A stretch of DNA of 64,000 nt from an uncultured Actinomycetes bacterium (GTDB lineage: Bacteria > Actinomycetota > Actinomycetes > Nanopelagicales > Nanopelagicaceae): the NCBI GenBank assembly GCA_903863015.1, contig CAIPAI010000059.1, forward strand, positions 1 to 64,000. The letters run 5' to 3'. The notes under the pieces are model-generated. The model made no database searches, was not told the origin of the DNA, and saw only the letters and a program-made list of their open reading frames with translations. Positions 1-64,000 of the stretch are shown one piece after another. The stretch's first letter is position 1, and every line of letters starts with the position of its first letter. Both the position numbers and the translations under genes were made by a program.

Positions 1-980
1 ACTGCGCCTGTCAGCATGATCTTGGAATCAGAGATCGAACGGGCAAAGACGATGAAAGGCCAATGCCAGAGATACCAGGAGTAGGAGAAATCTCCGATAC
101 TGCGCATCACTTTCGTTCCAAGGAAGCGATGGCTGGGTGAATCCTTATCCGCACCAGCCAGGATGAGGAGTGCGGTGCCGAGAACTGGCGCCAGAGTGAC
201 GGCGCTCGGCCAGGCACTTCCTTCCTTAATAAAGAAGAGTGAGTAAACGAGTAGCGCGTAAGCGATAACGGTAAAGAGACGAGCGCGAGTAACTCGATAT
301 CCCTGGGAGAGCGCAATAGCGATAAGTGTGCCGGCGGCAAACTCCCAAGCACGAGTGATGGGTGAGTAGAAGAGAATCTGCCCTCGGTTAATGAACCGAA
401 TCTCCACACCCCACTGCGCAAGTAGCACTGTGCCCAAAGAAATTGCCGCGAGCACACCCACGAGGAAGAGCGCTCGACGTGAACTCTTCTTCTTATGAAT
501 GGCGTAACTCATGATGAGTACAAGCAAAACGGGGAAGAAGAAGTAGAACTGCTCTTCAATCGAGAGCGACCAGGTGTGGAGCATGGGATTGCTCGCCGCT
601 GGTAGATCAAAGTAACCACCAGTGGAGAAGTGGAGCACGAAGTTAGCGATAAAGAGAGTGGCGCCAATACCGGCGTAGATGCCCTTTTGAAATGAGCCGC
701 CGGATGAGAGGAAAAAAGCTGAAGCGATAGCAACCACGCTCGTCATTAACGAGAGCGCCGGTACGAGTCGCTTAAAACGGCGGCGATAGAAATTCTTAAA
801 CGAGAAAGTGTTGGTCCGTTCCCATTCACGCAGGATCAATTGCGAGATAACAAACCCTGAGATGACGAAGAAGATATCTACGCCGGCGAATCCACCTGAG
901 ACGGGCAATCCAGCATGGAAGAAGACAACCGCGAGAACCGCAATGGCACGCAGGCCTTGGATATCAGCGCGAAAGTGAAT
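1..980 (-). CDS. Acyltransferase 3 (OafA/YrhL-type) membrane protein, C-terminus outside window
   Basis: Integral membrane O-acyltransferase of the acyltransferase-3 family, expected to acetylate or acylate an exported sugar or cell-wall polymer. The N-terminus reads HFRADIQGLRAIAVLAVVFF, the family signature, followed by DIFFVISGFVIS, HTWSLSIEEQFY and YSWYLWHWPF, with several hydrophobic segments between them. The gene runs off the left edge where many relatives carry a C-terminal SGNH esterase domain, so that part cannot be seen. No ATG, GTG or TTG lies between an in-frame TGA and the conserved N-terminus. I place the start at an ATT (978-980), 8 bases after an AGAAGGA sequence supplied by the end of hspR. 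It is the last visible gene of the chaperone operon and is probably translationally coupled to hspR. Family assignment is firm; the start is inferred. Confidence 0.85.
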   Translation of the reverse strand, partial: MHFRADIQGLRAIAVLAVVFFHAGLPVSGGFAGVDIFFVISGFVISQLILREWERTNTFSFKNFYRRRFKRLVPALSLMTSVVAIASAFFLSSGGSFQKGIYAGIGATLFIANFVLHFSTGGYFDLPAASNPMLHTWSLSIEEQFYFFFPVLLVLIMSYAIHKKKSSRRALFLVGVLAAISLGTVLLAQWGVEIRFINRGQILFYSPITRAWEFAAGTLIAIALSQGYRVTRARLFTVIAYALLVYSLFFIKEGSAWPSAVTLAPVLGTALLILAGADKDSPSHRFLGTKVMRSIGDFSYSWYLWHWPFIVFARSISDSKIMLTGA

Positions 981-984
981 GGGA

Positions 985-1350
985 TTAATCCTTCTTGTAG
1001 ATCACCAGATGCGAAGTAGATCGTATCGGCACTAGATCGCGCCGAGCGGGAGCCCCCGCAAGTTGAGCTCGTAAGTAATCCATCTCCCGATTGAGATCGA
1101 GTAGCTGAGTCTCCAACTCCAGAATCCGTTTGATGCCGGCGAGATTAATTCCTTCGTTCACTAACCGCTGGACTTCACGCAGGAGCGCGATATCTCTAAT
1201 CGAGTAGCGACGACCGCGACCGGTAGCCCGACCTGGTGAAACTAAGCCGAGGCGGTCGTATTGGCGAAGGGTTTGTGGGTGCATGCCAGAGATTTCTGCG
1301 GCCACGCTAATGACGTAAACCGCAGCGTATTCGTCGTGATCTCCTAACAT
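985..1350 (-). CDS. hspR: HspR, MerR-family heat-shock repressor
   Basis: MerR-type autoregulator of the dnaK operon in actinobacteria; the family binds HAIR inverted repeats together with DnaK. The protein has an N-terminal winged helix with EISGMHPQTLRQYDRLGLV, then GRGRRYSIRDIALLREVQRL, then a coiled-coil segment rich in Leu and Glu. At about 121 residues it has the usual HspR length. A GTG lies just before the ATG; the ATG (1348-1350) is preferred because AAGGAG ends 5 bases upstream, inside the end of dnaJ. The gene overlaps or abuts dnaJ, as in the classic dnaK-grpE-dnaJ-hspR operon. A matching HAIR operator lies upstream of dnaK (4737-4757), so a negative feedback loop is likely. Confidence 0.95.
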   Translation of the reverse strand: MLGDHDEYAAVYVISVAAEISGMHPQTLRQYDRLGLVSPGRATGRGRRYSIRDIALLREVQRLVNEGINLAGIKRILELETQLLDLNREMDYLRAQLAGAPARRDLVPIRSTSHLVIYKKD

Positions 1351-1352
1351 CA

Positions 1353-2282
1353 CTACTCCTTCGCCTTAGCAACAAAGTCTGCCCGTAGATCCACATGCGC
1401 TGTCAAGGTTTGGAACTGCTCGATCAGTTCACGCTCTTTAGCATCGAGGCGTTGTGGCACCGCAACTTCAACGGTGACGAAGAGATCCCCTTGGCCACCG
1501 CTCTTCTTGGCAAGACCGTGACCTTTAACTCGTAGAGTGCGCCCATTTGCGGTTCCCGCAGCGAGGCGCACCTTCACAAGTTCGCCACTTAACGTCGGTA
1601 CTTCAACGTCGCCACCCAATGCAGCTTCTGCGAAAGTAATCGGCAAAGTGAGTGAGAGATTGTCGCCCTTACGAGTGAAGATCGGATGTGGGGTGACATG
1701 AATTTCGATGTAGAGATCACCTGCAGGTGCACCTGGTTGTCCGGCACCACCCTTGCCTTTGAGAATGATGCGCTTTCCATCTTCAATGCCGGCTGGAATA
1801 TTCGCTTTTACGGTGTTGCCGTTCACCCGCAGAGATATTTGGACACCCGTGATTGAATCGCGAAAAGAGATTGTGGTCTCTGTTTGTAAGTCTTGTCCTT
1901 TACGTGGTCCGCGTTGGCGATTCCCAAAGAGTCCGCTGAGCATGTCGTTGATGTCGCCACCACCGAACATGTCCTGCGGATTTCCTTGGAAGCCTCCGCC
2001 GTAACCGCCACCTTGACCACCTTGTGGTTGGCGAAAACCACCACGGGCAAAGAGTGCGCGCGCTTCGTCGTACTCTGCACGCTTCTTCGGATCGCTCAAG
2101 ATGTCGTATGCCTCAGAGACTTCTTTGAAGCGCTCTTCTAATTTGGCATCACCTTTATTTGCATCTGGGTGAAGATCTCGAGCGAGCTTGCGATAAACCT
2201 TTTTAATGGCAGCCGCTTCTGCATTCTTTTCCACGCCAAGAATGGCGTAGAAGTCCTTCTCATACAGATCTTTAGCGGCCAT
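1353..2282 (-). CDS. dnaJ: DnaJ-type co-chaperone lacking the zinc-finger domain
   Basis: J-domain protein that stimulates DnaK ATPase and delivers substrates. The J-domain is at residues about 8-75 with the HPD tripeptide (RDLHPDANKG), followed by a Gly/Phe-rich linker (GGGYGGGFQG) and the two C-terminal beta-barrel substrate domains. The four CxxCxGxG zinc-finger repeats of class I DnaJ are absent, so at 309 residues this is a class II (CbpA/DnaJ1-like) protein. The start is 4 bases after the grpE stop, and its end overlaps the hspR start region. The operon context makes it the dedicated partner of the DnaK encoded upstream. Confidence 0.93.
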   Translation of the reverse strand: MAAKDLYEKDFYAILGVEKNAEAAAIKKVYRKLARDLHPDANKGDAKLEERFKEVSEAYDILSDPKKRAEYDEARALFARGGFRQPQGGQGGGYGGGFQGNPQDMFGGGDINDMLSGLFGNRQRGPRKGQDLQTETTISFRDSITGVQISLRVNGNTVKANIPAGIEDGKRIILKGKGGAGQPGAPAGDLYIEIHVTPHPIFTRKGDNLSLTLPITFAEAALGGDVEVPTLSGELVKVRLAAGTANGRTLRVKGHGLAKKSGGQGDLFVTVEVAVPQRLDAKERELIEQFQTLTAHVDLRADFVAKAKE

Positions 2283-2286
2283 GGGT

Positions 2287-2775
2287 TTACTCGGGTTCCG
2301 TTACTGCCACACGTGCGGGTCGGAGAATGCGATCTTTTAAGCGATATCCCGGTTGCAAGATTGCTGTAGCAGTTGCTTCCGTTACTTCATCGCTCGTGGC
2401 ATGAATGAGCGCTTCGTGGATTTGTGGGTCAAATGCCTCTCCTGCAGTTCCGTACTTCTCTAATCCGAGTTTGCTAGTGAGTTTCTCGAGTTGATCTGCA
2501 ACCGCCTTGAATCCACCTTCTAGTTCGCCGTGTTCGCGAGCGCGCTCAAGGTCATCAAGAGTAGGAAGCATTTCAATGAGAACAGCAGCAACCGCAAGAT
2601 CGCGAGCTAACTCACGATCGCGCTCCACGCGCTTACGGTAATTGGAGTATTCAGCTTGAAGGCGTTGGAGATCCCCGGTGAGGACGACGAGTGGATCACT
2701 CGCCGCCTCCTCGAGAACTTCGACAACTTCAGCCGCAGACTCTTCTGTTACAGATTCTGCTGCGGTTTCGCTCAT
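2287..2775 (-). CDS. grpE: GrpE nucleotide exchange factor
   Basis: GrpE releases ADP from DnaK and resets the chaperone cycle. The 162-residue protein has an acidic, low-complexity N-terminus, a long helical region ([20 protein letters not shown]) that forms the dimer stalk, and a C-terminal beta domain ending [20 protein letters not shown], the family signature. Its ATG overlaps the dnaK stop codon (ATGA), indicating translational coupling, and the next gene dnaJ starts 4 bases downstream. Length and motifs are normal for the family. Confidence 0.96.
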
Positions 2776-4613
2776 TTCTGTTCGTCAACAATCTCAGCAT
2801 CGACTACGTCGTCACCATGACCGTGAGACTCCTGCGTTCCTTCGCCTCCACCAGCTGCTTGTTCTGCTGCATAGAGTGAAGCACCGAGCTCTTGGCTGAC
2901 GTTCGAGAGTTTCTCGGTGCCGGCCTTGATGGTCTCCATATTGCTTCCCTTGAGAGCTTCCTTTAGAGAGTTCAGTTCGCCTTCGACTTCTGCCTTCTTC
3001 TCAGCGGCTTCGCCTTCAGTGAACTTATCCGCATTGTCTTTGAGGAACTTCTCGGTTTGGTAGACGAGTGAATCGGCGAGGTTACGAGTCTCGGCCTCTT
3101 CGCGACGCGCCTTATCTTCTTCGGCGTGCGATTCGGCTTCCTTCATCATCCGCTCGATGTCGTCCTTGCCCAGAGCAGATCCGCCCGTGATGCGCATTGA
3201 TTGCTCTTTGCCAGTCCCAAGATCCTTCGCAGCTACGTGCACAATGCCGTTAGCGTCGATATCGAAAGTAACTTCGATCTGTGGGATGCCACGTGGTGCA
3301 GGCGGCAAACCGGTGAGTTCAAACATCCCGAGGCGCTTGTTGTAAGCAGCCATTTCGCGCTCGCCTTGGAAGACTTGAATCTGAACGCTTGGCTGATTGT
3401 CATCAGCCGTAGTGAAGATTTCCGAACGCTTGGTTGGAATGGTGGTGTTGCGCTCGATGAGGCGCGTCATGATGCCGCCCTTGGTTTCAATTCCAAGTGA
3501 GAGTGGCGTGACGTCGAGAAGGAGAACATCCTTCACTTCACCCTTGAGTACACCTGCTTGAAGTGATGCACCTACAGCTACGACCTCATCGGGGTTAACG
3601 CCCTTGTTTGGTTCGCGGCCACCGGTAAGGCTACGTACGAGATCTACTACTGCTGGCATACGTGTTGATCCACCGACCAAGACAACTTGATCAATCTTGC
3701 TAAGTGGAACACCTGCATCCTTGATTACTTGCTCGAAAGGCTTCTTGCAGCGCTCGAGAAGATCAGCAGTAATTTGTTGGAATTGTGCGCGAGTAATCGA
3801 CTCATCAAGAAAGAGTGGATTCTTCTCGGCATCAACAGTGATGTAAGGAAGATTGATGCTCGTTGATTGTGAAGAGGAGAGTTCGATCTTTGCCTTCTCT
3901 GCTGCTTCACGCACGCGTTGCATCGCCATCTTGTCTTTAGTGAGATCAATACCGTTGCTTTGGCCAAAGTTCTTTACCAAGTGCTCGACGAGTGCTTGAT
4001 CCCAATCGTCACCACCGAGGTGGTTATCGCCATTGGTGGCCTTTACTTCGACAACTCCGTCGCCGATTTCAAGAAGTGAAACGTCGAACGTTCCACCGCC
4101 GAGGTCGAAGACGAGAATGGTTTGTTCTTGATCTGCTTTATCAAGACCGTATGCAAGTGCTGCTGCAGTGGGCTCGTTGATAATGCGAAGTACGTTAAGA
4201 CCAGCAATCTCGCCAGCTTCTTTTGTTGCTTGACGTTGTGAGTCATTGAAGTAAGCCGGCACGGTAATAACCGCATCGGTCACTGTTTCTCCGAGGTAAG
4301 CCTCAGCATCGCGCTTCAACTTCATGAGCACGCGAGCGCTGATCTCTTGCGGGGTGTATGCCTTGCCATCGATATCAGTGGTCCAGTTGGTGCCAATGTG
4401 GCGCTTCACCGAACGGATCGTGCGATCGACGTTGGTGACGGCTTGGCGCTTGGCGACTTCGCCGACCAAGACTTCGCCATTCTTAGCAAAGGCGACGATT
4501 GAAGGGGTGGTTCGTGCTCCCTCCGCATTTGCGATCACTGTGGGCTCGCCGCCCTCCAGCACGCTGACGCATGAATTGGTGGTTCCGAGGTCAATACCGA
4601 CCGCTCTAGCCAT
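2772..4613 (-). CDS. dnaK: DnaK (Hsp70) molecular chaperone
   Basis: ATP-dependent Hsp70 chaperone of the cytoplasm. The start [18 protein letters not shown] is unmistakable; an open frame continues about 50 codons upstream but those residues are not Hsp70-like, so the ATG at 4611-4613 is chosen. The nucleotide-binding domain shows [34 protein letters not shown] and [11 protein letters not shown]; the substrate-binding domain begins near [14 protein letters not shown]. The C-terminus ends in an acidic [11 protein letters not shown] tail typical of the family. At 613 residues it is full length. It heads the dnaK-grpE-dnaJ-hspR operon, with a long leader that contains a HAIR operator. Confidence 0.98.
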
Positions 4614-4704
4614 TCTCTTTACTCTCTTTCGCTTCTGCTCTTCCGGCTGGGCTCTCGCCTGCCGAGGGGGTACCAAGCGAGTTCTCCCGCCTGGGTCTGC
4701 TTCG

Positions 4705-4733
4705 ATCTTGCCACTTGCGCCGACTTTCGTCAA
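4705..4733 (-). promoter_or_regulatory. Candidate dnaK promoter
   Basis: On the minus strand TTGACG (4728-4733) is followed after 17 bases by CAAGAT (4705-4710), a spacing typical of a housekeeping promoter though the -10 is poor. It directly abuts the HAIR operator, so HspR bound there would interfere with polymerase. The transcript would carry a leader of about 85 bases before dnaK. The promoter is predicted from sequence only. Confidence 0.5.
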
Positions 4734-4736
4734 AAG

Positions 4737-4757
4737 ATTGAGTCGAGGCGGCTCAAG
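4737..4757. promoter_or_regulatory. HAIR operator (HspR-binding inverted repeat)
   Basis: ATTGAGT-N7-GCTCAAG matches the actinobacterial HAIR consensus CTTGAGT-N7-ACTCAAG at 12 of 14 specified positions, with the exact 7-base spacer. It lies between dnaK and the divergent Fe-S oxidoreductase gene, just upstream of a candidate dnaK promoter. With hspR in the same operon this is very likely the autoregulatory site. Confidence 0.85.
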
Positions 4758-4838
4758 TTTCATATGAGAGAACCACCACTTCTCTCGACTTATTCCCTGT
4801 TCTTCCCTGCCCCGACTCGCGACGAGCCTTCCGGTGGG

Positions 4839-4844
4839 TAACCT
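4839..4844 (+). promoter_or_regulatory. -10 element TAACCT, leaderless-type start
   Basis: TAACCT ends 8 bases before the ATG at 4853, and there is no Shine-Dalgarno sequence. Transcription from this element would begin at or very near the start codon. No clear -35 is seen. It is one member of a recurring pattern in this window. Confidence 0.5.
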
Positions 4845-4852
4845 CTATTCCC

Positions 4853-6964
4853 ATGAGCGCACTTCTCATCATCATCTCGCTGGCTGCCACGGTCGCTGGC
4901 CTCGCCCTCTTCGCGAAGGCGGTTCGCTCGATCCTGGCGATCATGCGCCTTGGCCAAGCCGATCCCACCCGATCGAATAATCGCGGTGAACGCGTTAAGA
5001 CCTTGGTGCGCGAAGTGCTCGGACATACCCGGATGCGTAAGTGGAGCATCGGCGGAATTGCGCACTGGTTTGTCTTCGTTGGTTTCGGTTCACTCTTTCT
5101 TACGCTCGTCACCGCGTACGGACAACTCTTCTCACCTGAATTTGCGATCCCTTTGCTAGGACACTTTGCACCGTATGAACTCTTCGTGGAATTCATTTCG
5201 TGGGCCACTGGCCTTGGCATTGTCACTCTGATTGGTATTCGCCAAGCGACGCGCATTTTTCGCCCAGCTCGTAAATCACGTTTCTACGGATCAACTGCAT
5301 GGCAGGCCTATTACGTAGAAGCCACCATCTTGGCGATCGTATTCTGTGTTATTGCACTTCGCGGTTTGGAAGGCGCACTTGCTGGCGAGACATTATGGAA
5401 TTGGCATTACGCACTTTCCTGGCCAGCAGTTCTCGCATTCAACGGATTAAGTGCCACCACACTCAAGTCGTTAATCGTGCTGGTAGCAGCGATCAAGATC
5501 GTGATTTCGATGGCCTGGTTCATCACCATCTCGATCAACCTCACCATGGGTGTTGCATGGCACCGCTTCCTCGCCTTCTTCAACATCTTCTTCAAGCGCA
5601 ATGCCAACGGCGCGGTCGCACTTGGACAACTTCCAGTGATGCTCTCCGATGGCAAGCCCATCAACTTTGAAGATCCAGGTGATGACGACATCTTCGGTGT
5701 CGGTGCGATTGAGAACATGTCCTGGAAGGGCATTCTCGATCTCTCTACGTGCACCGAGTGCGGCCGTTGCCAATCGCAATGTCCTGCATGGAATACCGAG
5801 AAACCACTCTCACCAAAACTTTTGATTACTTCACTACGCGACCACGCATTCGCAAAAGCCCCATATTTACTAGCGCTTTCTGAGGATCAAAAGGCTGCGC
5901 TCACCGACGAGCAACGCGCAGAGGCCGAGAAGACACTTATCGGAGACATCATCACTCCTGAGGTTCTATGGTCGTGTACTACTTGTGGTGCTTGCGTGAA
6001 TCAATGCCCCGTTGATATTGAGCATGTCGATCACATTGTTAATATGCGTCGCCACCAGGTTCTCGTAGAATCAGATTTCCCATCAGAGCTCGGCGGAACC
6101 TTCCGGAACTTGGAAAATAAGGGCAACCCTTGGGGTATGAACTCTTCGCAACGCAACGACTGGATCACTGAACTTGACTTCGAAGTCACGGTTCTCGATG
6201 GTCCTATCGCACCTGAAGTGGAGTACCTCTTCTGGGTGGGTTGCGCCGGTGCGTATGAAGATCGCGCGAAGAAGACTACGAAGGCAGTCGCTGAACTTCT
6301 CCATCGTGCTGGCGTGACATTCGGCGTACTAGGTGAGGGCGAAACGTGTACAGGTGATCCTGCTCGACGTGCTGGTAATGAGTTCCTCTACCAAATGTTA
6401 GCTGCGCAGAATATTGAAATGCTCGGCGAAGTTTTTAAGGAGCGCGAAACGAAGAAGGTTGTCGTTACCTGCCCTCACTGCTTCACCACACTGGGTCGCG
6501 ATTACGAACAACTCGGCATGAAGCTTGAAGTTGTCCACCACACACAACTGCTCAACAAATTGGTGCGCGATAAGAAACTCATCCCGGTCGCACCGGTGCA
6601 GCAACAGATCACCTATCACGATCCGTGCTACCTCGGCCGCCACAATCAGGTCTACACACCACCACGGGAATTGCTCGAAGCAAGTGGCGCCACTATTAAT
6701 GAAATGCCACGCAACTCTGAACGTTCCTTCTGCTGCGGCGCCGGTGGCGCACGCATGTGGATGGAGGAGAAGATTGGCGCAAAGATCAACGTCACTCGTG
6801 TTGAAGAGGCGCTCACTACTGCGCCATCAGTGATTGCAGTGGCCTGTCCCTTCTGTCGAGTGATGGTTTCCGACGGTGTGGACTCCAAGAAGCAAGAGGG
6901 CGCCGCCCCTGAGAGCCTTGAAGTTCTCGATGTGGCCCAAATGCTCCTTAAATCATTGGGATAA
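4853..6964 (+). CDS. Membrane-anchored Fe-S oxidoreductase (HdrD/GlpC-like, CCG domains)
   Basis: A 703-residue fusion of a membrane cytochrome-like region and a soluble electron-transfer module. The first 250 or so residues have about five or six hydrophobic segments, resembling the nitrate-reductase-gamma/HdrE membrane type. Then come two [4Fe-4S] ferredoxin motifs, CTECGRCQSQCP (about residue 299) and CTTCGACVNQCP (about 375). Two cysteine-rich CCG-type domains follow; the second has SFCCGAGGARMW and CPFC. Such proteins pass electrons between a flavoprotein (for example ETF or an acyl-CoA dehydrogenase) and quinone. The substrate partner cannot be read from the neighbours here, though an acyl-CoA dehydrogenase lies 16 kb away. 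It is transcribed divergently from dnaK. Family is confident; physiological partner is unknown. Confidence 0.88.
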   Translation: MSALLIIISLAATVAGLALFAKAVRSILAIMRLGQADPTRSNNRGERVKTLVREVLGHTRMRKWSIGGIAHWFVFVGFGSLFLTLVTAYGQLFSPEFAIPLLGHFAPYELFVEFISWATGLGIVTLIGIRQATRIFRPARKSRFYGSTAWQAYYVEATILAIVFCVIALRGLEGALAGETLWNWHYALSWPAVLAFNGLSATTLKSLIVLVAAIKIVISMAWFITISINLTMGVAWHRFLAFFNIFFKRNANGAVALGQLPVMLSDGKPINFEDPGDDDIFGVGAIENMSWKGILDLSTCTECGRCQSQCPAWNTEKPLSPKLLITSLRDHAFAKAPYLLALSEDQKAALTDEQRAEAEKTLIGDIITPEVLWSCTTCGACVNQCPVDIEHVDHIVNMRRHQVLVESDFPSELGGTFRNLENKGNPWGMNSSQRNDWITELDFEVTVLDGPIAPEVEYLFWVGCAGAYEDRAKKTTKAVAELLHRAGVTFGVLGEGETCTGDPARRAGNEFLYQMLAAQNIEMLGEVFKERETKKVVVTCPHCFTTLGRDYEQLGMKLEVVHHTQLLNKLVRDKKLIPVAPVQQQITYHDPCYLGRHNQVYTPPRELLEASGATINEMPRNSERSFCCGAGGARMWMEEKIGAKINVTRVEEALTTAPSVIAVACPFCRVMVSDGVDSKKQEGAAPESLEVLDVAQMLLKSLG

Positions 6965-7090
6965 CCCCCTTCGCCTCTCCTGCTGTTGTAATGGTTCGCC
7001 CCGACCCATACGCTCAGCCCTGTCGGTTAGTAGAAATTTTTTCATCGGACGTCGATCCGACCGGGTTAGTAATCAGAGGGGTTCTTCCAC

Positions 7091-10000
7091 ATGCGCGCTG
7101 TAAACCAATTTGACGTACGCTCTTCGCGGAGCCGCAAGGCCGCACTCGTAGGAGTCGCGTCGTTGATCCTCTCACTCCTCTCGCTGACCAACACCTCGGT
7201 TGCTGTAGCCGCAAAGATGGCTGCTCCCACAACTATCGACACCTCTTCACCTGGTATCTCCACCTGCGTCAACATCAAAACGGGTGCGATGCGCTACGTA
7301 CCAAGTGGGGCTTGCGCCAAAAAGACGGAGAAGAAGGTCTCGTGGTCGAACTTCTCATTCAAAGGAAATCCCCTCTCACCAAAATTGGTCGGGTGCGTCA
7401 ATCTCAAAACTCGCGCTATGCGCCTGCTACTCAAGGGCGCTTGCGTCAAGAGCAAAGAAACTGCCTTGGGTTGGGCCAACTTCCGCACTAAGGGACTTGC
7501 GCTACCTGACGCTACAAAGAATTTCTTAACGGTATCTACCGTGCTTTATGCCTGTGCCAATCTCAAGACCGGCGCACTCCGCTTGCTTCCGCAGGGAAAG
7601 ACCAAGTGCACAGCTAAGAAAGAGAAGGCAATTCACTGGTCAAATATCCCCCTCTCTGGTGATGGCGCATTCTCCAAAGTTGATAGCTTCGAATCACTCA
7701 ATGTTGCAGATCCACTTCCAGAACTTGGCGACACATTCTTAGTGATTGGCGATCTCTACACCTGGGATGGCAAGAAGTGGATAAAGGTAGGAACGCTCAA
7801 AGACATCATCGCTGACATGATCAAAGCCGGCATCGACAAGATCCTCGATGGTGGCGGTAATAATGGTGGCGGAAATAATGGTGGCGGTAATGGTGGCGGT
7901 AATGGCGGCGGTAATGGCGGCACAACACCGGTAGACAACGGTTCCAACCCTGGCCCTGGCGGCCCTGGCGGTACCGGCCCCGGCAATCCCATTCCGGTAA
8001 CACCAGAGACGGGAACGGCACGCTTCCCCATCTTCCTGCTCTCCTCAACGAGTGAGACGCGCACAGTAAGCACTGCCGCTACTGGATTCACTATCAATTC
8101 TTCCGGACCAGCAATCACTTCCTTTGCCATCGCACCTGCCGCACCTGCGGGCATGACGTTTAATACGACTACGGGTGCGTTAACTGGAACTCCGACAACA
8201 GTTGCACCAACGACGGTCTACACCGTGACAGCGACCAACGCCGCAGGAAGCACTTCCAGAACATTCACCTTCACGGTCATTGCTAATCCACCAACCGTGG
8301 TTTCTATTAATGTGAATTCAGCTACTCGTTTAGGTGGAACCGCAATCACCATTACAGGAACCGGATTCTTACCTGGTGCGAAAGTTACCTTTGATGGTCT
8401 AGCTGCTTCTAATGTCACGGTAGTTTCAACTACTTCCATCACAGCGACCACACCACCTCATGCTGTCGGTACCGTTGATGTTGTTGTCACCAATACAGAT
8501 GCAGGTGTGGGAGTCGGTAAGGGAATCTTCACTTATGCCGGTACTTCTTGCACGGGAACATCCACGTGTGGAGTAGGCGACACGGGCCCTGGTGGCGGAA
8601 CGATCTATTTCTACGATCCAGTTGGTTTCTCTTGTGGTGCTACTTACTCAAAGACAGGCAGCCCCACTGGCGGACTCTGCAACTACCTCGAAATCGCACC
8701 AAATAGCTGGAAGGGTGGCAGTGCAGATCCGACACTTGCTTGGGCATTGAATCCCAATGTGAATAGTGCGGCCCTCACTTCACCAGATGGCTCCATTAAC
8801 AACAGTGCCACTGGTCTCGGTCGCGGTTACAAGAACTCGATCGAGATTGTGGCTCAAGGAAATGACGTTTCCACCGCCGCTGGCGCAGCACGCGCTTACC
8901 AGGGTGGAACTCTGAAGGATTGGTATCTCCCCAGCACTGCAGAACTCAACCTCGCTTGCCAATGGGCTCGCGGAGTGAAGCAAGATGTCACCGCACCTTG
9001 CCTTGGCGGAACTTTGGCCAATGGTGGGTTTGCAAGCAGTAACTACTGGTCTTCATCAGAACACAATGCGAACCAGGTGTGGTTACAACCATTCAACAAC
9101 CAATACCAGGGCGATAACGGCAAGAATTCGTCCGTTTATGTGCGCCCTATTCGGGCTTTTGGTGGACCTGCAAACGCACCGGCATTTACCCTCTCGTCTT
9201 CGAGTGAGACGGTAACCGTAAACACCGCAGCTATAGGTGAAACAGTGACATCAACGGGCGGCGGAATTGTGAGTTTCACAATTACACCCGCAGCCCCTGC
9301 TGGCATGACTTTTGATACTGCTACTGGAACTCTCAGTGGCACACCTACAACCGTTACTCCAGCTACCGCGTACACCATCACAGGAACTAATACTGCGGGA
9401 AGCGCTTCGAAGACCTTCACATTAATTGTGGCGGCGCTGCCAACTTACGCAGTGGGAACTGCAGGTCCTGGTGGCGGAAAGATCTTCTATGTATCCACTA
9501 CTCCATTTGCTTGCGGACCTACGCTTGCAGCCACATGTAACTACCTTGAAGTAGCTCCAAGTGGTTGGTCAGGCGCCGGAACTGATCCGAAACTCCCATG
9601 GTCAGGTAACACCACGACCGCAATTGGTACAGCGGCGCAAGGCACTGTGCTGGGAACGGGTTACAAGAACACCCTTGCCATGGTTGCCCAAGATGCCACT
9701 GCCAATAAGGCCGGAACCGTTTCGCGGGCATACACCGGTGGCGGAGTGAACGATTGGTTCTTGCCATCACAAGACGAACTCAATCTTCTCTACCTAGCAT
9801 CACGTGGAGATAGTTCGTATGGCTTTAGAAGCGGTGTAGAGACTTACTGGACATCGACCGAGTTCGATAGCCAATACGCCTGGGATCAACTCTTTGATAT
9901 CGGTCGCTTTGGAAATGGTGGCCGCAAGGCCAATGCGGGTTCCTCTGTGCGTCCGATTCGGGCTTTCAGTGGACCAACGCCAGCACTGGCATCTCCGTTG

Positions 10001-12403
10001 TTCACGCTCTCAACTTCTAGTGAGACTGTAACTGTGAATGCGGCAGCAACTGGCTTCACGGTCACCTCGACAGGTGGAGCGGTCGCGAGTTTCGCGATCT
10101 CACCAGCTGCACCTGCCGGCATGACCTTCAACGCCAGCACCGGTGCTTTCAGTGGAACGCCAACAACGATCGCAGCTGCGACGGTTTACACCGTTACCGG
10201 CACGAACGCCACGGGCTCGTACTCCAAGTCCTTCACCCTGATTGTTGCCTTAAGCGCTCCACTCTTCACGCTCTCATCTACAAGTGAGACCACAACGGTG
10301 AATGTGGCAGTAACTGGCTTCACGGTGACATCAACAGGTGGAACTGTCGCAAGCTATGCGATCTCACCTGCCGCACCTGCTGGAATGACTTTTAACACCA
10401 CTACAGGTGCGTTGAGTGGAACTCCTACCGCAATTGCTCCAGCAACGGCTTATACCGTCACTGCAACAAACGCATCAGGAAGTTCAACAAAGACGTTCAC
10501 CTTCACGGTCGCCATCGCCGCTCCAGCCTTTGCGCTCTCGTCTTCCTCGGAAACGCGTGTAGTAAATACTGCAGCAACTGGGTTCACCGTGACATCTACA
10601 GGTGGAACTGTCGCGAGCTATGCGATCTCACCTGCCGCACCTGCCGGCATGACTTTTAGCACCACTACAGGTGCGTTGAGTGGAACTCCTACCGCAATTG
10701 CTCCAGCAACGGTCTACACCGTCACTGCAACAAACGCATCAGGAAGCGCTACTAAGACGTTTACCTTTACGGTCAATGTCACAGCGCCAGCCTTCACGCT
10801 CACAGCGTCAAGTGAAACTGCGACTGCGACGATCGCAGCTACCGGGTTCACCGCAACCTCAACCGGTGGTGCAATTGCCAGCTATGCGATCTCACCAGCC
10901 GCTCCTACAGGTATGACATTCAATACCACTACTGGTGTATTGAGTGGCACGCCGGCGAATGCTGCAGCAGCAACCCTTTATACGGTTACCGCAACAAACG
11001 TAACGGGAAGTGCGACGCAATCATTCACACTCACCGTCAAGGCATATGTCACGTATACCGTTGGTAGCACTGGCCCTGGTGGCGGAAAGATCTTCTACGC
11101 CTCAGCTACTCCATTTGCTTGCGGTCCTACTCTTACGGACTCTTGCAACTATCTCGAGGCTGCGCCGAACACCTGGTCTGGTGGCACTGCTGATACTCGT
11201 TACCCATGGTCGAATAAGACGACGGCTTCATCGGGTGATTTTGGACCAGCACAAGGTATTGGTGCGGGTTACAAGAACACCTTGGCGATTGTGGCTTACG
11301 ATCCAGCGGCTGGTATCGCTGCTCGTGCCGCTCGCAATTACACAGTCACCGTCGGTGGCACCGTGGTGAGCGATTGGTATCTTCCTTCGAAGAACGAACT
11401 TGAATTGATGTACACCAAGCGCGCCACCATCGGTGGATTCACCGCAGATCGTTATTGGGGATCTTCCGATAACGGTCCGGTATTTGCCTGGGGAGTTGGC
11501 TTTGCAGATTCCGGAGCGCTCACAGGATCGATGACGTATCAGGAGAACAACACCTTCTACATCCGTCCAATCCGTGCATTCAGCGGACCAGTGGCTCCAC
11601 TTGCAGCACCAGCGTTCACTATTTCGGCAGCCTCTGAGAGTGTGGCGACCGGATCGGTCGCTGTGGGATTCACCGCAACTTCTACTGGCGGTGAAATTGC
11701 ATCCTTTGCAATCTCACCCGCAGCGCCTGCAGGTATGAACTTCAATACAACTACTGGTGCATTGAGTGGAACTCCATCTGCAGCAGCGGCGGCAACTCCC
11801 TACACAGTGACTGCGACTAATGCCACGGGTAGTGCAACACGTACCTTCACGTTGACGATTACTGCGCCACTCACATGTGCACAAGGTGGCGTCTGCGTCG
11901 TCGGTGATATTGGTCCTGGCGGCGGCAAGGTCTTCTACGTCAAGGCCGCTGGCTTTGCATGTGGCACCGCACTCGCAACCACTTGCAAGTACCTCGAAGC
12001 TGCACCGAACACTTGGTTCGGTGGCAGTGCAGATCCCACAATTGTGTGGTCCACCAATACGAGTACAGCAGTTGGTGCCAGTGCTACCGGAACTGCCATC
12101 GGAACCGGAAGCAAGAACACTTACTGGATCGCAGATCGTGATCCTGCAAATGTGGCTGCTATGACCGTAATGGCCTACCGCGGTGGTGGTAAGTCGGATT
12201 GGTACTTGCCTTCAACCGACGAGCTCAATGCGCTCTATCTGCAACGCACTACGCAAGGCACGCTCACGAACTTGTTCAGCTTCTACTGGTCTTCGACAGA
12301 ACTTGACGCCAGGAATGTGACGTCGCAAGACTTTGGAAGTGGATTCGTCGGGCCAAGCCTCAAGACTTTCCCGCTACCTGTTCGTGCGATTAGAGCGTTC
12401 TAA
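7091..12403 (+). CDS. Giant secreted modular protein: 7 putative Ig (He_PIG) and 4 DUF1566-like modules
   Basis: A 1770-residue exported protein with a Sec-type signal segment (SLILSLLSLTNTSVAVAA). After it come three copies of a Cys-containing unit (CVNIKTGAMRYVPSGAC and relatives, nt 7260-7650), then a Gly/Asn-rich linker (7850-8000). The rest alternates two module types. Seven immunoglobulin-like repeats of the type TLSSSSETVTVN...AAPAGMTF...GTLSGTPT lie at about 8020, 9175, 9990, 10255, 10520, 10785 and 11605. One IPT/TIG-like module is at about 8290. Four DUF1566-like modules (GPGGGKIFY...CNYLE.AP..W...DWYLPS..EL...YWSSTE...VRPIRAF) lie at about 8560, 9445, 11045 and 11875. There is no LPXTG or C-terminal membrane anchor. 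The start has AGAGGGG about 9 bases upstream. It is probably an adhesive or matrix protein; binding partner unknown. Confidence 0.85.
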   Translation: MRAVNQFDVRSSRSRKAALVGVASLILSLLSLTNTSVAVAAKMAAPTTIDTSSPGISTCVNIKTGAMRYVPSGACAKKTEKKVSWSNFSFKGNPLSPKLVGCVNLKTRAMRLLLKGACVKSKETALGWANFRTKGLALPDATKNFLTVSTVLYACANLKTGALRLLPQGKTKCTAKKEKAIHWSNIPLSGDGAFSKVDSFESLNVADPLPELGDTFLVIGDLYTWDGKKWIKVGTLKDIIADMIKAGIDKILDGGGNNGGGNNGGGNGGGNGGGNGGTTPVDNGSNPGPGGPGGTGPGNPIPVTPETGTARFPIFLLSSTSETRTVSTAATGFTINSSGPAITSFAIAPAAPAGMTFNTTTGALTGTPTTVAPTTVYTVTATNAAGSTSRTFTFTVIANPPTVVSINVNSATRLGGTAITITGTGFLPGAKVTFDGLAASNVTVVSTTSITATTPPHAVGTVDVVVTNTDAGVGVGKGIFTYAGTSCTGTSTCGVGDTGPGGGTIYFYDPVGFSCGATYSKTGSPTGGLCNYLEIAPNSWKGGSADPTLAWALNPNVNSAALTSPDGSINNSATGLGRGYKNSIEIVAQGNDVSTAAGAARAYQGGTLKDWYLPSTAELNLACQWARGVKQDVTAPCLGGTLANGGFASSNYWSSSEHNANQVWLQPFNNQYQGDNGKNSSVYVRPIRAFGGPANAPAFTLSSSSETVTVNTAAIGETVTSTGGGIVSFTITPAAPAGMTFDTATGTLSGTPTTVTPATAYTITGTNTAGSASKTFTLIVAALPTYAVGTAGPGGGKIFYVSTTPFACGPTLAATCNYLEVAPSGWSGAGTDPKLPWSGNTTTAIGTAAQGTVLGTGYKNTLAMVAQDATANKAGTVSRAYTGGGVNDWFLPSQDELNLLYLASRGDSSYGFRSGVETYWTSTEFDSQYAWDQLFDIGRFGNGGRKANAGSSVRPIRAFSGPTPALASPLFTLSTSSETVTVNAAATGFTVTSTGGAVASFAISPAAPAGMTFNASTGAFSGTPTTIAAATVYTVTGTNATGSYSKSFTLIVALSAPLFTLSSTSETTTVNVAVTGFTVTSTGGTVASYAISPAAPAGMTFNTTTGALSGTPTAIAPATAYTVTATNASGSSTKTFTFTVAIAAPAFALSSSSETRVVNTAATGFTVTSTGGTVASYAISPAAPAGMTFSTTTGALSGTPTAIAPATVYTVTATNASGSATKTFTFTVNVTAPAFTLTASSETATATIAATGFTATSTGGAIASYAISPAAPTGMTFNTTTGVLSGTPANAAAATLYTVTATNVTGSATQSFTLTVKAYVTYTVGSTGPGGGKIFYASATPFACGPTLTDSCNYLEAAPNTWSGGTADTRYPWSNKTTASSGDFGPAQGIGAGYKNTLAIVAYDPAAGIAARAARNYTVTVGGTVVSDWYLPSKNELELMYTKRATIGGFTADRYWGSSDNGPVFAWGVGFADSGALTGSMTYQENNTFYIRPIRAFSGPVAPLAAPAFTISAASESVATGSVAVGFTATSTGGEIASFAISPAAPAGMNFNTTTGALSGTPSAAAAATPYTVTATNATGSATRTFTLTITAPLTCAQGGVCVVGDIGPGGGKVFYVKAAGFACGTALATTCKYLEAAPNTWFGGSADPTIVWSTNTSTAVGASATGTAIGTGSKNTYWIADRDPANVAAMTVMAYRGGGKSDWYLPSTDELNALYLQRTTQGTLTNLFSFYWSSTELDARNVTSQDFGSGFVGPSLKTFPLPVRAIRAF
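10255..10785 (+). repeat. Recent tandem duplication of an Ig-like module (264-bp unit)
   Basis: Two neighbouring Ig-like modules are nearly identical at the DNA level. The stretch starting at 10336 recurs at 10600, an offset of exactly 264 bases (88 codons), with only scattered differences for about 150 bases. The other modules are conserved mainly in protein sequence. This points to a recent in-frame duplication or gene-conversion event. Confidence 0.85.
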
Positions 12404-12413
12404 GAGTTCGAGG

Positions 12414-14171
12414 GTGCGGATATTGCGTGCAGTACTTGGATTAGCGTGTGCTTTTGCGCTCGTCCCGGTACTGCCCGCACACGCAGCAAGTGATCCGCAT
12501 GGGCCGCGATTGATTTATGGCGCACCTGTACGTCATACGCTTACATCGTGCGCCACTAACCCTGGTAATGCGATCGCGTGTATCGAGAGCGTCACCATGG
12601 CGAGTTCAAGTAGCGCGACTCCAGTAAGTGGACGTATCACCTCGATGCAGATCCCGGCCGATGAGCGCTACGCAAATTCCGAGCGCCCCATTCCCGCGCC
12701 AGATACTTCTACCGTCACTCCAGTTGAAACAGTGACTACACGAACCCTTGCAATATTTAGCCCCACGGTCTGTCACTCAGTGGGAACTATTCAAAGTTTG
12801 CAACTCAAGGTTGGCGCCACTTGGGTCGATTTCAAAAAGGAGAGGATCTCCTCTGCCTTCACTCCCAAGGATTGCGGAGCGAACATGAGCATCGCTGGCT
12901 TTAGGGTCACATCCGATGACTTCGCCACGATTCTGCAAAGTGATGTTTTTAAGAGCGCCGCCATCTTCCCCTTAGTCGATTCTTGGATGAAATCTTCTGC
13001 GCCAAATCTTGAAATGCCCGTTGATCAAGTGAGATTTAGGGTGGCCGATCCCAACGATGCATGGCAATGGTTTAGTGAAGCGAAAACGACCCTGGAGTGG
13101 AGTTCGAGTAAATCTGTCACAGGTGCGGCGCCCACCACACCGCAAGTAACGCGCGGATATTACGAAGAGTGGACCTTCCCTAAGAATGGCAAGGCGGATT
13201 CCACTAACAACATCGGAGTTATTGCAGAGTTTCAGCCTTACAAGGCGACATGGTGCTGGTCAGAAACTATTTGCAATGACCGACGTGAAGAATTCTTGCT
13301 CAGCATCGTGCCCACAAAAACTCCGGGGCTTTGGCAAGAGAGCCAAGCTGCTGCGTTCACTGTCACGATACGTGCCGCAAAGTCATTTGAATTTGGTGAA
13401 GTAAGCGGAAGCGCGCAACGCGTTGTCGTGAAGTACGGAAAAGACCTTTCGCCGGTAAACGGTCAAGCGACTCGTGAAATTATTGCCACCTTCTCTCCGA
13501 TCGCAACAGCGCGAGGTGGAACCCCCACAGAAGTTGCCGTAAAGGCAGATGTAACTACGTACAACGCGAACATCTGGATCTATGGCCAGAACAACGGAAT
13601 CGTTGATGGACTCGGCAAGTGCGGAAAGATTGGCGGCGTCCAAGTTGTTTCAAACGCGATGCACTCAGTCGATCCATCTTGGAATGCAGAAACAGAGTCC
13701 ATTGAGGTGCGCTTGGCAACGCCACACCTTCGACCAGATGGCACGGTCAATGTGGGTTATCTAGAGATTCGAATGCCACGCGAGGCCGCTATGTGTATGT
13801 GGAATGTGGATCTCGATGGCAATCTGAAGGCCTCGGTAAACATCACCTATGACGATGGATCGTCACCGAGTGTGGCCACTGTTGTAGGACAGAGAATCGG
13901 TAACGACTACCTCATCGTCTCCAGTGGTTTCCATTACTCCTCACCGAAGTTAGCGATCAAACTCTCGAACTCGGCGTCAACGGAGCCAGCTCCTGTGCTC
14001 GAAGCCCCTGCTGCCATCGTGGCACCGACTGCTCCCACCGCAGTTGCTCCGGCTCCCGCTAAAACGGTGGCGAAGAGTAAGACGGTCTGCGTGAAGGGCA
14101 AGACGGTGAAGAACATCGCTGCAAATGCCAAGTGCCCCGTCGGCTATACCAAGAAGGTAGTGAAGGCTTAG
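12414..14171 (+). CDS. Secreted protein of unknown function with Cys-bracketed C-terminal motif
   Basis: I do not recognise a catalytic family. Starting at the GTG at 12414 gives a clean signal peptide (ILRAVLGLACAFALVPVLPAHAA), whereas the longer upstream reading overlaps the previous gene and puts charged residues first. The mature protein is about 560 residues, rich in beta-prone Thr/Val segments, with paired cysteines (for example TSCATNPGNAIACIES). A Pro/Ala-rich tether (APTAPTAVAPAPAK) precedes a terminal unit, KTVCVKGKTVKNIAANAKCP, then VGYTKK. That unit resembles the Cys units in the protein encoded immediately upstream. The gap to that gene is 10 bases, so the two are probably co-transcribed and act together outside the cell. 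Confidence 0.75.
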   Translation: MRILRAVLGLACAFALVPVLPAHAASDPHGPRLIYGAPVRHTLTSCATNPGNAIACIESVTMASSSSATPVSGRITSMQIPADERYANSERPIPAPDTSTVTPVETVTTRTLAIFSPTVCHSVGTIQSLQLKVGATWVDFKKERISSAFTPKDCGANMSIAGFRVTSDDFATILQSDVFKSAAIFPLVDSWMKSSAPNLEMPVDQVRFRVADPNDAWQWFSEAKTTLEWSSSKSVTGAAPTTPQVTRGYYEEWTFPKNGKADSTNNIGVIAEFQPYKATWCWSETICNDRREEFLLSIVPTKTPGLWQESQAAAFTVTIRAAKSFEFGEVSGSAQRVVVKYGKDLSPVNGQATREIIATFSPIATARGGTPTEVAVKADVTTYNANIWIYGQNNGIVDGLGKCGKIGGVQVVSNAMHSVDPSWNAETESIEVRLATPHLRPDGTVNVGYLEIRMPREAAMCMWNVDLDGNLKASVNITYDDGSSPSVATVVGQRIGNDYLIVSSGFHYSSPKLAIKLSNSASTEPAPVLEAPAAIVAPTAPTAVAPAPAKTVAKSKTVCVKGKTVKNIAANAKCPVGYTKKVVKA

Positions 14172-14276
14172 CCAACCGGTACCTACCTCGTTTTTTCTAC
14201 AAAACTCAGGTAAACCCGGGGCTGGCTCACCACTGGTTCTCAGGAAACCCCCAGAGTTCGGGTGGAGGATCACATT

Positions 14277-14984
14277 ATGAATACCACCCCCAGCGCCAAG
14301 CACCGCATCCTCGTCGTCGACGACGAAACGAGCATCACCGAACTCATTGCCACCAGCCTTCGATTCGTTGGATACGAAGTGGCCACTGCCTTTGATGGTC
14401 GTACTGCGCTGCTCACTGCTGAAGAGTTCAAGCCGCATGCCCTCATCCTTGATGTGATGATGCCCGACATGGATGGCTTCGAAGTCTGTCGCCAGTTGCG
14501 CAACAGCGGTGTCGATGCGGGCGTGCTCTTTCTCACCGCTCGCGATACCACTGAAGATAAAGTCGCAGGCCTCACGGTGGGTGGCGACGATTACGTCACC
14601 AAACCTTTTAGCCTTGAAGAGTTAGTAGCCCGTGTGCGCGCACTACTTCGTCGTACCGGAGCAGCACCCTCTGAAATCGACGACGAAATCATTTCGTTTG
14701 TTGATCTCAAATTAAATGAAGCAACGCACGAGGTGCATCGTGCTGGACAACTTATTGATCTATCACCTACCGAGTTCACGTTACTTCGTTACCTACTCAT
14801 TAATGCCGGACGCGTGGTCAGTAAGGCGCAAATCCTCGATCACGTGTGGCAGTACGATTTCCGCGGTGATGCAGGAATTGTAGAAACCTATATCTCCTAT
14901 CTTCGTAAGAAGATCGATATATACGAACCCGCACTCATACACACCGTGAGAGGTGTCGGTTATCGCCTGAAGATGCCAAACTAG
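14277..14984 (+). CDS. OmpR/PhoB-family response regulator
   Basis: DNA-binding response regulator. The receiver domain starts HRILVVDDETSITELI and has phosphoacceptor Asp59 in LILDVMMPDMDGF and the Lys of YVTKPFSLEELVARV. The C-terminal winged helix (DLSPTEFTLLRYLL, HVWQYDFRGDAGIVETYISYLRKK split across the recognition region, VRGVGYRL) marks the OmpR class. The ATG at 14277 is preferred over a GTG 15 bases upstream because that GTG is part of the GGAGG ribosome-binding site, 8 bases from the ATG. Its partner kinase follows 7 bases after the stop. Targets are unknown; the two secreted-protein genes just upstream are plausible candidates. Confidence 0.93.
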   Translation: MNTTPSAKHRILVVDDETSITELIATSLRFVGYEVATAFDGRTALLTAEEFKPHALILDVMMPDMDGFEVCRQLRNSGVDAGVLFLTARDTTEDKVAGLTVGGDDYVTKPFSLEELVARVRALLRRTGAAPSEIDDEIISFVDLKLNEATHEVHRAGQLIDLSPTEFTLLRYLLINAGRVVSKAQILDHVWQYDFRGDAGIVETYISYLRKKIDIYEPALIHTVRGVGYRLKMPN

Positions 14985-14991
14985 AGACATC

Positions 14992-16440
14992 ATGGCGCTT
15001 CCTCGAATCTTCTCTCTTCAACAATGGTCGTTGCGTGGACGACTCGTTGCCACCTCTGTCGCGTTAACCGCAGTAGCTCTCATTATTGTTGATGTTTCTA
15101 CAGCTGTTGTGCTACGTAATTACTTGATACATAAAGTAGATGATCAGTTGAGAAGTGTTGCTGGCGGGCCAGTTCTCAACCTTGGACAATTGGGTCCAGG
15201 AATGATGGACGGTGACACTGATCAAGGGCGCGGGCGTCGGGTTCCGAGCACCATTACCGTCACCCTGCTCAATACGGACGGCAGTGTGGCGGGAACCATC
15301 GGTGGTGGGGTCAATGAGAAGGCACCTTCATTTACAGGGCTCACCCTGAAAGAAGTCACAGAGCACAAATCACTGCCGTGGACTTGGCATCAGGAGGGCT
15401 TCGGTGGGGACCACCGCGTCATCACCCGCCTCACCGCCAGCGGTGGAATTGTGGTCGTTTCCATAGCTCTTGCCGACGTTAATAACACCTTGGTACGCAC
15501 CGGGCTTCTACTTCTGCTTTTGGGTCTCGTTGTTCTTGGCCTCTTACTACTCATCGGTCGTCGGGCGGTGAGTCTCGGGCTACGCCCGCTCGATAATGTG
15601 GAGAAGACCGCCGCGGCGATCGCCAGTGGTGATCTTTCGGCACGCCTCCCAGACGAAAGCGCAACCACCGAAGTAGGTCGCCTTAACACCGCTTTGAATC
15701 AGATGCTTGCACGCATTGAAGAATCCTTCGATGTAAAGAGTGCGAGTGAAGATCGCCTTCGTCGATTTGTGGCTGACGCTAGTCACGAACTTCGCACGCC
15801 TCTCACCACTGTTCGTGGATTCGCTGAGCTACATCGCCAAGGCGCGATTCAAGGAGAAGCCGCCACTACGGATGCAATAAGGAGAATCGAACGCGAATCG
15901 ATTCGAATGAGCGCTCTAGTAGAAGATCTACTAATGCTGGCCCGTCTTGATCAACAGCGAGATTTAGAATTAGAGACTGTCGATTTGCGTTCTATCGTTG
16001 ATGAAGTTGTCGAGGCTGCAAGAGTTTCATCGCCGCAACATGTCATCACGTCAGATCTCCCTTCCGAAGATGTGCTCGTGAACGCAGATTCACGTCGCTT
16101 CAATCAAGCGCTCTCTAACTTGATGGTAAACGCACGTACGTACACACCTGCCGGTACTGCAATTCACGTCAGCTTGCGCAAAGTAGGCGACGACGCCTTG
16201 GTTTCGGTGCACGATCAAGGACCCGGGCTTTCAGAAGAACAAGCAACCCGCATCTTTGAACGTTTCTATCGCGCGGATTCATCGCGCACACGGAGCGAAG
16301 GTCAATCAGAGGGCAGTGGTCTTGGGCTTTCAATTGTTGATGCTGTTATGAAAGCGCACGGCGGAAGTGCAGATGTAGTCAGCAAGCTAGGCGAAGGTGC
16401 AACCTTTATTTTACGTTTGCCACTACTGGTTCTTGAGTAG
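14992..16440 (+). CDS. Sensor histidine kinase (HAMP-HisKA-HATPase), MprB/TcrY type
   Basis: Membrane-bound partner of the preceding response regulator. Hydrophobic segments lie near residues 18-40 and 165-190 and bracket an extracytoplasmic sensor region of about 125 residues. A HAMP domain (RRAVSLGLRPLDNVEKTAAA) follows, then the H-box FVADASHELRTPLTTVRGFA with His265. The HATPase shows ALSNLMVNARTYTP (N box), VHDQGPGLSEEQ (G1), FERFYRADSSRTR and GSGLGLSIVDAV (G2). All catalytic elements are present. The 3' end overlaps the convergent phosphoribosyltransferase gene by about 35 bases. The signal is unknown. Confidence 0.93.
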   Translation: MALPRIFSLQQWSLRGRLVATSVALTAVALIIVDVSTAVVLRNYLIHKVDDQLRSVAGGPVLNLGQLGPGMMDGDTDQGRGRRVPSTITVTLLNTDGSVAGTIGGGVNEKAPSFTGLTLKEVTEHKSLPWTWHQEGFGGDHRVITRLTASGGIVVVSIALADVNNTLVRTGLLLLLLGLVVLGLLLLIGRRAVSLGLRPLDNVEKTAAAIASGDLSARLPDESATTEVGRLNTALNQMLARIEESFDVKSASEDRLRRFVADASHELRTPLTTVRGFAELHRQGAIQGEAATTDAIRRIERESIRMSALVEDLLMLARLDQQRDLELETVDLRSIVDEVVEAARVSSPQHVITSDLPSEDVLVNADSRRFNQALSNLMVNARTYTPAGTAIHVSLRKVGDDALVSVHDQGPGLSEEQATRIFERFYRADSSRTRSEGQSEGSGLGLSIVDAVMKAHGGSADVVSKLGEGATFILRLPLLVLE

Positions 16441-16885
16441 ACCAAGGAAACTCGATCCACTTATCGGTCTTTTTCCAAGCAAATTCAGGCTTTTCTACGC
16501 TTCGTGGCTTCTCATATAGCACCGCGCACTTCACTTCAGCCACATGCCCAGCGCAGAATGCTTTCACCAATGCGAGTGTGGCGCCGGTATCTGCCACGTC
16601 GTCTGCGACGAGCACGCGAGCGCCAGTGAGGTCTACTTGGTTTGGCACTGGAGGAAGAACAACCGGCATTGGAAGTCGTTCATCAACTCCGGTGTAGAAC
16701 TCCACACTCATAGTGAAGGTGTTCTTCACTCCGAGCGCATAACCAAGTGCGCCACCGATGAGTAATCCACCCCGTGCGATGGAGAGGATGATGTCGGGTT
16801 GATATCCAGAATCTGCGATCTGTTGAGCGAGTTCACGTACTGCGGTGCCGAAGCCTGCGTATTCAAGACGTTCGCGCTCGCTCAT
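16406..16885 (-). CDS. Purine-type phosphoribosyltransferase
   Basis: A type I phosphoribosyltransferase of 159 residues with the PRPP-binding motif VLVADDVADTGATLALV and an upstream IARGGLLIGGALGYALG segment. The family transfers phosphoribosyl from PRPP to a nucleobase, usually xanthine, guanine or hypoxanthine. Substrate specificity cannot be decided from sequence by eye. A TAGGA sequence lies close upstream of the ATG. It is followed in the same direction by no other gene and converges on the histidine kinase, with which it overlaps. The neighbouring dcd gene upstream suggests a small nucleotide-salvage cluster. Confidence 0.85.
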   Translation of the reverse strand: MSERERLEYAGFGTAVRELAQQIADSGYQPDIILSIARGGLLIGGALGYALGVKNTFTMSVEFYTGVDERLPMPVVLPPVPNQVDLTGARVLVADDVADTGATLALVKAFCAGHVAEVKCAVLYEKPRSVEKPEFAWKKTDKWIEFPWSTQEPVVANVK

Positions 16886-16890
16886 AATTC

Positions 16891-17466
16891 CTAAATCTTT
16901 GATTGATGGAAGTTGAGATAACTCTTGCTCGGTGTGGGGCCTCGTTGTCCTTGGTAACGCGACCCATATTTCGCGGAACCGTAGGGGTGTTCTGCTGGTG
17001 AAGAGAGTTTGATGAGGCAGAGCTGACCGATCTTCATTCCGGGATAAAGCTTCACTGGCAAATTAGCTACATTAGAAAGTTCCAACGTGATGTGCCCGGA
17101 GAATCCTGGATCAATAAAGCCAGCGGTGGAGTGAGTGAGTAATCCAAGGCGGCCAAGTGATGACTTACCTTCGAGACGTCCTGAGATGTCATCGGGAAGC
17201 GTGATCACTTCGTACGTACTCGCGAGAACGAACTCACCGGGATGGAGAATGAAGGGCTCATCGCCTTCAGTCTCTACAGCGCGGGTGAGGTCGGGTTGCT
17301 CCACGGATGGATCAATCACCGAGTATTTATGGTTTTCGAAGACTCGGAAGAAACGGTCGAGACGTACATCGACGCTCGAGGGTTGGATCATGGCCTCAGT
17401 GAAGGGCTCGACCCCCACCCGTCCGGCGGCGATCTCGGCTCGGATATCGCGGTCACTCAGTAGCAC
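16891..17466 (-). CDS. dcd: dCTP deaminase (probably dUMP-forming)
   Basis: Converts dCTP to dUTP, or directly to dUMP in the bifunctional actinobacterial form, feeding thymidylate synthesis. The sequence has [18 protein letters not shown] near the N-terminus, the substrate site [21 protein letters not shown] and [16 protein letters not shown], and the terminal [15 protein letters not shown] typical of actinobacterial Dcd. At 191 residues it is full length. The start is a GTG with no Shine-Dalgarno; a TAGGGT element sits 7 bases upstream, suggesting a leaderless transcript. The phosphoribosyltransferase gene follows 5 bases after the stop. That it is bifunctional is inference from the close resemblance to mycobacterial-type Dcd. 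Confidence 0.95.
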
Positions 17467-17473
17467 GTAGTAG

Positions 17474-17479
17474 ACCCTA
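17474..17479 (-). promoter_or_regulatory. -10 element TAGGGT for dcd, leaderless-type start
   Basis: On the minus strand TAGGGT ends 7 bases before the GTG start of dcd at 17466, with no ribosome-binding site between. It fits the recurring TANNNT spacing seen at other operon heads here. Confidence 0.5.
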
Positions 17480-17506
17480 CCGGTGGAGGGCTAAACTTCC
17501 ACATAC

Positions 17507-17580
17507 GCGGGCGTAGTGAAATGGCATCACAAGAGCTTCCCAAGCTTTTAGCGCGGGTTCGATTCCCGTCGCCCGCTCCA
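17507..17580 (+). tRNA. tRNA-Gly (anticodon CCC), CCA encoded
   Basis: Acceptor strands GCGGGCG (17507-17513) and CGCCCGC (17570-17576) pair perfectly. The anticodon arm AGAGC-TTCCCAA-GCTTT gives a 7-base loop with anticodon CCC. The T arm is CGGG-TTCGATT-CCCG. The discriminator is T, followed by an encoded CCA. It lies at the left edge of an island-like segment, and glycine tRNA genes are frequent integration sites, although no matching direct repeat was found at the other end. Confidence 0.95.
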
Positions 17581-17606
17581 CTATTTATGTAGGTGAAAAG
17601 GTCTGC

Positions 17607-17631
17607 CTAGGTTCGAATCCTGGATCCGCCA
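17607..17631 (+). pseudogene. Orphan tRNA 3' fragment (T arm plus acceptor strand)
   Basis: CTAGG-TTCGAAT-CCTGG forms a standard T arm with one T-G wobble, and it is followed by ATCCGCC and discriminator A. A complete tRNA would need GGCGGAT upstream, but no such strand, D arm or anticodon arm precedes it; only about 30 bases separate it from tRNA-Gly. Its sequence differs from the tRNA-Gly 3' end, so it derives from a different tRNA. Such fragments are often left at integration boundaries. Confidence 0.6.
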
Positions 17632-17636
17632 CTAAA

Positions 17637-17658
17637 GGTGGGTTCTTCGGGACCCATC
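17637..17658. terminator. UUCG-loop hairpin between tRNA-Gly and the convergent regulator gene
   Basis: GGTGGGTTC and GGACCCATC pair as a 9-bp stem (two wobbles) closed by a TTCG tetraloop. There is no T-tract after it on either strand, but it sits between two convergent genes and could terminate both ways, as tract-less hairpins are thought to do in actinobacteria. Confidence 0.6.
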
Positions 17659-17690
17659 CGTTATCTGTGCCAGGTGTGTGAGCTATTCGC

Positions 17691-18311
17691 TTAGGCGAGG
17701 CCAAATTCCTGAGCAAGTTTGAGTAGATCCACCTTTGTCTTCGCGCTTCTTCCTTCTGCCCTGAATTTTGCACGAACTCGGTCAACGTATTCGCTGGCGG
17801 TACTCGTGGCAACGCCCATCCGGTTGCCGACCTCTTCCATTGTGAGTCCTGAGGTATAGAGCACGAGTGCTGATTTTTCGCGTTCGGAAAGTTTGAATCG
17901 CGACTCTGGAGCGTTGATTATTCCCGCCACTTGTGGTGAGAGGTAAATACCGCCCGCCAAGACTGTTTGAAGCGCCACTAAAAGTTGGTCAAGGGCCGCT
18001 GTCTTTGTGAAGTATCCACGCGCTCCTGCGGAAAGTACGCTCTTCACAACCGCAGCTTCGCCAAGTGCGCTCATTACAAGAATTGGAATATTCTTTGCAG
18101 CTAGTTGAGAAACAATATTAACTGGTGAGCGCCCATCACCTAGATCAAGATCTACCACTGCGCACACAGGCTTATTCGCTTCGACAGAAAGTAAGGCATC
18201 CTCGAGTGAGGCTCCTGCATATGAAATTTGTGCGCCAACAAGTTCTCGCTCAATACGGGATTTGATCGCATCCAGAACTATCGGGTGATCTTCGAGAATG
18301 AGAATATGCAC
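17691..18311 (-). CDS. NarL/LuxR-family response regulator
   Basis: A 206-residue two-component regulator. The receiver domain begins MHILILEDHPIVLDAI, with acidic residues E7/D8 and phosphoacceptor Asp54 in VVDLDLGDG; the switch Thr/Ser (VMSALG) and Lys (YFTKTAAL) are present. The C-terminal LuxR helix-turn-helix reads KLSEREKSALVLYTSGLTME, then VATSTASEYVDRVRAKF. The start is a GTG preceded by AGGA at 8 bases. It is divergent from the sensor-kinase gene at 18422, an arrangement usual for cognate pairs. Base composition is visibly more A+T-rich than in the flanking core genes, and the gene may have been acquired. Its target is unknown; the hcp-like gene beyond the kinase is an obvious candidate. 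Confidence 0.88.
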   Translation of the reverse strand: MHILILEDHPIVLDAIKSRIERELVGAQISYAGASLEDALLSVEANKPVCAVVDLDLGDGRSPVNIVSQLAAKNIPILVMSALGEAAVVKSVLSAGARGYFTKTAALDQLLVALQTVLAGGIYLSPQVAGIINAPESRFKLSEREKSALVLYTSGLTMEEVGNRMGVATSTASEYVDRVRAKFRAEGRSAKTKVDLLKLAQEFGLA

Positions 18312-18409
18312 GATAATTTTCCTGTCCTGAGAACGAAGGACTAGAGCGCTCTTCGCTATAACCGTATCAGAGTGATGTCAGATTCTGGTTACTTTTATAG
18401 AGATGAAGA

Positions 18410-18415
18410 TACGCT
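18410..18415 (+). promoter_or_regulatory. -10 element TACGCT, leaderless-type start of the sensor kinase
   Basis: TACGCT ends exactly 6 bases before the ATG at 18422, with no Shine-Dalgarno sequence. The identical hexamer with the identical spacing precedes the DUF5318 gene (41797-41792) and the NUDIX gene (46330). Confidence 0.55.
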
Positions 18416-18421
18416 TGCCGT

Positions 18422-20743
18422 ATGAGTAATCGCCTCTTTGGATTCATTCCCGTGCGAGGCGAACTCGACCGCATGGAGCGGGCTAATCAGATCTTCTTTC
18501 ATGTGTACACAACGCTCACATTCTTGGTCCCATGTTGGCTAGTGACGTTTAGCGGTGAGCGGAATATCTGGTTAAAAATTATTTGGCAATTAACTTTCTT
18601 CTTACTCGTATGCACTATTCCTTTTCTGGGAAAGCACTCACTTCGGATAATTCTGTGGGCAATTCCAACTACTGCGCTCCTCATTTCAGCCTTAGCTGTC
18701 CTCATCATTCGCCCATCCCAAGGTAATCGCGACCTCCCACTTACTCTAATTACGCTTTCTGTGGTGCTGTATACGAGCAGCACTTTTCGAGGACTGCGGG
18801 CCTATATTTGGATAGGTATCGCCTTACTTTCGGAGTTGGTGCTTCTTCAGTTTGGCGGTCAATGGTTCGCTGCGCGTGGTTGCATAGTGCACACCATCCC
18901 TGTGGCGGTTATTTTCCACGCCACCGTTGGAGTGTTAGTGAGTGTCGCCTTGAACCGGTCACGTAAACAAGCGGGAACTCTAGATAATGCGTTGGCCGAA
19001 CTGGTATCGGTTAAGTCGTCAATGGATGACAGTTTGCAGCGGGAGAGCGATCGTCAAGACAGGATGCAACGAATTCATGGAGACGTACTCAACACCTTGA
19101 TTGGTTTAGCGAACTGGAGTGGGGAGGTTTCTGCCCAGTTAGCCGAAAGATGCAAGAGCGCAATTTCGCTAAGTTCCGACGTAGCCCCGCCACTAGGAGG
19201 ATCTTTACGGAAATTGTTAGATGAGTGTTTGAGGAAGTTGGATACTCGAGATTTCAAAATTCGCCTCTCTGCGACAGCAGATCTTGTACTTCCGCAGGCC
19301 AGCATCTTGGCTGTGCGCTCCATCGTCGAGGAGTGCATAAGCAATTCAGTTCGCCATTCACAGGGCACATTGATTTCTATTGGCTGGCGTGTCACTCATG
19401 GAAATCAAGTTGAGATTTGGCTCGAAGATGATGGCGTAGGTATTCCCGAAATTATTTCACCGCGCCTTGGCTGGAGCGAGATTATTCTTCCTGCTGTGCA
19501 ACGCCTTGGCGGCACCTCTGCCACGCAGAATCTAGCTGGTTCCGGGGTTCGGTTTTCGTTTAATTTTACCTACTCTGTTGTGGTTGGAATGGAGACAAGT
19601 TCAATTGATCTACTTCGAAATACTTTTAGAGAGCAGGATACTTTTCAAGATCACGCGCTGAGCTGGGCATCTCAGTGGACTGCATATATCTTGCTCATTC
19701 TGACTCCGGTATATCTTTGGTCGGAGGCGAACTGGCGTACACCTGCAATCATTGCTGGCGCTCTATTTCTATATATGACCGCCCTCCTCCGAGCTCCAAA
19801 ATTACATACTTTCTCTACCAACTTAGGTGCCATGCTGATAGCGTGCGGACTTCTACTAGCTGCAGCAAAAGGCATCCCCGGATGTTCAAGCGCCCCCAGT
19901 TTGCAGTGGTTTGCCAATATCGCCGGAACAATTTTCTTGGCTGGCGTTTACCGCTTTGGTTTTCGAGCGCTCTTTATGCAATTCCCGCTCTTTGTTATCA
20001 CTGCGCTCTATGTAGGATCACAACTCTCCTCTATATGTATTCAAGTAATTTCTGTGCCCCTCTACGGCGCGGGCATCTACGGAATAGCGGCTGCTTCACA
20101 TTCAGTTGCAAATGTGCGCCGTCGTAGGTTTGGAGAAGAAGCTCTCTCGCAATTTAGTGAAATTACCACTCTTGAGGAGCGTCGCCTTGAGCAACGCGTC
20201 AGAGATGAAGATCGATGGGAAGATATTCTGAAGGAAACCAATAGCATCTTTAGCAAGGTTGTCGAAGGTCAGAATCTAGACTCACAACTGCGAAGAGATG
20301 CTAGTTTGCAGGATGCTCGGCTCCGCGCACATTTACAGATTGAGGCGATGAATCAGCCACGACTCTTTGGTGTCACCGGGCGACTTATCGATCGAATTAC
20401 TGATCAGGGTTTAGTTCCTACCTTGCAAGTTGGAGTTTTCAGTGATGAAGATATTGACGTTGCCGAGCAAGATTTTGTGGGTCCGCAAGAGGTTGTAGCA
20501 CTTTTAACCAAGGATCTGGAGAAATTTATCGATCGCGCAGCGTTACTTATTGAACGTCACTTGGGAGATAACTTCTTTGCACGTATTTCTGGCGAAACCA
20601 GAGTTAATTTAGACAGTGAATATTCTTTGGGAGCTTGGACCTATAAATCAACTTCCATGACGGAAGGTTTTGGAAGTATTGAAATCACGGTTGCTCCTAA
20701 AATACCGAAACTTCATCCTGACGCATTGAAGTTCGCCGAGTAA
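18422..20743 (+). CDS. Large sensor histidine kinase with two membrane blocks and a kinase-less second half
   Basis: A 773-residue protein. Residues about 25-185 hold the first group of membrane segments. A cytoplasmic helix follows with RMQRIHGDVLNTLIGL (His219), resembling the H-box of the NarX/LiaS-type HisKA_3 family. The ATPase has EECISNSVRHSQGT (N box, about 302) and LEDDGVGIP (G1, about 336). A second membrane block spans about 411-556, then VANVRRRRFGEEAL and a long, charged, helical region to the end without N or G boxes. The second half therefore looks like a repeated sensor-plus-linker that lost its catalytic part, or a separate signalling module. It is divergent from a NarL-type regulator, its likely partner. 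The DNA is A+T-rich compared with core neighbours. Kinase assignment is moderately confident; the second half is not recognised. Confidence 0.75.
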   Translation: MSNRLFGFIPVRGELDRMERANQIFFHVYTTLTFLVPCWLVTFSGERNIWLKIIWQLTFFLLVCTIPFLGKHSLRIILWAIPTTALLISALAVLIIRPSQGNRDLPLTLITLSVVLYTSSTFRGLRAYIWIGIALLSELVLLQFGGQWFAARGCIVHTIPVAVIFHATVGVLVSVALNRSRKQAGTLDNALAELVSVKSSMDDSLQRESDRQDRMQRIHGDVLNTLIGLANWSGEVSAQLAERCKSAISLSSDVAPPLGGSLRKLLDECLRKLDTRDFKIRLSATADLVLPQASILAVRSIVEECISNSVRHSQGTLISIGWRVTHGNQVEIWLEDDGVGIPEIISPRLGWSEIILPAVQRLGGTSATQNLAGSGVRFSFNFTYSVVVGMETSSIDLLRNTFREQDTFQDHALSWASQWTAYILLILTPVYLWSEANWRTPAIIAGALFLYMTALLRAPKLHTFSTNLGAMLIACGLLLAAAKGIPGCSSAPSLQWFANIAGTIFLAGVYRFGFRALFMQFPLFVITALYVGSQLSSICIQVISVPLYGAGIYGIAAASHSVANVRRRRFGEEALSQFSEITTLEERRLEQRVRDEDRWEDILKETNSIFSKVVEGQNLDSQLRRDASLQDARLRAHLQIEAMNQPRLFGVTGRLIDRITDQGLVPTLQVGVFSDEDIDVAEQDFVGPQEVVALLTKDLEKFIDRAALLIERHLGDNFFARISGETRVNLDSEYSLGAWTYKSTSMTEGFGSIEITVAPKIPKLHPDALKFAE

Positions 20744-20787
20744 TATGGGTACGTGCGATAACAAGCGGTGAAATAGCGACAAAAAGT

Positions 20788-20805
20788 GAACAACACCGAT
20801 TGTTC
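20788..20805. promoter_or_regulatory. Perfect inverted repeat GAACAA-N6-TTGTTC upstream of the hcp-like gene
   Basis: Two 6-base arms separated by 6 bases form a perfect dyad about 45 bases after the kinase stop codon. No T-tract follows, so an operator for a dimeric regulator such as the nearby NarL-type protein is as likely as a terminator. Confidence 0.45.
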
Positions 20806-20814
20806 CCGGTCCTG

Positions 20815-20874
20815 TTGCCGCAGCTCAGTGGCAGAATTGGGCTTCTGAACTGCATCGTTCATTCCCGATGGCGA
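20815..20874 (+). ncRNA. Candidate structured leader RNA (perfect three-way junction) of the hcp-like gene
   Basis: Three helices can form with no unpaired bases at the junction. P1 pairs TTGCC (20815-20819) with GGCGA (20870-20874). P2 pairs GCAG (20820-20823) with CTGC (20850-20853) and is extended by CAGAA (20832-20836) with TTCTG (20843-20847). P3 pairs ATCG (20854-20857) with CGAT (20866-20869). P1 has one wobble; the rest is Watson-Crick. The D-arm-like GCAGCTCAGTGGCAG made me test a tRNA, but the T loop and anticodon arm do not fit. No known riboswitch is recognised. Helices are short, so this is a hypothesis. Confidence 0.35.
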
Positions 20875-20894
20875 GATACCAAACCACTTGTTAG

Positions 20895-20922
20895 GCTTTC
20901 GCGACCCTTATTCAACGAAAGC
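20895..20922 (+). promoter_or_regulatory. Hairpin covering the ribosome-binding region of the hcp-like gene
   Basis: GCTTTCG (20895-20901) and CGAAAGC (20916-20922) form a perfect 7-bp stem with a 14-base loop. The 3' arm ends 7 bases before the ATG at 20930 and contains the only purine-rich stretch available for ribosome binding. Folding would therefore hide the translation start. Confidence 0.45.
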
Positions 20923-20929
20923 GGTAAAC

Positions 20930-21481
20930 ATGAAACGATCGATTTTAGTTATGGCACTTGTCGCCGCCATTACGGCTGGCGGAATGAGCGCAGCAAATGC
21001 CGCGCAAGATATGTTTCTCAAAATTGACGGTGTCCAAGGAGATTCACTCGACCGCGCTCATGCGAGTGAAATCGACGTTCTTTCATGGTCATGGGGCGCG
21101 ACTAACTCCGGAACTACCCAAATGGGTGGCAGCGGCGGAGCTGGGAAAACAACCTTCAACGATTTAACAATCACCAAATTTGTTGACTCTTCATCCCCGG
21201 TACTTTTCGCAAACCTCTCAACTGGGAAACATATGAAGACAGCTACGTTGACGGTTCGTAATGCCGGCCAACGGCCCGTTGACTACTACACGCTCACACT
21301 TAATGAGGTAATCATCTCCGCGATCGCCCTATCAGCTAATAGCGGAGATAGTCGCATCAACGAATCTGTGACTCTCGACTTCGCCAGCTACACCTACTCC
21401 TTCCTACCTCTTAAGGCAGATGGAACTCCCAAGCCGGCGGTAGTAACGAAGTTCAGCATCATGGAGAACAGACTGCTCTAG
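20930..21481 (+). CDS. Sec-exported Hcp1-family (type VI tube-like) protein
   Basis: A 183-residue protein. The first 24 residues are a signal peptide (MKRSILVMALVAAITAGGMS, then AANAA). The mature part matches the Hcp fold pattern of the type VI tube protein: DMFLKIDGVQGDSLD, the IDVLSWSWGATN strand, FNDLTITKFVDSSSPVLFA, HMKTATLTVR, YYTLTLNEVIISAI, and ESVTLDFASYTYSFLP. Standard T6SS Hcp has no signal peptide and is loaded in the cytoplasm, so this copy is exported by Sec instead. No other type VI gene is in the window. It lies downstream of the dual-membrane kinase, behind a leader with strong folding potential. A ring-forming surface or extracellular protein is a reasonable inference; function is unknown. 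Confidence 0.82.
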   Translation: MKRSILVMALVAAITAGGMSAANAAQDMFLKIDGVQGDSLDRAHASEIDVLSWSWGATNSGTTQMGGSGGAGKTTFNDLTITKFVDSSSPVLFANLSTGKHMKTATLTVRNAGQRPVDYYTLTLNEVIISAIALSANSGDSRINESVTLDFASYTYSFLPLKADGTPKPAVVTKFSIMENRLL

Positions 21482-21487
21482 TAACGT
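21482..21487 (+). promoter_or_regulatory. -10 element TAACGT, leaderless-type start
   Basis: TAACGT begins just after the stop of the hcp-like gene and ends 7 bases before the ATG at 21495, giving the racemase-family gene its own probable start site without a ribosome-binding sequence. Confidence 0.45.
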
Positions 21488-21494
21488 TGCTCTT

Positions 21495-22502
21495 ATGCGC
21501 ATTACCACTGAGGACTTTCATACCGGAGGCGAACCTTTCCGTATCGTCACCGGCGGCGTACCCGAAATACTCGGCAACACCGTCTTGGAGCGGCGTGAAT
21601 ATGCCACTCATAACGTTGAAGTAGATCGTGTACGTCAACTTCTCTGTCATGAGCCCCGTGGACATGCAGATATGTATGGCTGTTTTGTGATTCCTCCCAA
21701 TGATAAAGGCGCAGATTTCGGCGTGCTCTTCTGGCACAAAGATGGCTACTCCACCGCTTGCGGACATGGCACCATCGCCCTAGGTGAATGGGCCGTGCGT
21801 ACCGGACGAGTACAAGCAGGCGCTGATGGTGAAACAGATGTCACGATCGATGTGCCTTCTGGTCGAGTGACCGCTCGAGTGCGTCGCGTCGCAGGAAAGA
21901 CAGTAGATGTCACTTTCCGAAACGTACCCTCATACGTAGTTGCACGAAACATTGAGATTGAAACTTCACTTGGTCGAGTAGTTGTCGATGTGAGTTATGG
22001 CGGCGCGATGTATGTAAGTCTTGATGCCGCTCTCGTTGGGCTCAAGGTAGATGCAGATCATTATTCGCAATTAATTGCTATTGGACGAGAGATCAAGTGG
22101 CTCTTGAATGATGCACCTGTTGCTCAACATAAGAGTGATCCGCGCTTATCTGGCGTCTATGGAACGATCATTTATGAAGACCTTGGTAAGACAGCGACTG
22201 GAATTCATCAAAGGAATGTCACGATCTTTGCTGATGGAGAAGTCGACCGCTCGCCATGTGGTTCTGGCACAAGTGCCCGGATCGCACTGCTCCACGCCGA
22301 GGGAAAACTGTCAGAGGGCGACGTACTCACGCACGATTCCATTGTGAATTCGCGCTTCCTTGGACGCATTGTGGGCACCGCGAGCGCAGATGGATACGAC
22401 GCGGTAATCCCTGAAGTAAGTGGAAATGCATATCCGACTGGCGAACACACCTTCATCTTTGAAGAAGATGACGAAGTCGGCTTGGGTTTCGTCTTTCGTT
22501 AA
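21495..22502 (+). CDS. Proline racemase / hydroxyproline epimerase family protein
   Basis: A PLP-independent racemase-family enzyme of 335 residues. The N-terminus has DFHTGGEPFRIVTGG and the GHADMYGCF segment. The two catalytic cysteines are both present, in YSTACGHGTIALGEW and RSPCGSGTSARIA. Retention of both cysteines supports racemase or epimerase activity rather than the dehydratase members, which replace one of them. Substrate (proline, 4-hydroxyproline or a related amino acid) cannot be told from sequence alone. There is no Shine-Dalgarno; a TAACGT element sits 7 bases upstream. Base composition returns here to that of the core genes. It converges with the phosphatase gene, which overlaps it by 4 bases. 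Confidence 0.88.
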   Translation: MRITTEDFHTGGEPFRIVTGGVPEILGNTVLERREYATHNVEVDRVRQLLCHEPRGHADMYGCFVIPPNDKGADFGVLFWHKDGYSTACGHGTIALGEWAVRTGRVQAGADGETDVTIDVPSGRVTARVRRVAGKTVDVTFRNVPSYVVARNIEIETSLGRVVVDVSYGGAMYVSLDAALVGLKVDADHYSQLIAIGREIKWLLNDAPVAQHKSDPRLSGVYGTIIYEDLGKTATGIHQRNVTIFADGEVDRSPCGSGTSARIALLHAEGKLSEGDVLTHDSIVNSRFLGRIVGTASADGYDAVIPEVSGNAYPTGEHTFIFEEDDEVGLGFVFR

Positions 22503-22984
22503 ATCTCTGTACTGAGTTGACGATGTAATTCAATAACTGATCTTTCAATGATGTCGAATACATCTTCGTAATCTTTACGCGACCCATAATAGGGATCCGC
22601 CAGATCCAACTCGCCATTAGCTTCTAGATCAAATTCGCGAAGAAAGTGGATCTTTCCAAGTGCCTCTGCATTCGGGGCCAATCCACGCAGCGTTTCCATA
22701 TGTCCAGAATCAGCAACCAAGATCAGGTCATACTCGGCAAAGAATTTCGGATGGAATTGCTGCGCCCGGTGCTCGTGGCGATACCCGCGATCTTCCCAGG
22801 TTGCCACTGCTTCCCGGCTCGCCCCTTCGCCCACGTGCCAATTGCCAGTTCCTGAACTTCCATGGTCGATCCCCGGAAAGTAATGGCGAATAGCGGCTTC
22901 CATGGAGGGCGAGCGGCAAATATTGCCACTACACACGCTCATTACCCGTGGTTGCTGACCAAAAGGGGCAAGAGAAGGGGCCAC
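22499..22984 (-). CDS. Low-molecular-weight protein tyrosine phosphatase family
   Basis: Cytoplasmic phosphatase of the arsenate-reductase/LMW-PTP fold. The P-loop CSGNICRSPSMEAAI has the catalytic Cys and Arg, preceded by the usual beta strand (PRVMSV). The general-acid loop LDLADPYYGSRKDYEDVFD is near the C-terminus. The start is uncertain: an ATG at 22942 would cut the first strand, and the longest frame begins at 23062. The GTG at 22984 is preferred because TATCAT lies 6 bases upstream, matching the leaderless pattern found elsewhere here. In actinobacteria such enzymes dephosphorylate proteins and sometimes arsenate; the specific role is unknown. It is divergent from the acyl-CoA dehydrogenase gene. 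Confidence 0.85.
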   Translation of the reverse strand: MAPSLAPFGQQPRVMSVCSGNICRSPSMEAAIRHYFPGIDHGSSGTGNWHVGEGASREAVATWEDRGYRHEHRAQQFHPKFFAEYDLILVADSGHMETLRGLAPNAEALGKIHFLREFDLEANGELDLADPYYGSRKDYEDVFDIIERSVIELHRQLSTEI

Positions 22985-22990
22985 ACCTCG

Positions 22991-22996
22991 ATGATA
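22991..22996 (-). promoter_or_regulatory. -10 element TATCAT, leaderless-type start of the phosphatase
   Basis: On the minus strand TATCAT ends 6 bases before the GTG at 22984. This is the best argument for that start codon over the alternatives. Confidence 0.45.
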
Positions 22997-23118
22997 GGCG
23001 CAATCCCACGCGAGGGACTTCTCCCATAAAGAGAGTCTGCCTGGCTTGCCAGCGAGCCTCACCTGGAGGAATATATAAGTTACCGGTGAGTAACATAGCC
23101 ATTCTTTAAGGAGTTCCC

Positions 23119-24948
23119 ATGGGCCACTACACAGCCAACTTGCGCGATATCGAGTTCGTGCTCTTCGACCTCCTCGGTCGCGAGAAGGTCATGGGCCAAG
23201 GCCCCTTCGGAGACATTGATCGCCCCACTGCAATGGGCATGCTCGAAGAGGTGAAGCGCCTAGCTGAAAATGAGCTCGCCGATTCATTCGTTATCGGTGA
23301 TCGCGAAGGCACGCGCTTTGATAAAGAGACCGGCAACATTTATCTTCCAGAAGCATTCAAGAAGTCATACGACGCATTCGTTGAAGGCGGATGGTGGCAT
23401 ATCGATGTTCCTGCCGCGCTTGGCGGAACAGTAATCCCACCGTCTGTTCGTTGGGCGATTGCCGAGATGGTGCTCGGTTCTAATCCCGCTATCCATATTT
23501 ACGCCTCCGGTTCTTCGTTCTCACACGTTCTATATGAACTAGGTACTGAATACCAAAAAACACTTGCAAAAATCATGGTCGATAAAATGTGGACCGCAAC
23601 CATGATGCTCACCGAACCCGAAGCAGGTAGCGACGTCGGCGCCGGGCGTTCAAAGGCCGTGCAACAAGCTGATGGCACTTGGCATCTCACCGGAACGAAG
23701 CGCTTCATCACATCTGGTGATAGCGATCTCTCCGATAACGTCATTCACTTTGTACTCGCTCGTCCTGAGGGTGCTGGCCCAGGTACGAAGGGTCTCTCAC
23801 TCTTCATCGTTCCTAAATTCCACTTTGACGATAAGAGTGGCGAGCTCGGCGAGCGTAACGGCATCTATGTCACCAACATCGAATCGAAGATGGGACTCAA
23901 CGTCTCATCTACTTGTGAAATGTCGATGGGCGAGAAAGAACCTTGCGTCGGCCTACTTCTTGGAGATGTTCACGACGGTATTGCGCAAATGTTTAAGGTT
24001 ATTGAATTCGCCCGCATGATGGTGGGCACTAAAGCAATCTCAACGTTGAGTGCTGGTTACCAACAAGCCCTTGCTTACGCAAAGACACGCATCCAGGGTC
24101 CAGATATGACCGTGATGACCGATAAGGCGAGCCCACGCGTCGCCATTATTAATCACCCTGATGTGCGCCGCTCACTCATCACGCAAAAGGCTTACGCCGA
24201 AGGTATGCGTGCGCTCGTCCTTTACACCGCTAGCTTGCAAGATGACATCGTGCTGGCAGAGACTGCCGGTGAAGATACTTCGCTCCTGGTTGCCATGAAC
24301 GATCTCATGCTTCCGATCGTGAAGGGCTTTGGCAGTGAGCGCGCTTGGGTACTCCTCGGCACCGAGAGCTTACAAACATTCGGTGGCTCTGGATTCACCC
24401 AAGATTGGCCGCTCGAGCAATATGTACGCGATGCCAAGATCGACACACTTTACGAAGGAACCACTGCTATTCAAGGCATGGACTTCTTCTTCCGCAAGAT
24501 CGTGCGCGATAAGGGTCAGGCTCTCGGAACTATCGCCATGCAGGTTTCAGAGTTTGCGAAGGCCGATAACGGATCAGGATTCCTTGCTGTAGAGCGCAAC
24601 TTGCTTAGTAAGGCACTTGATGACGTGCAAGCAATCGTGGGAACACTCGTGGGTCACGCGATGATGTCGCAATCAGAACCGAAGGAGATCTACAAGGTAG
24701 GCCTCAACACTTCTCGTCTCCTTCTCGCCACCGGCGATCTAGTGACAAGTTGGTTGCTCCTTCGCCAAGCTGAGATTGCACAATCTAAGTTGGAAGGAGC
24801 CAGCGCACGCGATAAGTCCTTCTACGAAGGAAAAATTGCTGCAGCGAAGTTCTTTGCAGCTACCTACTTGCCACCGATCGCGATGCAACGCGTTATTGCG
24901 GAGACCACAGATAACTCCATCATGGAGATATCAGAGGCCGCTTTCTAG
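23119..24948 (+). CDS. Acyl-CoA dehydrogenase, large (about 600-residue) type
   Basis: FAD-dependent acyl-CoA dehydrogenase of fatty-acid or related acyl-CoA oxidation. The 609-residue length marks the larger family with an extra C-terminal domain. Conserved parts are [17 protein letters not shown] (substrate/FAD loop), [10 protein letters not shown], the [20 protein letters not shown] region, and the catalytic-base segment [20 protein letters not shown] with the expected Glu. A clear AAGGAG lies 5 bases before the ATG. Electrons would leave through ETF, possibly to an Fe-S oxidoreductase of the type encoded at 4853. Acyl-chain preference is unknown. Confidence 0.92.
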
Positions 24949-24955
24949 ATCTGGA

Positions 24956-25729
24956 CTATTTACGACGATCTTTTAAGACCGGAAATATTTCACGAGTCTT
25001 ATCAATCGTTTCAATATCCAAATCACAAGTAAGAACTTCCTCATCGTCCCCACCTTCGGCAAGTACTGCTCCCCATGGATCTACTACTACTGAACGACCG
25101 CCAAGCACTGTATCGCCTTGTACTCCTACGCCATTGCAGGAGATAACAAAACATTGATTCTCAACTGCGCGTGCGCGCGTAAGTAACGACCAATGTGCGA
25201 TGCGTCGCTCTGGCCATGCGGACGGGATAAGAAAGATCTTGCTACCAAGATCAAGAAGTGCACGATACATCTCAGGAAAACGTAGGTCATAACAGATACT
25301 TAATCCCGCACGTCCCCACGGGAGATCAACCGTCACAAGATCATCTCCGGCGGTGAGCACGGTTGTTTCACCACCTGAGAAGCCGAAGAGATGACGCTTT
25401 GCATACTTCGCCACCAATTCCCCAGTAGGCGAAATAACGATTGCGGTGTTGCGAAGTTTTCCATCATCGTCGCGAGTAACAAGCGATCCACCATGCAACC
25501 AGACTTGTGCTTCCTTGGCTGCAGCTTGTAGCGCGGTCACAGCCGGACCGGTAATAGATTCTGCGCTCTCTGGAAATGTGGGAAAGGCGAATCCACCTTG
25601 TACCCACAGTTCAGGAAGCATGACGAATTCAGCAGCCGATTGAGCCTTTACCAAGGCCGCGGCGCGATCGATCCGCTCGCTAATGGGTTCTGAAAGGTCG
25701 GTTCGCAGTTGAATGACATGTGCTCGCAT
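24956..25729 (-). CDS. Carbon-nitrogen hydrolase (nitrilase superfamily, omega-amidase-like)
   Basis: Amidase of 257 residues with the complete Glu-Lys-Cys triad: FVMLPELWVQ (Glu), VAKYAKRHLFGF (Lys) and GLSICYDLRFPEMYRAL (Cys). The CYDLRFPE form is typical of NIT2/YafV-type omega-amidases, which hydrolyse alpha-keto-glutaramate or similar acid amides. The start is the ATG at 25727-25729, only about 20 bases from the divergent gene, so the two transcripts start almost back to back. There is no adjacent metabolic partner, so the substrate is inferred from family only. Confidence 0.88.
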   Translation of the reverse strand: MRAHVIQLRTDLSEPISERIDRAAALVKAQSAAEFVMLPELWVQGGFAFPTFPESAESITGPAVTALQAAAKEAQVWLHGGSLVTRDDDGKLRNTAIVISPTGELVAKYAKRHLFGFSGGETTVLTAGDDLVTVDLPWGRAGLSICYDLRFPEMYRALLDLGSKIFLIPSAWPERRIAHWSLLTRARAVENQCFVISCNGVGVQGDTVLGGRSVVVDPWGAVLAEGGDDEEVLTCDLDIETIDKTREIFPVLKDRRK

Positions 25730-25735
25730 AGGTAT

Positions 25736-25741
25736 TAGCCT
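25736..25741 (+). promoter_or_regulatory. -10 element TAGCCT, leaderless-type start
   Basis: TAGCCT ends 7 bases before the ATG at 25749, within the short gap between two divergent genes, and no ribosome-binding site is present. Confidence 0.45.
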
Positions 25742-25748
25742 GCCACCT

Positions 25749-26573
25749 ATGTCGCCTCAGCCCACAACTCATCCGGAAATTGAACGGTTGCGCCTCGCCT
25801 GGCTGGAGAGTGTGCGCGCCATTTCTACGCTGGGAGCCGCCCTTTCAGATGAGGAGTGGGAGGCGCCTACACCGTGCCCTGGTTGGAGTCGGAAGGACCT
25901 CGTCAGCCACATGGTGGGGTTGGAGTCACGAGTCCTCGGGGGTGAAACACCCGACCCAACCACCATCGATGTGGCCAAGCCTTGGGTGAAGAGCGCCTTC
26001 GCCGGCTTTGTGGAGATCGATGTGGAAGTTCGTCGCTCTCGCCGCGGACAAATTGTCTTTGGTGAATTCGTCGACATCACACACCTGCGCAATGAGGCAT
26101 GGGAATTAGATGTACGCACCCCTGAAACACTTATTCACTTTGATCCCTTCGGTGAAATAACCCTCGAACTACTTCTACGTCGTCGTGTGATGGATATCTG
26201 GACACATAATCAGGATCTACGTACATCACTTGGTATCCCGGGAGATGAAAATGGTTTGGGTGCGGAGCACTCTTGGAAGGAATTGGGAGTTGCACTCCCC
26301 ATGGTCTTTGGAAAACGCGCCAGCGCAGCGCCTGGCCAATCGCTCCTACTAGAAGTGCGTGATTGCTTCACGTCGCTCGTAGAAGTAAATAGTGACGGCA
26401 AGGCAAGTTTTGTTAAGGAACTAGCGGCGCCGACGGTCGCAATCTCATTGAGCGCACATGAATGGTATTTGCTAGCGGCGGGGCGCAAAGGACGCGAGAA
26501 CGTGCAGCCGCGCATTAACGGAAATGAAGATTTAGCAGAGCGTGTGTTAACAAATCTGGCTGTGACGCCTTAA
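25749..26573 (+). CDS. Mycothiol-dependent maleylpyruvate isomerase-like (DinB/MDMPI fold) protein
   Basis: A 274-residue member of the mycothiol-dependent maleylpyruvate isomerase N-terminal family. The signature EWEAPTPCPGWSRKDLVSHM (Trp, Pro-Gly-Trp and metal-binding His) is near residue 35, and RRVMDIWTHNQDLR contains the second conserved metal-site His. The C-terminal part resembles the variable MDMPI C-domain. Many actinobacterial relatives have unknown thiol-transfer substrates, and nothing nearby fixes one here. The ATG at 25749 is chosen over a start 36 bases upstream that lies inside the divergent gene. Presence of this family suggests that the organism uses mycothiol, which is inference. 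Confidence 0.8.
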   Translation: MSPQPTTHPEIERLRLAWLESVRAISTLGAALSDEEWEAPTPCPGWSRKDLVSHMVGLESRVLGGETPDPTTIDVAKPWVKSAFAGFVEIDVEVRRSRRGQIVFGEFVDITHLRNEAWELDVRTPETLIHFDPFGEITLELLLRRRVMDIWTHNQDLRTSLGIPGDENGLGAEHSWKELGVALPMVFGKRASAAPGQSLLLEVRDCFTSLVEVNSDGKASFVKELAAPTVAISLSAHEWYLLAAGRKGRENVQPRINGNEDLAERVLTNLAVTP

Positions 26574-26576
26574 AAC

Positions 26577-27896
26577 TTATTCGTCGTCGCCAGCATCGCT
26601 CTGGTCGTAAAGTTCACTGGGGTCTTCAAGTAGCGCACCGATGCGCGCCAAGAAACGTGAACCAAGTTCTCCATCGATCATTCGGTGATCAAAAGAAAGT
26701 GTGAGTTGGCAGATTGGTCGCACTTTCATTTTTCCCTTAACGGTCCAAGGAATTTCGCGAATCTGCCCGACTGCAAGAATTGCACCTTGTCCAGGAGTAA
26801 GAATGGGCGTGCCACCATCAATGCCAAGAACACCAACGTTGGTGATGGTGATGGTGCCGTGTTGCATGCGATTTGGTGGCGTACGTCCTTCACGAGCGGT
26901 ATCCACTAAAGCCATTAATTCCTTTGCCAATGTGGGGATATCCATGCCATCGGCCTCATGAATAACCGGCACGAGGAGTCCTCGTGGTGTGGCCGCGGCA
27001 AATCCAAGATTGATGTAGCGACGGATAATTACTTCGTGATTGGCTTCATCCCAACTCGAGTTGATCTTGGGAAACTCTTTGGCAGCTTGCAACACCGCTG
27101 CGGCTACGATGAGGAGAGGAGAAACGCGCAAACCTTCGAACTCTTCCCAATCCTTTAACTTCTTCACTGCTTTCAAAGTCTTAGCGACATCTACTTGTAA
27201 CCACACACTGACGTGAGGCGCTGTGAACGCGCTGGTAGTCATGGCTTGCGCCATTTCTTTGAGCACTCCCTTTACGGGGATGCGATCTTCACGATGTGGA
27301 TCGTAAGTTGTTGCAGGTGGTTGTTCCATACCATGTAATGCCATAGCCGCATCAAGTACGTCAGAGCGCGTGATATTCCCACTCTTGCGAATTCGACGAA
27401 TATCTACGCCGAGATCCTTCGCAAGTTTACGAACAGGTGGCTTGGCCACCACAGGACCATCGTGTAATTCTACGACGATGCTCTCGCCCAACTCTTCTTG
27501 TGTTCCACTCGCTGCTTTACGAGCGCGACGTGCAGGTGTCTGTCCTTCTTTGACTCCATAACCCACTAATACTGCGGCTTGTTTTGGTTTGCCAGTGGGT
27601 ACTTCAAGATTGCGATCATCTTCTGCGGGTGCTGCTGGCGCACTCTCACCCGCGACACCATCTTCAATCGTGATGATGACTGTTCCCACATCTACCGTCT
27701 CGCCTTGATTAACTTTGAGGGCAGTAACAGTTCCTGCATAAGGAGAGGGCAGTTCAACGGCTGCCTTGGCGGTTTCGATCTCGCAAATCATCTGGTTGAT
27801 GGTGACCACATCGCCTACGGCGACGTACCACTGGAGAATTTCAGCTTCTGTTAAACCTTCGCCCACATCAGGGAGTCGGAAGTCGCGTAGCGCCAT
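26577..27896 (-). CDS. bkdC: 2-oxoacid dehydrogenase E2 (lipoyl acyltransferase), branched-chain type
   Basis: E2 core of a 2-oxoacid dehydrogenase complex, 439 residues. The single lipoyl domain is at residues 1-80 with the lipoylated Lys in EIETAKAAVELPSP. A peripheral-subunit-binding domain (KPPVRKLAKDLGVDIRRIRK) lies near 155, and the catalytic domain ends with SFDHRMIDGELGSRFLARIG, containing the active-site His and Asp. The ETAKA form is usual in branched-chain or actinobacterial BkdC-type E2 rather than pyruvate E2. It follows E1-beta by about 12 bases in the E1a-E1b-E2 operon. No E3 gene is adjacent, so lipoamide dehydrogenase must come from elsewhere. Confidence 0.92.
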   Translation of the reverse strand: MALRDFRLPDVGEGLTEAEILQWYVAVGDVVTINQMICEIETAKAAVELPSPYAGTVTALKVNQGETVDVGTVIITIEDGVAGESAPAAPAEDDRNLEVPTGKPKQAAVLVGYGVKEGQTPARRARKAASGTQEELGESIVVELHDGPVVAKPPVRKLAKDLGVDIRRIRKSGNITRSDVLDAAMALHGMEQPPATTYDPHREDRIPVKGVLKEMAQAMTTSAFTAPHVSVWLQVDVAKTLKAVKKLKDWEEFEGLRVSPLLIVAAAVLQAAKEFPKINSSWDEANHEVIIRRYINLGFAAATPRGLLVPVIHEADGMDIPTLAKELMALVDTAREGRTPPNRMQHGTITITNVGVLGIDGGTPILTPGQGAILAVGQIREIPWTVKGKMKVRPICQLTLSFDHRMIDGELGSRFLARIGALLEDPSELYDQSDAGDDE

Positions 27897-27908
27897 GAGT
27901 CATCTCCT

Positions 27909-28877
27909 CTAGAAAGCGAATGCTCGGTCGATCGCATCGAGTGTGCGATCTAAGTCGGGTAAGTAATGCTCTTCCAGTCGAGCCGGTGGGTAAGGAACGT
28001 TAAAGCCGCCCACCCGAAGTACGGGGGCATCGAGGGAGTAGAAGCACTCCTCGGTAATTTGGCTGGCGATTTCAGCTCCAAGGCCCAGGAATGTGGGTGC
28101 TTCGTGCAAAATCACCACTCGGCCGGTCTTTTGGGCAGATTCAAAGACTGGGGCCAGGTCCAGGGGAGAGAGCGTCCGGAGGTCCATGACCTCAACTGAA
28201 CGACCCTCCTTGGCACAGACCGCCGCTACTTCAATCGCAGTACGAACAGTGGGTCCATAAGAGATCAGAGTTAAGTCGCTTCCTTCTTGCACAGTTCGGG
28301 TCTCATGTAACCCGAGTGATGGTGCTTCTTCATTAACTTCAGCTTTATCCCAGTAACGCCGCTTTGGTTCAAAGAAGATAACCGGATCATCAGATTGAAT
28401 GGCTTGTTGCATCATCCAATATGCATCATTGGGATTAGAGCAAGTGACAACGCGAAGTCCTGCTGTGTGTGCAAAGTAAGTTTCGTTACTTTCGGAGTGA
28501 TGCTCAACTGCACCAATTCCGCCGCCATAGGGAATGCGAACAACTACGGGCAATTTCAAAGTACCGAGTGAACGGGCGTGCATCTTTGCAAGTTGAGAAG
28601 TGATCTGATCAAAAGCTGGATAAACGAATCCATCGAATTGAATTTCACAGACGGGACGATATCCGCGGAGGGCTAATCCAATCGCAGTCCCAAGAATTCC
28701 TGATTCAGCGAGCGGGGTATCGATGATGCGATCTTCCCCGAATTCACTCTGCAGGTTTTCAGTCACTCGGAAAACGCCACCGAGCTTGCCGACATCTTCT
28801 CCCATGACAAGAACTTTCGGATCTTCCGTGAGAGCCCGGCGTAATCCCATATTGATGGCTTTTCCTAGAGTGATCAT
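27909..28877 (-). CDS. bkdB: 2-oxoacid dehydrogenase E1 beta subunit
   Basis: Beta subunit of the thiamine-diphosphate-dependent E1 component, 322 residues. It has KAINMGLRRALTEDPKVLVMGEDVG at the start, the GTAIGLALRGYRPVCEIQF segment, YGGGIGAVEHHSESNETYF with the conserved histidines, and the C-terminal transketolase domain (RTLSPLDLAPVFESAQKTGR). Its ATG overlaps the stop codon of E1-alpha (ATGA). The E1a-E1b-E2 set resembles BkdABC of mycobacteria, which oxidises branched-chain 2-oxoacids from Val, Leu and Ile; a pyruvate substrate cannot be excluded. Confidence 0.93.
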   Translation of the reverse strand: MITLGKAINMGLRRALTEDPKVLVMGEDVGKLGGVFRVTENLQSEFGEDRIIDTPLAESGILGTAIGLALRGYRPVCEIQFDGFVYPAFDQITSQLAKMHARSLGTLKLPVVVRIPYGGGIGAVEHHSESNETYFAHTAGLRVVTCSNPNDAYWMMQQAIQSDDPVIFFEPKRRYWDKAEVNEEAPSLGLHETRTVQEGSDLTLISYGPTVRTAIEVAAVCAKEGRSVEVMDLRTLSPLDLAPVFESAQKTGRVVILHEAPTFLGLGAEIASQITEECFYSLDAPVLRVGGFNVPYPPARLEEHYLPDLDRTLDAIDRAFAF

Positions 28878-29950
28878 TTCTTCTCACCCTCTGTAAAAGA
28901 TTCAAGATAGTTAATGTAGGCGCTCTTCTCCGCATCAAGAATTGGATGTGGTTCGGCGTATACATAATCAAAGATGGCTTCAACGTATGGGTCTTCGGCA
29001 TCAATAATGTCGCTGCGCAATTTGCTTGCCATCGCTTCGGCTTCTTTTTCAATACCGGCGAAAAACTCTTCATTTGCAAGGCTATTTCGGGTCAGGTATG
29101 ACTTCACGCGAGCAATGGGATCCTTGAGTTTCCACTCATCTAACTCTTGCGCCAAACGGTAACGACTCGGATCATCAGAGGTGGTGTGCGCACCCATGCG
29201 GTAAGTGAAGGCCTCAATAAGTGTGGGGCCTTCGCCGGCACGTGCGCGTGCAAGTGCAGCGCGGGTAACTGCCAGCACCGCAAGTACGTCGTTGCCATCT
29301 ACCCGGACGCCTGGAAAACCAAAACCAGCGGCGCGCCTGTATAACGCAACCTTCGTTTGGCTCTCAATAGGTTGGCTGATAGCCCACTGATTGTTCTGGC
29401 AGAAGAAAACCACTGGTGCGTGATACACGGAGGCATAAGTGAATGCTTCGTTCACGTCGCCTTGGCTCGTAGCGCCGTCGCCGAAGTATGCAATGACTGC
29501 GTTATTACTCTTATCGCGTTGAATGCCCATCGCATAACCAGTGGCATGCAATGTTTGAGCACCAATCACGAGCGTGTAGAGATGGAAGTCGTTATCGCGG
29601 GGATCCCAGCCACCATGGTTAATGCCGCGATACATGCCGAGCAACTTCTCGGGCGGCACACCCTTAGCCCAAGCAACACCATGTTCGCGATAAGTAGGGA
29701 ATGCATAATCTCCGGGAATGAGCGCGCGACCCGAACCCACTTGCGCAGCTTCCTGTCCCAGTGATTGAGCCCAGAGACCGAGTTCGCCTTGGCGTTGGAG
29801 GGCTGTAGCTTCCACATCGAAACGGCGAACCATCACGAGGTCGCGGTAGAGCGCGCGGATCTCTTCAGTTGAAATTTCGAGTGGGTACTCCGGGTCGGTA
29901 AGTAATTCGCCTTCGGGGGAGAGGATCTGGACAAGCTGTAATTCACTCAT
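28874..29950 (-). CDS. bkdA: 2-oxoacid dehydrogenase E1 alpha subunit
   Basis: Alpha subunit of E1, 358 residues, first gene of the operon. It contains SLGQEAAQVGSGRAL, the thiamine-diphosphate motif FGDGATSQGDVNEAFTYASV, and RMGAHTTSDDPSRYR, whose Ser/Arg loop is the usual E1 phosphorylation-loop position. A GGGGGAG ribosome-binding site lies just before the ATG. Head-to-tail overlap with E1-beta shows tight coupling. It is divergent from the HisC-like aminotransferase gene, which may supply or remove amino groups from the same class of 2-oxoacids, although that link is only suggestive. Confidence 0.93.
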   Translation of the reverse strand: MSELQLVQILSPEGELLTDPEYPLEISTEEIRALYRDLVMVRRFDVEATALQRQGELGLWAQSLGQEAAQVGSGRALIPGDYAFPTYREHGVAWAKGVPPEKLLGMYRGINHGGWDPRDNDFHLYTLVIGAQTLHATGYAMGIQRDKSNNAVIAYFGDGATSQGDVNEAFTYASVYHAPVVFFCQNNQWAISQPIESQTKVALYRRAAGFGFPGVRVDGNDVLAVLAVTRAALARARAGEGPTLIEAFTYRMGAHTTSDDPSRYRLAQELDEWKLKDPIARVKSYLTRNSLANEEFFAGIEKEAEAMASKLRSDIIDAEDPYVEAIFDYVYAEPHPILDAEKSAYINYLESFTEGEKK

Positions 29951-30038
29951 CGCTCCCCCTCTACTTTCGACTCGCTGGATATCGACGATCTGACCGGGTT
30001 CTAACCTACCGGGCGAGAATCCACCCTTCCCACTCCCG

Positions 30039-30044
30039 TAGGCT
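30039..30044 (+). promoter_or_regulatory. -10 element TAGGCT, leaderless-type start
   Basis: TAGGCT ends exactly 6 bases before the GTG start at 30051, without a ribosome-binding site. Confidence 0.5.
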
Positions 30045-30050
30045 GGTCGG

Positions 30051-31115
30051 GTGCGCCGGAGCCTAGAAAATGTCCCTGCCTACTTGGCAGGCAAGCCGGC
30101 TGCCGCCCTGCCCGGACTCACCAGCTTCAAGGTCTCGTCAAATGAGAACCCCTACTCCCCCCTTCCCGAGGTAGTGGCCGCGCTCTCATTCGAGCAGATC
30201 AACCGCTACCCCGACATCTCCAACACTCGGCTGCGAGATCTCTTGGCGGCGAAGTATCACCTTGTCACGGATAACTTTGCGACTGGAACTGGGTCAGTTG
30301 GTGTGCTGCAACAGATCGTGCAAGCCACTTGCGACTTTGAAGACGAGATTGTGCACGCCTGGCGATCCTTCGAAGCGTACCCAATAGTTGCTGCGGTAAA
30401 TGGCGCGATAAGTGTGCCCGTTCCATTGCGCGCAGATGAGAGTCATGATCTCGATGCGATGTGTGCGGCAATTACTGCGCGCACTCAATTGATTCTTATC
30501 TGCCAGCCAAATAATCCTACGGGTGTTGCGGCTAAAAGAGACGAGCTCGTTCACTTCTTGGATCGCGTGCCAGCACACGTCACAGTAGTGATCGATGAGG
30601 CTTATGTAGAGTTCATCACTGATCAGCGCATTGCTGATTCACTCGACCTATTTCATAACTACAAGAATGTCGCTATCTTGCGGACCTTTTCAAAAGCTTA
30701 TGGATTGGCAGGTTTACGAGTTGGCTATGCCATCGCTCATCTCGATTTAGCTGAAACTATTCGCAAGTGCACATTGCCATTTGGTGTAAGCAACATTGCT
30801 GAGGACGCTGCGATTGCAGCCCTGAAGTACGAAGATAAGTTGATGGTGCGTGTGCGACACATCCTGGAAGAGCGATCGCGAGTAAGTGAAGCGCTCACCG
30901 CTCAGGGTTGGAAATTATCTGATTCGCAAGCCAACTTTGTATGGCTCAGAATGCCTGGAAAGACAGGGGTTTTCACGCAATCGGCAGCCGAAGTGGGCCT
31001 CTCGGTTCGTCCTTATGGAGATGAAGGCGTGCGTATCACCATAGGAGAAGACGAAGCGAATTCAAGACTTATCGAAATGTGTGCCACGTTTATCAAAGAA
31101 GTGGGCCAAGTGTGA
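30051..31115 (+). CDS. HisC-like aminotransferase (histidinol-phosphate or aromatic aminotransferase)
   Basis: Class-II fold-type I PLP aminotransferase of 354 residues. Features are LTSFKVSSNENPYSPLP at the N-terminus, LICQPNNPTGVAAKRDE, VVIDEAYVEFI and the PLP-lysine segment LRTFSKAYGLAGLRVGYAIA. These fit HisC and the closely related actinobacterial aromatic aminotransferase (Pat). The gene is not near other his genes, which favours the aromatic or broad-specificity role, but sequence alone does not settle it. It starts at a GTG preceded by TAGGCT. Its TGA overlaps the GTG of the EamA gene. Confidence 0.85.
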   Translation: MRRSLENVPAYLAGKPAAALPGLTSFKVSSNENPYSPLPEVVAALSFEQINRYPDISNTRLRDLLAAKYHLVTDNFATGTGSVGVLQQIVQATCDFEDEIVHAWRSFEAYPIVAAVNGAISVPVPLRADESHDLDAMCAAITARTQLILICQPNNPTGVAAKRDELVHFLDRVPAHVTVVIDEAYVEFITDQRIADSLDLFHNYKNVAILRTFSKAYGLAGLRVGYAIAHLDLAETIRKCTLPFGVSNIAEDAAIAALKYEDKLMVRVRHILEERSRVSEALTAQGWKLSDSQANFVWLRMPGKTGVFTQSAAEVGLSVRPYGDEGVRITIGEDEANSRLIEMCATFIKEVGQV

Positions 31116-32035
31116 GCAACGTTCGTAATTATCAGCATCGCCGCGGCACCATCATGGTTGCCATTGCAGCGGTCCTCTTCGCTCTCAATGGCACCGCTGC
31201 ACGCTTAGTCTTAGATGTTGGTCTTTCCGCACCACGGCTCACGCAGATTCGAAGTGTCGGTGCGCTCTTCTTCATCGCTATTTACGTGCTTATGAAGAAT
31301 GCTAAGTCTTTGAAGATTAGTAAGAAGGATGTTCCTTTCCTCGCCGTCTACGGCATCGCTGGATTCGCATTTGTGCAGTACTTCTACTTTGTCGCCATCA
31401 CCAAGCTCGGTGTGGGAATTGGTTTGCTCTTTGAATTTACTGCTCCAGTTTGGATTGTGCTCTACGTACGTTTCTTCCGACATGAAGCAGTGAAGAAGAG
31501 AATGTACGCGGCCCTTGCTTGCACTGTTTCCGGACTTGTGTTGATCTCACAACTCTGGTCGAACACGAAGTTGGAGCCAATTGGTATCGCGTGCGGACTC
31601 ATTGCTTCGGTCTCACTTGCCATCTACTTCTTGCTGGGTGATAAGGGTGTTCATAAGCGCGACACTCTTTCGCTAGTCACTTGGGGATTTATCTTTGCCA
31701 CTATTTTCTGGGCGATCTTTCAACCCATCTGGAACTTCCCTGCCAAAGTGCTCAACACCAACCTCGACCTCGGTGGCCCCTTTGCTGGCTCTTCGGTCTC
31801 GGGTTGGTGGGTCATTCTCTTTATTGTTCTGTTGGGCACTATCGCGCCCTTCTTACTCACCATCGGTGCGCTTCGGTACACCTCACCAGCGCGGGTGGGC
31901 CTCATTGGGACTTTGGAGCCGGTCTTGGCCGGTGCTTTCGCTTGGTGGTGGCTAGGAGAGTCGCTCTCGCTCGTTCAAATAGGCGGTGCTGTAGTCGTGC
32001 TTTGCGGCATCTTGCTTGCTGAAACTTCTCGATGA
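31112..32035 (+). CDS. EamA-family (DMT) transporter, copy 1
   Basis: Inner-membrane drug/metabolite transporter with about ten hydrophobic segments and two EamA repeats. The first begins TIMVAIAAVLFALNGTAARLV; the second ends LGESLSLVQIGGAVVVLCGILLAE, a common EamA C-terminus. The GTG at 31112 (GTGA overlap with the preceding stop) is preferred over an upstream start inside the aminotransferase gene. The family exports amino acids, nucleosides or other small metabolites. It overlaps the next EamA gene by 4 bases, so the two and the aminotransferase form one operon. An amino-acid export role is inference. Confidence 0.85.
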   Translation: MSNVRNYQHRRGTIMVAIAAVLFALNGTAARLVLDVGLSAPRLTQIRSVGALFFIAIYVLMKNAKSLKISKKDVPFLAVYGIAGFAFVQYFYFVAITKLGVGIGLLFEFTAPVWIVLYVRFFRHEAVKKRMYAALACTVSGLVLISQLWSNTKLEPIGIACGLIASVSLAIYFLLGDKGVHKRDTLSLVTWGFIFATIFWAIFQPIWNFPAKVLNTNLDLGGPFAGSSVSGWWVILFIVLLGTIAPFLLTIGALRYTSPARVGLIGTLEPVLAGAFAWWWLGESLSLVQIGGAVVVLCGILLAETSR

Positions 32036-32925
32036 AGGAGCGTTCTAGTTGGCTCTGGGCCTACCTTTCCGTCTCTTTCATCTGGGGATTCTCATTTCTC
32101 TTCATGAAAGTCGGCTTGGAATCTTTCTCCCCTTTCCAGGTGGCCTTCCTTCGAATTTCGCTGGGCGCCTTAGTGCTCTCGCTCGTGCTTGCGCTACGCC
32201 GAACAAAACTTCCGCGTGAGAGAGCTCTTTGGAAGCACACCTTCGTCTCAGGACTCTTACTTAACGCACTTCCGTTTTCGCTCTACTGCTATGGCGAACA
32301 ACGCGTCTCCTCTTCGCTAGCGGGAATCCTCAACGCGGCGACTCCACTCTTCACTGTCATTATCGCCCCGCTCATGATCGCGAGCGAAAAGCCGAGTCGA
32401 CGACGTGTCTTCGGTTTGGGAATTTCATTCATCGGAGTCATCACCGTATTTGGTGTGTGGAGTGGTGGTATTTCCGGAGATATCACCGGCGCCTTACTCT
32501 GCATGGGCGCGCCGCTTTGTTACGGAATCGGATCCTCATATGTGCGGCGAAATATTTCGAATAAGACTGGAATTCTTGAGCAGTCGGTGATGCAGTTGGT
32601 AGCTGCCTCGCTCCTGCTTCTGCCACTCGAGATCATCTTTTACGAGGCTCCCCACGATCTTGCTCTCTCACCTATTTTGGCGATTCTCTCGCTAGGAATT
32701 CTTGGCTCGGGTTTAGCGAACTTGATGATGAACATTGTTTATCGCGATGCCGGTCCAACAATTGCATCCACAGTGACGTACGTGATTCCGATCATTTCAA
32801 CATCGGCTGGTGTGCTCATTCTCAACGAGAGTGTGGCATTCCACGAGATTATTGGCGCTGCCGTGATCATTGGTGGATTACTTCTTACTCAACAGCGCGC
32901 CAAGCGAGCAGCGAAAGCCGCTTAA
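32032..32925 (+). CDS. EamA-family (DMT) transporter, copy 2
   Basis: A 297-residue EamA transporter with ten predicted membrane segments. It begins WLWAYLSVSFIWGFSFLFMK, a strong EamA N-terminus, and ends VAFHEIIGAAVIIGGLLLTQ, followed by a basic tail (QRAKRAAKAA). Its ATG overlaps the preceding EamA stop codon. It is not a close copy of its neighbour, so the two may form a heteromeric pair or export different substrates. The end overlaps the convergent dnaB gene by 4 bases. Confidence 0.87.
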   Translation: MKERSSWLWAYLSVSFIWGFSFLFMKVGLESFSPFQVAFLRISLGALVLSLVLALRRTKLPRERALWKHTFVSGLLLNALPFSLYCYGEQRVSSSLAGILNAATPLFTVIIAPLMIASEKPSRRRVFGLGISFIGVITVFGVWSGGISGDITGALLCMGAPLCYGIGSSYVRRNISNKTGILEQSVMQLVAASLLLLPLEIIFYEAPHDLALSPILAILSLGILGSGLANLMMNIVYRDAGPTIASTVTYVIPIISTSAGVLILNESVAFHEIIGAAVIIGGLLLTQQRAKRAAKAA

Positions 32926-34277
32926 CTAATAGGTGTGGCCATGTCGACGAAGCGGGAATAGTGGCCTTGGAATGCCACTGTTACCGTCTTGGTAGGGCCG
33001 TTACGGTGCTTGGCCACGATGAGATCTGCTTCGCCTTGGCGAGGGTGATCACGATCGTAGGCATCTTCGCGGTGAAGCAAGATGACCATATCGGCGTCCT
33101 GTTCAATCGAACCTGATTCACGCAGATCAGAGAGCATCGGCTTCTTATCGGTGCGCTGTTCCGGACCACGGTTGAGCTGGCTGATGGCCACCACAGGTAC
33201 ATCTAATTCTTTAGCGAGCAACTTGAGTTGGCGAGAGAACTCCGAAACTTCCTGTTGGCGACTCTCCACCTTTTTACCGCTGCTCATCAACTGCAAATAA
33301 TCGATAATGACGAGGCGTAGTTCGTTGCGTTGCTTAAGGCGACGGCACTTCGCGCGAATCTCCATCATGTTCATGTTCGGTGAGTCGTCAATAAAGAGCG
33401 GCGCTGCAGAAATTTCGCCCATGCGACGCGCAAGACGGCCCCACTCTTCTTCACCCATGGTGCCAGCGCGCATGTGGTGGAGTGGTACGCGAGCTTCGGC
33501 CGAGAGCATGCGCATGGTGATTTCGTTGCGGCTCATTTCCAAACTAAAGATCACCGAAGTAAGACCGTGTTTGATAGATGCAGATCGTGCAAGATCGAGG
33601 CCGAGGGTGGATTTACCAATAGCCGGGCGCGCGGCCAGCACGATCATCTGGCCACCATGTAAACCTTGGGTGAGCTCATCAAGATCAACAAAGCCAGTAG
33701 GAACACCACTCATCTGCCCACCACGTGTACCGATGGATTCAATTTCATCGAGAGTAGATTCCAAAAGATCAGCAAGCACGATGTAATCTTCGGAAACGCG
33801 GCGTTCTGTTACAGCAAAGATTTCGGCTTGTGCCGAGTCGACAACATCATCGACTTCACCTTCGACTGAGTAACCAAGTTGAACAATTTTGGTGCCAGCT
33901 TCTACAAGGCGACGAAGAATGGCGCGTTCGCGCACAATTTTTGCGTAGTAACCGGCGTTCGCAGCGGTAGGAACTGATGAGATGAGTGTGTGCAGATAAG
34001 GAGCACCGCCCACACGTGCAATTTCTCCGCGCTTAGTTAATTCGGCAGAAACTGTGACAGGGTCAACTGGTTCGCCACTTGTGTAGAGATCAACGATGGC
34101 ATCGTAAATTGTTTCGTGGGCGGGGCGATAGAAATCGCGAGCGCGCATCGTTTCGACAACATCGGCGATGGCATCTTTGGAGAGCATCATGCCGCCGAGG
34201 ACAGATTGCTCTGCGGAGATATCTTGCGGTGGGGTGCGTTCGAATTCGCGGTCACGCGGTAGCTCGGCGATGCTCAT
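32922..34277 (-). CDS. dnaB: Replicative DNA helicase DnaB
   Basis: Hexameric 5'-3' helicase of the replisome, 451 residues, with no intein. The N-terminal domain starts PPQDISAEQSVLGGMMLSKD. The RecA-like ATPase has Walker A AARPAIGKSTLGLDLARS, SVIFSLEMSRNEITMRMLSA, Walker B LVIIDYLQLM, SQLNRGPEQRTDKKPMLSDL and the arginine-finger region near the C-terminus. A strong GGAGGGGAG precedes the ATG. As in other actinobacteria it lies downstream of the rpsF-ssb-rpsR-rplI cluster. Its upstream region has a cluster of DnaA boxes (34413-34464). Confidence 0.97.
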   Translation of the reverse strand: MSIAELPRDREFERTPPQDISAEQSVLGGMMLSKDAIADVVETMRARDFYRPAHETIYDAIVDLYTSGEPVDPVTVSAELTKRGEIARVGGAPYLHTLISSVPTAANAGYYAKIVRERAILRRLVEAGTKIVQLGYSVEGEVDDVVDSAQAEIFAVTERRVSEDYIVLADLLESTLDEIESIGTRGGQMSGVPTGFVDLDELTQGLHGGQMIVLAARPAIGKSTLGLDLARSASIKHGLTSVIFSLEMSRNEITMRMLSAEARVPLHHMRAGTMGEEEWGRLARRMGEISAAPLFIDDSPNMNMMEIRAKCRRLKQRNELRLVIIDYLQLMSSGKKVESRQQEVSEFSRQLKLLAKELDVPVVAISQLNRGPEQRTDKKPMLSDLRESGSIEQDADMVILLHREDAYDRDHPRQGEADLIVAKHRNGPTKTVTVAFQGHYSRFVDMATPIS

Positions 34278-34614
34278 AGCTCCCCTCCTCTCGACGCTCT
34301 CTATTCTTGCCTCAACCGGTGACAGGCGGGCGTTATGAAGGGAAGCGTAGAAGCGCGGCGCGGCGGGGGGTGTTTGGCTGTGGAGGAAGGCGGGGATGAA
34401 CCAGGGGGACCTTGTGGATAACTTGGGATAAACCTGGGGAAGGTTGTGGATGACCTGTGGAGAACTTCTTCTTGAGGAGATAAAAGACCTGGTCAGTGCT
34501 GTTCCAACGCTCAGCCGATCGGGGGATAAAGAAAGATCTCGGCCATCTCATTTATTGGACAGTGCAGGGAGGAAACCACGGCTCCAGCGGAGAATCTGAG
34601 CGGGGAAAAGAGAA
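34278..34614. other. Non-coding interval between dnaB and rplI with DnaA boxes
   Basis: No convincing gene. It holds the dnaB promoter region, a run of repeated TGTGGA-type sequences and, at its right end, the terminator of the ribosomal protein operon. The short open frames here have no start signals or recognisable products. Confidence 0.7.
34413..34464 (+). promoter_or_regulatory. Cluster of DnaA boxes upstream of dnaB
   Basis: One perfect box TGTGGATAA (34413-34421, complement of TTATCCACA) and two single-mismatch boxes, TGTGGATGA (34445-34453) and TGTGGAGAA (34456-34464), lie in the same orientation; a weaker TTGGGATAA is at 34423. They are 136-187 bases upstream of the dnaB start. This could regulate dnaB or titrate DnaA. 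Confidence 0.55.
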
Positions 34615-34640
34615 GGGGGCGAAGGTTTCCCCTCGCCCCC
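34615..34640 (-). terminator. Rho-independent terminator of the ribosomal-protein/ssb operon
   Basis: GGGGGCGA and TCGCCCCC form a perfect 8-bp G+C-rich stem with a 10-base loop. On the minus strand the hairpin is followed by TTCTCTTTTCC. It begins 24 bases past the rplI stop codon. Confidence 0.85.
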
Positions 34641-34663
34641 CTGCTCGTTAATAAGTACTGGGT

Positions 34664-35113
34664 TTATGCCCCAGCGTGTACATCGAGAGCAATGTTGGCG
34701 ATTACTTGTGGGTGAAGGGTGACCTTCACCTTGTGTGCGCCCACACTCTTGATGTGGCCAGCAATTGCAATACGACGACGATCAAGATCAGGTCCGCCAG
34801 CTGCCTTTACGGCGAGTGCGACATCCTTTTCAGTAACTGAACCGAAGAGACGACCACCCTCGCCTGCCTTTACAGCAAGACGAATGGCGTTCTCTTCGAG
34901 TGACTTCTTGATCTGTTGTGCGTGATCGAGATCGCGAACTTCGCGTGACTTACGTGCACGACGAATTCCTTCGATCTGCTTCTCGCCACCTGCACTCCAA
35001 GAAATTGCATCGCCACGTGGGAGGAGGAAGTTACGTGCGTAACCACTCTTCACCTCGACGATATCTCCTGGGTGACCGAGGCCCTTTACTTCATGCGTCA
35101 GGATGATTTTCAT
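34664..35113 (-). CDS. rplI: 50S ribosomal protein L9
   Basis: Large-subunit protein L9, which binds 23S rRNA and helps maintain reading frame. The N-terminal signature MKIILTHEVKGLGHPGDIVE, then KSGYARNFLLPRG, is clear, followed by the long connecting helix and the C-terminal domain (LFGSVTEKDVALAVK). At 149 residues it is normal. It is the last gene of the rpsF-ssb-rpsR-rplI operon and is followed by a strong terminator. Confidence 0.98.
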   Translation of the reverse strand: MKIILTHEVKGLGHPGDIVEVKSGYARNFLLPRGDAISWSAGGEKQIEGIRRARKSREVRDLDHAQQIKKSLEENAIRLAVKAGEGGRLFGSVTEKDVALAVKAAGGPDLDRRRIAIAGHIKSVGAHKVKVTLHPQVIANIALDVHAGA

Positions 35114-35122
35114 TTCAAACCC

Positions 35123-35404
35123 CTATCGCGCTGTTGAAGTGTAAGGAAGAAGTGCAACCTCGCGGCTGTTCTTCACGGCTTGTGCAATATCGCGTTGGTG
35201 TTGAGTGCATGCGCCAGTAACGCGACGCGCACGGATCTTGCCGCGATCGGAGATGTACTTACGAAGAAGGCCGGTGTCTTTGTAATCGATGTACGCGACT
35301 TTGTCGCGACAGAAAGAACATGGCTTCTTCTTGAAATTCTTCTTAAGAGCTGCGGCTTTATCGCCACCGCGGCCCTTACTGTCTCTATCTCGTTCTCTTG
35401 CCAT
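35123..35404 (-). CDS. rpsR: 30S ribosomal protein S18
   Basis: Small-subunit protein S18, 93 residues including a Lys/Gly-rich N-terminal extension. The core reads [20 protein letters not shown], then [20 protein letters not shown] and [19 protein letters not shown]. The CxxC plus a later Cys and His suggest the zinc-binding (C+) form; some actinobacteria also carry a zinc-free paralog expressed under zinc starvation, not seen here. It lies between ssb and rplI in the standard operon order. Confidence 0.97.
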
Positions 35405-35480
35405 CGTGGTGCTCCATTTCTGGGTGCCCTGCCTTCGCAGGAATGGTCTGCTCTCTTTCGAGAGCGTGGATTAGGTTGAT

Positions 35481-35978
35481 TTAAAAGGGTGGTTCTTCCA
35501 TAGAACCGACTGAAGCGCCCCAGCCTGCGGGTGCGGATGAAGCCCATGGATCGTCGTTTCCGCCGCCATTGCCTCCACCATTGCTGCCACCAGCAGGCGC
35601 TCCACCAGCGCGCGAAGTCTTAGCGATCTTCGCAGTGGCGTTACGTAGTGATGGACCAACTTCATCTACTTCTACTTCAAATACGGTGCGCTTTTCGCCC
35701 TCTTTAGTTTCATAAGAGCGTTGCTTCAATCGTCCTTGAATGATTACTCGCATGCCACGTTGGAGAGATTCGGCAACGTTCTCTGCTGCTTGGCGCCATA
35801 CGTTGCACGACAAGAAGAGCGAGTCACCGTCCTTCCACTCATTCGTAGCTTTATCGAGGTAGCGCGGGGTTGACGCAACACGGAACTTTGCGACGGCCGC
35901 TCCCGAAGGAGTGAATCGCAATTCCGGATCGTCGACGAGATTGCCAACGATGGTGATGATGGTGTCTCCAGCAGCCAT
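35481..35978 (-). CDS. ssb: Single-stranded DNA-binding protein
   Basis: SSB protects single-stranded DNA at the fork and recruits partners. The OB-fold starts [20 protein letters not shown] and includes [20 protein letters not shown] and [21 protein letters not shown] Gly/Asn-rich linker ([12 protein letters not shown]) leads to the acidic-hydrophobic tip MEEPPF, the partner-binding tail. The 165-residue length is typical. A GGGAG sequence lies 9 bases before the ATG. It follows rpsF by about 28 bases. Confidence 0.98.
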
Positions 35979-36006
35979 GGCTATTGACTCCCTTCACTAA
36001 AGCGCG

Positions 36007-36297
36007 TCAGCGCATATCTGGACGGATGACTTTGGTGCGAAGTACGGCTTCATTGAGATTAAGTTGGCGATCCAACTCAATAATGGCGGCCGGTTCACAA
36101 TGCATTTCGATAACTGCGTAGATGCCATCTGGCTTCTTTGCGATTTCGAATGCCATACGGCGACGTCCCCAGATGTCTAACTTATCTACGGCGCCACCGG
36201 CGTCTTTCACAATCTTGAGGTATGTCTCAAGGCTTGGAGCTACGGTCTTCTCTTCCAACTCGGGATCGAGAATGACCATCATTTCGTAATGACGCAT
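36007..36297 (-). CDS. rpsF: 30S ribosomal protein S6
   Basis: Small-subunit protein S6, 96 residues from [20 protein letters not shown] to the [15 protein letters not shown] end. The frame stays open far upstream, but those residues are not S6-like; the ATG at 36295-36297 with AAGGAGG about 7 bases upstream is the right start. First gene of the rpsF-ssb-rpsR-rplI operon, with its promoter in the gap shared with the divergent endonuclease IV gene. Length and sequence are typical. Confidence 0.97.
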
Positions 36298-36459
36298 ACC
36301 CACCTCCTTCGGACTAAGCGGCCACGGTCTCTCCGTGGCAGGAGGGTGCATCGGGTTTAGGGTACCCCGCACCCCGGGAGCGTCGGAAATCGGCGTCCAC
36401 AGGCCTGATTCCCACCCGGTTCTTCCCACCAAGTTCGTAGAGCCCGCGAGAGGCTCAGA

Positions 36460-36465
36460 TACCCT
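36460..36465 (+). promoter_or_regulatory. -10 element TACCCT, leaderless-type start
   Basis: TACCCT ends 6 bases before the ATG of the endonuclease IV gene at 36472, with no Shine-Dalgarno sequence. Confidence 0.5.
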
Positions 36466-36471
36466 CAACCT

Positions 36472-37272
36472 ATGGCGATCATTGGGGCGGCTCTGGGGAG
36501 TGAGAGTTTTACTGAGCTCATCGCCCAAGCCAAGGCCACTGGCGCCGAGGCCGTCCAGATCTTTCTCGGGGATCCACAATCCTGGAGCGCCCCCACCGGC
36601 TTTCCCGCCGAGGAGCTCAAGGCGGCCCTGGCTTCAGCCGGGCTCACCCTCTATGTCCACGCGCCTTATGTAATCAATGTGGCCACCAGTAATAACAAGG
36701 TTCGTATTCCTAGCCGCAAACTTCTGGGCTACACCATGAAGGTGGCAGCTGCCGCCGGCGCTGCGGGAGTGGTGGTGCACGGCGGACACGTGGTTGAGGG
36801 CGATGAGCCGGCGCTGGGATATGCCAATTGGGCGAAGGCGCTTACTGAAGTAAATGCTCTTAATCTTTCAACCCCCCTCTTGATCGAAAACACTGCGGGT
36901 GGCGAACGTGCGATGGCGCGCCATTTGAATTCAATTGCGGATTTATGGAAAGTGATTGATGAATTCAACGCCGGCTTCTGTTTAGACACGTGTCATGCAC
37001 ATGCCGGCGGGCTCCACATGGAGAGCGTCGTGGCAGACATTCTGGCGATCACTGGTCGCATTGATTTAGTTCATGCAAACGGAAGTCGCGACGAAGCGGG
37101 CTCTGGTCGGGATCGACATGCAAACTTTGGTGAAGGTCTACTTCCTGGTGAAGTAGTTGCGCGCATCATTCATCAGAGTGGCGCACCATCCATCATTGAA
37201 ACTCCTGGAAGTAATGAGGATCAAGCAAGAGATATTCAATTCTTGCGGAGCGCTTTGGTTGGTTTGTCGTGA
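36472..37272 (+). CDS. nfo: Endonuclease IV (AP endonuclease)
   Basis: Zinc-dependent AP endonuclease that cuts 5' of abasic sites in base excision repair. The 266-residue TIM barrel shows [24 protein letters not shown] (His), [10 protein letters not shown] (Glu), [13 protein letters not shown] (Asp/His), [20 protein letters not shown] and IIETPG (Glu), which together provide the trinuclear zinc ligands. The gene overlaps the following FemX-like gene by 4 bases, so the two are translationally coupled, although the functional link is not obvious. Confidence 0.93.
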
Positions 37273-38375
37273 GGGTCGAAAGAATCACTCGTGAAGCTCA
37301 CTCACAATTCATACTTGAACAATCAAGTGCTTCTTTCCTGCAACTCCCAGAGTGGGGAGATGTTAAGCGAGAGTGGCGCGCAGAAAGCCTTGGTATATAT
37401 AGCGAAAGTGATCTTATTGGTGTCGCACTCATTCTCTACCGCGCGATCCCAAAGATCGGTCGATCATTCGCATACATCCCCGAAGGTCCAGTTCTTTCAC
37501 CCAATATTTCCTTAGATCATGCATTACTTACAGCGCTTCAAATTTATGCGAAGAGTGCCGGGGCTTTCCTTTTGCGAATCGGTACACCCCTACCAGTGCG
37601 TGAATGGTCCACCGAGAAGATCAAGGATGCACTGGCAAGTACTGAAGCTACATCGCTTAACTCGATTGAACCCGATCGAGTAGATCAGGGTGCACTGAAG
37701 GCGATAAGTGAATTGCAGCGCGCCGGTTGGCGAAATATCAACACAAGTGATGGTTTCGGAGAAGGACAGCCGAACTTCCTCTTTCAACTCACTCTGGTAA
37801 ATAAAGATAGAGAATCTTTACTCGCTGGTTTCAATCAATTGTGGCGACGAAATATTAAGAAGGCGGAGAAAGAAGGTGTGGAAGTACGTCGTGGAACGCG
37901 CGCTGAACTCGATCTCTTTCATCTCGCTTATCTAGAAACAGCTAAGCGTGATGGCTTCATCCCACGGCCACTCCATTACTTCGAGCGCATGTGGGATGCG
38001 CTCAATGCCTCTCGTGAACACCTGTATCTCTTTCTTGCGCAGTGGCAGGGAGAGATCATCGCCAGTTCCATCGCCATCCAGGTAGGCGATCACTACTGGT
38101 ATTCGTATGGAGCTTCCACCGCTTTTGGTAGAGAAGCTCGAGGAAGCAATGCAGTGCAGTGGGCGATGATGTCCGATGCGCTCGATCGATCCTGTGCCAT
38201 CTACGACTTGCGGGGCATCACCCCGACCCTCGACCCCAACGATCCACACGTAGGGCTCATTCAATTCAAGGTGGGAACCGGAGGGTATGCCCGCGAGGTG
38301 ATTGGTGAGTGGGAAGTGGTCATTTCGCCATTGCTCGCTAAGGCCTTCCATCTCTACCTCAGGCTGCGTAAGTAG
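37269..38375 (+). CDS. FemABX-family aminoacyltransferase (peptidoglycan bridge)
   Basis: A 368-residue GNAT-like transferase of the Fem family, which moves amino acids from aminoacyl-tRNA onto lipid-linked peptidoglycan precursors. The tandem acyltransferase halves are visible: FLQLPEWGDVKREWRAESLG, YIPEGPVLSP and LLAGFNQLWRRNIKKAEKEG, then FYERMWD-like FERMWDALNA, YSYGAS and DLRGITPTLDPNDPHVGLIQ, then FKVGTGGYAREVIGEWE. The last segments are typical of the family's C-terminal core. It overlaps nfo and precedes an alanine-racemase-like gene by 15 bases. Which amino acid is added is not determinable here. Confidence 0.88.
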   Translation: MRVERITREAHSQFILEQSSASFLQLPEWGDVKREWRAESLGIYSESDLIGVALILYRAIPKIGRSFAYIPEGPVLSPNISLDHALLTALQIYAKSAGAFLLRIGTPLPVREWSTEKIKDALASTEATSLNSIEPDRVDQGALKAISELQRAGWRNINTSDGFGEGQPNFLFQLTLVNKDRESLLAGFNQLWRRNIKKAEKEGVEVRRGTRAELDLFHLAYLETAKRDGFIPRPLHYFERMWDALNASREHLYLFLAQWQGEIIASSIAIQVGDHYWYSYGASTAFGREARGSNAVQWAMMSDALDRSCAIYDLRGITPTLDPNDPHVGLIQFKVGTGGYAREVIGEWEVVISPLLAKAFHLYLRLRK

Positions 38376-38390
38376 TGGAATGATCCAACT

Positions 38391-39374
38391 ATGACCCTTG
38401 ATCTCCACGTAGATGGCGCACAATGGCGCGCGCATTTAGCAAAGGTGGCCCAAGAGCGAAGCAACCTAGTTCCTGTGATTAAAGGCAACGGTTATGGATT
38501 CACCAATGCGTTGCTCGCTCAAGAGGCCGAGCGGATGAAGATTCCGGCCGTAGCGGTCGGTGCAATTACAGAAATTACTACGGTCGCTCAATACTTCTCA
38601 GGCAAAATCATTCTACTTACGCCCACCGAGGGCGCTTCGACTCCTCCAGGCTCTGTACTGACTATTTCGTCACTTTCTACCCTCAAGGATTTATCACCGG
38701 ATCAAGAATTTATTTTAGAAATTGAAACTCCGATGCATCGTCACGGTATCGCTCTCAATGAATTAGCGAGTGCGACTCCATTTCTTAAGAGCGCGCGCTT
38801 TCTCGGTTTCTCGCTGCACTTACCCATCGCACCTATGGAGAAGATGTGGCTGCACACCGTGCTTTCAATGTTGCCAAGCGATGCACATATCTGGATCTCG
38901 CATGCGCACAACGTTGCGCGCACATCTAAGAATTTCCCTGGAATGACATTTCATGAACGAGTGGGAACCGACTTGTGGTTGGGTAATACGAAGTCTCTCC
39001 GCATGAGTGCAACAGTGCTCGACAAGCATGAGGTCAATGGTGTTGCTGGTTATCGCCTTCGTAAAGCAAGTGGAATTCTTTTGGTAGCTAGTGGTGGAAC
39101 CGCCCACGGTGTAGGGCTTTCAGCACCATCAAGTGATTTCTCATTACTGGGTCGCATCAAGGTAGTGGCAAGGGCATACTTTGAATTCTTCGGAATTCTT
39201 CGGAGTCCTTACTCCTGGCAGGGAAAAGGTTTGCGGTTCTTAGAACCACCTCATATGCAATCTTCCCTCTTACTTTTTAATGGTAAGCGCGCCCCTGAGA
39301 TTGGTGATCAACTTTCATTGAACTTGCGAAATACCACGACCTACTTTGATCGCATCTTGGGATTAGATTCTTAA
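38391..39374 (+). CDS. Alanine-racemase-like PLP protein, short form
   Basis: A 327-residue protein with the N-terminal PLP barrel of alanine racemase. The lysine is in LVPVIKGNGYGFTNALLAQE, and the catalytic-site neighbourhood (IETPMHRHGI, GFSLHLPI, HERVGTDLWLGN) is recognisable. The C-terminal domain that closes the racemase dimer appears shortened and divergent, so true Ala racemisation is doubtful. It directly follows the FemX-like gene, an association that suggests a combined step in cell-wall bridge or amino-acid supply. It could instead be a specialised racemase for another amino acid. The convergent PBP gene overlaps its stop by 4 bases. Confidence 0.7.
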   Translation: MTLDLHVDGAQWRAHLAKVAQERSNLVPVIKGNGYGFTNALLAQEAERMKIPAVAVGAITEITTVAQYFSGKIILLTPTEGASTPPGSVLTISSLSTLKDLSPDQEFILEIETPMHRHGIALNELASATPFLKSARFLGFSLHLPIAPMEKMWLHTVLSMLPSDAHIWISHAHNVARTSKNFPGMTFHERVGTDLWLGNTKSLRMSATVLDKHEVNGVAGYRLRKASGILLVASGGTAHGVGLSAPSSDFSLLGRIKVVARAYFEFFGILRSPYSWQGKGLRFLEPPHMQSSLLLFNGKRAPEIGDQLSLNLRNTTTYFDRILGLDS

Positions 39375-41305
39375 CGCACTGCTTGAACAACAGCAGCAGT
39401 TGAACTTTCTGTGGTGTCATACATCTGTGGAAGCACTGGCTCGGTACCAGTGATGTTTGCCGGTTCCGGGAATTGCAAAACGGGTTGGCCTTTGAGCGCA
39501 CCCAACATGTACTTGGTCCAGATTCTCGCGGGGAAAGAGCCACCAGTTACCGAAGTGAGTCCGCCGATACCGTGGAGAGTCTTGGTGGCATCGTCTCGGA
39601 AGAAGGAGACTGACGTAGCTAGTTGTGGAGTGAATCCACTAAACCACGCCGAGGCGTTCTCTTGGCTCGTGCCCGTTTTACCCGCGGCAGGTCGCTTCAA
39701 TTTCTTGGCTTCAAAACCAGAGCCCACTTTGACGACTGCTTGAAGTGCGGTCGTGACATCAGCCATCACATCTGCACTAAAAACTTGCTCCCCTTGGGGC
39801 TTAGCTTCAAAGAGCACACCGCCGTTGCGTCCGGAGACTGTGGAGATGAAATATGGCTTGGCATACACACCTTGTGCGGCAAAAGTGGCGTAAGCAGCGG
39901 CCACGTCGAGAACATGCGGGCTGGCTGCGCCGAGCACAACCGAAGGTGTGGGCATCATCGCTACAGAGGTAGGAATTCCGGCCCGACGCGCCACTTCAAC
40001 AACTTTATCGGGACCGACTTGAATTCCTAGAGGAACATAAACGGTATTGACTGAGTTGGCGGTGGCTTTCAAGAGCGTGATATCGCCAAACGATTTATTT
40101 CCGTAATTACCTACTTCGTACGGCTTGCCATCAACGTCATAAATTTGCGGTGAATCGCCATTCCACACAGTATCTAAACCAATGCCTGCCTCGAGCCCGG
40201 CGATTAATGCAAATGGTTTGAAAGTGGATCCGGCCATCGCAATGCCTTGTGTTGCATCGTTGAGTTGGCGAACCAAGTAATCCTTACCACCGTACATCGC
40301 TACGACTTCACCAGTACCAGGACGTACAGACGCCAAACCAATATGAAGATCAGCCGGTGCTTTCTTGGGTGATTGTGAATCTACGGCATCGACAGCAGCT
40401 TGTTGAGCGGCTCTTTCGAAAGTTGTTTTTACTCGAAGGCCGCCTACGAGTAACTGGTCTTCAGTGAATCCTAGTTTTGCTAGTTCGCTCTTAATTGTCA
40501 TTAAGAGATAACCCGTGGGTCCGGCAAATTCTCCACCGGTAATTGGATCTTTGATGGTGGGGACTTTAGCTTTCGCTGCTTGCGCTGGTGTAATCCATTT
40601 CGAGCTCACCATATTCTTAATGACATAGTCGAAACGACCCTCTAGGCGCTTCTTATTTCCGCCGCCATATTGTGGATCGTAATATCCAGGGGAGCGTAGA
40701 ACGCTTGCTAATACGGCAGATTGCGACAATGTGAGTTGGTCGACATCGCGACCAAAGTACTGTCGAGCAGCTGCTTCTACACCGTACGCTCCGCGACCGA
40801 AGTAAATAGTATTGAGATAATTCTCGAGAATTTGGTCCTTAGAGAGCGTGTTCTCTAACTTGATAGAAATGACTAATTCTTTAACTTTTCTTTTAATAGT
40901 TCTTTCAGGCGTAAGAAAAGCAGTCTTTGCATATTGCTGGGTGATGGTGGAACCGCCCTGCAACGATCCACCACGTAAGTTGTAATACACCGCACGCAAA
41001 ATTCCGGTAGGACTGATCGCATGGTCGGTGTAGAAGCTCTTGTTTTCCGCAGCAAGTACTGCGCGGCGTAATTCAATGGGCATTTTCGCAAGTGGAACAC
41101 TGACGCGATTCTGTGCACCTAAGCGACCGATTTCGCTACCATCGGCGTATTGAATGATGGTCGCCTGACCCGTAGTGAATTGATTGGGATCAGGAATTTT
41201 GACGGTGAAGTACGCGAAGACCAATGTGGCCACACCCGCGAGCGCAAAGAAACCAAAGAGTAGGAGGCCCCAGCGAATGATGAGACGAAGCGGTGATGGT
41301 CTCAC
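39371..41305 (-). CDS. ponA: Bifunctional class A penicillin-binding protein
   Basis: Inner-membrane peptidoglycan synthase of 644 residues. An N-terminal membrane anchor (LLLFGFFALAGVATLVFAYF) precedes the GT51 glycosyltransferase, with AAENKSFYTDHAISPTGILR (catalytic Glu), GGSTITQQYAKTAF, KVKELVISIKLE and YLNTIYFGRGAYGVEAAARQ. The transpeptidase has AGSTFKPFALIA (active-site Ser and Lys), TANSVNTVY (SxN) and AAGKTGTSQEN (KTG). AGGAG precedes the GTG start. As in mycobacteria it is next to DUF5318 and the PadR-ino1 pair. Confidence 0.95.
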   Translation of the reverse strand: MRPSPLRLIIRWGLLLFGFFALAGVATLVFAYFTVKIPDPNQFTTGQATIIQYADGSEIGRLGAQNRVSVPLAKMPIELRRAVLAAENKSFYTDHAISPTGILRAVYYNLRGGSLQGGSTITQQYAKTAFLTPERTIKRKVKELVISIKLENTLSKDQILENYLNTIYFGRGAYGVEAAARQYFGRDVDQLTLSQSAVLASVLRSPGYYDPQYGGGNKKRLEGRFDYVIKNMVSSKWITPAQAAKAKVPTIKDPITGGEFAGPTGYLLMTIKSELAKLGFTEDQLLVGGLRVKTTFERAAQQAAVDAVDSQSPKKAPADLHIGLASVRPGTGEVVAMYGGKDYLVRQLNDATQGIAMAGSTFKPFALIAGLEAGIGLDTVWNGDSPQIYDVDGKPYEVGNYGNKSFGDITLLKATANSVNTVYVPLGIQVGPDKVVEVARRAGIPTSVAMMPTPSVVLGAASPHVLDVAAAYATFAAQGVYAKPYFISTVSGRNGGVLFEAKPQGEQVFSADVMADVTTALQAVVKVGSGFEAKKLKRPAAGKTGTSQENASAWFSGFTPQLATSVSFFRDDATKTLHGIGGLTSVTGGSFPARIWTKYMLGALKGQPVLQFPEPANITGTEPVLPQMYDTTESSTAAVVQAVR

Positions 41306-41344
41306 TTCACTCTCCTATTCGACCTGAATTATTCATATGAACGG

Positions 41345-41785
41345 CTACTCATATGTAGGCAATCGTCGGGGGATTGCTCTTGGGATGCCATCACCCATCA
41401 CATAGGAAGCGATGAGGTGGTTCCAACTACATTTAATGCAGACCTCCACAATGTAGACCTGAAACTCGCCTACCTGCTGGCTCATCTCTTCTATCTCTTC
41501 GTGGCTTTTTATCCGGCCCGAATACTGTCCAAGTAAATCTCCGAAGGTGTAACGCAATTCAAAGAGGTTCTCTCTCCGGCAGACCGGGCACTTCCGGTCA
41601 CTCACGAGGCCATGGTGCTTGGCCGCTCGGATTAAGTAAGGGTCAGCGTCAAGTAATTCACTCGAGAAGCCGCTAAAGAGCTCGCGGAGCTTTGCGCGCC
41701 GATCGAGGGCGTAATCGATGACCTCGCGGGCGCTCTCAGGGATCAACAGCGGGGAGGTCGCGATCCGGGCGGGGGAACGGGACAT
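41345..41785 (-). CDS. DUF5318-family zinc-ribbon-like protein
   Basis: A 146-residue conserved actinobacterial protein of unknown function. It has two Cys pairs, CPVC and CIKC, separated by about 55 residues, consistent with a zinc ribbon, within RKCPVCRRENLFELRYTFGD and YIVEVCIKCSWNHLIASYVM. The position upstream of the class A PBP gene and divergent from padR is the same as in mycobacteria. The start is the ATG at 41783-41785 with TACGCT 6 bases upstream, indicating a leaderless transcript. A role linked to cell-wall synthesis is suggested by synteny only. Confidence 0.85.
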   Translation of the reverse strand: MSRSPARIATSPLLIPESAREVIDYALDRRAKLRELFSGFSSELLDADPYLIRAAKHHGLVSDRKCPVCRRENLFELRYTFGDLLGQYSGRIKSHEEIEEMSQQVGEFQVYIVEVCIKCSWNHLIASYVMGDGIPRAIPRRLPTYE

Positions 41786-41791
41786 GTTCTA

Positions 41792-41797
41792 AGCGTA
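41792..41797 (-). promoter_or_regulatory. -10 element TACGCT for the DUF5318 gene, leaderless-type start
   Basis: On the minus strand TACGCT ends 6 bases before the ATG at 41785, identical in sequence and spacing to the elements at 18410 and 46330. Confidence 0.55.
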
Positions 41798-41900
41798 AGA
41801 CCCAATCTGATGACTTTCCTGAGAGGGGCAGGTGAAGTGGGTGCGCCGCTCTAGGGAGCCCATAATTTGCGCTCCCCGCACCCACTGCATAGAGTTTAGA

Positions 41901-41917
41901 TATATCGATTCGATATA
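41901..41917. promoter_or_regulatory. Palindromic operator upstream of padR-ino1
   Basis: TATATCGA-T-TCGATATA is a perfect 17-base palindrome, 34 bases before the padR start. It overlaps a possible -10 region (TATAAC). The alternating ATAT/CGAT arms are the kind of dyad bound by PadR-family repressors, so autoregulation of the padR-ino1 operon is likely. Confidence 0.7.
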
Positions 41918-41950
41918 ACGGATAGCGATTTCTGAGCGTGAGGAACCTGA

Positions 41951-42496
41951 GTGGCTACGAAGAAGAAGCAAGTTCTTGAACTTGCCATCCTCGGTGCCCT
42001 CAGCAACGGCGAAGCCCACGGCTATGAATTACGCCGCCGGGCTGTAGCTCTCCTTGGAGCCGTCCGCACCCTCTCCTTTGGTTCGCTCTACCCCGCCCTT
42101 GTCGAACTGACCTCTGTGGGATTCCTTGAAAGTGATAGCACGGGGGCGCTTCCACGTGGCGCAAACCCCCGCGCTCGCATCGTCTATCGCCTCACCGCAG
42201 ATGGCAAAGAGCGACTCAGTGATTTGCTCGGACAGGCCGGGCCAAATGCATGGGAAGACGATGCCTTTCCACTTCGCGTTGCACTCTTTGGAGATACCGA
42301 GCAGAAAGTTCGTGTTCGTATTTTGGAAGGTCGCAAACACCGCTTAGAAGAGCGTTTAGAAAACCTACGTGAGTCCATGGCACGTGGGCGTGAACGAGTA
42401 GATGTATGGACGATGGAGTTACAGAAACATAGTGAAGAGGCTGTCGAGCGAGAAGTTCGTTGGCTTTCCGAGTTAATAGAAGAGGAGAAGCCATGA
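41951..42496 (+). CDS. PadR-family transcriptional regulator
   Basis: A 181-residue regulator. The N-terminal winged helix reads [20 protein letters not shown] and [20 protein letters not shown], then [18 protein letters not shown], all typical PadR positions. The C-terminal half is a helical dimerisation/effector region. The GTG start has GAGGAA 6 bases upstream. Its stop overlaps the ATG of ino1, and a perfect palindrome precedes it. The same gene pair occurs in mycobacteria (Rv0047c-Rv0046c), where the regulator is thought to control inositol phosphate synthase; the ligand is not known from this sequence. Confidence 0.93.
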
Positions 42497-43572
42497 GCGA
42501 GATTCGCGTGGCAATCGTTGGTGTAGGTAATTGTGCTTCCTCACTCGTACAAGGAGTGGAGTACTACAAGGATGCGAGTCCAGACCATCGCGTTCCTGGC
42601 CTCATGCACGTGATGATTGGGGAGTACCACGTCCGCGACGTGAAGTTCGTTGCGGCCTTCGACGTTGATGCCAAGAAGGTCGGTTTCGATCTCGCTGATG
42701 CAATCAGCTCAAGCCAGAACAACACCATAAAGATCGCTGATGTTGCGCCGACAGGCGTCTCAGTGCAACGCGGTCATACCTTCGACGGTCTCGGTAAGTA
42801 CTACCGCGAAATGATCGAAGAGTCCGATGCGCAACCAGTTGATGTTGTTGCCGTACTCAAGGAATCTAAGGCAGACGTTCTCGTCTGCTACCTCCCTGTG
42901 GGATCTGAAGACGCCGCACGCTTCTATGCACAATGTGCCATCGATGCAGGCGTCGCTTTCGTCAATGCGCTGCCCGTCTTCATCGCAGGCACCAAGGAGT
43001 GGGCCGACAAGTTCACTGCAGCTGGTGTTCCTATCATTGGTGATGACATCAAGAGCCAGGTCGGTGCCACCATTACCCACCGCGTGCTAGCCAAGCTTTT
43101 CGAAGATCGCGGTGTCATTCTGGATCGCACACTTCAACTCAACGTCGGCGGCAATATGGACTTTATGAACATGTTGGAGCGCGATCGTTTGGAATCGAAG
43201 AAGATTTCTAAGACCCAATCTGTGACTTCACAACTCTCACACGACATGGGCAAGGGCAACGTGCACATCGGACCTTCCGACTATGTCTCTTGGCTCGATG
43301 ACCGCAAGTGGGCCTATGTGCGCCTCGAAGGTCGCGCTTTCGGTGATGTTCCGTTGAACCTCGAGTACAAACTCGAAGTATGGGATTCACCCAACTCAGC
43401 CGGTGTGATCATCGACGCAATCCGTTGCGCCAAGATCGCTCTTGATCGTGGAATCGGCGGACCAATCCTCTCGGCTGCTTCATACTTCATGAAGTCTCCT
43501 CCGGTGCAGTACTCAGACAGCGAAGCGCATGATGCTGTGGAGAACTTCATCGCCGGCACAATCGAGCGCTAA
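42493..43572 (+). CDS. ino1: Inositol-3-phosphate synthase
   Basis: NAD-dependent enzyme that isomerises glucose-6-phosphate to 1D-myo-inositol-3-phosphate, the precursor of phosphatidylinositol and mycothiol in actinobacteria. It starts [20 protein letters not shown] with the NAD-binding GxGNCAS loop, and has [55 protein letters not shown] and [20 protein letters not shown], the conserved catalytic segments of the short actinobacterial type (359 residues). The ATG overlaps the padR stop codon; an in-frame ATG 33 bases upstream lies inside padR. Control by PadR is expected. Confidence 0.96.
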
Positions 43573-43585
43573 TTCCAATTCACAG

Positions 43586-44887
43586 ATGGCATTCGTAACA
43601 ACGAACGGCGAGCGATTTAGAAGATTGCTCGCCGTTCGTTGGATTTCGCAGGGTATGGATGGGCTTTACCAAACTGCCTTGGCTTCGTTTGTGCTCTTTT
43701 CACCTGAGAAGCAAGCTACTGCGGGATCTGCGGCAACTGCTTTTGCCATCATGCTTCTGCCCTACTCGTTCCTCGGCCCATTCGTTGGAACAATCCTGGA
43801 TCGTTTCTCTCGTCGACAGATCATTTTCTTTGCGAACACCTTGAGAGCCATTGATTTACTTCTAGTAGCCCTAGTCACCACTCGAGGTAAGAGTGACCTA
43901 CTCCTTGTTGTTGTAGTTCTCTTCTCATTCGGTGCTAATCGCCTTATTTTGGCTGGCTTATCTGCGGGTCTACCGCGAGTAATTGATCGCACGAAATTAA
44001 TTGAGTCAAACGCCATCGCTGTCACAGGTGGTTCTATTGCAATTGTTCTCGGTGGTGGACTCGGTTATGGCCTCCGGGCTTTTCTTGAGCGATTCGAATC
44101 GCTGACGTGGGCTGACTCGATATTGGTAGCTGTAGCCGCGCTCGGATATTTGATTTCGGCCCTGCTCTCATTGCGTCTCAAACGTAACGAGCTAGGCCCG
44201 ACGGAGCACGAATTAGTTCAAGCGAAGTCTGTAGGTGTGGTGGTCGCCGGCATCATGGATCTGAAGTTGGGTTTGGCTCACCTTCGCCTTCATCGAGATG
44301 CGGCGCTCGGCATGATCGCAGTGGCAATCCAGCGCGGTGGCATCACGGCGTTAGTAGTTACCTGCCTACTCTTGGAACGAAACACTTTTCATGATCCTAA
44401 TAATCCAGATGCTGGTTTAGCTGGGTTGGTGCAACTTGTAACCGCTTCAGGAGTGGGCGTTTTTTGTGGCGCTGTGATTGCACCTTGGGCCGCTCGTCGA
44501 TTAGGTCGCCACCGTTGGATTCGTATTGCTCTAGTTCTCAGCGCAGCGCTTGTTCCCGTATTTATCTGGGGTTCTCATATTATGTTGGCGATTGCCGCAT
44601 TCTCAGTCGCTGGATTTGGACAGTCAGTAAAGGTGACGTGTGATGCGCTTGTGCAAGGAAGTATCGCCGATGAGTTCCGTGGCCGAGTCTTCTCTGTCTA
44701 TGACGTACTCGTAAACGCCGCGATTGTCTCTGGTGCTGGATTGGCGGCCCTCATTGTGCCGAAATCCGGACGTTCAGTCCTACTGCCTCTACTTGTAGTC
44801 TTTGCCTACTTACTTATCGCTTTTCTACTTAAAGGATTTAGTAAACCGATCACTGATTCGGTTGATTCTCCATCCACCATTTCTTAA
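43586..44887 (+). CDS. MFS-family transporter
   Basis: A 433-residue major facilitator with about twelve hydrophobic segments. The start of the fold is RLLAVRWISQGMDGLYQTAL; the loop between segments 2 and 3 reads LGPFVGTILDRFSRRQIIFF, the MFS signature. The long central loop and SVYDVLVNAAIVSGAGLAAL segment resemble efflux-type members. The ATG at 43586 avoids overlap with ino1. It follows ino1 by 13 bases and may be co-transcribed. The 3' end overlaps the convergent CCA enzyme gene by about 38 bases. Substrate unknown. Confidence 0.82.
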   Translation: MAFVTTNGERFRRLLAVRWISQGMDGLYQTALASFVLFSPEKQATAGSAATAFAIMLLPYSFLGPFVGTILDRFSRRQIIFFANTLRAIDLLLVALVTTRGKSDLLLVVVVLFSFGANRLILAGLSAGLPRVIDRTKLIESNAIAVTGGSIAIVLGGGLGYGLRAFLERFESLTWADSILVAVAALGYLISALLSLRLKRNELGPTEHELVQAKSVGVVVAGIMDLKLGLAHLRLHRDAALGMIAVAIQRGGITALVVTCLLLERNTFHDPNNPDAGLAGLVQLVTASGVGVFCGAVIAPWAARRLGRHRWIRIALVLSAALVPVFIWGSHIMLAIAAFSVAGFGQSVKVTCDALVQGSIADEFRGRVFSVYDVLVNAAIVSGAGLAALIVPKSGRSVLLPLLVVFAYLLIAFLLKGFSKPITDSVDSPSTIS

Positions 44888-46295
44888 GTTCTTCAATAGC
44901 AACTTCGCGTCCAAGTGGTCCGCGATCAAGTCGTAACTCCATCAGATGGTTGTAAGCAGCTCCCACTAATCGAGAAGGTTTCAATCCTAAAATCTCCATG
45001 ATTTCGTTGCCGTCTAGATCAGGACGCAGTGAAGCGAGCTCTTCTTCATCGGCCAAGCGGGCAATCCGCGCTTCGAGGTCATCATATGTCGCAGCGAGGG
45101 TGGCGGCCTTACGTGCATTACGCGTAGTGCAATCAGAGCGTGTCAATACATGTAAATGAACGAGGAGATGTTCGGCATCGCGTACATACCGTCTCACAGC
45201 GCTATCGGTCCACTCTCCACTGCCATAGCCGTGAAAACGTAAATGTAATTCGACAAGGGTGGTTACATCCTTCACGATGTCGTTGCTGTAACGCATAGCC
45301 TTTAGTCGGGATTTTGCTAAATGCGCTCCAACTACTTCGTGGTGATGGAAGGAGACTCCGCCTCCGGGTATGAGTGCTCTGGTCTTAGGCTTACCAATGT
45401 CGTGCAAGAGCGCCGCTAGTCGAATCACAAGATTAGGACCACCTAAACGATCCTCCATACCAATCGCTTGCTCTAAAACGATGAGTGAATGCTCATAAAC
45501 ATCCTTATGACGATGGTGCTCATCAATTTCTAATTTTAATTTGGGTAATTCAGGAATTACATAATCAGCAACACCGGTAGCAACCATCAAACTTAAACCG
45601 ACACGAGGTTGTGCAGACATGAGGAGTTTGTTGAACTCCTCCCTTATGCGTTCTGCTGAAATAATGGATAGCCGATCCTTCATTACTTCGATCGCAGAGA
45701 GCACTCCCGGATCTGGCGTTACGCCAAGTTGTGCAGCAAAACGAATGGCTCGCATAATTCGAAGTGGATCATCGGAGAATGATTCCTCTGGAGTACCTGG
45801 AGTAGAGAGTCGTTTCTCATTGAGCGCAGAGACTCCATCAAAGGGATCGACGAAGCGCGCGCCACTCTCTTCAAGAACCAATGCCATTGCGTTGATAGTG
45901 AAATCGCGTCGTCGTAAATCACCTTCGAGTGAATCGCCAAACTCAACCTGTGGTTTGCGACTCTCTGGGTCATAGTGCTCGCTTCGAAAGGTGGTGATTT
46001 CAATCTGTAACTCACCGCGCGCACCCGAAATAGTGCCGTACTCGATTCCGGTCTCCCAGATGGAGTCGCACCACCCTTGGAGCAATTTCTTGATTTCTGC
46101 AGGGCGGGCAGCGGTGGTGAAGTCCAAATCGGTTGAGAGTCGCCCTAGGATGGCATCCCGGACACACCCTCCCACCAGGGCTAATGGGCTCCCAGCCGCG
46201 GAAAATTGGCTCGCTAACTCGCCTACTTCGGGAGCGAGGCGCTCGAGTTCTTGCAGCGCGAGTTGCGCGGCGGCGGCATGGAGCGGCGAGTTCAC
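44850..46295 (-). CDS. cca: CCA-adding tRNA nucleotidyltransferase / poly(A) polymerase family
   Basis: Class II nucleotidyltransferase of 481 residues. The head contains LVGGCVRDAILGRLSTDLDF, the GG...D.D active-site motif, and RRDFTINAMAL; the neck has DPLRIMRAIRFAAQLG. A C-terminal HD domain (LLHDIGKPKTRALIPGGGV, HHHEVVGAHL) is present, as in many bacterial CCA enzymes. The start is a GTG with TACCCT 7 bases upstream and no Shine-Dalgarno. As in mycobacteria (PcnA-MutT4), it is divergent from a NUDIX hydrolase gene. Confidence 0.94.
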   Translation of the reverse strand: MNSPLHAAAAQLALQELERLAPEVGELASQFSAAGSPLALVGGCVRDAILGRLSTDLDFTTAARPAEIKKLLQGWCDSIWETGIEYGTISGARGELQIEITTFRSEHYDPESRKPQVEFGDSLEGDLRRRDFTINAMALVLEESGARFVDPFDGVSALNEKRLSTPGTPEESFSDDPLRIMRAIRFAAQLGVTPDPGVLSAIEVMKDRLSIISAERIREEFNKLLMSAQPRVGLSLMVATGVADYVIPELPKLKLEIDEHHRHKDVYEHSLIVLEQAIGMEDRLGGPNLVIRLAALLHDIGKPKTRALIPGGGVSFHHHEVVGAHLAKSRLKAMRYSNDIVKDVTTLVELHLRFHGYGSGEWTDSAVRRYVRDAEHLLVHLHVLTRSDCTTRNARKAATLAATYDDLEARIARLADEEELASLRPDLDGNEIMEILGLKPSRLVGAAYNHLMELRLDRGPLGREVAIEELKKWWMENQPNQ

Positions 46296-46302
46296 AAGTT
46301 CA

Positions 46303-46308
46303 AGGGTA
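46303..46308 (-). promoter_or_regulatory. -10 element TACCCT for the CCA enzyme gene, leaderless-type start
   Basis: On the minus strand TACCCT ends 7 bases before the GTG at 46295. The divergent NUDIX element lies only about 20 bases away, so two promoters sit nearly back to back. Confidence 0.5.
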
Positions 46309-46329
46309 GGGGTAGGAAGGGTGGCTCGT

Positions 46330-46335
46330 TACGCT
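46330..46335 (+). promoter_or_regulatory. -10 element TACGCT for the NUDIX gene, leaderless-type start
   Basis: TACGCT ends 6 bases before the ATG at 46342. It lies inside the reading frame of the alternative GTG start at 46321, and so argues for the ATG. Confidence 0.5.
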
Positions 46336-46341
46336 GTAGCC

Positions 46342-46923
46342 ATGACCCCCGCGCAAGAGCATGGGGCGCTTCCATCTTTTGGGCAGCCGGCACGCCCCAC
46401 CCCAGCCGCCCTGGCAGGAAAGAAGCGACCTTCCGTCTCTTCACCTCAGCCCCCACACGCAACCACGCCCACTAGTAAAGAGCGTCGAGAGAAACCACGT
46501 CGACGCAATGAAGAGATCAGTGCAGGCGGATTAGTTATCGACCCCACCGGTGATCTCGGCCTGCTTATTGGGCGCCACGATAAACGGGGACGCACGCTCT
46601 GGTCTCTGCCAAAAGGTCATATTGAATCTGGTGAAACCCCTGAAGATGCTGCCATCCGTGAGGTAGCCGAGGAGACCGGAATTGAGAGTGCGATTACTCG
46701 CTCGCTAGGTGTGATTGATTTCTGGTTTATGGCCGAAGGCAAGCGAATTCATAAAACCGTTCATCATTTTCTCTTTCGGATGACTGGTGGAACTTTAGTA
46801 CCCCAACAAATTGAAGTGGATGAAGTCGCCTGGTTTCCACTCGGTGAAGTATCTAAGCGTTTGGCTTACTCTGACGAACGAAAGCTCATAGCAAGTTTTG
46901 GCGATCTTAAGAATTTGATCTGA
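46342..46923 (+). CDS. NUDIX hydrolase (MutT4-like)
   Basis: A 193-residue Nudix enzyme. A Pro/Lys/Arg-rich, probably disordered N-terminus of about 60 residues precedes EISAGGLVID and the Nudix box GHIESGETPEDAAIREVAEE, then TGI, with the expected Gly, Glu and REVAEE residues. The C-terminal half resembles MutT4-type proteins. Substrate (oxidised nucleotide, dinucleoside polyphosphate or other) cannot be read. A GTG at 46321 is an alternative start; the ATG is preferred because of the TACGCT element. It is divergent from the CCA enzyme and overlaps the DUF6049 gene by one base. Confidence 0.87.
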   Translation: MTPAQEHGALPSFGQPARPTPAALAGKKRPSVSSPQPPHATTPTSKERREKPRRRNEEISAGGLVIDPTGDLGLLIGRHDKRGRTLWSLPKGHIESGETPEDAAIREVAEETGIESAITRSLGVIDFWFMAEGKRIHKTVHHFLFRMTGGTLVPQQIEVDEVAWFPLGEVSKRLAYSDERKLIASFGDLKNLI

Positions 46924-48821
46924 TGAAGAGAGTTCTGCTTGCTCTCGTTTTCTTCATCTCTTCTCTCTTTAATCTACATCCGGCACACGCAGCCACCTCA
47001 ACCATCAATTATGCGTTTTCTAATATTGCGCAAGCGAGTGCAAATTCTTCGGCCAGCATCAGTCTTGAACTCACTTCACCTGATGGAGCTAATTCATGGG
47101 CTGTACGCATCTTGCGAGCTCCAAAAGTTTTCAACTCTCGTAGCGAATTACTGGCATTTGAACAGAATCCTTCACTCGCCACACAAGTAGTCGCTACCAA
47201 AAGTGGGAGTGCAGGATTAGAGAAGAACAACCCTCTTCGGGTACTAATAGATATTCCAGATGCGCCTCAGAAATCGCTGGAAATACAAGGTTTTGTCGCC
47301 GAAATCTCGACCATTGGAGGCAAACCTGCAAGGGTGCCGTTCTTCCTTATCGGCAAAGGTAATCAAGGTGTAGTGCCAACACCTGTTTCGTGGATATGGC
47401 CAATACTCGATACCCCTCATAGAAATATTGAAGGCATTTTTACTGATGACATTCTCGCGACCAGCCTGCTTCCACAGGGGCGCCTAGGTCGAATGTTAAC
47501 CGCGGCCGAGGGACGAAACTTCACTTGGTACATCGATGCTGAATTAGTTGAAAGTGTCGAGGCGATGAGTAAGGGGTACTCGTTACTTGATGGAACTGAG
47601 GGTGCGGGCAAAAGCGCGGCATCGCAATGGTTGGCTCGCTTGCGAAGCGCAATTGTCGGCCGCGATGTATATGCCGCTCCCTATGGGGACCCAGATTTAT
47701 CCACGTTTATTTCCTTGAAGAAACCTAGTGATTTGGCAGTCCTTCAAGTGATTGGAGCTAACCGCCTTGCGCAATCGCTAGGCGTGAGCGTGCAGAGTGA
47801 TCTCGCCTGGCCCAGTAAAGGAATCTTCACCGCAAAATCACTCGAGTATTTGAAGAGTGCGGGATATACAAAGTGCCTGGTAAGTCGAAAGATGTCGCCG
47901 GCCCCAACGAATGAAACAGCAACTCGAAGTTCGTTAGCCCAAAGTAAAGGAGTTGAGCTCTATATAGGTGACGACATTTTATCGGGGTACTTAAAGAATA
48001 TTTCGATTGAACAGAGCAACCACTTCTACGCCCAACTCGCGATGATTACCGCGGAACGTCCCACGACTTCAAGACCACAAATTGTCATTCCCGACCGGAT
48101 GCCGGTACTTACCTATAGCCAGGCGTTGGTGGCTGATCGCGAATTGCCCATCAATGAGATCGCTACCGACAAGACCCTTGGTCTGGCCACTCAACTCAGC
48201 CCTGTGAAAATTACCCTCCTGGAGCCCCGCACCACTTCACTCTTGCCTCACATTGAAGGCTTACTCACCCAATTTGGTGCCATCACGACCCCGGCGCACC
48301 TCACCTCTACTGAGCCCAAGCTGCGCTCAACTCTCATCTTGGCCACCGCCTGGCGAGAGGCGCCTTTTGCTGGATACCTCTTCTCCCAATCGTCGTTAAA
48401 GATTGCCGAGCAGATAATCCGCCAAGTTCGCGTACTTCCCGGGCGCTACACATTGACAGATCTCAGCGGGAAAGTGCCGTTGACCGTCAGTAACGACGCC
48501 GATCTTCCGGTTGATGTGCGACTCGAATTACGACCTACAACACTGCGCCTGCAACAGCCAGAAACTATCGACCTGCAATTGCCCGCTAAATCGCACTCGC
48601 AAATTTTGGTACCACTTACGGCTTACTCGTCAGGTGAAGTTTTCGTTGAAGCCAGACTCCTAGACGCATCAAATCATCAAGTGGGCGATGTTGTCGTGCT
48701 GCAGATTTCCATCTCAAGCATTCCACCAGCTGCAATCTTGGTGACCGAGATTGCTGGCGGTGCCTTACTCCTGGCAGCTACCGCACAGATAATTCGCCGC
48801 ATTAGAAGGAGTCGATCATGA
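46923..48821 (+). CDS. DUF6049-family secreted/membrane protein
   Basis: A 632-residue exported protein. The signal peptide is VLLALVFFISSLFNLHPAHA, and a C-terminal membrane segment (AAILVTEIAGGALLLAATAQ) is followed by the basic tail IIRRIRRSRS, so the bulk lies outside the membrane. The middle has WIWPILDTPHR and RLGRMLTAAE, features of the actinobacterial protein encoded upstream of MurJ (Rv3909 position). It overlaps murJ by 4 bases and the NUDIX gene by one. A role alongside the lipid II flippase in envelope assembly is inferred from this conserved order; there is no catalytic motif that I recognise. Confidence 0.85.
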   Translation: MKRVLLALVFFISSLFNLHPAHAATSTINYAFSNIAQASANSSASISLELTSPDGANSWAVRILRAPKVFNSRSELLAFEQNPSLATQVVATKSGSAGLEKNNPLRVLIDIPDAPQKSLEIQGFVAEISTIGGKPARVPFFLIGKGNQGVVPTPVSWIWPILDTPHRNIEGIFTDDILATSLLPQGRLGRMLTAAEGRNFTWYIDAELVESVEAMSKGYSLLDGTEGAGKSAASQWLARLRSAIVGRDVYAAPYGDPDLSTFISLKKPSDLAVLQVIGANRLAQSLGVSVQSDLAWPSKGIFTAKSLEYLKSAGYTKCLVSRKMSPAPTNETATRSSLAQSKGVELYIGDDILSGYLKNISIEQSNHFYAQLAMITAERPTTSRPQIVIPDRMPVLTYSQALVADRELPINEIATDKTLGLATQLSPVKITLLEPRTTSLLPHIEGLLTQFGAITTPAHLTSTEPKLRSTLILATAWREAPFAGYLFSQSSLKIAEQIIRQVRVLPGRYTLTDLSGKVPLTVSNDADLPVDVRLELRPTTLRLQQPETIDLQLPAKSHSQILVPLTAYSSGEVFVEARLLDASNHQVGDVVVLQISISSIPPAAILVTEIAGGALLLAATAQIIRRIRRSRS

Positions 48822-50455
48822 GCGAAGTAATGCGCTCTTCAGCCGTCATGGCTGTGGGAACTACGCTCTCTAGACTTACCGGACTCGTTCGCAATCTCTT
48901 ACTGGTGATTGCCTTAGGTACCGCAATCCTCGGTGATACTTATCAGGTCGCTAATACGATTCCAACGATTATTTATATTCTGGTAGCAGGCGGTGCGCTC
49001 AATGCGGTCTTTGTACCGCAACTTGTAAGGGCTATGAAAGATAATTCAGATGGCGGAAGCGCTTTCACTTCTAAATTGGTAACAGCAACCATTGTTATTC
49101 TCGGTGGTGCCACTCTGGTAGCAATTCTTTGCGCTCCGCTCATCATTCGTCTTTATGCAAGTAAATTCTCGGATCCTGGGTTTATCGACGAACTGAATCT
49201 CACAGTAACTTTTGCGCGTTACTGTTTACCGCAGATTCTCTTTCTTGGGCTCTTCACCATCTTGGGTCAAATTGCTAACGCGCGCGGAAGTTTTGGTCCA
49301 ATGATGTGGGCGCCGATCGCTAATAACCTTGTAGTAATAACGGTTCTAGGCATCTTTATAGCTATTGCTCCCTCGGTAAACGCAAATTCACTCACTGGGG
49401 GCGAACAAGCACTGTTAGGTATTGGCACTTCATTCGGTGCCCTTGTTCAAGCCCTGCTCCTGCTTCCAGTGATCGCTCGATCTGGGGTGAGACTTCGTCC
49501 CAACTTCCATTGGAGGGAGTTGCGAAAGTCTGCTGGGTTGGCTACTTGGACTCTCATTTTTGTGCTTCTTAATCAATTAGGTTTCATGGTCATCGTAAAT
49601 CTCTCCACCGCAGTGTCGGTACGCGCTGCGCAAGCTGGAATTACTGACGGACTGGGATTTACTCCCTATCAAAATGCTTATCTGATATTCATGTTGCCTC
49701 ATTCGATTATTGCAGTCTCATTTGTCACCGCTCTCTTGCCGAGAATCTCTAGATCGGCCGCTTCTGGTGAGAAAGAGAGTGTCAAAAAGGATCTTGCTCA
49801 GCACCTCGGGATTGTTGGTGCTTTCACAATTCCTGCCGGTATGGCCTTTCTCTTCTTGGGCCAACCGATTGCACATCTGCTCTACTTGGGTGCAGATAGT
49901 TCGAGCGCCCAACAAATCGGTTCGGTGCTAGCCGGGTTCTCACTCGGGATCATTCCGTTCTCGGCTTCATATCTCCTACTTCGCGGCTTCTACGCTTATG
50001 AAGACACGAGAACGCCAGCCTTTATCACTCTCATTATGAATCTTGTGATGTGCGTATGTGCCTTCCTTGCCTATCACTTACTCCCACTGCGTTGGATCAC
50101 AGTAGGAATCGCGGTAGCTTTCGGAATTGGTTATGTCGCCAGCACTTTTGTGGCGTCAAGAATTCTTCGGAAGAGAGTCGGCGTACTTGATGGGGCGCTT
50201 TCGACTTATGCGAAGTTGTTCTTGCTTGCCTTGATTGCTTTTCTCCCTTCATTGGCGATTCATCGAATGATCTCCATTGCCAACGAAAGTTTCGCGGCCG
50301 TTCTCGAATTACTGCTCTCTGGTGGCGTCGCGCTGGCCCTCTATCTCTGGATCGGCGGTTTAATGAAGATTGATGCCCTCATGCAGGTTCGCCAGCCACT
50401 TTCAACGGGTTGGCAACGCCTCACCGGAGCGCGTCGCCGAGGCGGGAATCAATAG
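48818..50455 (+). CDS. murJ: MurJ/MviN lipid II flippase
   Basis: Polytopic membrane protein of 545 residues, about 14 hydrophobic segments, of the MOP superfamily. It begins SSAVMAVGTTLSRLTGLVRN, then LGDTYQVANTIPTIIYILVA and GGALNAVFVPQLVRAMK, the MurJ signature; later ILGQIANARGSFGPMMWAPI and LLPRISRSAASGEKESVKKD follow. It lacks the long cytoplasmic pseudokinase extension of mycobacterial MviN. It moves lipid II across the membrane for peptidoglycan synthesis. Start ATG overlaps the DUF6049 stop codon. Confidence 0.95.
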   Translation: MSEVMRSSAVMAVGTTLSRLTGLVRNLLLVIALGTAILGDTYQVANTIPTIIYILVAGGALNAVFVPQLVRAMKDNSDGGSAFTSKLVTATIVILGGATLVAILCAPLIIRLYASKFSDPGFIDELNLTVTFARYCLPQILFLGLFTILGQIANARGSFGPMMWAPIANNLVVITVLGIFIAIAPSVNANSLTGGEQALLGIGTSFGALVQALLLLPVIARSGVRLRPNFHWRELRKSAGLATWTLIFVLLNQLGFMVIVNLSTAVSVRAAQAGITDGLGFTPYQNAYLIFMLPHSIIAVSFVTALLPRISRSAASGEKESVKKDLAQHLGIVGAFTIPAGMAFLFLGQPIAHLLYLGADSSSAQQIGSVLAGFSLGIIPFSASYLLLRGFYAYEDTRTPAFITLIMNLVMCVCAFLAYHLLPLRWITVGIAVAFGIGYVASTFVASRILRKRVGVLDGALSTYAKLFLLALIAFLPSLAIHRMISIANESFAAVLELLLSGGVALALYLWIGGLMKIDALMQVRQPLSTGWQRLTGARRRGGNQ

Positions 50456-50496
50456 CGCCTAGGATTGGTTTCATATTCATCGATGGAAGGTAAGAG

Positions 50497-51450
50497 ATGG
50501 CTCAGGCTCATGGAACACGCGAGAACCCAGCTGAAGTAGTGATCGTGGGATCAGGTCCCGCCGGTTACACGGCGGCGATCTATACGGCGCGCGCCCAGCT
50601 TGAGCCGATTCTCTATCAAGGCTCGGTCACTGCAGGTGGCGCCTTGATGAACACCACTGAAGTCGAGAATTTTCCCGGATTCACCGCCGGAATTATGGGC
50701 CCGGAATTAATGGATTCGATGCGCGATCAAGCCGAGCGCTTCGGGACAAAGATGATCACAGATGACATTACCGAGATGGAGTTGGCTGGCAGTATCAAGC
50801 GACTCGTCGATGGCTCCGGCAATGAGGTCTTCGCGAAGAGTGTCATTTTGGCGATGGGTTCGGCCTATCGCGAATTAGGGCTACCCGACGAGAAGCGACT
50901 CTCCGGTCATGGCGTCTCTTGGTGCGCTACCTGTGATGGCTTCTTCTTCCGAGATCAAGATATTGCGGTCGTGGGCGGCGGGGATTCAGCGGTCGAAGAA
51001 GCTACCTTCCTCACCCGATTTGCCTCTTCGGTCACCATGATTCATCGCCGTGACTCACTCCGGGCTTCGAAAATCATGGCTGAGCGCGCTCATAGCAATC
51101 CCAAGATTAAATTTGCTTGGAATAGCGAAGTCAGTGAAATTCATGGAGAAGCGAAGGTCAGTGCAGTCACGCTTCGCAATGTCAATGATGGATCTACTAG
51201 CACCCTTCCGATCACTGGGCTCTTTGTAGCTATTGGCCACGATCCGCGGAATGAATTAGTGAAGAACCAGATATCCCTAGACAGTGAGGGATATGTGTTG
51301 GTTGAAGAACGCAGCACTCGTACCAACCTCTCGGGAGTATTCGCCTGCGGGGATTTGGTTGATCACACATATCGACAAGCTATTACGGCGGCTGGCTCAG
51401 GATGCCAGGCAGCTCTCGATGCAGAACGTTTTCTTGCCGGCTCACACTAA
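50497..51450 (+). CDS. trxB: Thioredoxin-disulfide reductase
   Basis: NADPH-dependent flavoenzyme that reduces thioredoxin, 317 residues. The FAD motif is [20 protein letters not shown], the redox-active pair is in [14 protein letters not shown], the NADPH fold shows [20 protein letters not shown], and the C-terminal FAD site is [26 protein letters not shown] lies 6 bases before the ATG. The thioredoxin gene follows by about 26 bases. No SigM or other sigma factor gene is present between murJ and trxB, unlike mycobacteria. Confidence 0.97.
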
Positions 51451-51476
51451 GATCTAGAGATAACGAAGGGAAAATA

Positions 51477-51800
51477 ATGGGTGCCACGACTCCAGTAACA
51501 ACCGCTACCTTTGATGCCGAGGTACTTAAGAGCAACTTGCCAGTTCTTGTAGATTTTTGGGCAGAATGGTGTGGTCCTTGCCGCGCTGTGGGTCCGATTC
51601 TTGAAGAGATCGCTAAAGAACATGGTGCAAAGCTCAAGATCGTCAAACTCAATACTGACGAGAATTCTGAGATCGCCATCAAATATGGCATCACTTCAAT
51701 TCCAACTTTGAACGTTTTCGTCAATGGCGAAGTTGTGAAGACCATTGTCGGAGCGAAGCCAAAGCCCATGCTCTTGAAGGATCTCGAAGCTTTTATCTAA
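51477..51800 (+). CDS. trxA: Thioredoxin
   Basis: A 107-residue thioredoxin with the classic active site VDFWAEWCGPCRAVGPILEE and the cis-Pro segment YGITSIPTLNVFVNGE. It starts at the ATG (51477) preceded by GAAGGG-type purines; the frame remains open upstream inside trxB without thioredoxin-like sequence. Partner of the TrxB encoded just before it, so disulfide reduction for the cytoplasm is provided as a unit. Confidence 0.97.
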   Translation: MGATTPVTTATFDAEVLKSNLPVLVDFWAEWCGPCRAVGPILEEIAKEHGAKLKIVKLNTDENSEIAIKYGITSIPTLNVFVNGEVVKTIVGAKPKPMLLKDLEAFI

Positions 51801-51824
51801 AGAGGCGTCGACCTTAGATATCTC

Positions 51825-52955
51825 ATGACATTAAAGCGTGGGTCCCGGGGGATTGAAGTTGTTGAACTCCGTGACACTTTGGTCCGTCTTGGATTACTAG
51901 AGAGCGCTCCATCTGTAGCCGAACACGATCTCTTTGACGAAGAGGTCGAAGTCGCGGTGCGCGCTTTTCAGCAGGGTCGCGGTTTAACTTCCGATGGCAT
52001 GGTGGGTACTCATACATTCCGTGCCCTCGATGAAGCCCGATGGAGATTGGGTGATCGTGTCATCCGAATGAATTCTCCAATGATGCGCGGTGATGATGTC
52101 GCACTGCTACAGACTCGCCTCATGGAGATGGGTTTTGATCTAGGTCGAATAGATGGCATTTTTGGCCCTCGAAGCGTTGAGGCACTTGCTGCTTTCCAAA
52201 AGTCATCGGGTTTAACTGGTGATGGTTCGTGTGGCCCGGAGACTCTCCTTGCATTGCGTCGCCTTCAACGCACGGTCACTGGTGGAGTGGCGCACGGCTT
52301 GCGAGAAGCAGATGCGATTCGTCGACAAGGTCCTGCCTTATCGGGAAAGCGCATTGTTATTGATCCTGGCCATGGTGGTGATGATGTCGGAGTCAGCGCT
52401 TTCGGTCTTAATGAATCAGAGATTGTCCTTGATGTTGCTTCACGTATCGAAGGCCGACTCGGTGCTCTCGGTGTCGCTATCTATTTAACACGCGGCGCAC
52501 AAAGCTCCCCCATTGATGATGGAAAGAGAGCTGAGTTCGCAAACCAGAGCGGAGCAGATCTCTTTCTTTCACTCCATCTCGATGAGAATCATGCGCCCGA
52601 TGCACGGGGAGTAGCGACTTACTATTACGGCAATGATGCCCATGGTGCGCGCTCGGTGGTGGGTGAGCGGCTGGCATCACTCATACAAAGAGAGATCTGC
52701 GCGAGAACTGATCTCCTTGATTGCCGAGTGCATGCAAAAACATGGGAACTGCTCAGAAATACACGTATGCCAGCGGTACGCGTCGAGCTTGGATATCTCA
52801 CAAACCCCGGTGATGCTGCCCGACTGAGAGATGGTGACTTTCGAGAGGTCTTAGCGGAGTCTCTTGCCATTGCTATTCAACGGCTCTACTTACCTGATGA
52901 TGGAGAAGGTGAGACAGGAGTACTCCGCTTGAGCGATTTGCGTGAGAAGATATAG
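51825..52955 (+). CDS. CwlM-like N-acetylmuramoyl-L-alanine amidase
   Basis: A 376-residue protein with two peptidoglycan-binding-1 repeats (about residues 3-65, GSRGIEVVELRDTLVRLGL, and about 80-145, MRGDDVALLQTRLMEMGFDL), then an Amidase_3 domain from about 175. The zinc-site residues are present: VIDPGHGGDDVGVS (His), LNESEIVLD (Glu), FLSLHLDENH (His) and the catalytic Glu in VRVELGYLTNP. There is no signal peptide, as in mycobacterial CwlM, which occupies the same place after trxA and acts as a cytoplasmic regulator of MurA. Whether this copy is an active amidase or a regulator is open. Confidence 0.88.
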   Translation: MTLKRGSRGIEVVELRDTLVRLGLLESAPSVAEHDLFDEEVEVAVRAFQQGRGLTSDGMVGTHTFRALDEARWRLGDRVIRMNSPMMRGDDVALLQTRLMEMGFDLGRIDGIFGPRSVEALAAFQKSSGLTGDGSCGPETLLALRRLQRTVTGGVAHGLREADAIRRQGPALSGKRIVIDPGHGGDDVGVSAFGLNESEIVLDVASRIEGRLGALGVAIYLTRGAQSSPIDDGKRAEFANQSGADLFLSLHLDENHAPDARGVATYYYGNDAHGARSVVGERLASLIQREICARTDLLDCRVHAKTWELLRNTRMPAVRVELGYLTNPGDAARLRDGDFREVLAESLAIAIQRLYLPDDGEGETGVLRLSDLREKI

Positions 52956-52957
52956 GC

Positions 52958-54256
52958 ATGAGTACTGGATCGCGCCTCGACTCTTTCGTTGCGCGTTATG
53001 CGGAGCGGACCAAAGGCATGACTGCCAGCGAGATCCGGGCGCTCTTTGCGGTGGCCTCTCGACCTGAAGTGGTCTCACTAGCGGGAGGAATGCCAAACCT
53101 CACCGCGTTGCCGATGGATGTGGTCTCCAAGATCGTGGCCGATGTCATCAATGAAAATGGCCAAGTCGCTTTGCAGTACGGCAGTGGGCAAGGTGATCCC
53201 GTACTACGTGAGCAAATCACCGAAATCATGAAGCTTGAGGGAATTGATTCTCATCCTGATGACGTGGTTGTTACCACTGGTTCGCAACAAGCGCTCGATC
53301 TAGTCGCACGAATATTTCTTGATCCAGGTGATGTTGTTCTCGCAGAGGCCCCTTCTTATGTAGGAGCCCTTGGAACCTTCCGGCAATACCAAGCGCGCAT
53401 TGTGCACGTCGAAATGGATGATGATGGTTTGATTCCAGAGAGATTGCGTGAAGCTATCGCTCATACGCGGGCGCAAGGTGGAAAAATTAAGTTCCTTTAT
53501 ACAATTCCAAATTTTCATAATCCAGCTGGAGTTTCACTTTCACTCGAGCGCCGCCAAGAAGTTCTCCGAATTGCACGCGAAGCAGACATCCTCATTATTG
53601 AAGATAACCCTTACGGTCTTCTTGGTTTTAATACCGAACCCACTCGAGCAATGCGAGCGGATGATCCAGATAATGTCGTTTATTTAGGCTCTTTTTCGAA
53701 GACATTTGCTCCAGGGCTTCGAGTGGGTTGGGCTGCTGCGCCGCACGCGGTTCGTGAGAAACTTGTCTTAGCCAGTGAGTCTTCAATTCTCTGCCCTTCA
53801 AATTTCGCACAAATGGCAATCTCTCGGTATTTCGCAACTCAACCGTGGCAAGATCAAATTAAGTCTTTTCAAGGTCTGTACCAAGAACGTCGTGATGCGA
53901 TGTTAGAGACCCTGGAACAACTCTTTCCGGCAACTGCCACGTGGACTAAACCTGGCGGTGGTTTCTATGTATGGGTAACGCTTCCAGAGGGTCTTGATAC
54001 AAAGGCCATGTTGCCCCGCGCAGTTACTTCTCGTGTGGCTTACGTCCCAGGAACTGCTTTCTTTGCCGATGGCTTTGGCTCGTGGTCGATGCGCCTCTCT
54101 TACTGTTATCCATCACCCGATCGAATTCGTGAAGGCGTGCGTCGCCTTGCCGGAGTGATCGAGGAAGAGATGGAGCTGCGTGACACTTTCGGAAGTGCGG
54201 CTATTCCTGTGAGTGAACGACCTCAAAGAATCCTGCCCCCTAGTGAATTGATGTGA
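52958..54256 (+). CDS. PLP-dependent aminotransferase (2-aminoadipate/MocR-type without HTH)
   Basis: Fold-type I aminotransferase of 432 residues. Segments include PEVVSLAGGMPNLTALPMD, LQYGSGQGDPVLREQI, VVTTGSQQALDLVARIFLDP, YTIPNFHNPAGVSLSLERRQ, IIEDNPYGLLGF and the PLP-Lys region YLGSFSKTFAPGLRVGW. The pattern is that of LysN/ARO8-type 2-aminoadipate or multi-substrate aminotransferases, and of MocR proteins minus their GntR DNA-binding half. It starts 3 bases after the CwlM-like gene and overlaps the ligase gene, within one operon. The physiological amino acid is unknown. Confidence 0.88.
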   Translation: MSTGSRLDSFVARYAERTKGMTASEIRALFAVASRPEVVSLAGGMPNLTALPMDVVSKIVADVINENGQVALQYGSGQGDPVLREQITEIMKLEGIDSHPDDVVVTTGSQQALDLVARIFLDPGDVVLAEAPSYVGALGTFRQYQARIVHVEMDDDGLIPERLREAIAHTRAQGGKIKFLYTIPNFHNPAGVSLSLERRQEVLRIAREADILIIEDNPYGLLGFNTEPTRAMRADDPDNVVYLGSFSKTFAPGLRVGWAAAPHAVREKLVLASESSILCPSNFAQMAISRYFATQPWQDQIKSFQGLYQERRDAMLETLEQLFPATATWTKPGGGFYVWVTLPEGLDTKAMLPRAVTSRVAYVPGTAFFADGFGSWSMRLSYCYPSPDRIREGVRRLAGVIEEEMELRDTFGSAAIPVSERPQRILPPSELM

Positions 54257-55215
54257 GTGCGATGAAGTTATCCCGCGTGCTGGTGCTCTCTGGGGGTCTC
54301 TCCCACGAGCGGGATGTCTCTATCCGTTCTGGTCGTCGAGTGGCAGAGGCTCTTCGCTCGCAAGGGGTGGAGGTCACCGAGGTCGACTCGGATAGCTCAC
54401 TTCTTCCCACTCTTTCGGCGCTCGAGCCCGGGAGCGTCATTTTTCCGACGCTCCACGGGGCAGCGGGTGAAGATGGCGCCATTCGTGACATCTTCGAGAT
54501 GCTAAAGCTCCCTTACGTGGGATCGAGTGCTGATGCCTGCCGGAGATCCTTCGATAAGCCAGTGGCTAAAGGAATTGTGGAAGCTGCTGGAATTCGGGTA
54601 CCTGCATCCAGAGTCTTGCCACACTCCACCTTCCGTGAACTCGGAGCTCAGTACTTGCTTCCGTTGATCGAGGAATCTGTCGGTTTGCCACTGATGGTGA
54701 AGCCAGCCAAGGGCGGATCGGCTTTAGGTGCCAGTGTGGTTCGCACCGCTGCCCAACTTCCGGAAGCCATGATTTCTGCATTCTCTTATGGCAGTGATGT
54801 GGTTATTGAACCTTTCATCGCTGGACGAGAAATCGCACTTTCAATCATCGAAGAGAGTGACGGAACGCTTACCGCGCTTCCCGCTGTTGAAATTGTCGCT
54901 GATTCTGGCTTCTACTCATATGACGCTCGATATACAGCTGGCCTTACCGAATTCTTTGTGCCCGCAAATATTGATTCTGCATTGAGTGCAAGAGTTGCTG
55001 AAGTTGCTAAGAAGGTTCATGTAGCTCTCGGACTTCGTGATCTTTCGCGTTCCGATCTCATCATCGATAACAATGGTGAGGTGTGGTTCCTTGAGGTGAA
55101 TGTTGCCCCCGGCATGACAGAGACATCTTTGTTACCTCAATCAGTGGCAGCTGCTGGTCGAGATATCGGCGCTCTATATAAAGAATTAGCGGAACGCGCG
55201 CTCCTTCGTAAGTAG
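54253..55215 (+). CDS. D-alanine--D-alanine ligase family protein
   Basis: ATP-grasp ligase of 320 residues. It starts SRVLVLSGGLSHERDVSIRS, with FPTLHGAAGEDGAIRDIFEM (the HG..GEDG motif), YVGSSADACRRSFDKPVAKG, LMVKPAKGGSALGASVVRTA and EVWFLEVNVAPGMTETSLLP (metal and substrate loop). The common NxxPG form is NVAPG here. Actinobacterial ddl usually lies elsewhere, so this may be a second, ddl-like ligase or the only one. The GTG start overlaps the preceding stop; an ATG 9 bases later is possible. It converges with parB, with 1 base between them. Confidence 0.87.
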   Translation: MSAMKLSRVLVLSGGLSHERDVSIRSGRRVAEALRSQGVEVTEVDSDSSLLPTLSALEPGSVIFPTLHGAAGEDGAIRDIFEMLKLPYVGSSADACRRSFDKPVAKGIVEAAGIRVPASRVLPHSTFRELGAQYLLPLIEESVGLPLMVKPAKGGSALGASVVRTAAQLPEAMISAFSYGSDVVIEPFIAGREIALSIIEESDGTLTALPAVEIVADSGFYSYDARYTAGLTEFFVPANIDSALSARVAEVAKKVHVALGLRDLSRSDLIIDNNGEVWFLEVNVAPGMTETSLLPQSVAAAGRDIGALYKELAERALLRK

Positions 55216-55216
55216 C

Positions 55217-56176
55217 CTACTTCTCAATAACCCCAAGGATTCTTTCGAGATCATCGATAGATGCAAACTCGATCGAAATCTTTCCTTTGCTGCGGCCTAA
55301 TTCAATTTTGACGCGAGTATCTAATTGATCAGAGAGCCGGCTAGAAATTTCTGCAAGCCGTGGCGATGAAGGACGGGCATGCTTTGTTCGCGCCTTCTTC
55401 TCATCTTCTAATCCGCCCATTGCGACAATTTCTTCAACTGCGCGCACACTCAAACCTTCGGCCACAATCTTCGTTGCTAGTCTCTCTATCTCTTCGGAAG
55501 TAGATAGTGAGAGAAGTGCTCGTGCATGCCCTGCTGAGAGCACGCCTGCAGCGACTCGCTTGGCAACGGTGGGTGGCAATTTCAATAACCGTAGAGTGTT
55601 AGAAATTTGTGGGCGTGAGCGACCAATACGAGTAGCGAGTTCTTCTTGTGTGCAACCAAAATCTTTCAGCAATTGTTCATAGGCAGCTGCTTCTTCTAAT
55701 GGATTGAGTTGCGCACGATGTAAGTTCTCGAGCAGAGCATCTCGAAGTAAGTCATCATCCGCAGTCTCTTTTACGATGACAGTTATTTCGGTAAGGCCGG
55801 CTTCTTTACTTGCGCGCAGTCGACGCTCACCCATAATCAATTCATATTTACCGTGAGCGAGTGCGCGCACGACCGGCGGTTGGAGAAGACCGACCTCTTT
55901 GATCGACGCAGTCAGTTCAGCGAGGGCTTCGGGCTCAAAGATCTGTCGTGGCTGCCTTGGATTAGCGGAGATGCTAGTGAGGGGAACTGTGGCTAAACGG
56001 ACTAAACCCTCGAGTGAAGATTGAGAGTTATCCACAGGCTCGGAGGTGTCTGTGGATACCTTGCTGACCTGGGCTTTTACCTCTTTTAAGGAAGAGTTCT
56101 CCACCGGCTTACCCGATGAAGAATTAGGGATTAGCGCTCCAAGGCCGCGGCCTAGTCCACCCTTCTTTCCACTCAT
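55217..56176 (-). CDS. parB: Chromosome-partitioning protein ParB
   Basis: CTPase clamp that loads at parS and spreads over origin-proximal DNA. The 319-residue protein begins KKGGLGRGLGALIPNSSS, a common actinobacterial ParB start. The N-domain has ISANPRQPRQIFEPEALAEL and ELIMGERRLRASKEAGLTEI (the CTP-binding GERRxRA motif); the helix-turn-helix follows, with GCTQEELATRIGRSRPQISN, then the C-terminal dimer domain. It overlaps parA by 4 bases. Two parS sites occur within 1.6 kb upstream. Confidence 0.97.
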   Translation of the reverse strand: MSGKKGGLGRGLGALIPNSSSGKPVENSSLKEVKAQVSKVSTDTSEPVDNSQSSLEGLVRLATVPLTSISANPRQPRQIFEPEALAELTASIKEVGLLQPPVVRALAHGKYELIMGERRLRASKEAGLTEITVIVKETADDDLLRDALLENLHRAQLNPLEEAAAYEQLLKDFGCTQEELATRIGRSRPQISNTLRLLKLPPTVAKRVAAGVLSAGHARALLSLSTSEEIERLATKIVAEGLSVRAVEEIVAMGGLEDEKKARTKHARPSSPRLAEISSRLSDQLDTRVKIELGRSKGKISIEFASIDDLERILGVIEK

Positions 56177-57060
56177 GAATGGCTACTTCCTTTGATATCG
56201 ATGGCGCGTTCGGCGATCTCTCTGGCAGCTGCCAGATAGGCCACTGCGCCAGGTGAGAGTGGGTCGTAAGTCATCACGGTTTGGCCATAAGAAGGCGCCT
56301 CTGAGAGTCGCACACTGCGGGGGATTGCTGAGGTGAGTACCTCGGCCGGAAAGTGTTCCCGTACGTTCTCAGCCACGTCATTAGCTAGGCGAGTTCGCCC
56401 ATCAAACATGGTGAGCAAGATGGTGGAGAGATTGAGTCCTGGATTGAGATGTTCAGTCACTAATCGGACGGTGCCGAGCAATTGGGTGAGGCCCTCGAGT
56501 GCGTAGTACTCACATTGAATGGGGATGAGGAGCTCTTCAGCCGCCACTAAGGCGTTAAGGGTGAGCAATCCAAGGCTGGGAGGGCAATCAATAAAGACGT
56601 AATCGACTCTATTTCCAGCGGCTTCGCGCAGGGATAAATAGCTCTCTAGGAGGCGACGGAGGCGATTTTCACGCGACACCATGGGGACTAGTTGAATCTC
56701 AGCCCCGGCCAGGTCCAGGGTTGCTGGCGCACACTCCAACCCATCAAATCCAGGTACTTTGACGATGACTTCGGCGAGTGGGCGGGACTCCACCAAGACT
56801 TCAAACATGCCGGGAATAGCCTCGTCGTGGTGTTCCACACTGAGTGCGGTGGAGGCATTTCCTTGTGGATCCAGGTCAATGACGAGGACTTTGAGGCCGC
56901 CCATCGCTAGGGCGGCAGCGATATTGACCGATGTGGTCGTCTTACCGACCCCACCTTTTTGGTTAGCGACTGTGAAGATGCGGGTAGCGGGCGGGGCGGG
57001 CATCCGCTCCTTCAGGCGACGGATACCAATGACGCTCCGTGTTTCACGTGAAACACTCAC
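56173..57060 (-). CDS. parA: Chromosome-partitioning ATPase ParA (Soj)
   Basis: Deviant Walker ATPase that moves ParB-bound origins. ANQKGGVGKTTTSVNIAAAL holds the signature Lys and Walker A; VIDLDPQGNASTAL, YVFIDCPPSLGLLTLNALVA and SVRLSEAPSYGQTVMTYDP are typical. The 295-residue length fits the chromosomal type. The first residues SVSRETRS are encoded by a perfect parS site (57040-57055), so the site is inside the gene. It overlaps the rsmG gene by 4 bases and parB by 4 bases. Confidence 0.97.
   Translation of the reverse strand: MSVSRETRSVIGIRRLKERMPAPPATRIFTVANQKGGVGKTTTSVNIAAALAMGGLKVLVIDLDPQGNASTALSVEHHDEAIPGMFEVLVESRPLAEVIVKVPGFDGLECAPATLDLAGAEIQLVPMVSRENRLRRLLESYLSLREAAGNRVDYVFIDCPPSLGLLTLNALVAAEELLIPIQCEYYALEGLTQLLGTVRLVTEHLNPGLNLSTILLTMFDGRTRLANDVAENVREHFPAEVLTSAIPRSVRLSEAPSYGQTVMTYDPLSPGAVAYLAAAREIAERAIDIKGSSHS
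57040..57055. promoter_or_regulatory. parS site (perfect)
   Basis: TGTTTCACGTGAAACA is identical to the consensus ParB-binding site and lies inside the first codons of parA. It would nucleate ParB loading about 5 kb from the origin. Confidence 0.95.
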
Positions 57061-57653
57061 TTGGCCCCCTTTCGCACAATCAGAATCTTGCCACTCTCGA
57101 TTCCCTCAAGATAGGGCTCTTCAATGACGACCGTATCGGGCTTTAAACGGGAGATCACTTTCTCTGCCTGTCGCACCTCTTCCTCGACACTGCTCCCTTT
57201 CAGTGCAACTAAGGAGCCGCCAGGGGCAATGAGATGCCAGATTTGAGGGAGGAGTTTCTCCGTGGCAGAGAGCGCCCTCGCCGTGACCACTTGATATGCA
57301 CCCTTGGCCTCCTCGGCACGGCCTCGGATAATGGTGATGTCGAGCCCTAACTCGATCTTCACCTCTTCTAGAAAATCTACCCGGCGTTGAAGTGGCTCTA
57401 GGAGCGTCACCTGGAGGTCGGGGCGAGCTAGCGCTAAAGGGATCCCAGGAAGCCCGGCCCCGCTACCGATATCAATCACGGTGGCACCTTCAGGGATAAA
57501 GGGAGTCAAGAGGAGAGAGTTAAGGATGTGGCGGCTCCACATCCTTGGTGCTTCTCGTGGCCCCATGAGGCCACGTTCAATTCCCGCGGTGAGGAGTAAT
57601 TCCGCATAGCTTTTAATCTCGCTGCTCTGCGTGGGGAAGTAATGGGTGAGCAC
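57057..57653 (-). CDS. rsmG: 16S rRNA (guanine527-N7) methyltransferase RsmG
   Basis: SAM-dependent methyltransferase GidB/RsmG, 198 residues, that modifies G527 of 16S rRNA; loss gives streptomycin resistance in many bacteria. It contains APRMWSRHILNSLLLTPFIP, the SAM loop VIDIGSGAGLPGIPLALARP, and ITARALSA-like TARALSATEKLLP. The start is a GTG with AGAAGGG 4 bases upstream. The gene sits between jag and parA, the standard actinobacterial order. Confidence 0.96.
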   Translation of the reverse strand: MLTHYFPTQSSEIKSYAELLLTAGIERGLMGPREAPRMWSRHILNSLLLTPFIPEGATVIDIGSGAGLPGIPLALARPDLQVTLLEPLQRRVDFLEEVKIELGLDITIIRGRAEEAKGAYQVVTARALSATEKLLPQIWHLIAPGGSLVALKGSSVEEEVRQAEKVISRLKPDTVVIEEPYLEGIESGKILIVRKGAK

Positions 57654-57665
57654 CCCTTCTGAGGG

Positions 57666-57681
57666 TGTTTCACGTGAAACG
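57666..57681. promoter_or_regulatory. parS site (15 of 16 match)
   Basis: TGTTTCACGTGAAACG differs from the parS consensus only at the last base. It lies in the gap between rsmG and jag, about 0.6 kb from the site inside parA. Confidence 0.92.
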
Positions 57682-58194
57682 TTAGGCAGGAAGAATCACT
57701 ACCCGGCGGTTGGGTTCCTCACCCTCAGACTCACTGGTGAGATCGGATTCGGCCACGGTGTCATGAACGATCTTCCGTTCAAAGGGGTTCATGCTCGCCA
57801 TGCGGACGGCGGTTCCGGTGCTCTTCACTTCTTCAATTGCGCGCAGGGCCGCTTCGGCGATCTCCTCGCGACGTTGTACCCGGTAGCCCTCAATATCGAG
57901 CATGAGGCGGCTGCGCTCATCGGTCACTGTTTGAACCGCGAGTCGGGTGAGCTCTTGGAGGGCATCCAGGACCTCGCCATTGCGGCCGACGAGAGTGCTC
58001 AAATTGCCGCCCGCGATGGCTACCGCTGCCCGGCCATTCTCCACATCCATATCGATATCGCCATCTAGATCAGCAATATCCAAGAGCGCCTCGAGGTAAT
58101 CTGCGGCGATCTCACCCTCTTCTTCGAGGCGGGTTAAGAGCGGCTTCTTCTCTTCTGCCTGCTCGATTACGGTCTCTTTAGTGGTCTCGCTCAT
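57682..58194 (-). CDS. Jag/KhpB-like KH-R3H RNA-binding protein
   Basis: A 170-residue RNA-binding protein with an acidic N-terminus. The KH domain contains AVAIAGGNLSTLVGRNGEVL, the GxxG loop being VGRNGE, and the R3H domain ends RMASMNPFERKIVHDTVAES. It lacks the long Jag_N domain of Firmicutes. It lies between yidC and rsmG, as in most actinobacteria. KhpB-type proteins influence cell division and small-RNA stability in other bacteria. AAGGAG is 7 bases before the ATG. Confidence 0.93.
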   Translation of the reverse strand: MSETTKETVIEQAEEKKPLLTRLEEEGEIAADYLEALLDIADLDGDIDMDVENGRAAVAIAGGNLSTLVGRNGEVLDALQELTRLAVQTVTDERSRLMLDIEGYRVQRREEIAEAALRAIEEVKSTGTAVRMASMNPFERKIVHDTVAESDLTSESEGEEPNRRVVILPA

Positions 58195-58266
58195 GACTGC
58201 TCCTTCAGGGTAGGTTCAAAATCTGGGGCTTATAACCCTTTATGACCTATTTTGTATAGGTATAGG

Positions 58267-59265
58267 TTATTTCTTTCTCTTTGGTTTCTTCGCTCTCTTA
58301 GGTTGTACTCGTTGACCGGTGGCCTCTTCTGAGGAGTCCTCCGCTGAACTCCCACTCTCTAATTCACCTGCTAATCCACTGGGGTCGTTCTTGAGTTCGT
58401 TCTTGGAACCGTTTTTGCGCGCTTGCCGCGCTTCCCATTGGTCGTACGCTGGCGAACCAGGAGTGGGGTTATTGCGAATGACATAGAACTGTTGACCCAT
58501 CGTCCATAAGTTCGTGGTGAGCCAATAGAGCAGAACACCGACTGGGAAGTTAATTCCAGAGACGGCAAAAATGATGGGGAAGACGTAAAGCAGAATCTTC
58601 TGTTGTTGCACCATTGGGTTGTTCTCGAGTGATGCGGCTGGCATGCCCTTCATCATCAGTTGGCGTTGTGTGGTGAACGTTGTAGCCGACATGAGAATGA
58701 TCAGAATTACCGTAACAATTTTGACCGTCATCGTAGAGGTCGAACTTGCTGCGGGGTGCATAAAAGATTCAGAGAGTTTGGCACCTAAGAAATGTGCATT
58801 CGCAGCATCACAAACTTCTTCGCGAGTAAATACTCCAGCATTCACATGTTTGGCGGCTGTGGTTGCGCACTTGCCGTACTTATCGAGGCTTCCCGAAATA
58901 CTATTGAGGACACGGAAGAGAGCAAAGAAGATGGGGGCTTGAGCCAAGATCGGAATACAGGAAGCGAGTGGGTTGGTGTTGTGCTCTTTGTAGAGTTTCA
59001 TCAACTCTTCTGATTGCTTCTGACGATCATCCTTGTACTTCTTTTGTAGCTCTTTCATTTTTGGCTGCAGCACCTGCATCGCGCGTTGGCTCTTAATCTG
59101 CTTTACGAAGAGCGGAATAAGAATGATGCGGATCGTGATCACAAGACCAACAATTGAGAGAGTCCAGGAGAGACCGGCGCTAAAACCTAGACCGCTAAAA
59201 AGTGAGTGGAAAGCCCGCATAATGAAGGAAACTGCAATATAAAGCGGGTTAAGAATGGAGTCCAT
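58267..59265 (-). CDS. yidC: Membrane protein insertase YidC
   Basis: Insertase of the YidC/Oxa1/Alb3 family that inserts membrane proteins alone or with SecYEG. The 332-residue protein has five or six membrane segments. Conserved parts are LKPKMKELQKKYKDDRQKQ-like MQVLQPKMKELQKKYKDDRQ, the GlnGlu-rich loop PLASCIPILAQAPIFFALFR, the MMLMKGMPA-like MSATTFTTQRQL segment, and GVLLYWLTTNLWTMGQQFYV. A basic C-terminal tail (KRAKKPKRKK) would contact the ribosome. The ATG at 59265 follows AGAAGG by 5 bases; a GTG 6 bases upstream is less likely. It overlaps yidD. Confidence 0.95.
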   Translation of the reverse strand: MDSILNPLYIAVSFIMRAFHSLFSGLGFSAGLSWTLSIVGLVITIRIILIPLFVKQIKSQRAMQVLQPKMKELQKKYKDDRQKQSEELMKLYKEHNTNPLASCIPILAQAPIFFALFRVLNSISGSLDKYGKCATTAAKHVNAGVFTREEVCDAANAHFLGAKLSESFMHPAASSTSTMTVKIVTVILIILMSATTFTTQRQLMMKGMPAASLENNPMVQQQKILLYVFPIIFAVSGINFPVGVLLYWLTTNLWTMGQQFYVIRNNPTPGSPAYDQWEARQARKNGSKNELKNDPSGLAGELESGSSAEDSSEEATGQRVQPKRAKKPKRKK

Positions 59266-59536
59266 GGGCACCTTCTCTATTAATGGCTCTCTTAAAGGCA
59301 GTTTCCTGCGTCTCTTTCGGTGTCACATAATCAACGCCACCAGCACTCCATGGGTTGCAGCGGAGTAAACGCCAGAGGGCCATGCCCACACCACGTAAAC
59401 CGTATGTGGATATAGCAGTGATGGCATATGAAGAACATGATGGGTAGTACTTACAACGGGGAGCTAAACCAGGCGAGATAAACTTTTGGTAAAACCGAAG
59501 CGGTGAGATGGCGATAGTGCGGGCAAGGCTCTTCAT
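59249..59536 (-). CDS. yidD: YidD membrane protein insertion efficiency factor
   Basis: A 95-residue UPF0161-family protein that aids YidC-dependent insertion. It has the strictly typical Cys pattern in PRCKYYPSCSSYAITAISTY and RLLRCNPWSAGGVDYVT, with an N-terminal amphipathic helix (ISPLRFYQKFISPG). Its end overlaps the yidC start and its start overlaps the rnpA stop, which suggests a tightly coupled rpmH-rnpA-yidD-yidC operon. Confidence 0.95.
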   Translation of the reverse strand: MKSLARTIAISPLRFYQKFISPGLAPRCKYYPSCSSYAITAISTYGLRGVGMALWRLLRCNPWSAGGVDYVTPKETQETAFKRAINREGAHGLHS

Positions 59537-59868
59537 GCGCGGCCTGCTGAAATAAGGGCTGATTCGATCTCTGCTTCAATTTGTGAATAAGGCAGCGTAG
59601 TAATCGCAGGTAATGCGCGCACCACAAAACGATCTTCTGGGTTAAGACGACTAACTCGAGTTGAGATAATGGCTCTTAATTGACGAGCAACCCGGTGGCG
59701 AACAACAGAGTTGCCCACACTCTTAGAAACAATAAAACCAACTTGCCCTGAAGAACTTGGGCTCTCGGTACTGCCGGTGTGCAACACAAAAGCAGATGAG
59801 GCGAAACGACGACCACGGAGGGCTCGTTTGAAATCTGTATTTGTGCGCAGACGTTCGGCGCGCTTCAT
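59533..59868 (-). CDS. rnpA: Ribonuclease P protein component
   Basis: Protein subunit of RNase P, which matures tRNA 5' ends with the RnpB RNA. The 111-residue protein is basic and contains the RNR region VSKSVGNSVVRHRVARQLRA, the family hallmark, and the N-terminal LRTNTDFKRALRGRRFAS. The ATG lies 36 bases downstream of the rpmH stop codon, the near-universal rpmH-rnpA arrangement. Confidence 0.97.
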   Translation of the reverse strand: MKRAERLRTNTDFKRALRGRRFASSAFVLHTGSTESPSSSGQVGFIVSKSVGNSVVRHRVARQLRAIISTRVSRLNPEDRFVVRALPAITTLPYSQIEAEIESALISAGRA

Positions 59869-59904
59869 ACGGACTCGACAGTCAGGCTGACCGGCATGGA
59901 GGCG

Positions 59905-60042
59905 TTAAGCCGAGATACGGGTGCGGCCTTTAGCGCGGCGAGCGGAGAGCACCGCACGACCAGCGCGGGTCGACATGCGTAGACGGAAACCGTGCTTCTT
60001 TGCGCGGCGACGGTTATTAGGTTGAAAAGTCCGCTTAGTCAC
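59905..60042 (-). CDS. rpmH: 50S ribosomal protein L34
   Basis: Very small, highly basic ribosomal protein of 45 residues, starting at a [23 protein letters not shown], then [20 protein letters not shown] and RISA. This is the canonical L34 sequence. AGGAG lies 8 bases before the GTG. A strong promoter (TTGACC, 17 bases, TACCTT) is upstream. It is the first gene of the rpmH-rnpA-yidD-yidC-jag operon and points away from dnaA. Confidence 0.97.
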
Positions 60043-60093
60043 AGTGGGGCTCCTGGGGTTATCACGGCACTCTGCTGAGTGCACAGACCTAAA

Positions 60094-60122
60094 AAGGTAC
60101 GCGTCTGCCGAGTGAGGGTCAA
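60094..60122 (-). promoter_or_regulatory. rpmH promoter
   Basis: On the minus strand TTGACC (60117-60122) and TACCTT (60094-60099) are separated by 17 bases, close to the housekeeping consensus. The predicted leader before rpmH is about 45-50 bases. Confidence 0.75.
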
Positions 60123-60357
60123 ACTCACGCCGTTTTGCTTTGTAGAGCTAGGACGTGGGGAGTGGGAAAAATTGGAGCGGAAATCTGAGGGCGCTCCAGA
60201 GGTTGTGGAGAAGTACTTGCCTGGGGATAAACTCTCGCGGTACGGTTCCCACCCTTAAAAGAGCGAATATTATCGGTTTATATGGGGTATATCGGACAGA
60301 TAGAACTTCGTAATAAGTGTGGATAAGTGTGTGGATAACGAGAGATGAGGTGGAGAG
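60123..60357. promoter_or_regulatory. dnaA upstream region with DnaA boxes
   Basis: Four sites in one orientation resemble the DnaA box: TGTGGAGAA (60204-60212), TGGGGATAA (60222-60230) and two perfect boxes TGTGGATAA (60318-60326 and 60330-60338). The perfect pair is spaced 12 bases apart, 20-40 bases before the dnaA start. An A+T-rich stretch (about 60266-60315) lies between. Autoregulation by DnaA, and possibly a secondary part of the origin, is likely. Confidence 0.75.
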
Positions 60358-61770
60358 ATGGAAGAGAGTGCACTCACTGAGCGCGTAGACGACCTCACCA
60401 CCCTCTGGCAGCGGATCGTTATCCGAGTTAATGAAGCCACTCCACAACATGGTGCTTTCTTAAATCTCACCCAGCCTGAAGGTGTGGTGGAACGCGGAGG
60501 TGCAACCACTTTGCTCCTCTCAGTGCCGAATGAATTTGCCCGTGGAGTTTTGGAAAACCGGCTCCGTGGCCCTATTACCGCCGCGTTGGCAGCCGAAATT
60601 GAAGGTGATGTGCGGATAGCCGTCACTGTTGATGAATCTTTAGCTGAACAAGTTCAAGATGAGCCAGAACCCGAAGTACGGCCAGGTACTGGACGTGGCA
60701 GTGAGCGCAGTAGTGAAAAAGCTCCTGAAGATAGTCAGTTAAACCCTCGGTACATATTTGAAACGTTCGTTATTGGTGCTTCGAATCGCTTTGCACATGC
60801 CGCTGCAGTGGCTGTCGCTGAAGCGCCAGCCAAGGCATACAACCCGCTCTTTATTTACGGAGACTCTGGTCTTGGAAAGACTCACCTACTGCACGCTATT
60901 GGCGCGTACGCAAAAGATCTTTATAGCGGAGTTCGTGTTCGCTACGTATCGAGCGAAGAGTTCACTAATGATTTCATTAACTCAATCCGTGACGATAAAA
61001 AGAGTGCGTTCCAACGCCGTTATCGGGATGTAGACATTCTCCTTGTTGATGACATTCAGTTCTTAGAGAATAAAGAACGAACCCAAGAAGAGTTTTTCCA
61101 CACTTTCAACACTCTAAAGAACGCAAATAAGCAGATTGTTATCTCTAGTGATCGTGCACCAAAGCAACTCACAACTTTGGAACATCGTTTACGTAGCAGA
61201 TTTGAAGGTGGTTTGATCACAGATATTCAACCGCCAGAACTTGAAACACGTATTGCGATTCTTCGTAAAAAAGCTGCCCAAGATAAATTGAATGCTCCAG
61301 ACGATGTTCTTGAATATATCGGTAGTAAAATCTCAAGCAATATTCGAGAACTTGAAGGCGCGTTAATTCGTGTTACTGCCTTTGCAAGTTTGAATCGCCA
61401 ACCAGTAGATATGTCATTGGCTGAAATCGTTTTGAAAGATTTAATCCCAGGTGAATCAGGTCCTGAAATTACTTCGAGCACGATCATGGCTCAAACGGCT
61501 GCTTACTTCTCCCTCACACTCGATGACCTCTGTGGCACATCTCGATCAAGAGCACTCGTCAACGCTCGCCAGATCGCTATGTACTTGTGCCGTGAACTCA
61601 CCGATCTCTCACTTCCAAAAATTGGCCAGACCTTCGGTGGACGCGACCACACCACGGTGATGCACGCAGATCGCAAGATCCGGCAATTAATGGCTGAGCG
61701 GCGAAGTATCTTCAATCAGGTCACTGAGCTCACCAACCGGATCAAGCAATCAACCCGGGCGAATGGATGA
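60358..61770 (+). CDS. dnaA: Chromosomal replication initiator DnaA
   Basis: AAA+ initiator of 470 residues. Domain I ([20 protein letters not shown]) is followed by a short acidic linker ([16 protein letters not shown]). The core has [20 protein letters not shown], Walker [21 protein letters not shown], Walker [21 protein letters not shown] and sensor/arginine elements ([13 protein letters not shown]). Domain IV ends with the DnaA signature [20 protein letters not shown]. The ATG has GGAG a few bases upstream. DnaA boxes precede it and follow it. Confidence 0.98.
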
Positions 61771-62074
61771 GTATGCGAACTCTCGCCGGAAAATCCCTGA
61801 ATGCCCGTTTTCGACTACTTTCTACACAGAGTGGGGATAAGAGTGGGGATAACCCCCAGGTAACCAGTGGGCAAACCTTTTTATATAGGGGTATCCCTGT
61901 GGAGGAAAAGGTGGCTACCCACACCCTTACTGCCGAGTTAGCAGATCGAGCCCTACTTACCCACAACCGCAATAAGTTAAAAAGTAGGTATGGGGTGCGG
62001 AAACGCCAGTTATCCACAGTTTCCACAGCGCCTACTACTACGACTACCTTTATCTCTTTAAAGAAGGATTTCAA
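61771..62074. other. Chromosomal replication origin (oriC), dnaA-dnaN interval
   Basis: This 304-base gap has no convincing gene and many DnaA-box-like sites. TTATCCACA (62010-62018) is perfect and is followed by TTTCCACA (62020-62027). GTGGGGATAAG and GTGGGGATAAC (around 61831-61852) are tandem near-matches; CTGTGGAGG and TACCCACAA are further variants. A short A+T-rich stretch (TTTTTATATA, about 61878) may be the unwinding element. The dnaA-dnaN location is the usual origin site in actinobacteria. A possible reading frame across it is probably spurious. Confidence 0.85.
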
Positions 62075-63199
62075 ATGAAGATCACCGTAGAACGCGACGC
62101 GCTCGTTGATGGACTCGCTTGGGTCTCTCGGAGCCTCTCTAGCCGACCCATCATGCCCATCCTTCTTGGCATCTCACTTGAGGCCGCAGCCGGGAACCTC
62201 CACCTTGCTGCTTACGACCAAGAAATCTCCGGCGAAGCAGAGGTCACCGCGCAGGTAGATGCACCAGGGAAAGCTGTTGTCTCAGGTCGTCTCTTCACCG
62301 ACGTCATCCGCTCGCTTCCACACAAACCCATTACTTTTGCTTTAGAAGGATCCCGTCTCAATATCACGTGTGGTTCATCGCGTTTCGCACTCCCCACGAT
62401 GAACGCGGAGGATTACCCAACTCTGCCTATTCTTCCCGCCGCAGCTGGCGAAGTGGATGGTGAATTACTTTCACACGCGATCGCTCAAGTTGCCGTGGCT
62501 GCTGGCCGCGATGATTCACTACCTGTACTCACCGGCGTGCATGTTGAAATCGAAGGCGACAAAGTAACTTTAGCGGCCACGGATCGATACCGCTTAGCTG
62601 TACGCGAATTTAATTGGAGCAGTCAAAAACCAAACACAAGTGCGAGTGCGTTGATCCGTGGTCGCACACTTTCTGAAGTTGCGAAATCTCTTTCCGGAAA
62701 TTCGAAAGTGACCTTTGCTCTAGCGCCGTCAGGTTCACACGAACACCTTGTTGGCTTCTCTACCGAGAACCGCACCACAACCACTCGGATGTTAGATGGC
62801 ACTTTCCCTCCATACCGCCACCTACTTCCTAACGAAGCCTCATCTGTTGCGATCGTTGAGGTTTCTGCGTTGATGGAAGCGGTCCGTCGCGTAGCGGTAG
62901 TCGTCGATAAAACAAGTTCTCTCAAGTTAAATTTCTCCGACGGTGCACTTCGCCTTGATGCTAAATCCACAGATGAAGCTCAAGCCACAGAAGAAATTGC
63001 GGTGGATTTTGAAGGTGACGAGATTTCCATAGCTTTTAATCCCACATTTCTTACAGATGGACTCACCGCTGTAGGAACACCATTCGTTCACATTGCTTTC
63101 ACTGCGTCTAATAAACCAGCGGTACTTTCAGGTAAAGCGAGTAAAGATGCAGCAGCTGACGATTCCTATCGTTACTTGCTCATGCCTATGCGTTACTAA
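62075..63199 (+). CDS. dnaN: DNA polymerase III beta sliding clamp
   Basis: Processivity clamp of 374 residues. It begins MKITVERDALVDGLAWVSRS, then the SRPIMPILLGISLEAAAGNL segment, FALPTMNAEDYPTLP, LPVLTGVHVEIEGDKVTLAA, TDRYRLAVREF, and ends RYLLMPMRY, all conserved. GAAGGA lies 7 bases before the ATG. It overlaps recF by 1 base (TAATG). Standard dnaA-dnaN-recF order. Confidence 0.98.
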   Translation: MKITVERDALVDGLAWVSRSLSSRPIMPILLGISLEAAAGNLHLAAYDQEISGEAEVTAQVDAPGKAVVSGRLFTDVIRSLPHKPITFALEGSRLNITCGSSRFALPTMNAEDYPTLPILPAAAGEVDGELLSHAIAQVAVAAGRDDSLPVLTGVHVEIEGDKVTLAATDRYRLAVREFNWSSQKPNTSASALIRGRTLSEVAKSLSGNSKVTFALAPSGSHEHLVGFSTENRTTTTRMLDGTFPPYRHLLPNEASSVAIVEVSALMEAVRRVAVVVDKTSSLKLNFSDGALRLDAKSTDEAQATEEIAVDFEGDEISIAFNPTFLTDGLTAVGTPFVHIAFTASNKPAVLSGKASKDAAADDSYRYLLMPMRY

Positions 63200-64000
63200 T
63201 GATTCTGCGCAAACTTGAACTGATTGATTTCCGTTCACATAAACAACTGTTGTTGGAATTTCTGCCTGGGCCCAATTTACTTATCGGTTCTAACGGCGCT
63301 GGGAAAACCAACATTATTGAAGCAATAGGTTATTTAGCTTCTTTAAAATCTCATCGAGTAGCGCAAGATTCTCAACTCATCAACAAAGAGAGTGAATGTG
63401 CCTACATTCGCGGTTTAGTTGAGCGGGATAATAGAGAAGTCTTATTAGAGTTAGAAATCAATAACGGTAAGAGTAATCGCGCACGGATTAATCAAGCAGC
63501 ACAGCCGAAAGAACGAGATATTCTCGGCTATGTTCAACGTGTCCTTTTCGCACCGGAAGATCTTGAGTTAGTAAAAGGCGATCCAAGTACCCGGCGAGAT
63601 TACTTAGATACGTTGCTTGTAGCGAAGTCCCCCCGCCTTGTGGGTGTTATCTCTGATTATGAAAGAGCGCTCAAACAAAGGAATTCACTTCTTAAATCTG
63701 CGCAAACTCGAAACTTTGATGAAGAAACCTTGGATGTGTGGGACGAAAAATTAGTCGAACGCGGCAGTGAATTAGTTTTTGAGAGAATACAACTCATTAA
63801 TGAACTCGCTACACCATTTAGTTCCGAGTACAGATCTGTAGCCCCTCGCGGTGAAGTTGTCATGAAATATCGAAGTTCCCTCGTGGAAAACGAAATACTT
63901 GACCGTGCCACAACTAGAGAATCTCTTGTTGAATCAATGTTTGCAGTGATCAAAAAGGAGCGTAAACGCGAAATTGAGCGTGGTATTTCGTTGGTTGGTC
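63199..64000 (+). CDS. recF: DNA replication and repair protein RecF (3' end outside window)
   Basis: ABC-like ATPase that helps load RecA at gaps. The visible 267 residues begin MILRKLELIDFRSHKQLLLE, with Walker A LIGSNGAGKTNIIEAIGYLA at about residues 30-48, then APEDLELVKGDPSTRRDYLD, the RecF signature. The ATG overlaps the dnaN stop codon. The gene is open at the right edge, so the ABC signature and Walker B are not visible. Confidence 0.97.
   Translation, partial: MILRKLELIDFRSHKQLLLEFLPGPNLLIGSNGAGKTNIIEAIGYLASLKSHRVAQDSQLINKESECAYIRGLVERDNREVLLELEINNGKSNRARINQAAQPKERDILGYVQRVLFAPEDLELVKGDPSTRRDYLDTLLVAKSPRLVGVISDYERALKQRNSLLKSAQTRNFDEETLDVWDEKLVERGSELVFERIQLINELATPFSSEYRSVAPRGEVVMKYRSSLVENEILDRATTRESLVESMFAVIKKERKREIERGISLVG

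What the first reader, a model, noticed from the sequence alone, without database searches (positions are those of the whole stretch)
17577..21481. Island-like segment pairing a divergent two-component system with a Sec-exported Hcp protein
Between tRNA-Gly and the racemase gene lie a NarL-type regulator, a divergent 773-residue dual-membrane kinase and a signal-peptide-bearing Hcp-family protein, in DNA visibly more A+T-rich than the core genes on both sides. Hcp is known as the inner tube of type VI secretion and is normally cytoplasmic before firing. Here it is exported by Sec, with no sheath, baseplate or ATPase gene in the window. The set may be a self-contained, signal-regulated system that builds an extracellular Hcp ring or tube.
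Basis: partly seen in the sequence, partly recalled or inferred. Interest (0 to 1): 0.68.

Follow-up and report, generated by a model that had tools for sequence, protein, structure and literature searches.

The report
Exported orphan Hcp beside relocated kinase
A small actinobacterium with no type VI secretion machine carries a copy of that machine's tube protein fitted with an export signal; the sensor genes beside it are a separate set that merely moved in next door, but related actinobacteria also export such tube-protein domains, so the exported tube protein itself deserves a look.

Summary
The genes are real, but they are not a three-gene system. The Hcp (20930-21481) is a genuine Hcp: Pfam 121 bits, 46% identical to hexameric P. 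aeruginosa Hcp1, AF2 pLDDT 89, TM 0.94. It has a classical Sec signal peptide, and the genome (99.5% complete) has no TssB, TssC or phage/eCIS sheath.

In two 99%-complete sister species the regulator/kinase pair (87-88% DNA identity) sits elsewhere, between tRNA-Tyr and a mobA-like gene, and no Hcp exists. There tRNA-Gly and the racemase are neighbours, 26 bp between the aligned blocks. In the window a block copied from beside tRNA-Tyr, carrying a 3' fragment of that tRNA, plus an Hcp gene fills that site. The A+T-richness belongs to the kinase pair in every genome; the Hcp gene is of average composition.

What survives is broader. In a sample of 395 Actinomycetes genomes, 14 have Hcp, and by my signal of those export it: Sec, Tat, or Sec plus collagen-like repeats ending in an Hcp domain. 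All 24 Hcp-positive actinobacterial genomes tested lack TssC. I found no description of this in the papers searched. Ring formation and function are untested.

The parts
17507..17580 (+). tRNA-Gly (ccc); left edge of the insertion site
   Evidence: ARAGORN; in G001 and G002 the racemase block starts 26 bp after the end of the tRNA-Gly block
17586..21500 (.). Whole insertion (about 3.9 kb) absent between tRNA-Gly and the racemase in sister species
   Evidence: empty sites in G001:C16 and G002:C84
17601..17660 (+). 3'-end fragment of tRNA-Tyr (variable/T arm and acceptor 3' strand, to about 17633) followed by its terminator-like hairpin (17637-17658); left end of the relocated block
   Evidence: aligned with intact tRNA-Tyr of G001, G002, G003 and with the intact tRNA-Tyr at G000:C57, about 63.7 kb; hairpin
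17691..18311 (-). NarL/LuxR-type response regulator, GTG start, 206 aa
18422..20743 (+). Dual-membrane histidine kinase, 773 aa; homology to sister kinases stops at base 20698, so its last residues (about 15) are new
20699..21500 (.). Hcp-carrying part of the insertion, absent from G001/G002; found otherwise only on contig G003:C99 (99.5% identical)
20930..21481 (+). hcp-like gene, 183 aa
   Evidence: PF05638 121 bits; phmmer to P. aeruginosa Hcp1 (1y12) E 1.8e-42
20930..21001 (+). Sec (type I) signal peptide, residues 1-24, predicted cut ANA|AQD
   Evidence: sequence; hydropathy 2.78
21002..21478 (+). mature Hcp, 159 aa
   Evidence: AF2 pLDDT 89.0, pTM 0.83; Foldseek 1y12 TM 0.94, 45% identity

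Best explanation
Two separate things stand side by side. (1) A regulator/kinase pair that is shared by the sister species of the genus was relocated, together with the 3' end of a tRNA-Tyr, into the gap after tRNA-Gly (shown by comparison; mechanism unknown, no integrase in the insert). (2) An orphan Hcp gene sits at the right end of the same insertion. Its product is made with a Sec signal peptide, crosses the membrane unfolded, is cut after ANA, folds outside into the Hcp barrel and most likely assembles into hexameric rings, as its 46%-identical relative Hcp1 does. The rings act outside the cell as a structural, binding or carrier module, not as part of a T6SS. Shown: fold (predicted), signal peptide by sequence, absence of TssB/TssC/sheath, non-linkage with the kinase. 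Inferred: export in vivo, ring formation, function. It belongs to a recurrent actinobacterial theme of exported Hcp domains (Sec, Tat, collagen-like fusions).
For: Hcp identity; fold. No TssC, TssB or PF04984 sheath in G000; positive controls rang in each search. Non-linkage and empty site. tRNA-Tyr fragment at the block's left end. Same A+T content of the pair at its other locus. Exported Hcps elsewhere in T6SS-less Actinomycetes: Sec in G022, G068, G057, G746; Tat RR motif in G056, G733; Sec + collagen-like + Hcp in G731, G736, G763 (two), G776, TssC absent in all of them. The exported ones score 1.7-3.0 for N-terminal hydropathy, four cytoplasmic ones computed alike at most 1.0. The Hcp domain of the G731 fusion is predicted as an Hcp fold (pLDDT 81, best PDB hits all Hcp).
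Against: No oligomer was modelled; only monomers could be predicted. The Hcp is on the same strand 186 bp after the kinase, so co-transcription with the kinase cannot be excluded. Signal peptides were judged by eye and hydropathy, not by a trained predictor. Only one species of the genus has the gene (the G003 copy looks mis-binned), so conservation under selection cannot be measured. Of six Hcp1 inner-ring residues needed for cargo binding (L28, A29, S31, T59, S115, T122; PMC8262886) three are kept and three changed (A29S, S115N, T122N).
Confidence: 0.6

Rival explanations
1. One reading: a self-contained system in which the kinase/regulator pair senses a signal and switches on a Sec-exported Hcp that builds an extracellular ring or tube.
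For: All three lie in one insertion relative to G001/G002, and the Hcp follows the kinase on the same strand; the same kinase-tail/Hcp/racemase junction is on contig G003:C99.
Against: The pair exists without Hcp in G001, G002 and related genera; other exported Hcps occur without the pair; the block junction lies inside the kinase gene, not at an operon boundary.
Confidence: 0.1
2. A secreted monomeric Hcp-fold beta-barrel that works as an adhesin or ligand-binding domain and no longer forms rings.
For: Ring formation is unproved; inner-ring residues S115 and T122 are changed; in fusions the Hcp domain sits on collagen-like stalks, a typical place for a binding head.
Against: 46% identity to hexameric Hcp1 over 157 residues with the barrel intact.
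Confidence: 0.22
3. A transferred T6SS Hcp gene that is of no use to its new host and is decaying.
For: Nearest by identity to proteobacterial T6SS Hcps rather than to other actinobacterial ones; found in one species of the genus only.
Against: Intact reading frame, a signal peptide not seen in the T6SS Hcps read, host-like codon use, and repeated export of Hcp domains in the class.
Confidence: 0.08

Closest known systems
T6SS tube protein Hcp/TssD, HSI-I type (P. aeruginosa Hcp1, PDB 1Y12)
   Same: Same family by profile, 46% identical over 157 residues, same predicted fold
   Different: Has a Sec signal peptide; no sheath gene in the genome and no other T6SS part beside it; host is an actinobacterium
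Orphan hcp / hcp-vgrG loci of Proteobacteria (for example Proteus mirabilis, PMC3764213)
   Same: hcp outside a main T6SS cluster
   Different: Those serve a T6SS encoded elsewhere in the genome; here none was found
NarL/UhpA/MadR-type two-component pairs with a HisKA_3-like kinase
   Same: Response_reg + GerE regulator beside a membrane kinase
   Different: Kinase of 755-773 aa with two membrane blocks and a second, poorly recognised cytoplasmic half; seen here only within the bacterium's own family, the only group searched for it
Bacterial collagen-like surface proteins
   Same: Relatives in G731, G736, G763, G776 join a signal peptide and collagen repeats to an Hcp domain
   Different: The window protein has no collagen part; an Hcp head on a collagen stalk was not found described in the papers searched

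Membership tests
Hcp/TssD protein family (PF05638) | Significant full-length match to the family profile | tested here: met
   121 bits against cut-off 23.5, profile 1-128 of 129; the stricter NCBIfam model TIGR03344 is below its cut-off (48 vs 58.9 bits)
Hcp/TssD protein family (PF05638) | Hcp beta-barrel fold | tested here: met
   AF2 pLDDT 89, TM 0.94 to 1Y12
Hcp/TssD protein family (PF05638) | Hexameric ring | not testable with these tools
   Only monomer prediction is available; 46% identity to a hexameric Hcp is suggestive
Type VI secretion system | Sheath proteins TssB and TssC in the genome | tested here: not met
   No PF05943 or PF05591 in G000, 99.5% complete; controls positive
Type VI secretion system | Hcp without an N-terminal export signal, assembled in the cytoplasm | tested here: not met
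   Sec signal peptide residues 1-24
Other contractile system (eCIS, phage tail) | Phage/eCIS-type sheath gene | tested here: not met
   No PF04984 in G000
   Pair without Hcp in G001, G002 and, as distant pairs, G016, G134, G140; Hcp without the pair in G022
Genomic island by composition | Base composition foreign to the genome | tested here: not met
   Kinase pair equally A+T-rich at its other locus in sister species; Hcp near average
Genomic insertion relative to sisters | Empty site in close relatives | tested here: met
   G001 and G002 empty sites
tRNA-borne integrative element | Integrase gene and paired att repeats | tested here: inconclusive
   A tRNA-Tyr 3' fragment is present at the left end, but there is no integrase-like gene among the ORFs of the insert and no right-hand repeat was noticed; no dedicated repeat search was run

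The most novel reading that the evidence does not exclude
T6SS-less Actinobacteria have repeatedly turned the Hcp tube protein into an extracellular ring module, exported by Sec or Tat and in some lineages mounted on collagen-like stalks (a C1q-like plan); the window's version is a proteobacterial T6SS tube gene taken up and given a signal peptide.
Probability: 0.35. Interest if true: 0.68.

Novelty: new variant of a known kind. Interest (0 to 1): 0.45.

Why it matters
Hcp is treated as a mark of type VI secretion and is annotated that way. Exported Hcp domains in actinobacteria without a sheath would mean that the annotation misleads, and that a tube protein can be reused outside the cell. 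A natural Sec- or Tat-exported Hcp and natural collagen-Hcp fusions would also be useful starting points for secreted protein rings. The kinase pair is a plain case of genomic neighbours that only look like a system.

Tried and rejected
Kinase-Hcp linkage: rejected by relatives. Island by composition: rejected. Contractile system elsewhere in the genome: none. Phage origin: no close relative in IMG/VR with the single-protein query; three short unannotated phage records only, 29-38% identity. Signal peptide in plasmid Hcps of PGU19 and STM815: the matches started early in the query, but the genes most likely start at MAVDMF/MAQDIF inside T6SS clusters, so not exported. Solved Hcps 4tv4 and 3v4h have 22-25 extra N-terminal residues, which I take, from memory, to be expression tags. 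Hcp tree: the window protein groups with T6SS Hcps (86/93 and 91/94), but AU tests do not reject a clade with the family's other Sec Hcps (p 0.165) or a T6SS clade without it (p 0.143), and the T6SS rows were picked by similarity to it, so cross-phylum transfer is only suggested. Weak hits in G091 and G565 look like oxidoreductases. Promoter scan found nothing. Literature: no paper found on exported Hcp in Actinobacteria; PMC4793230 reports no diderm-type secretion loci in monoderm genomes.

Full report
Observation. The window is bases 1-64000 of contig C59 in a 1.94-Mb Actinomycetes genome (99.5% complete). All named genes are there: tRNA-Gly, a NarL/LuxR-type regulator on the minus strand, a 773-residue kinase with two hydrophobic blocks on the plus strand, and an Hcp-family gene at 20930-21481. 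The Hcp opens with a textbook Sec signal peptide: MKR, a hydrophobic core, and ANA|AQD (hydropathy 2.78).

The Hcp is real. It matches PF05638 over its whole length with 121 bits, P. aeruginosa Hcp1 with E 1.8e-42, and has 72 identities in 157 aligned residues with it (46%). The mature protein is predicted with pLDDT 89 and pTM 0.83, and its best structural match is Hcp1, PDB 1Y12, TM 0.94. Of the inner-ring residues known to hold cargo in Hcp1 (PMC8262886), L28, S31 and T59 are kept while A29, S115 and T122 are S, N and N.

No type VI machine. TssC and TssB are absent, and so is a phage/eCIS sheath. Each search rang in its positive control. Baseplate and ClpV genes were not searched for.

The kinase pair is a different story. 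In sister species G001 and G002 (both 99% complete) the same pair, 87-88% identical in DNA, lies between tRNA-Tyr and a mobA-like gene, and neither genome has any Hcp. In these genomes tRNA-Gly and the racemase are direct neighbours, with 26 bp between the aligned blocks. In the window the homologous block runs from 17601 to 20698. It starts inside a 3'-end fragment of tRNA-Tyr and stops 45 bp before the end of the kinase gene, so about the last 15 residues of the kinase are new. An intact tRNA-Tyr and a second, 26%-identical pair beside mobA are elsewhere in the same genome. Related pairs in other genera (G134, G140, G016) have no Hcp beside them; in G134 and G140 they lie next to tRNA-Gly. 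The pair is thus an ordinary family feature that was moved, and the Hcp is an addition at its edge.

The G003 copy. Contig G003:C99 carries the same kinase tail, Hcp and racemase at 99.5-99.8% identity. G003 also holds the downstream region a second time on C12 at 84%, so C99 looks mis-binned from a strain of the window's species. It still gives an independent assembly of the kinase-Hcp-racemase junction. A contig of the same length with the same gene is public as WLIL01000019.1, an Actinomycetota MAG.

Composition. The 3.9-kb insert is 48.5% G+C against a mean of 51.9%, and only 0.7% of stretches of that size in the window are as low. But the pair is 48.9 and 48.4% in G001 and G002, where it sits in 53.7 and 54.5% surroundings. 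The Hcp gene is 50.4%, near the window average, with ordinary codon use. Low G+C here is a property of the kinase pair, not a sign of a foreign island.

A wider pattern. Hcp is rare in Actinobacteria: 5 of 296 genomes of the family above the cut-off (two of the five hits, one weak and one on the mis-binned contig, should be discounted), 8 of 396 drawn from the phylum and 14 of 395 drawn from the class. The 24 Hcp-positive genomes checked for TssC have none. In the class sample, 9 of the 14 positive genomes export the Hcp domain by my reading: Sec (G000, G057, G746), Tat with an SRRxVLK motif (G056, G733), and Sec followed by collagen-like repeats with the Hcp domain at the C terminus (G731, G736, G763 twice, G776). 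Pfam sees the collagen repeat above its cut-off in three of the five fusions and below it in two, and Hcp above its cut-off in four of five. Two more Sec versions occur in the window's family (G022, G068). The Hcp domain of the G731 fusion is predicted as an Hcp fold (pLDDT 81; best hits all Hcp). G731 and G746 do have a phage-type sheath gene elsewhere, probably prophage or eCIS.

Origin. The window Hcp is nearest to proteobacterial T6SS Hcps by identity and in the tree (86/93, 91/94), but AU tests do not reject the alternatives (p 0.165 and 0.143), and the comparison rows were chosen by similarity to it. Transfer from a proteobacterial T6SS is a lead, not a result.

Mechanism. The best reading is an Hcp made for export: translated with a Sec signal, passed through the membrane unfolded, cut, folded outside, and assembled into hexameric rings that serve as an extracellular module. 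Predicted fold, signal sequence and lack of a sheath are shown here; export in vivo, ring formation and role are inferred. The kinase pair is unlikely to be dedicated to it, though co-transcription over the 186-bp gap cannot be excluded.

Noticed in passing
L064, L069, L071, L072, L074 (genomes G731, G763, G736, G776): Secreted collagen-like proteins with a C-terminal Hcp domain in Actinomycetes without TssC; possibly an undescribed architecture.
   Followed up: partly
L003 (G056) and L068 (G733): Hcp-family proteins with Tat-type signal (SRRDVLK / SRRTVLK).
   Followed up: partly
window 17601-17660: 3' fragment of tRNA-Tyr with its terminator-like hairpin 20 bp after tRNA-Gly, a scar of the relocation.
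   Followed up: yes
L035 (G000:C57, about 116.9-119.9 kb); L036, L037, L038: A recurrent regulator/dual-membrane-kinase pair (755-773 aa kinase, divergent genes) in the family, beside tRNA-Gly in G134 and G140, beside pilus-assembly-like genes in G140; no known signal.
   Followed up: partly
G003:C99 (L034) against G003:C12: Two versions (99.8% and 84%) of one region in one MAG: probable mis-binning of a window-like strain.
   Followed up: partly
L023, L026, L028, L029 (G348): Four different non-exported Hcp-family genes in one actinobacterial genome without TssB or TssC.
   Followed up: no
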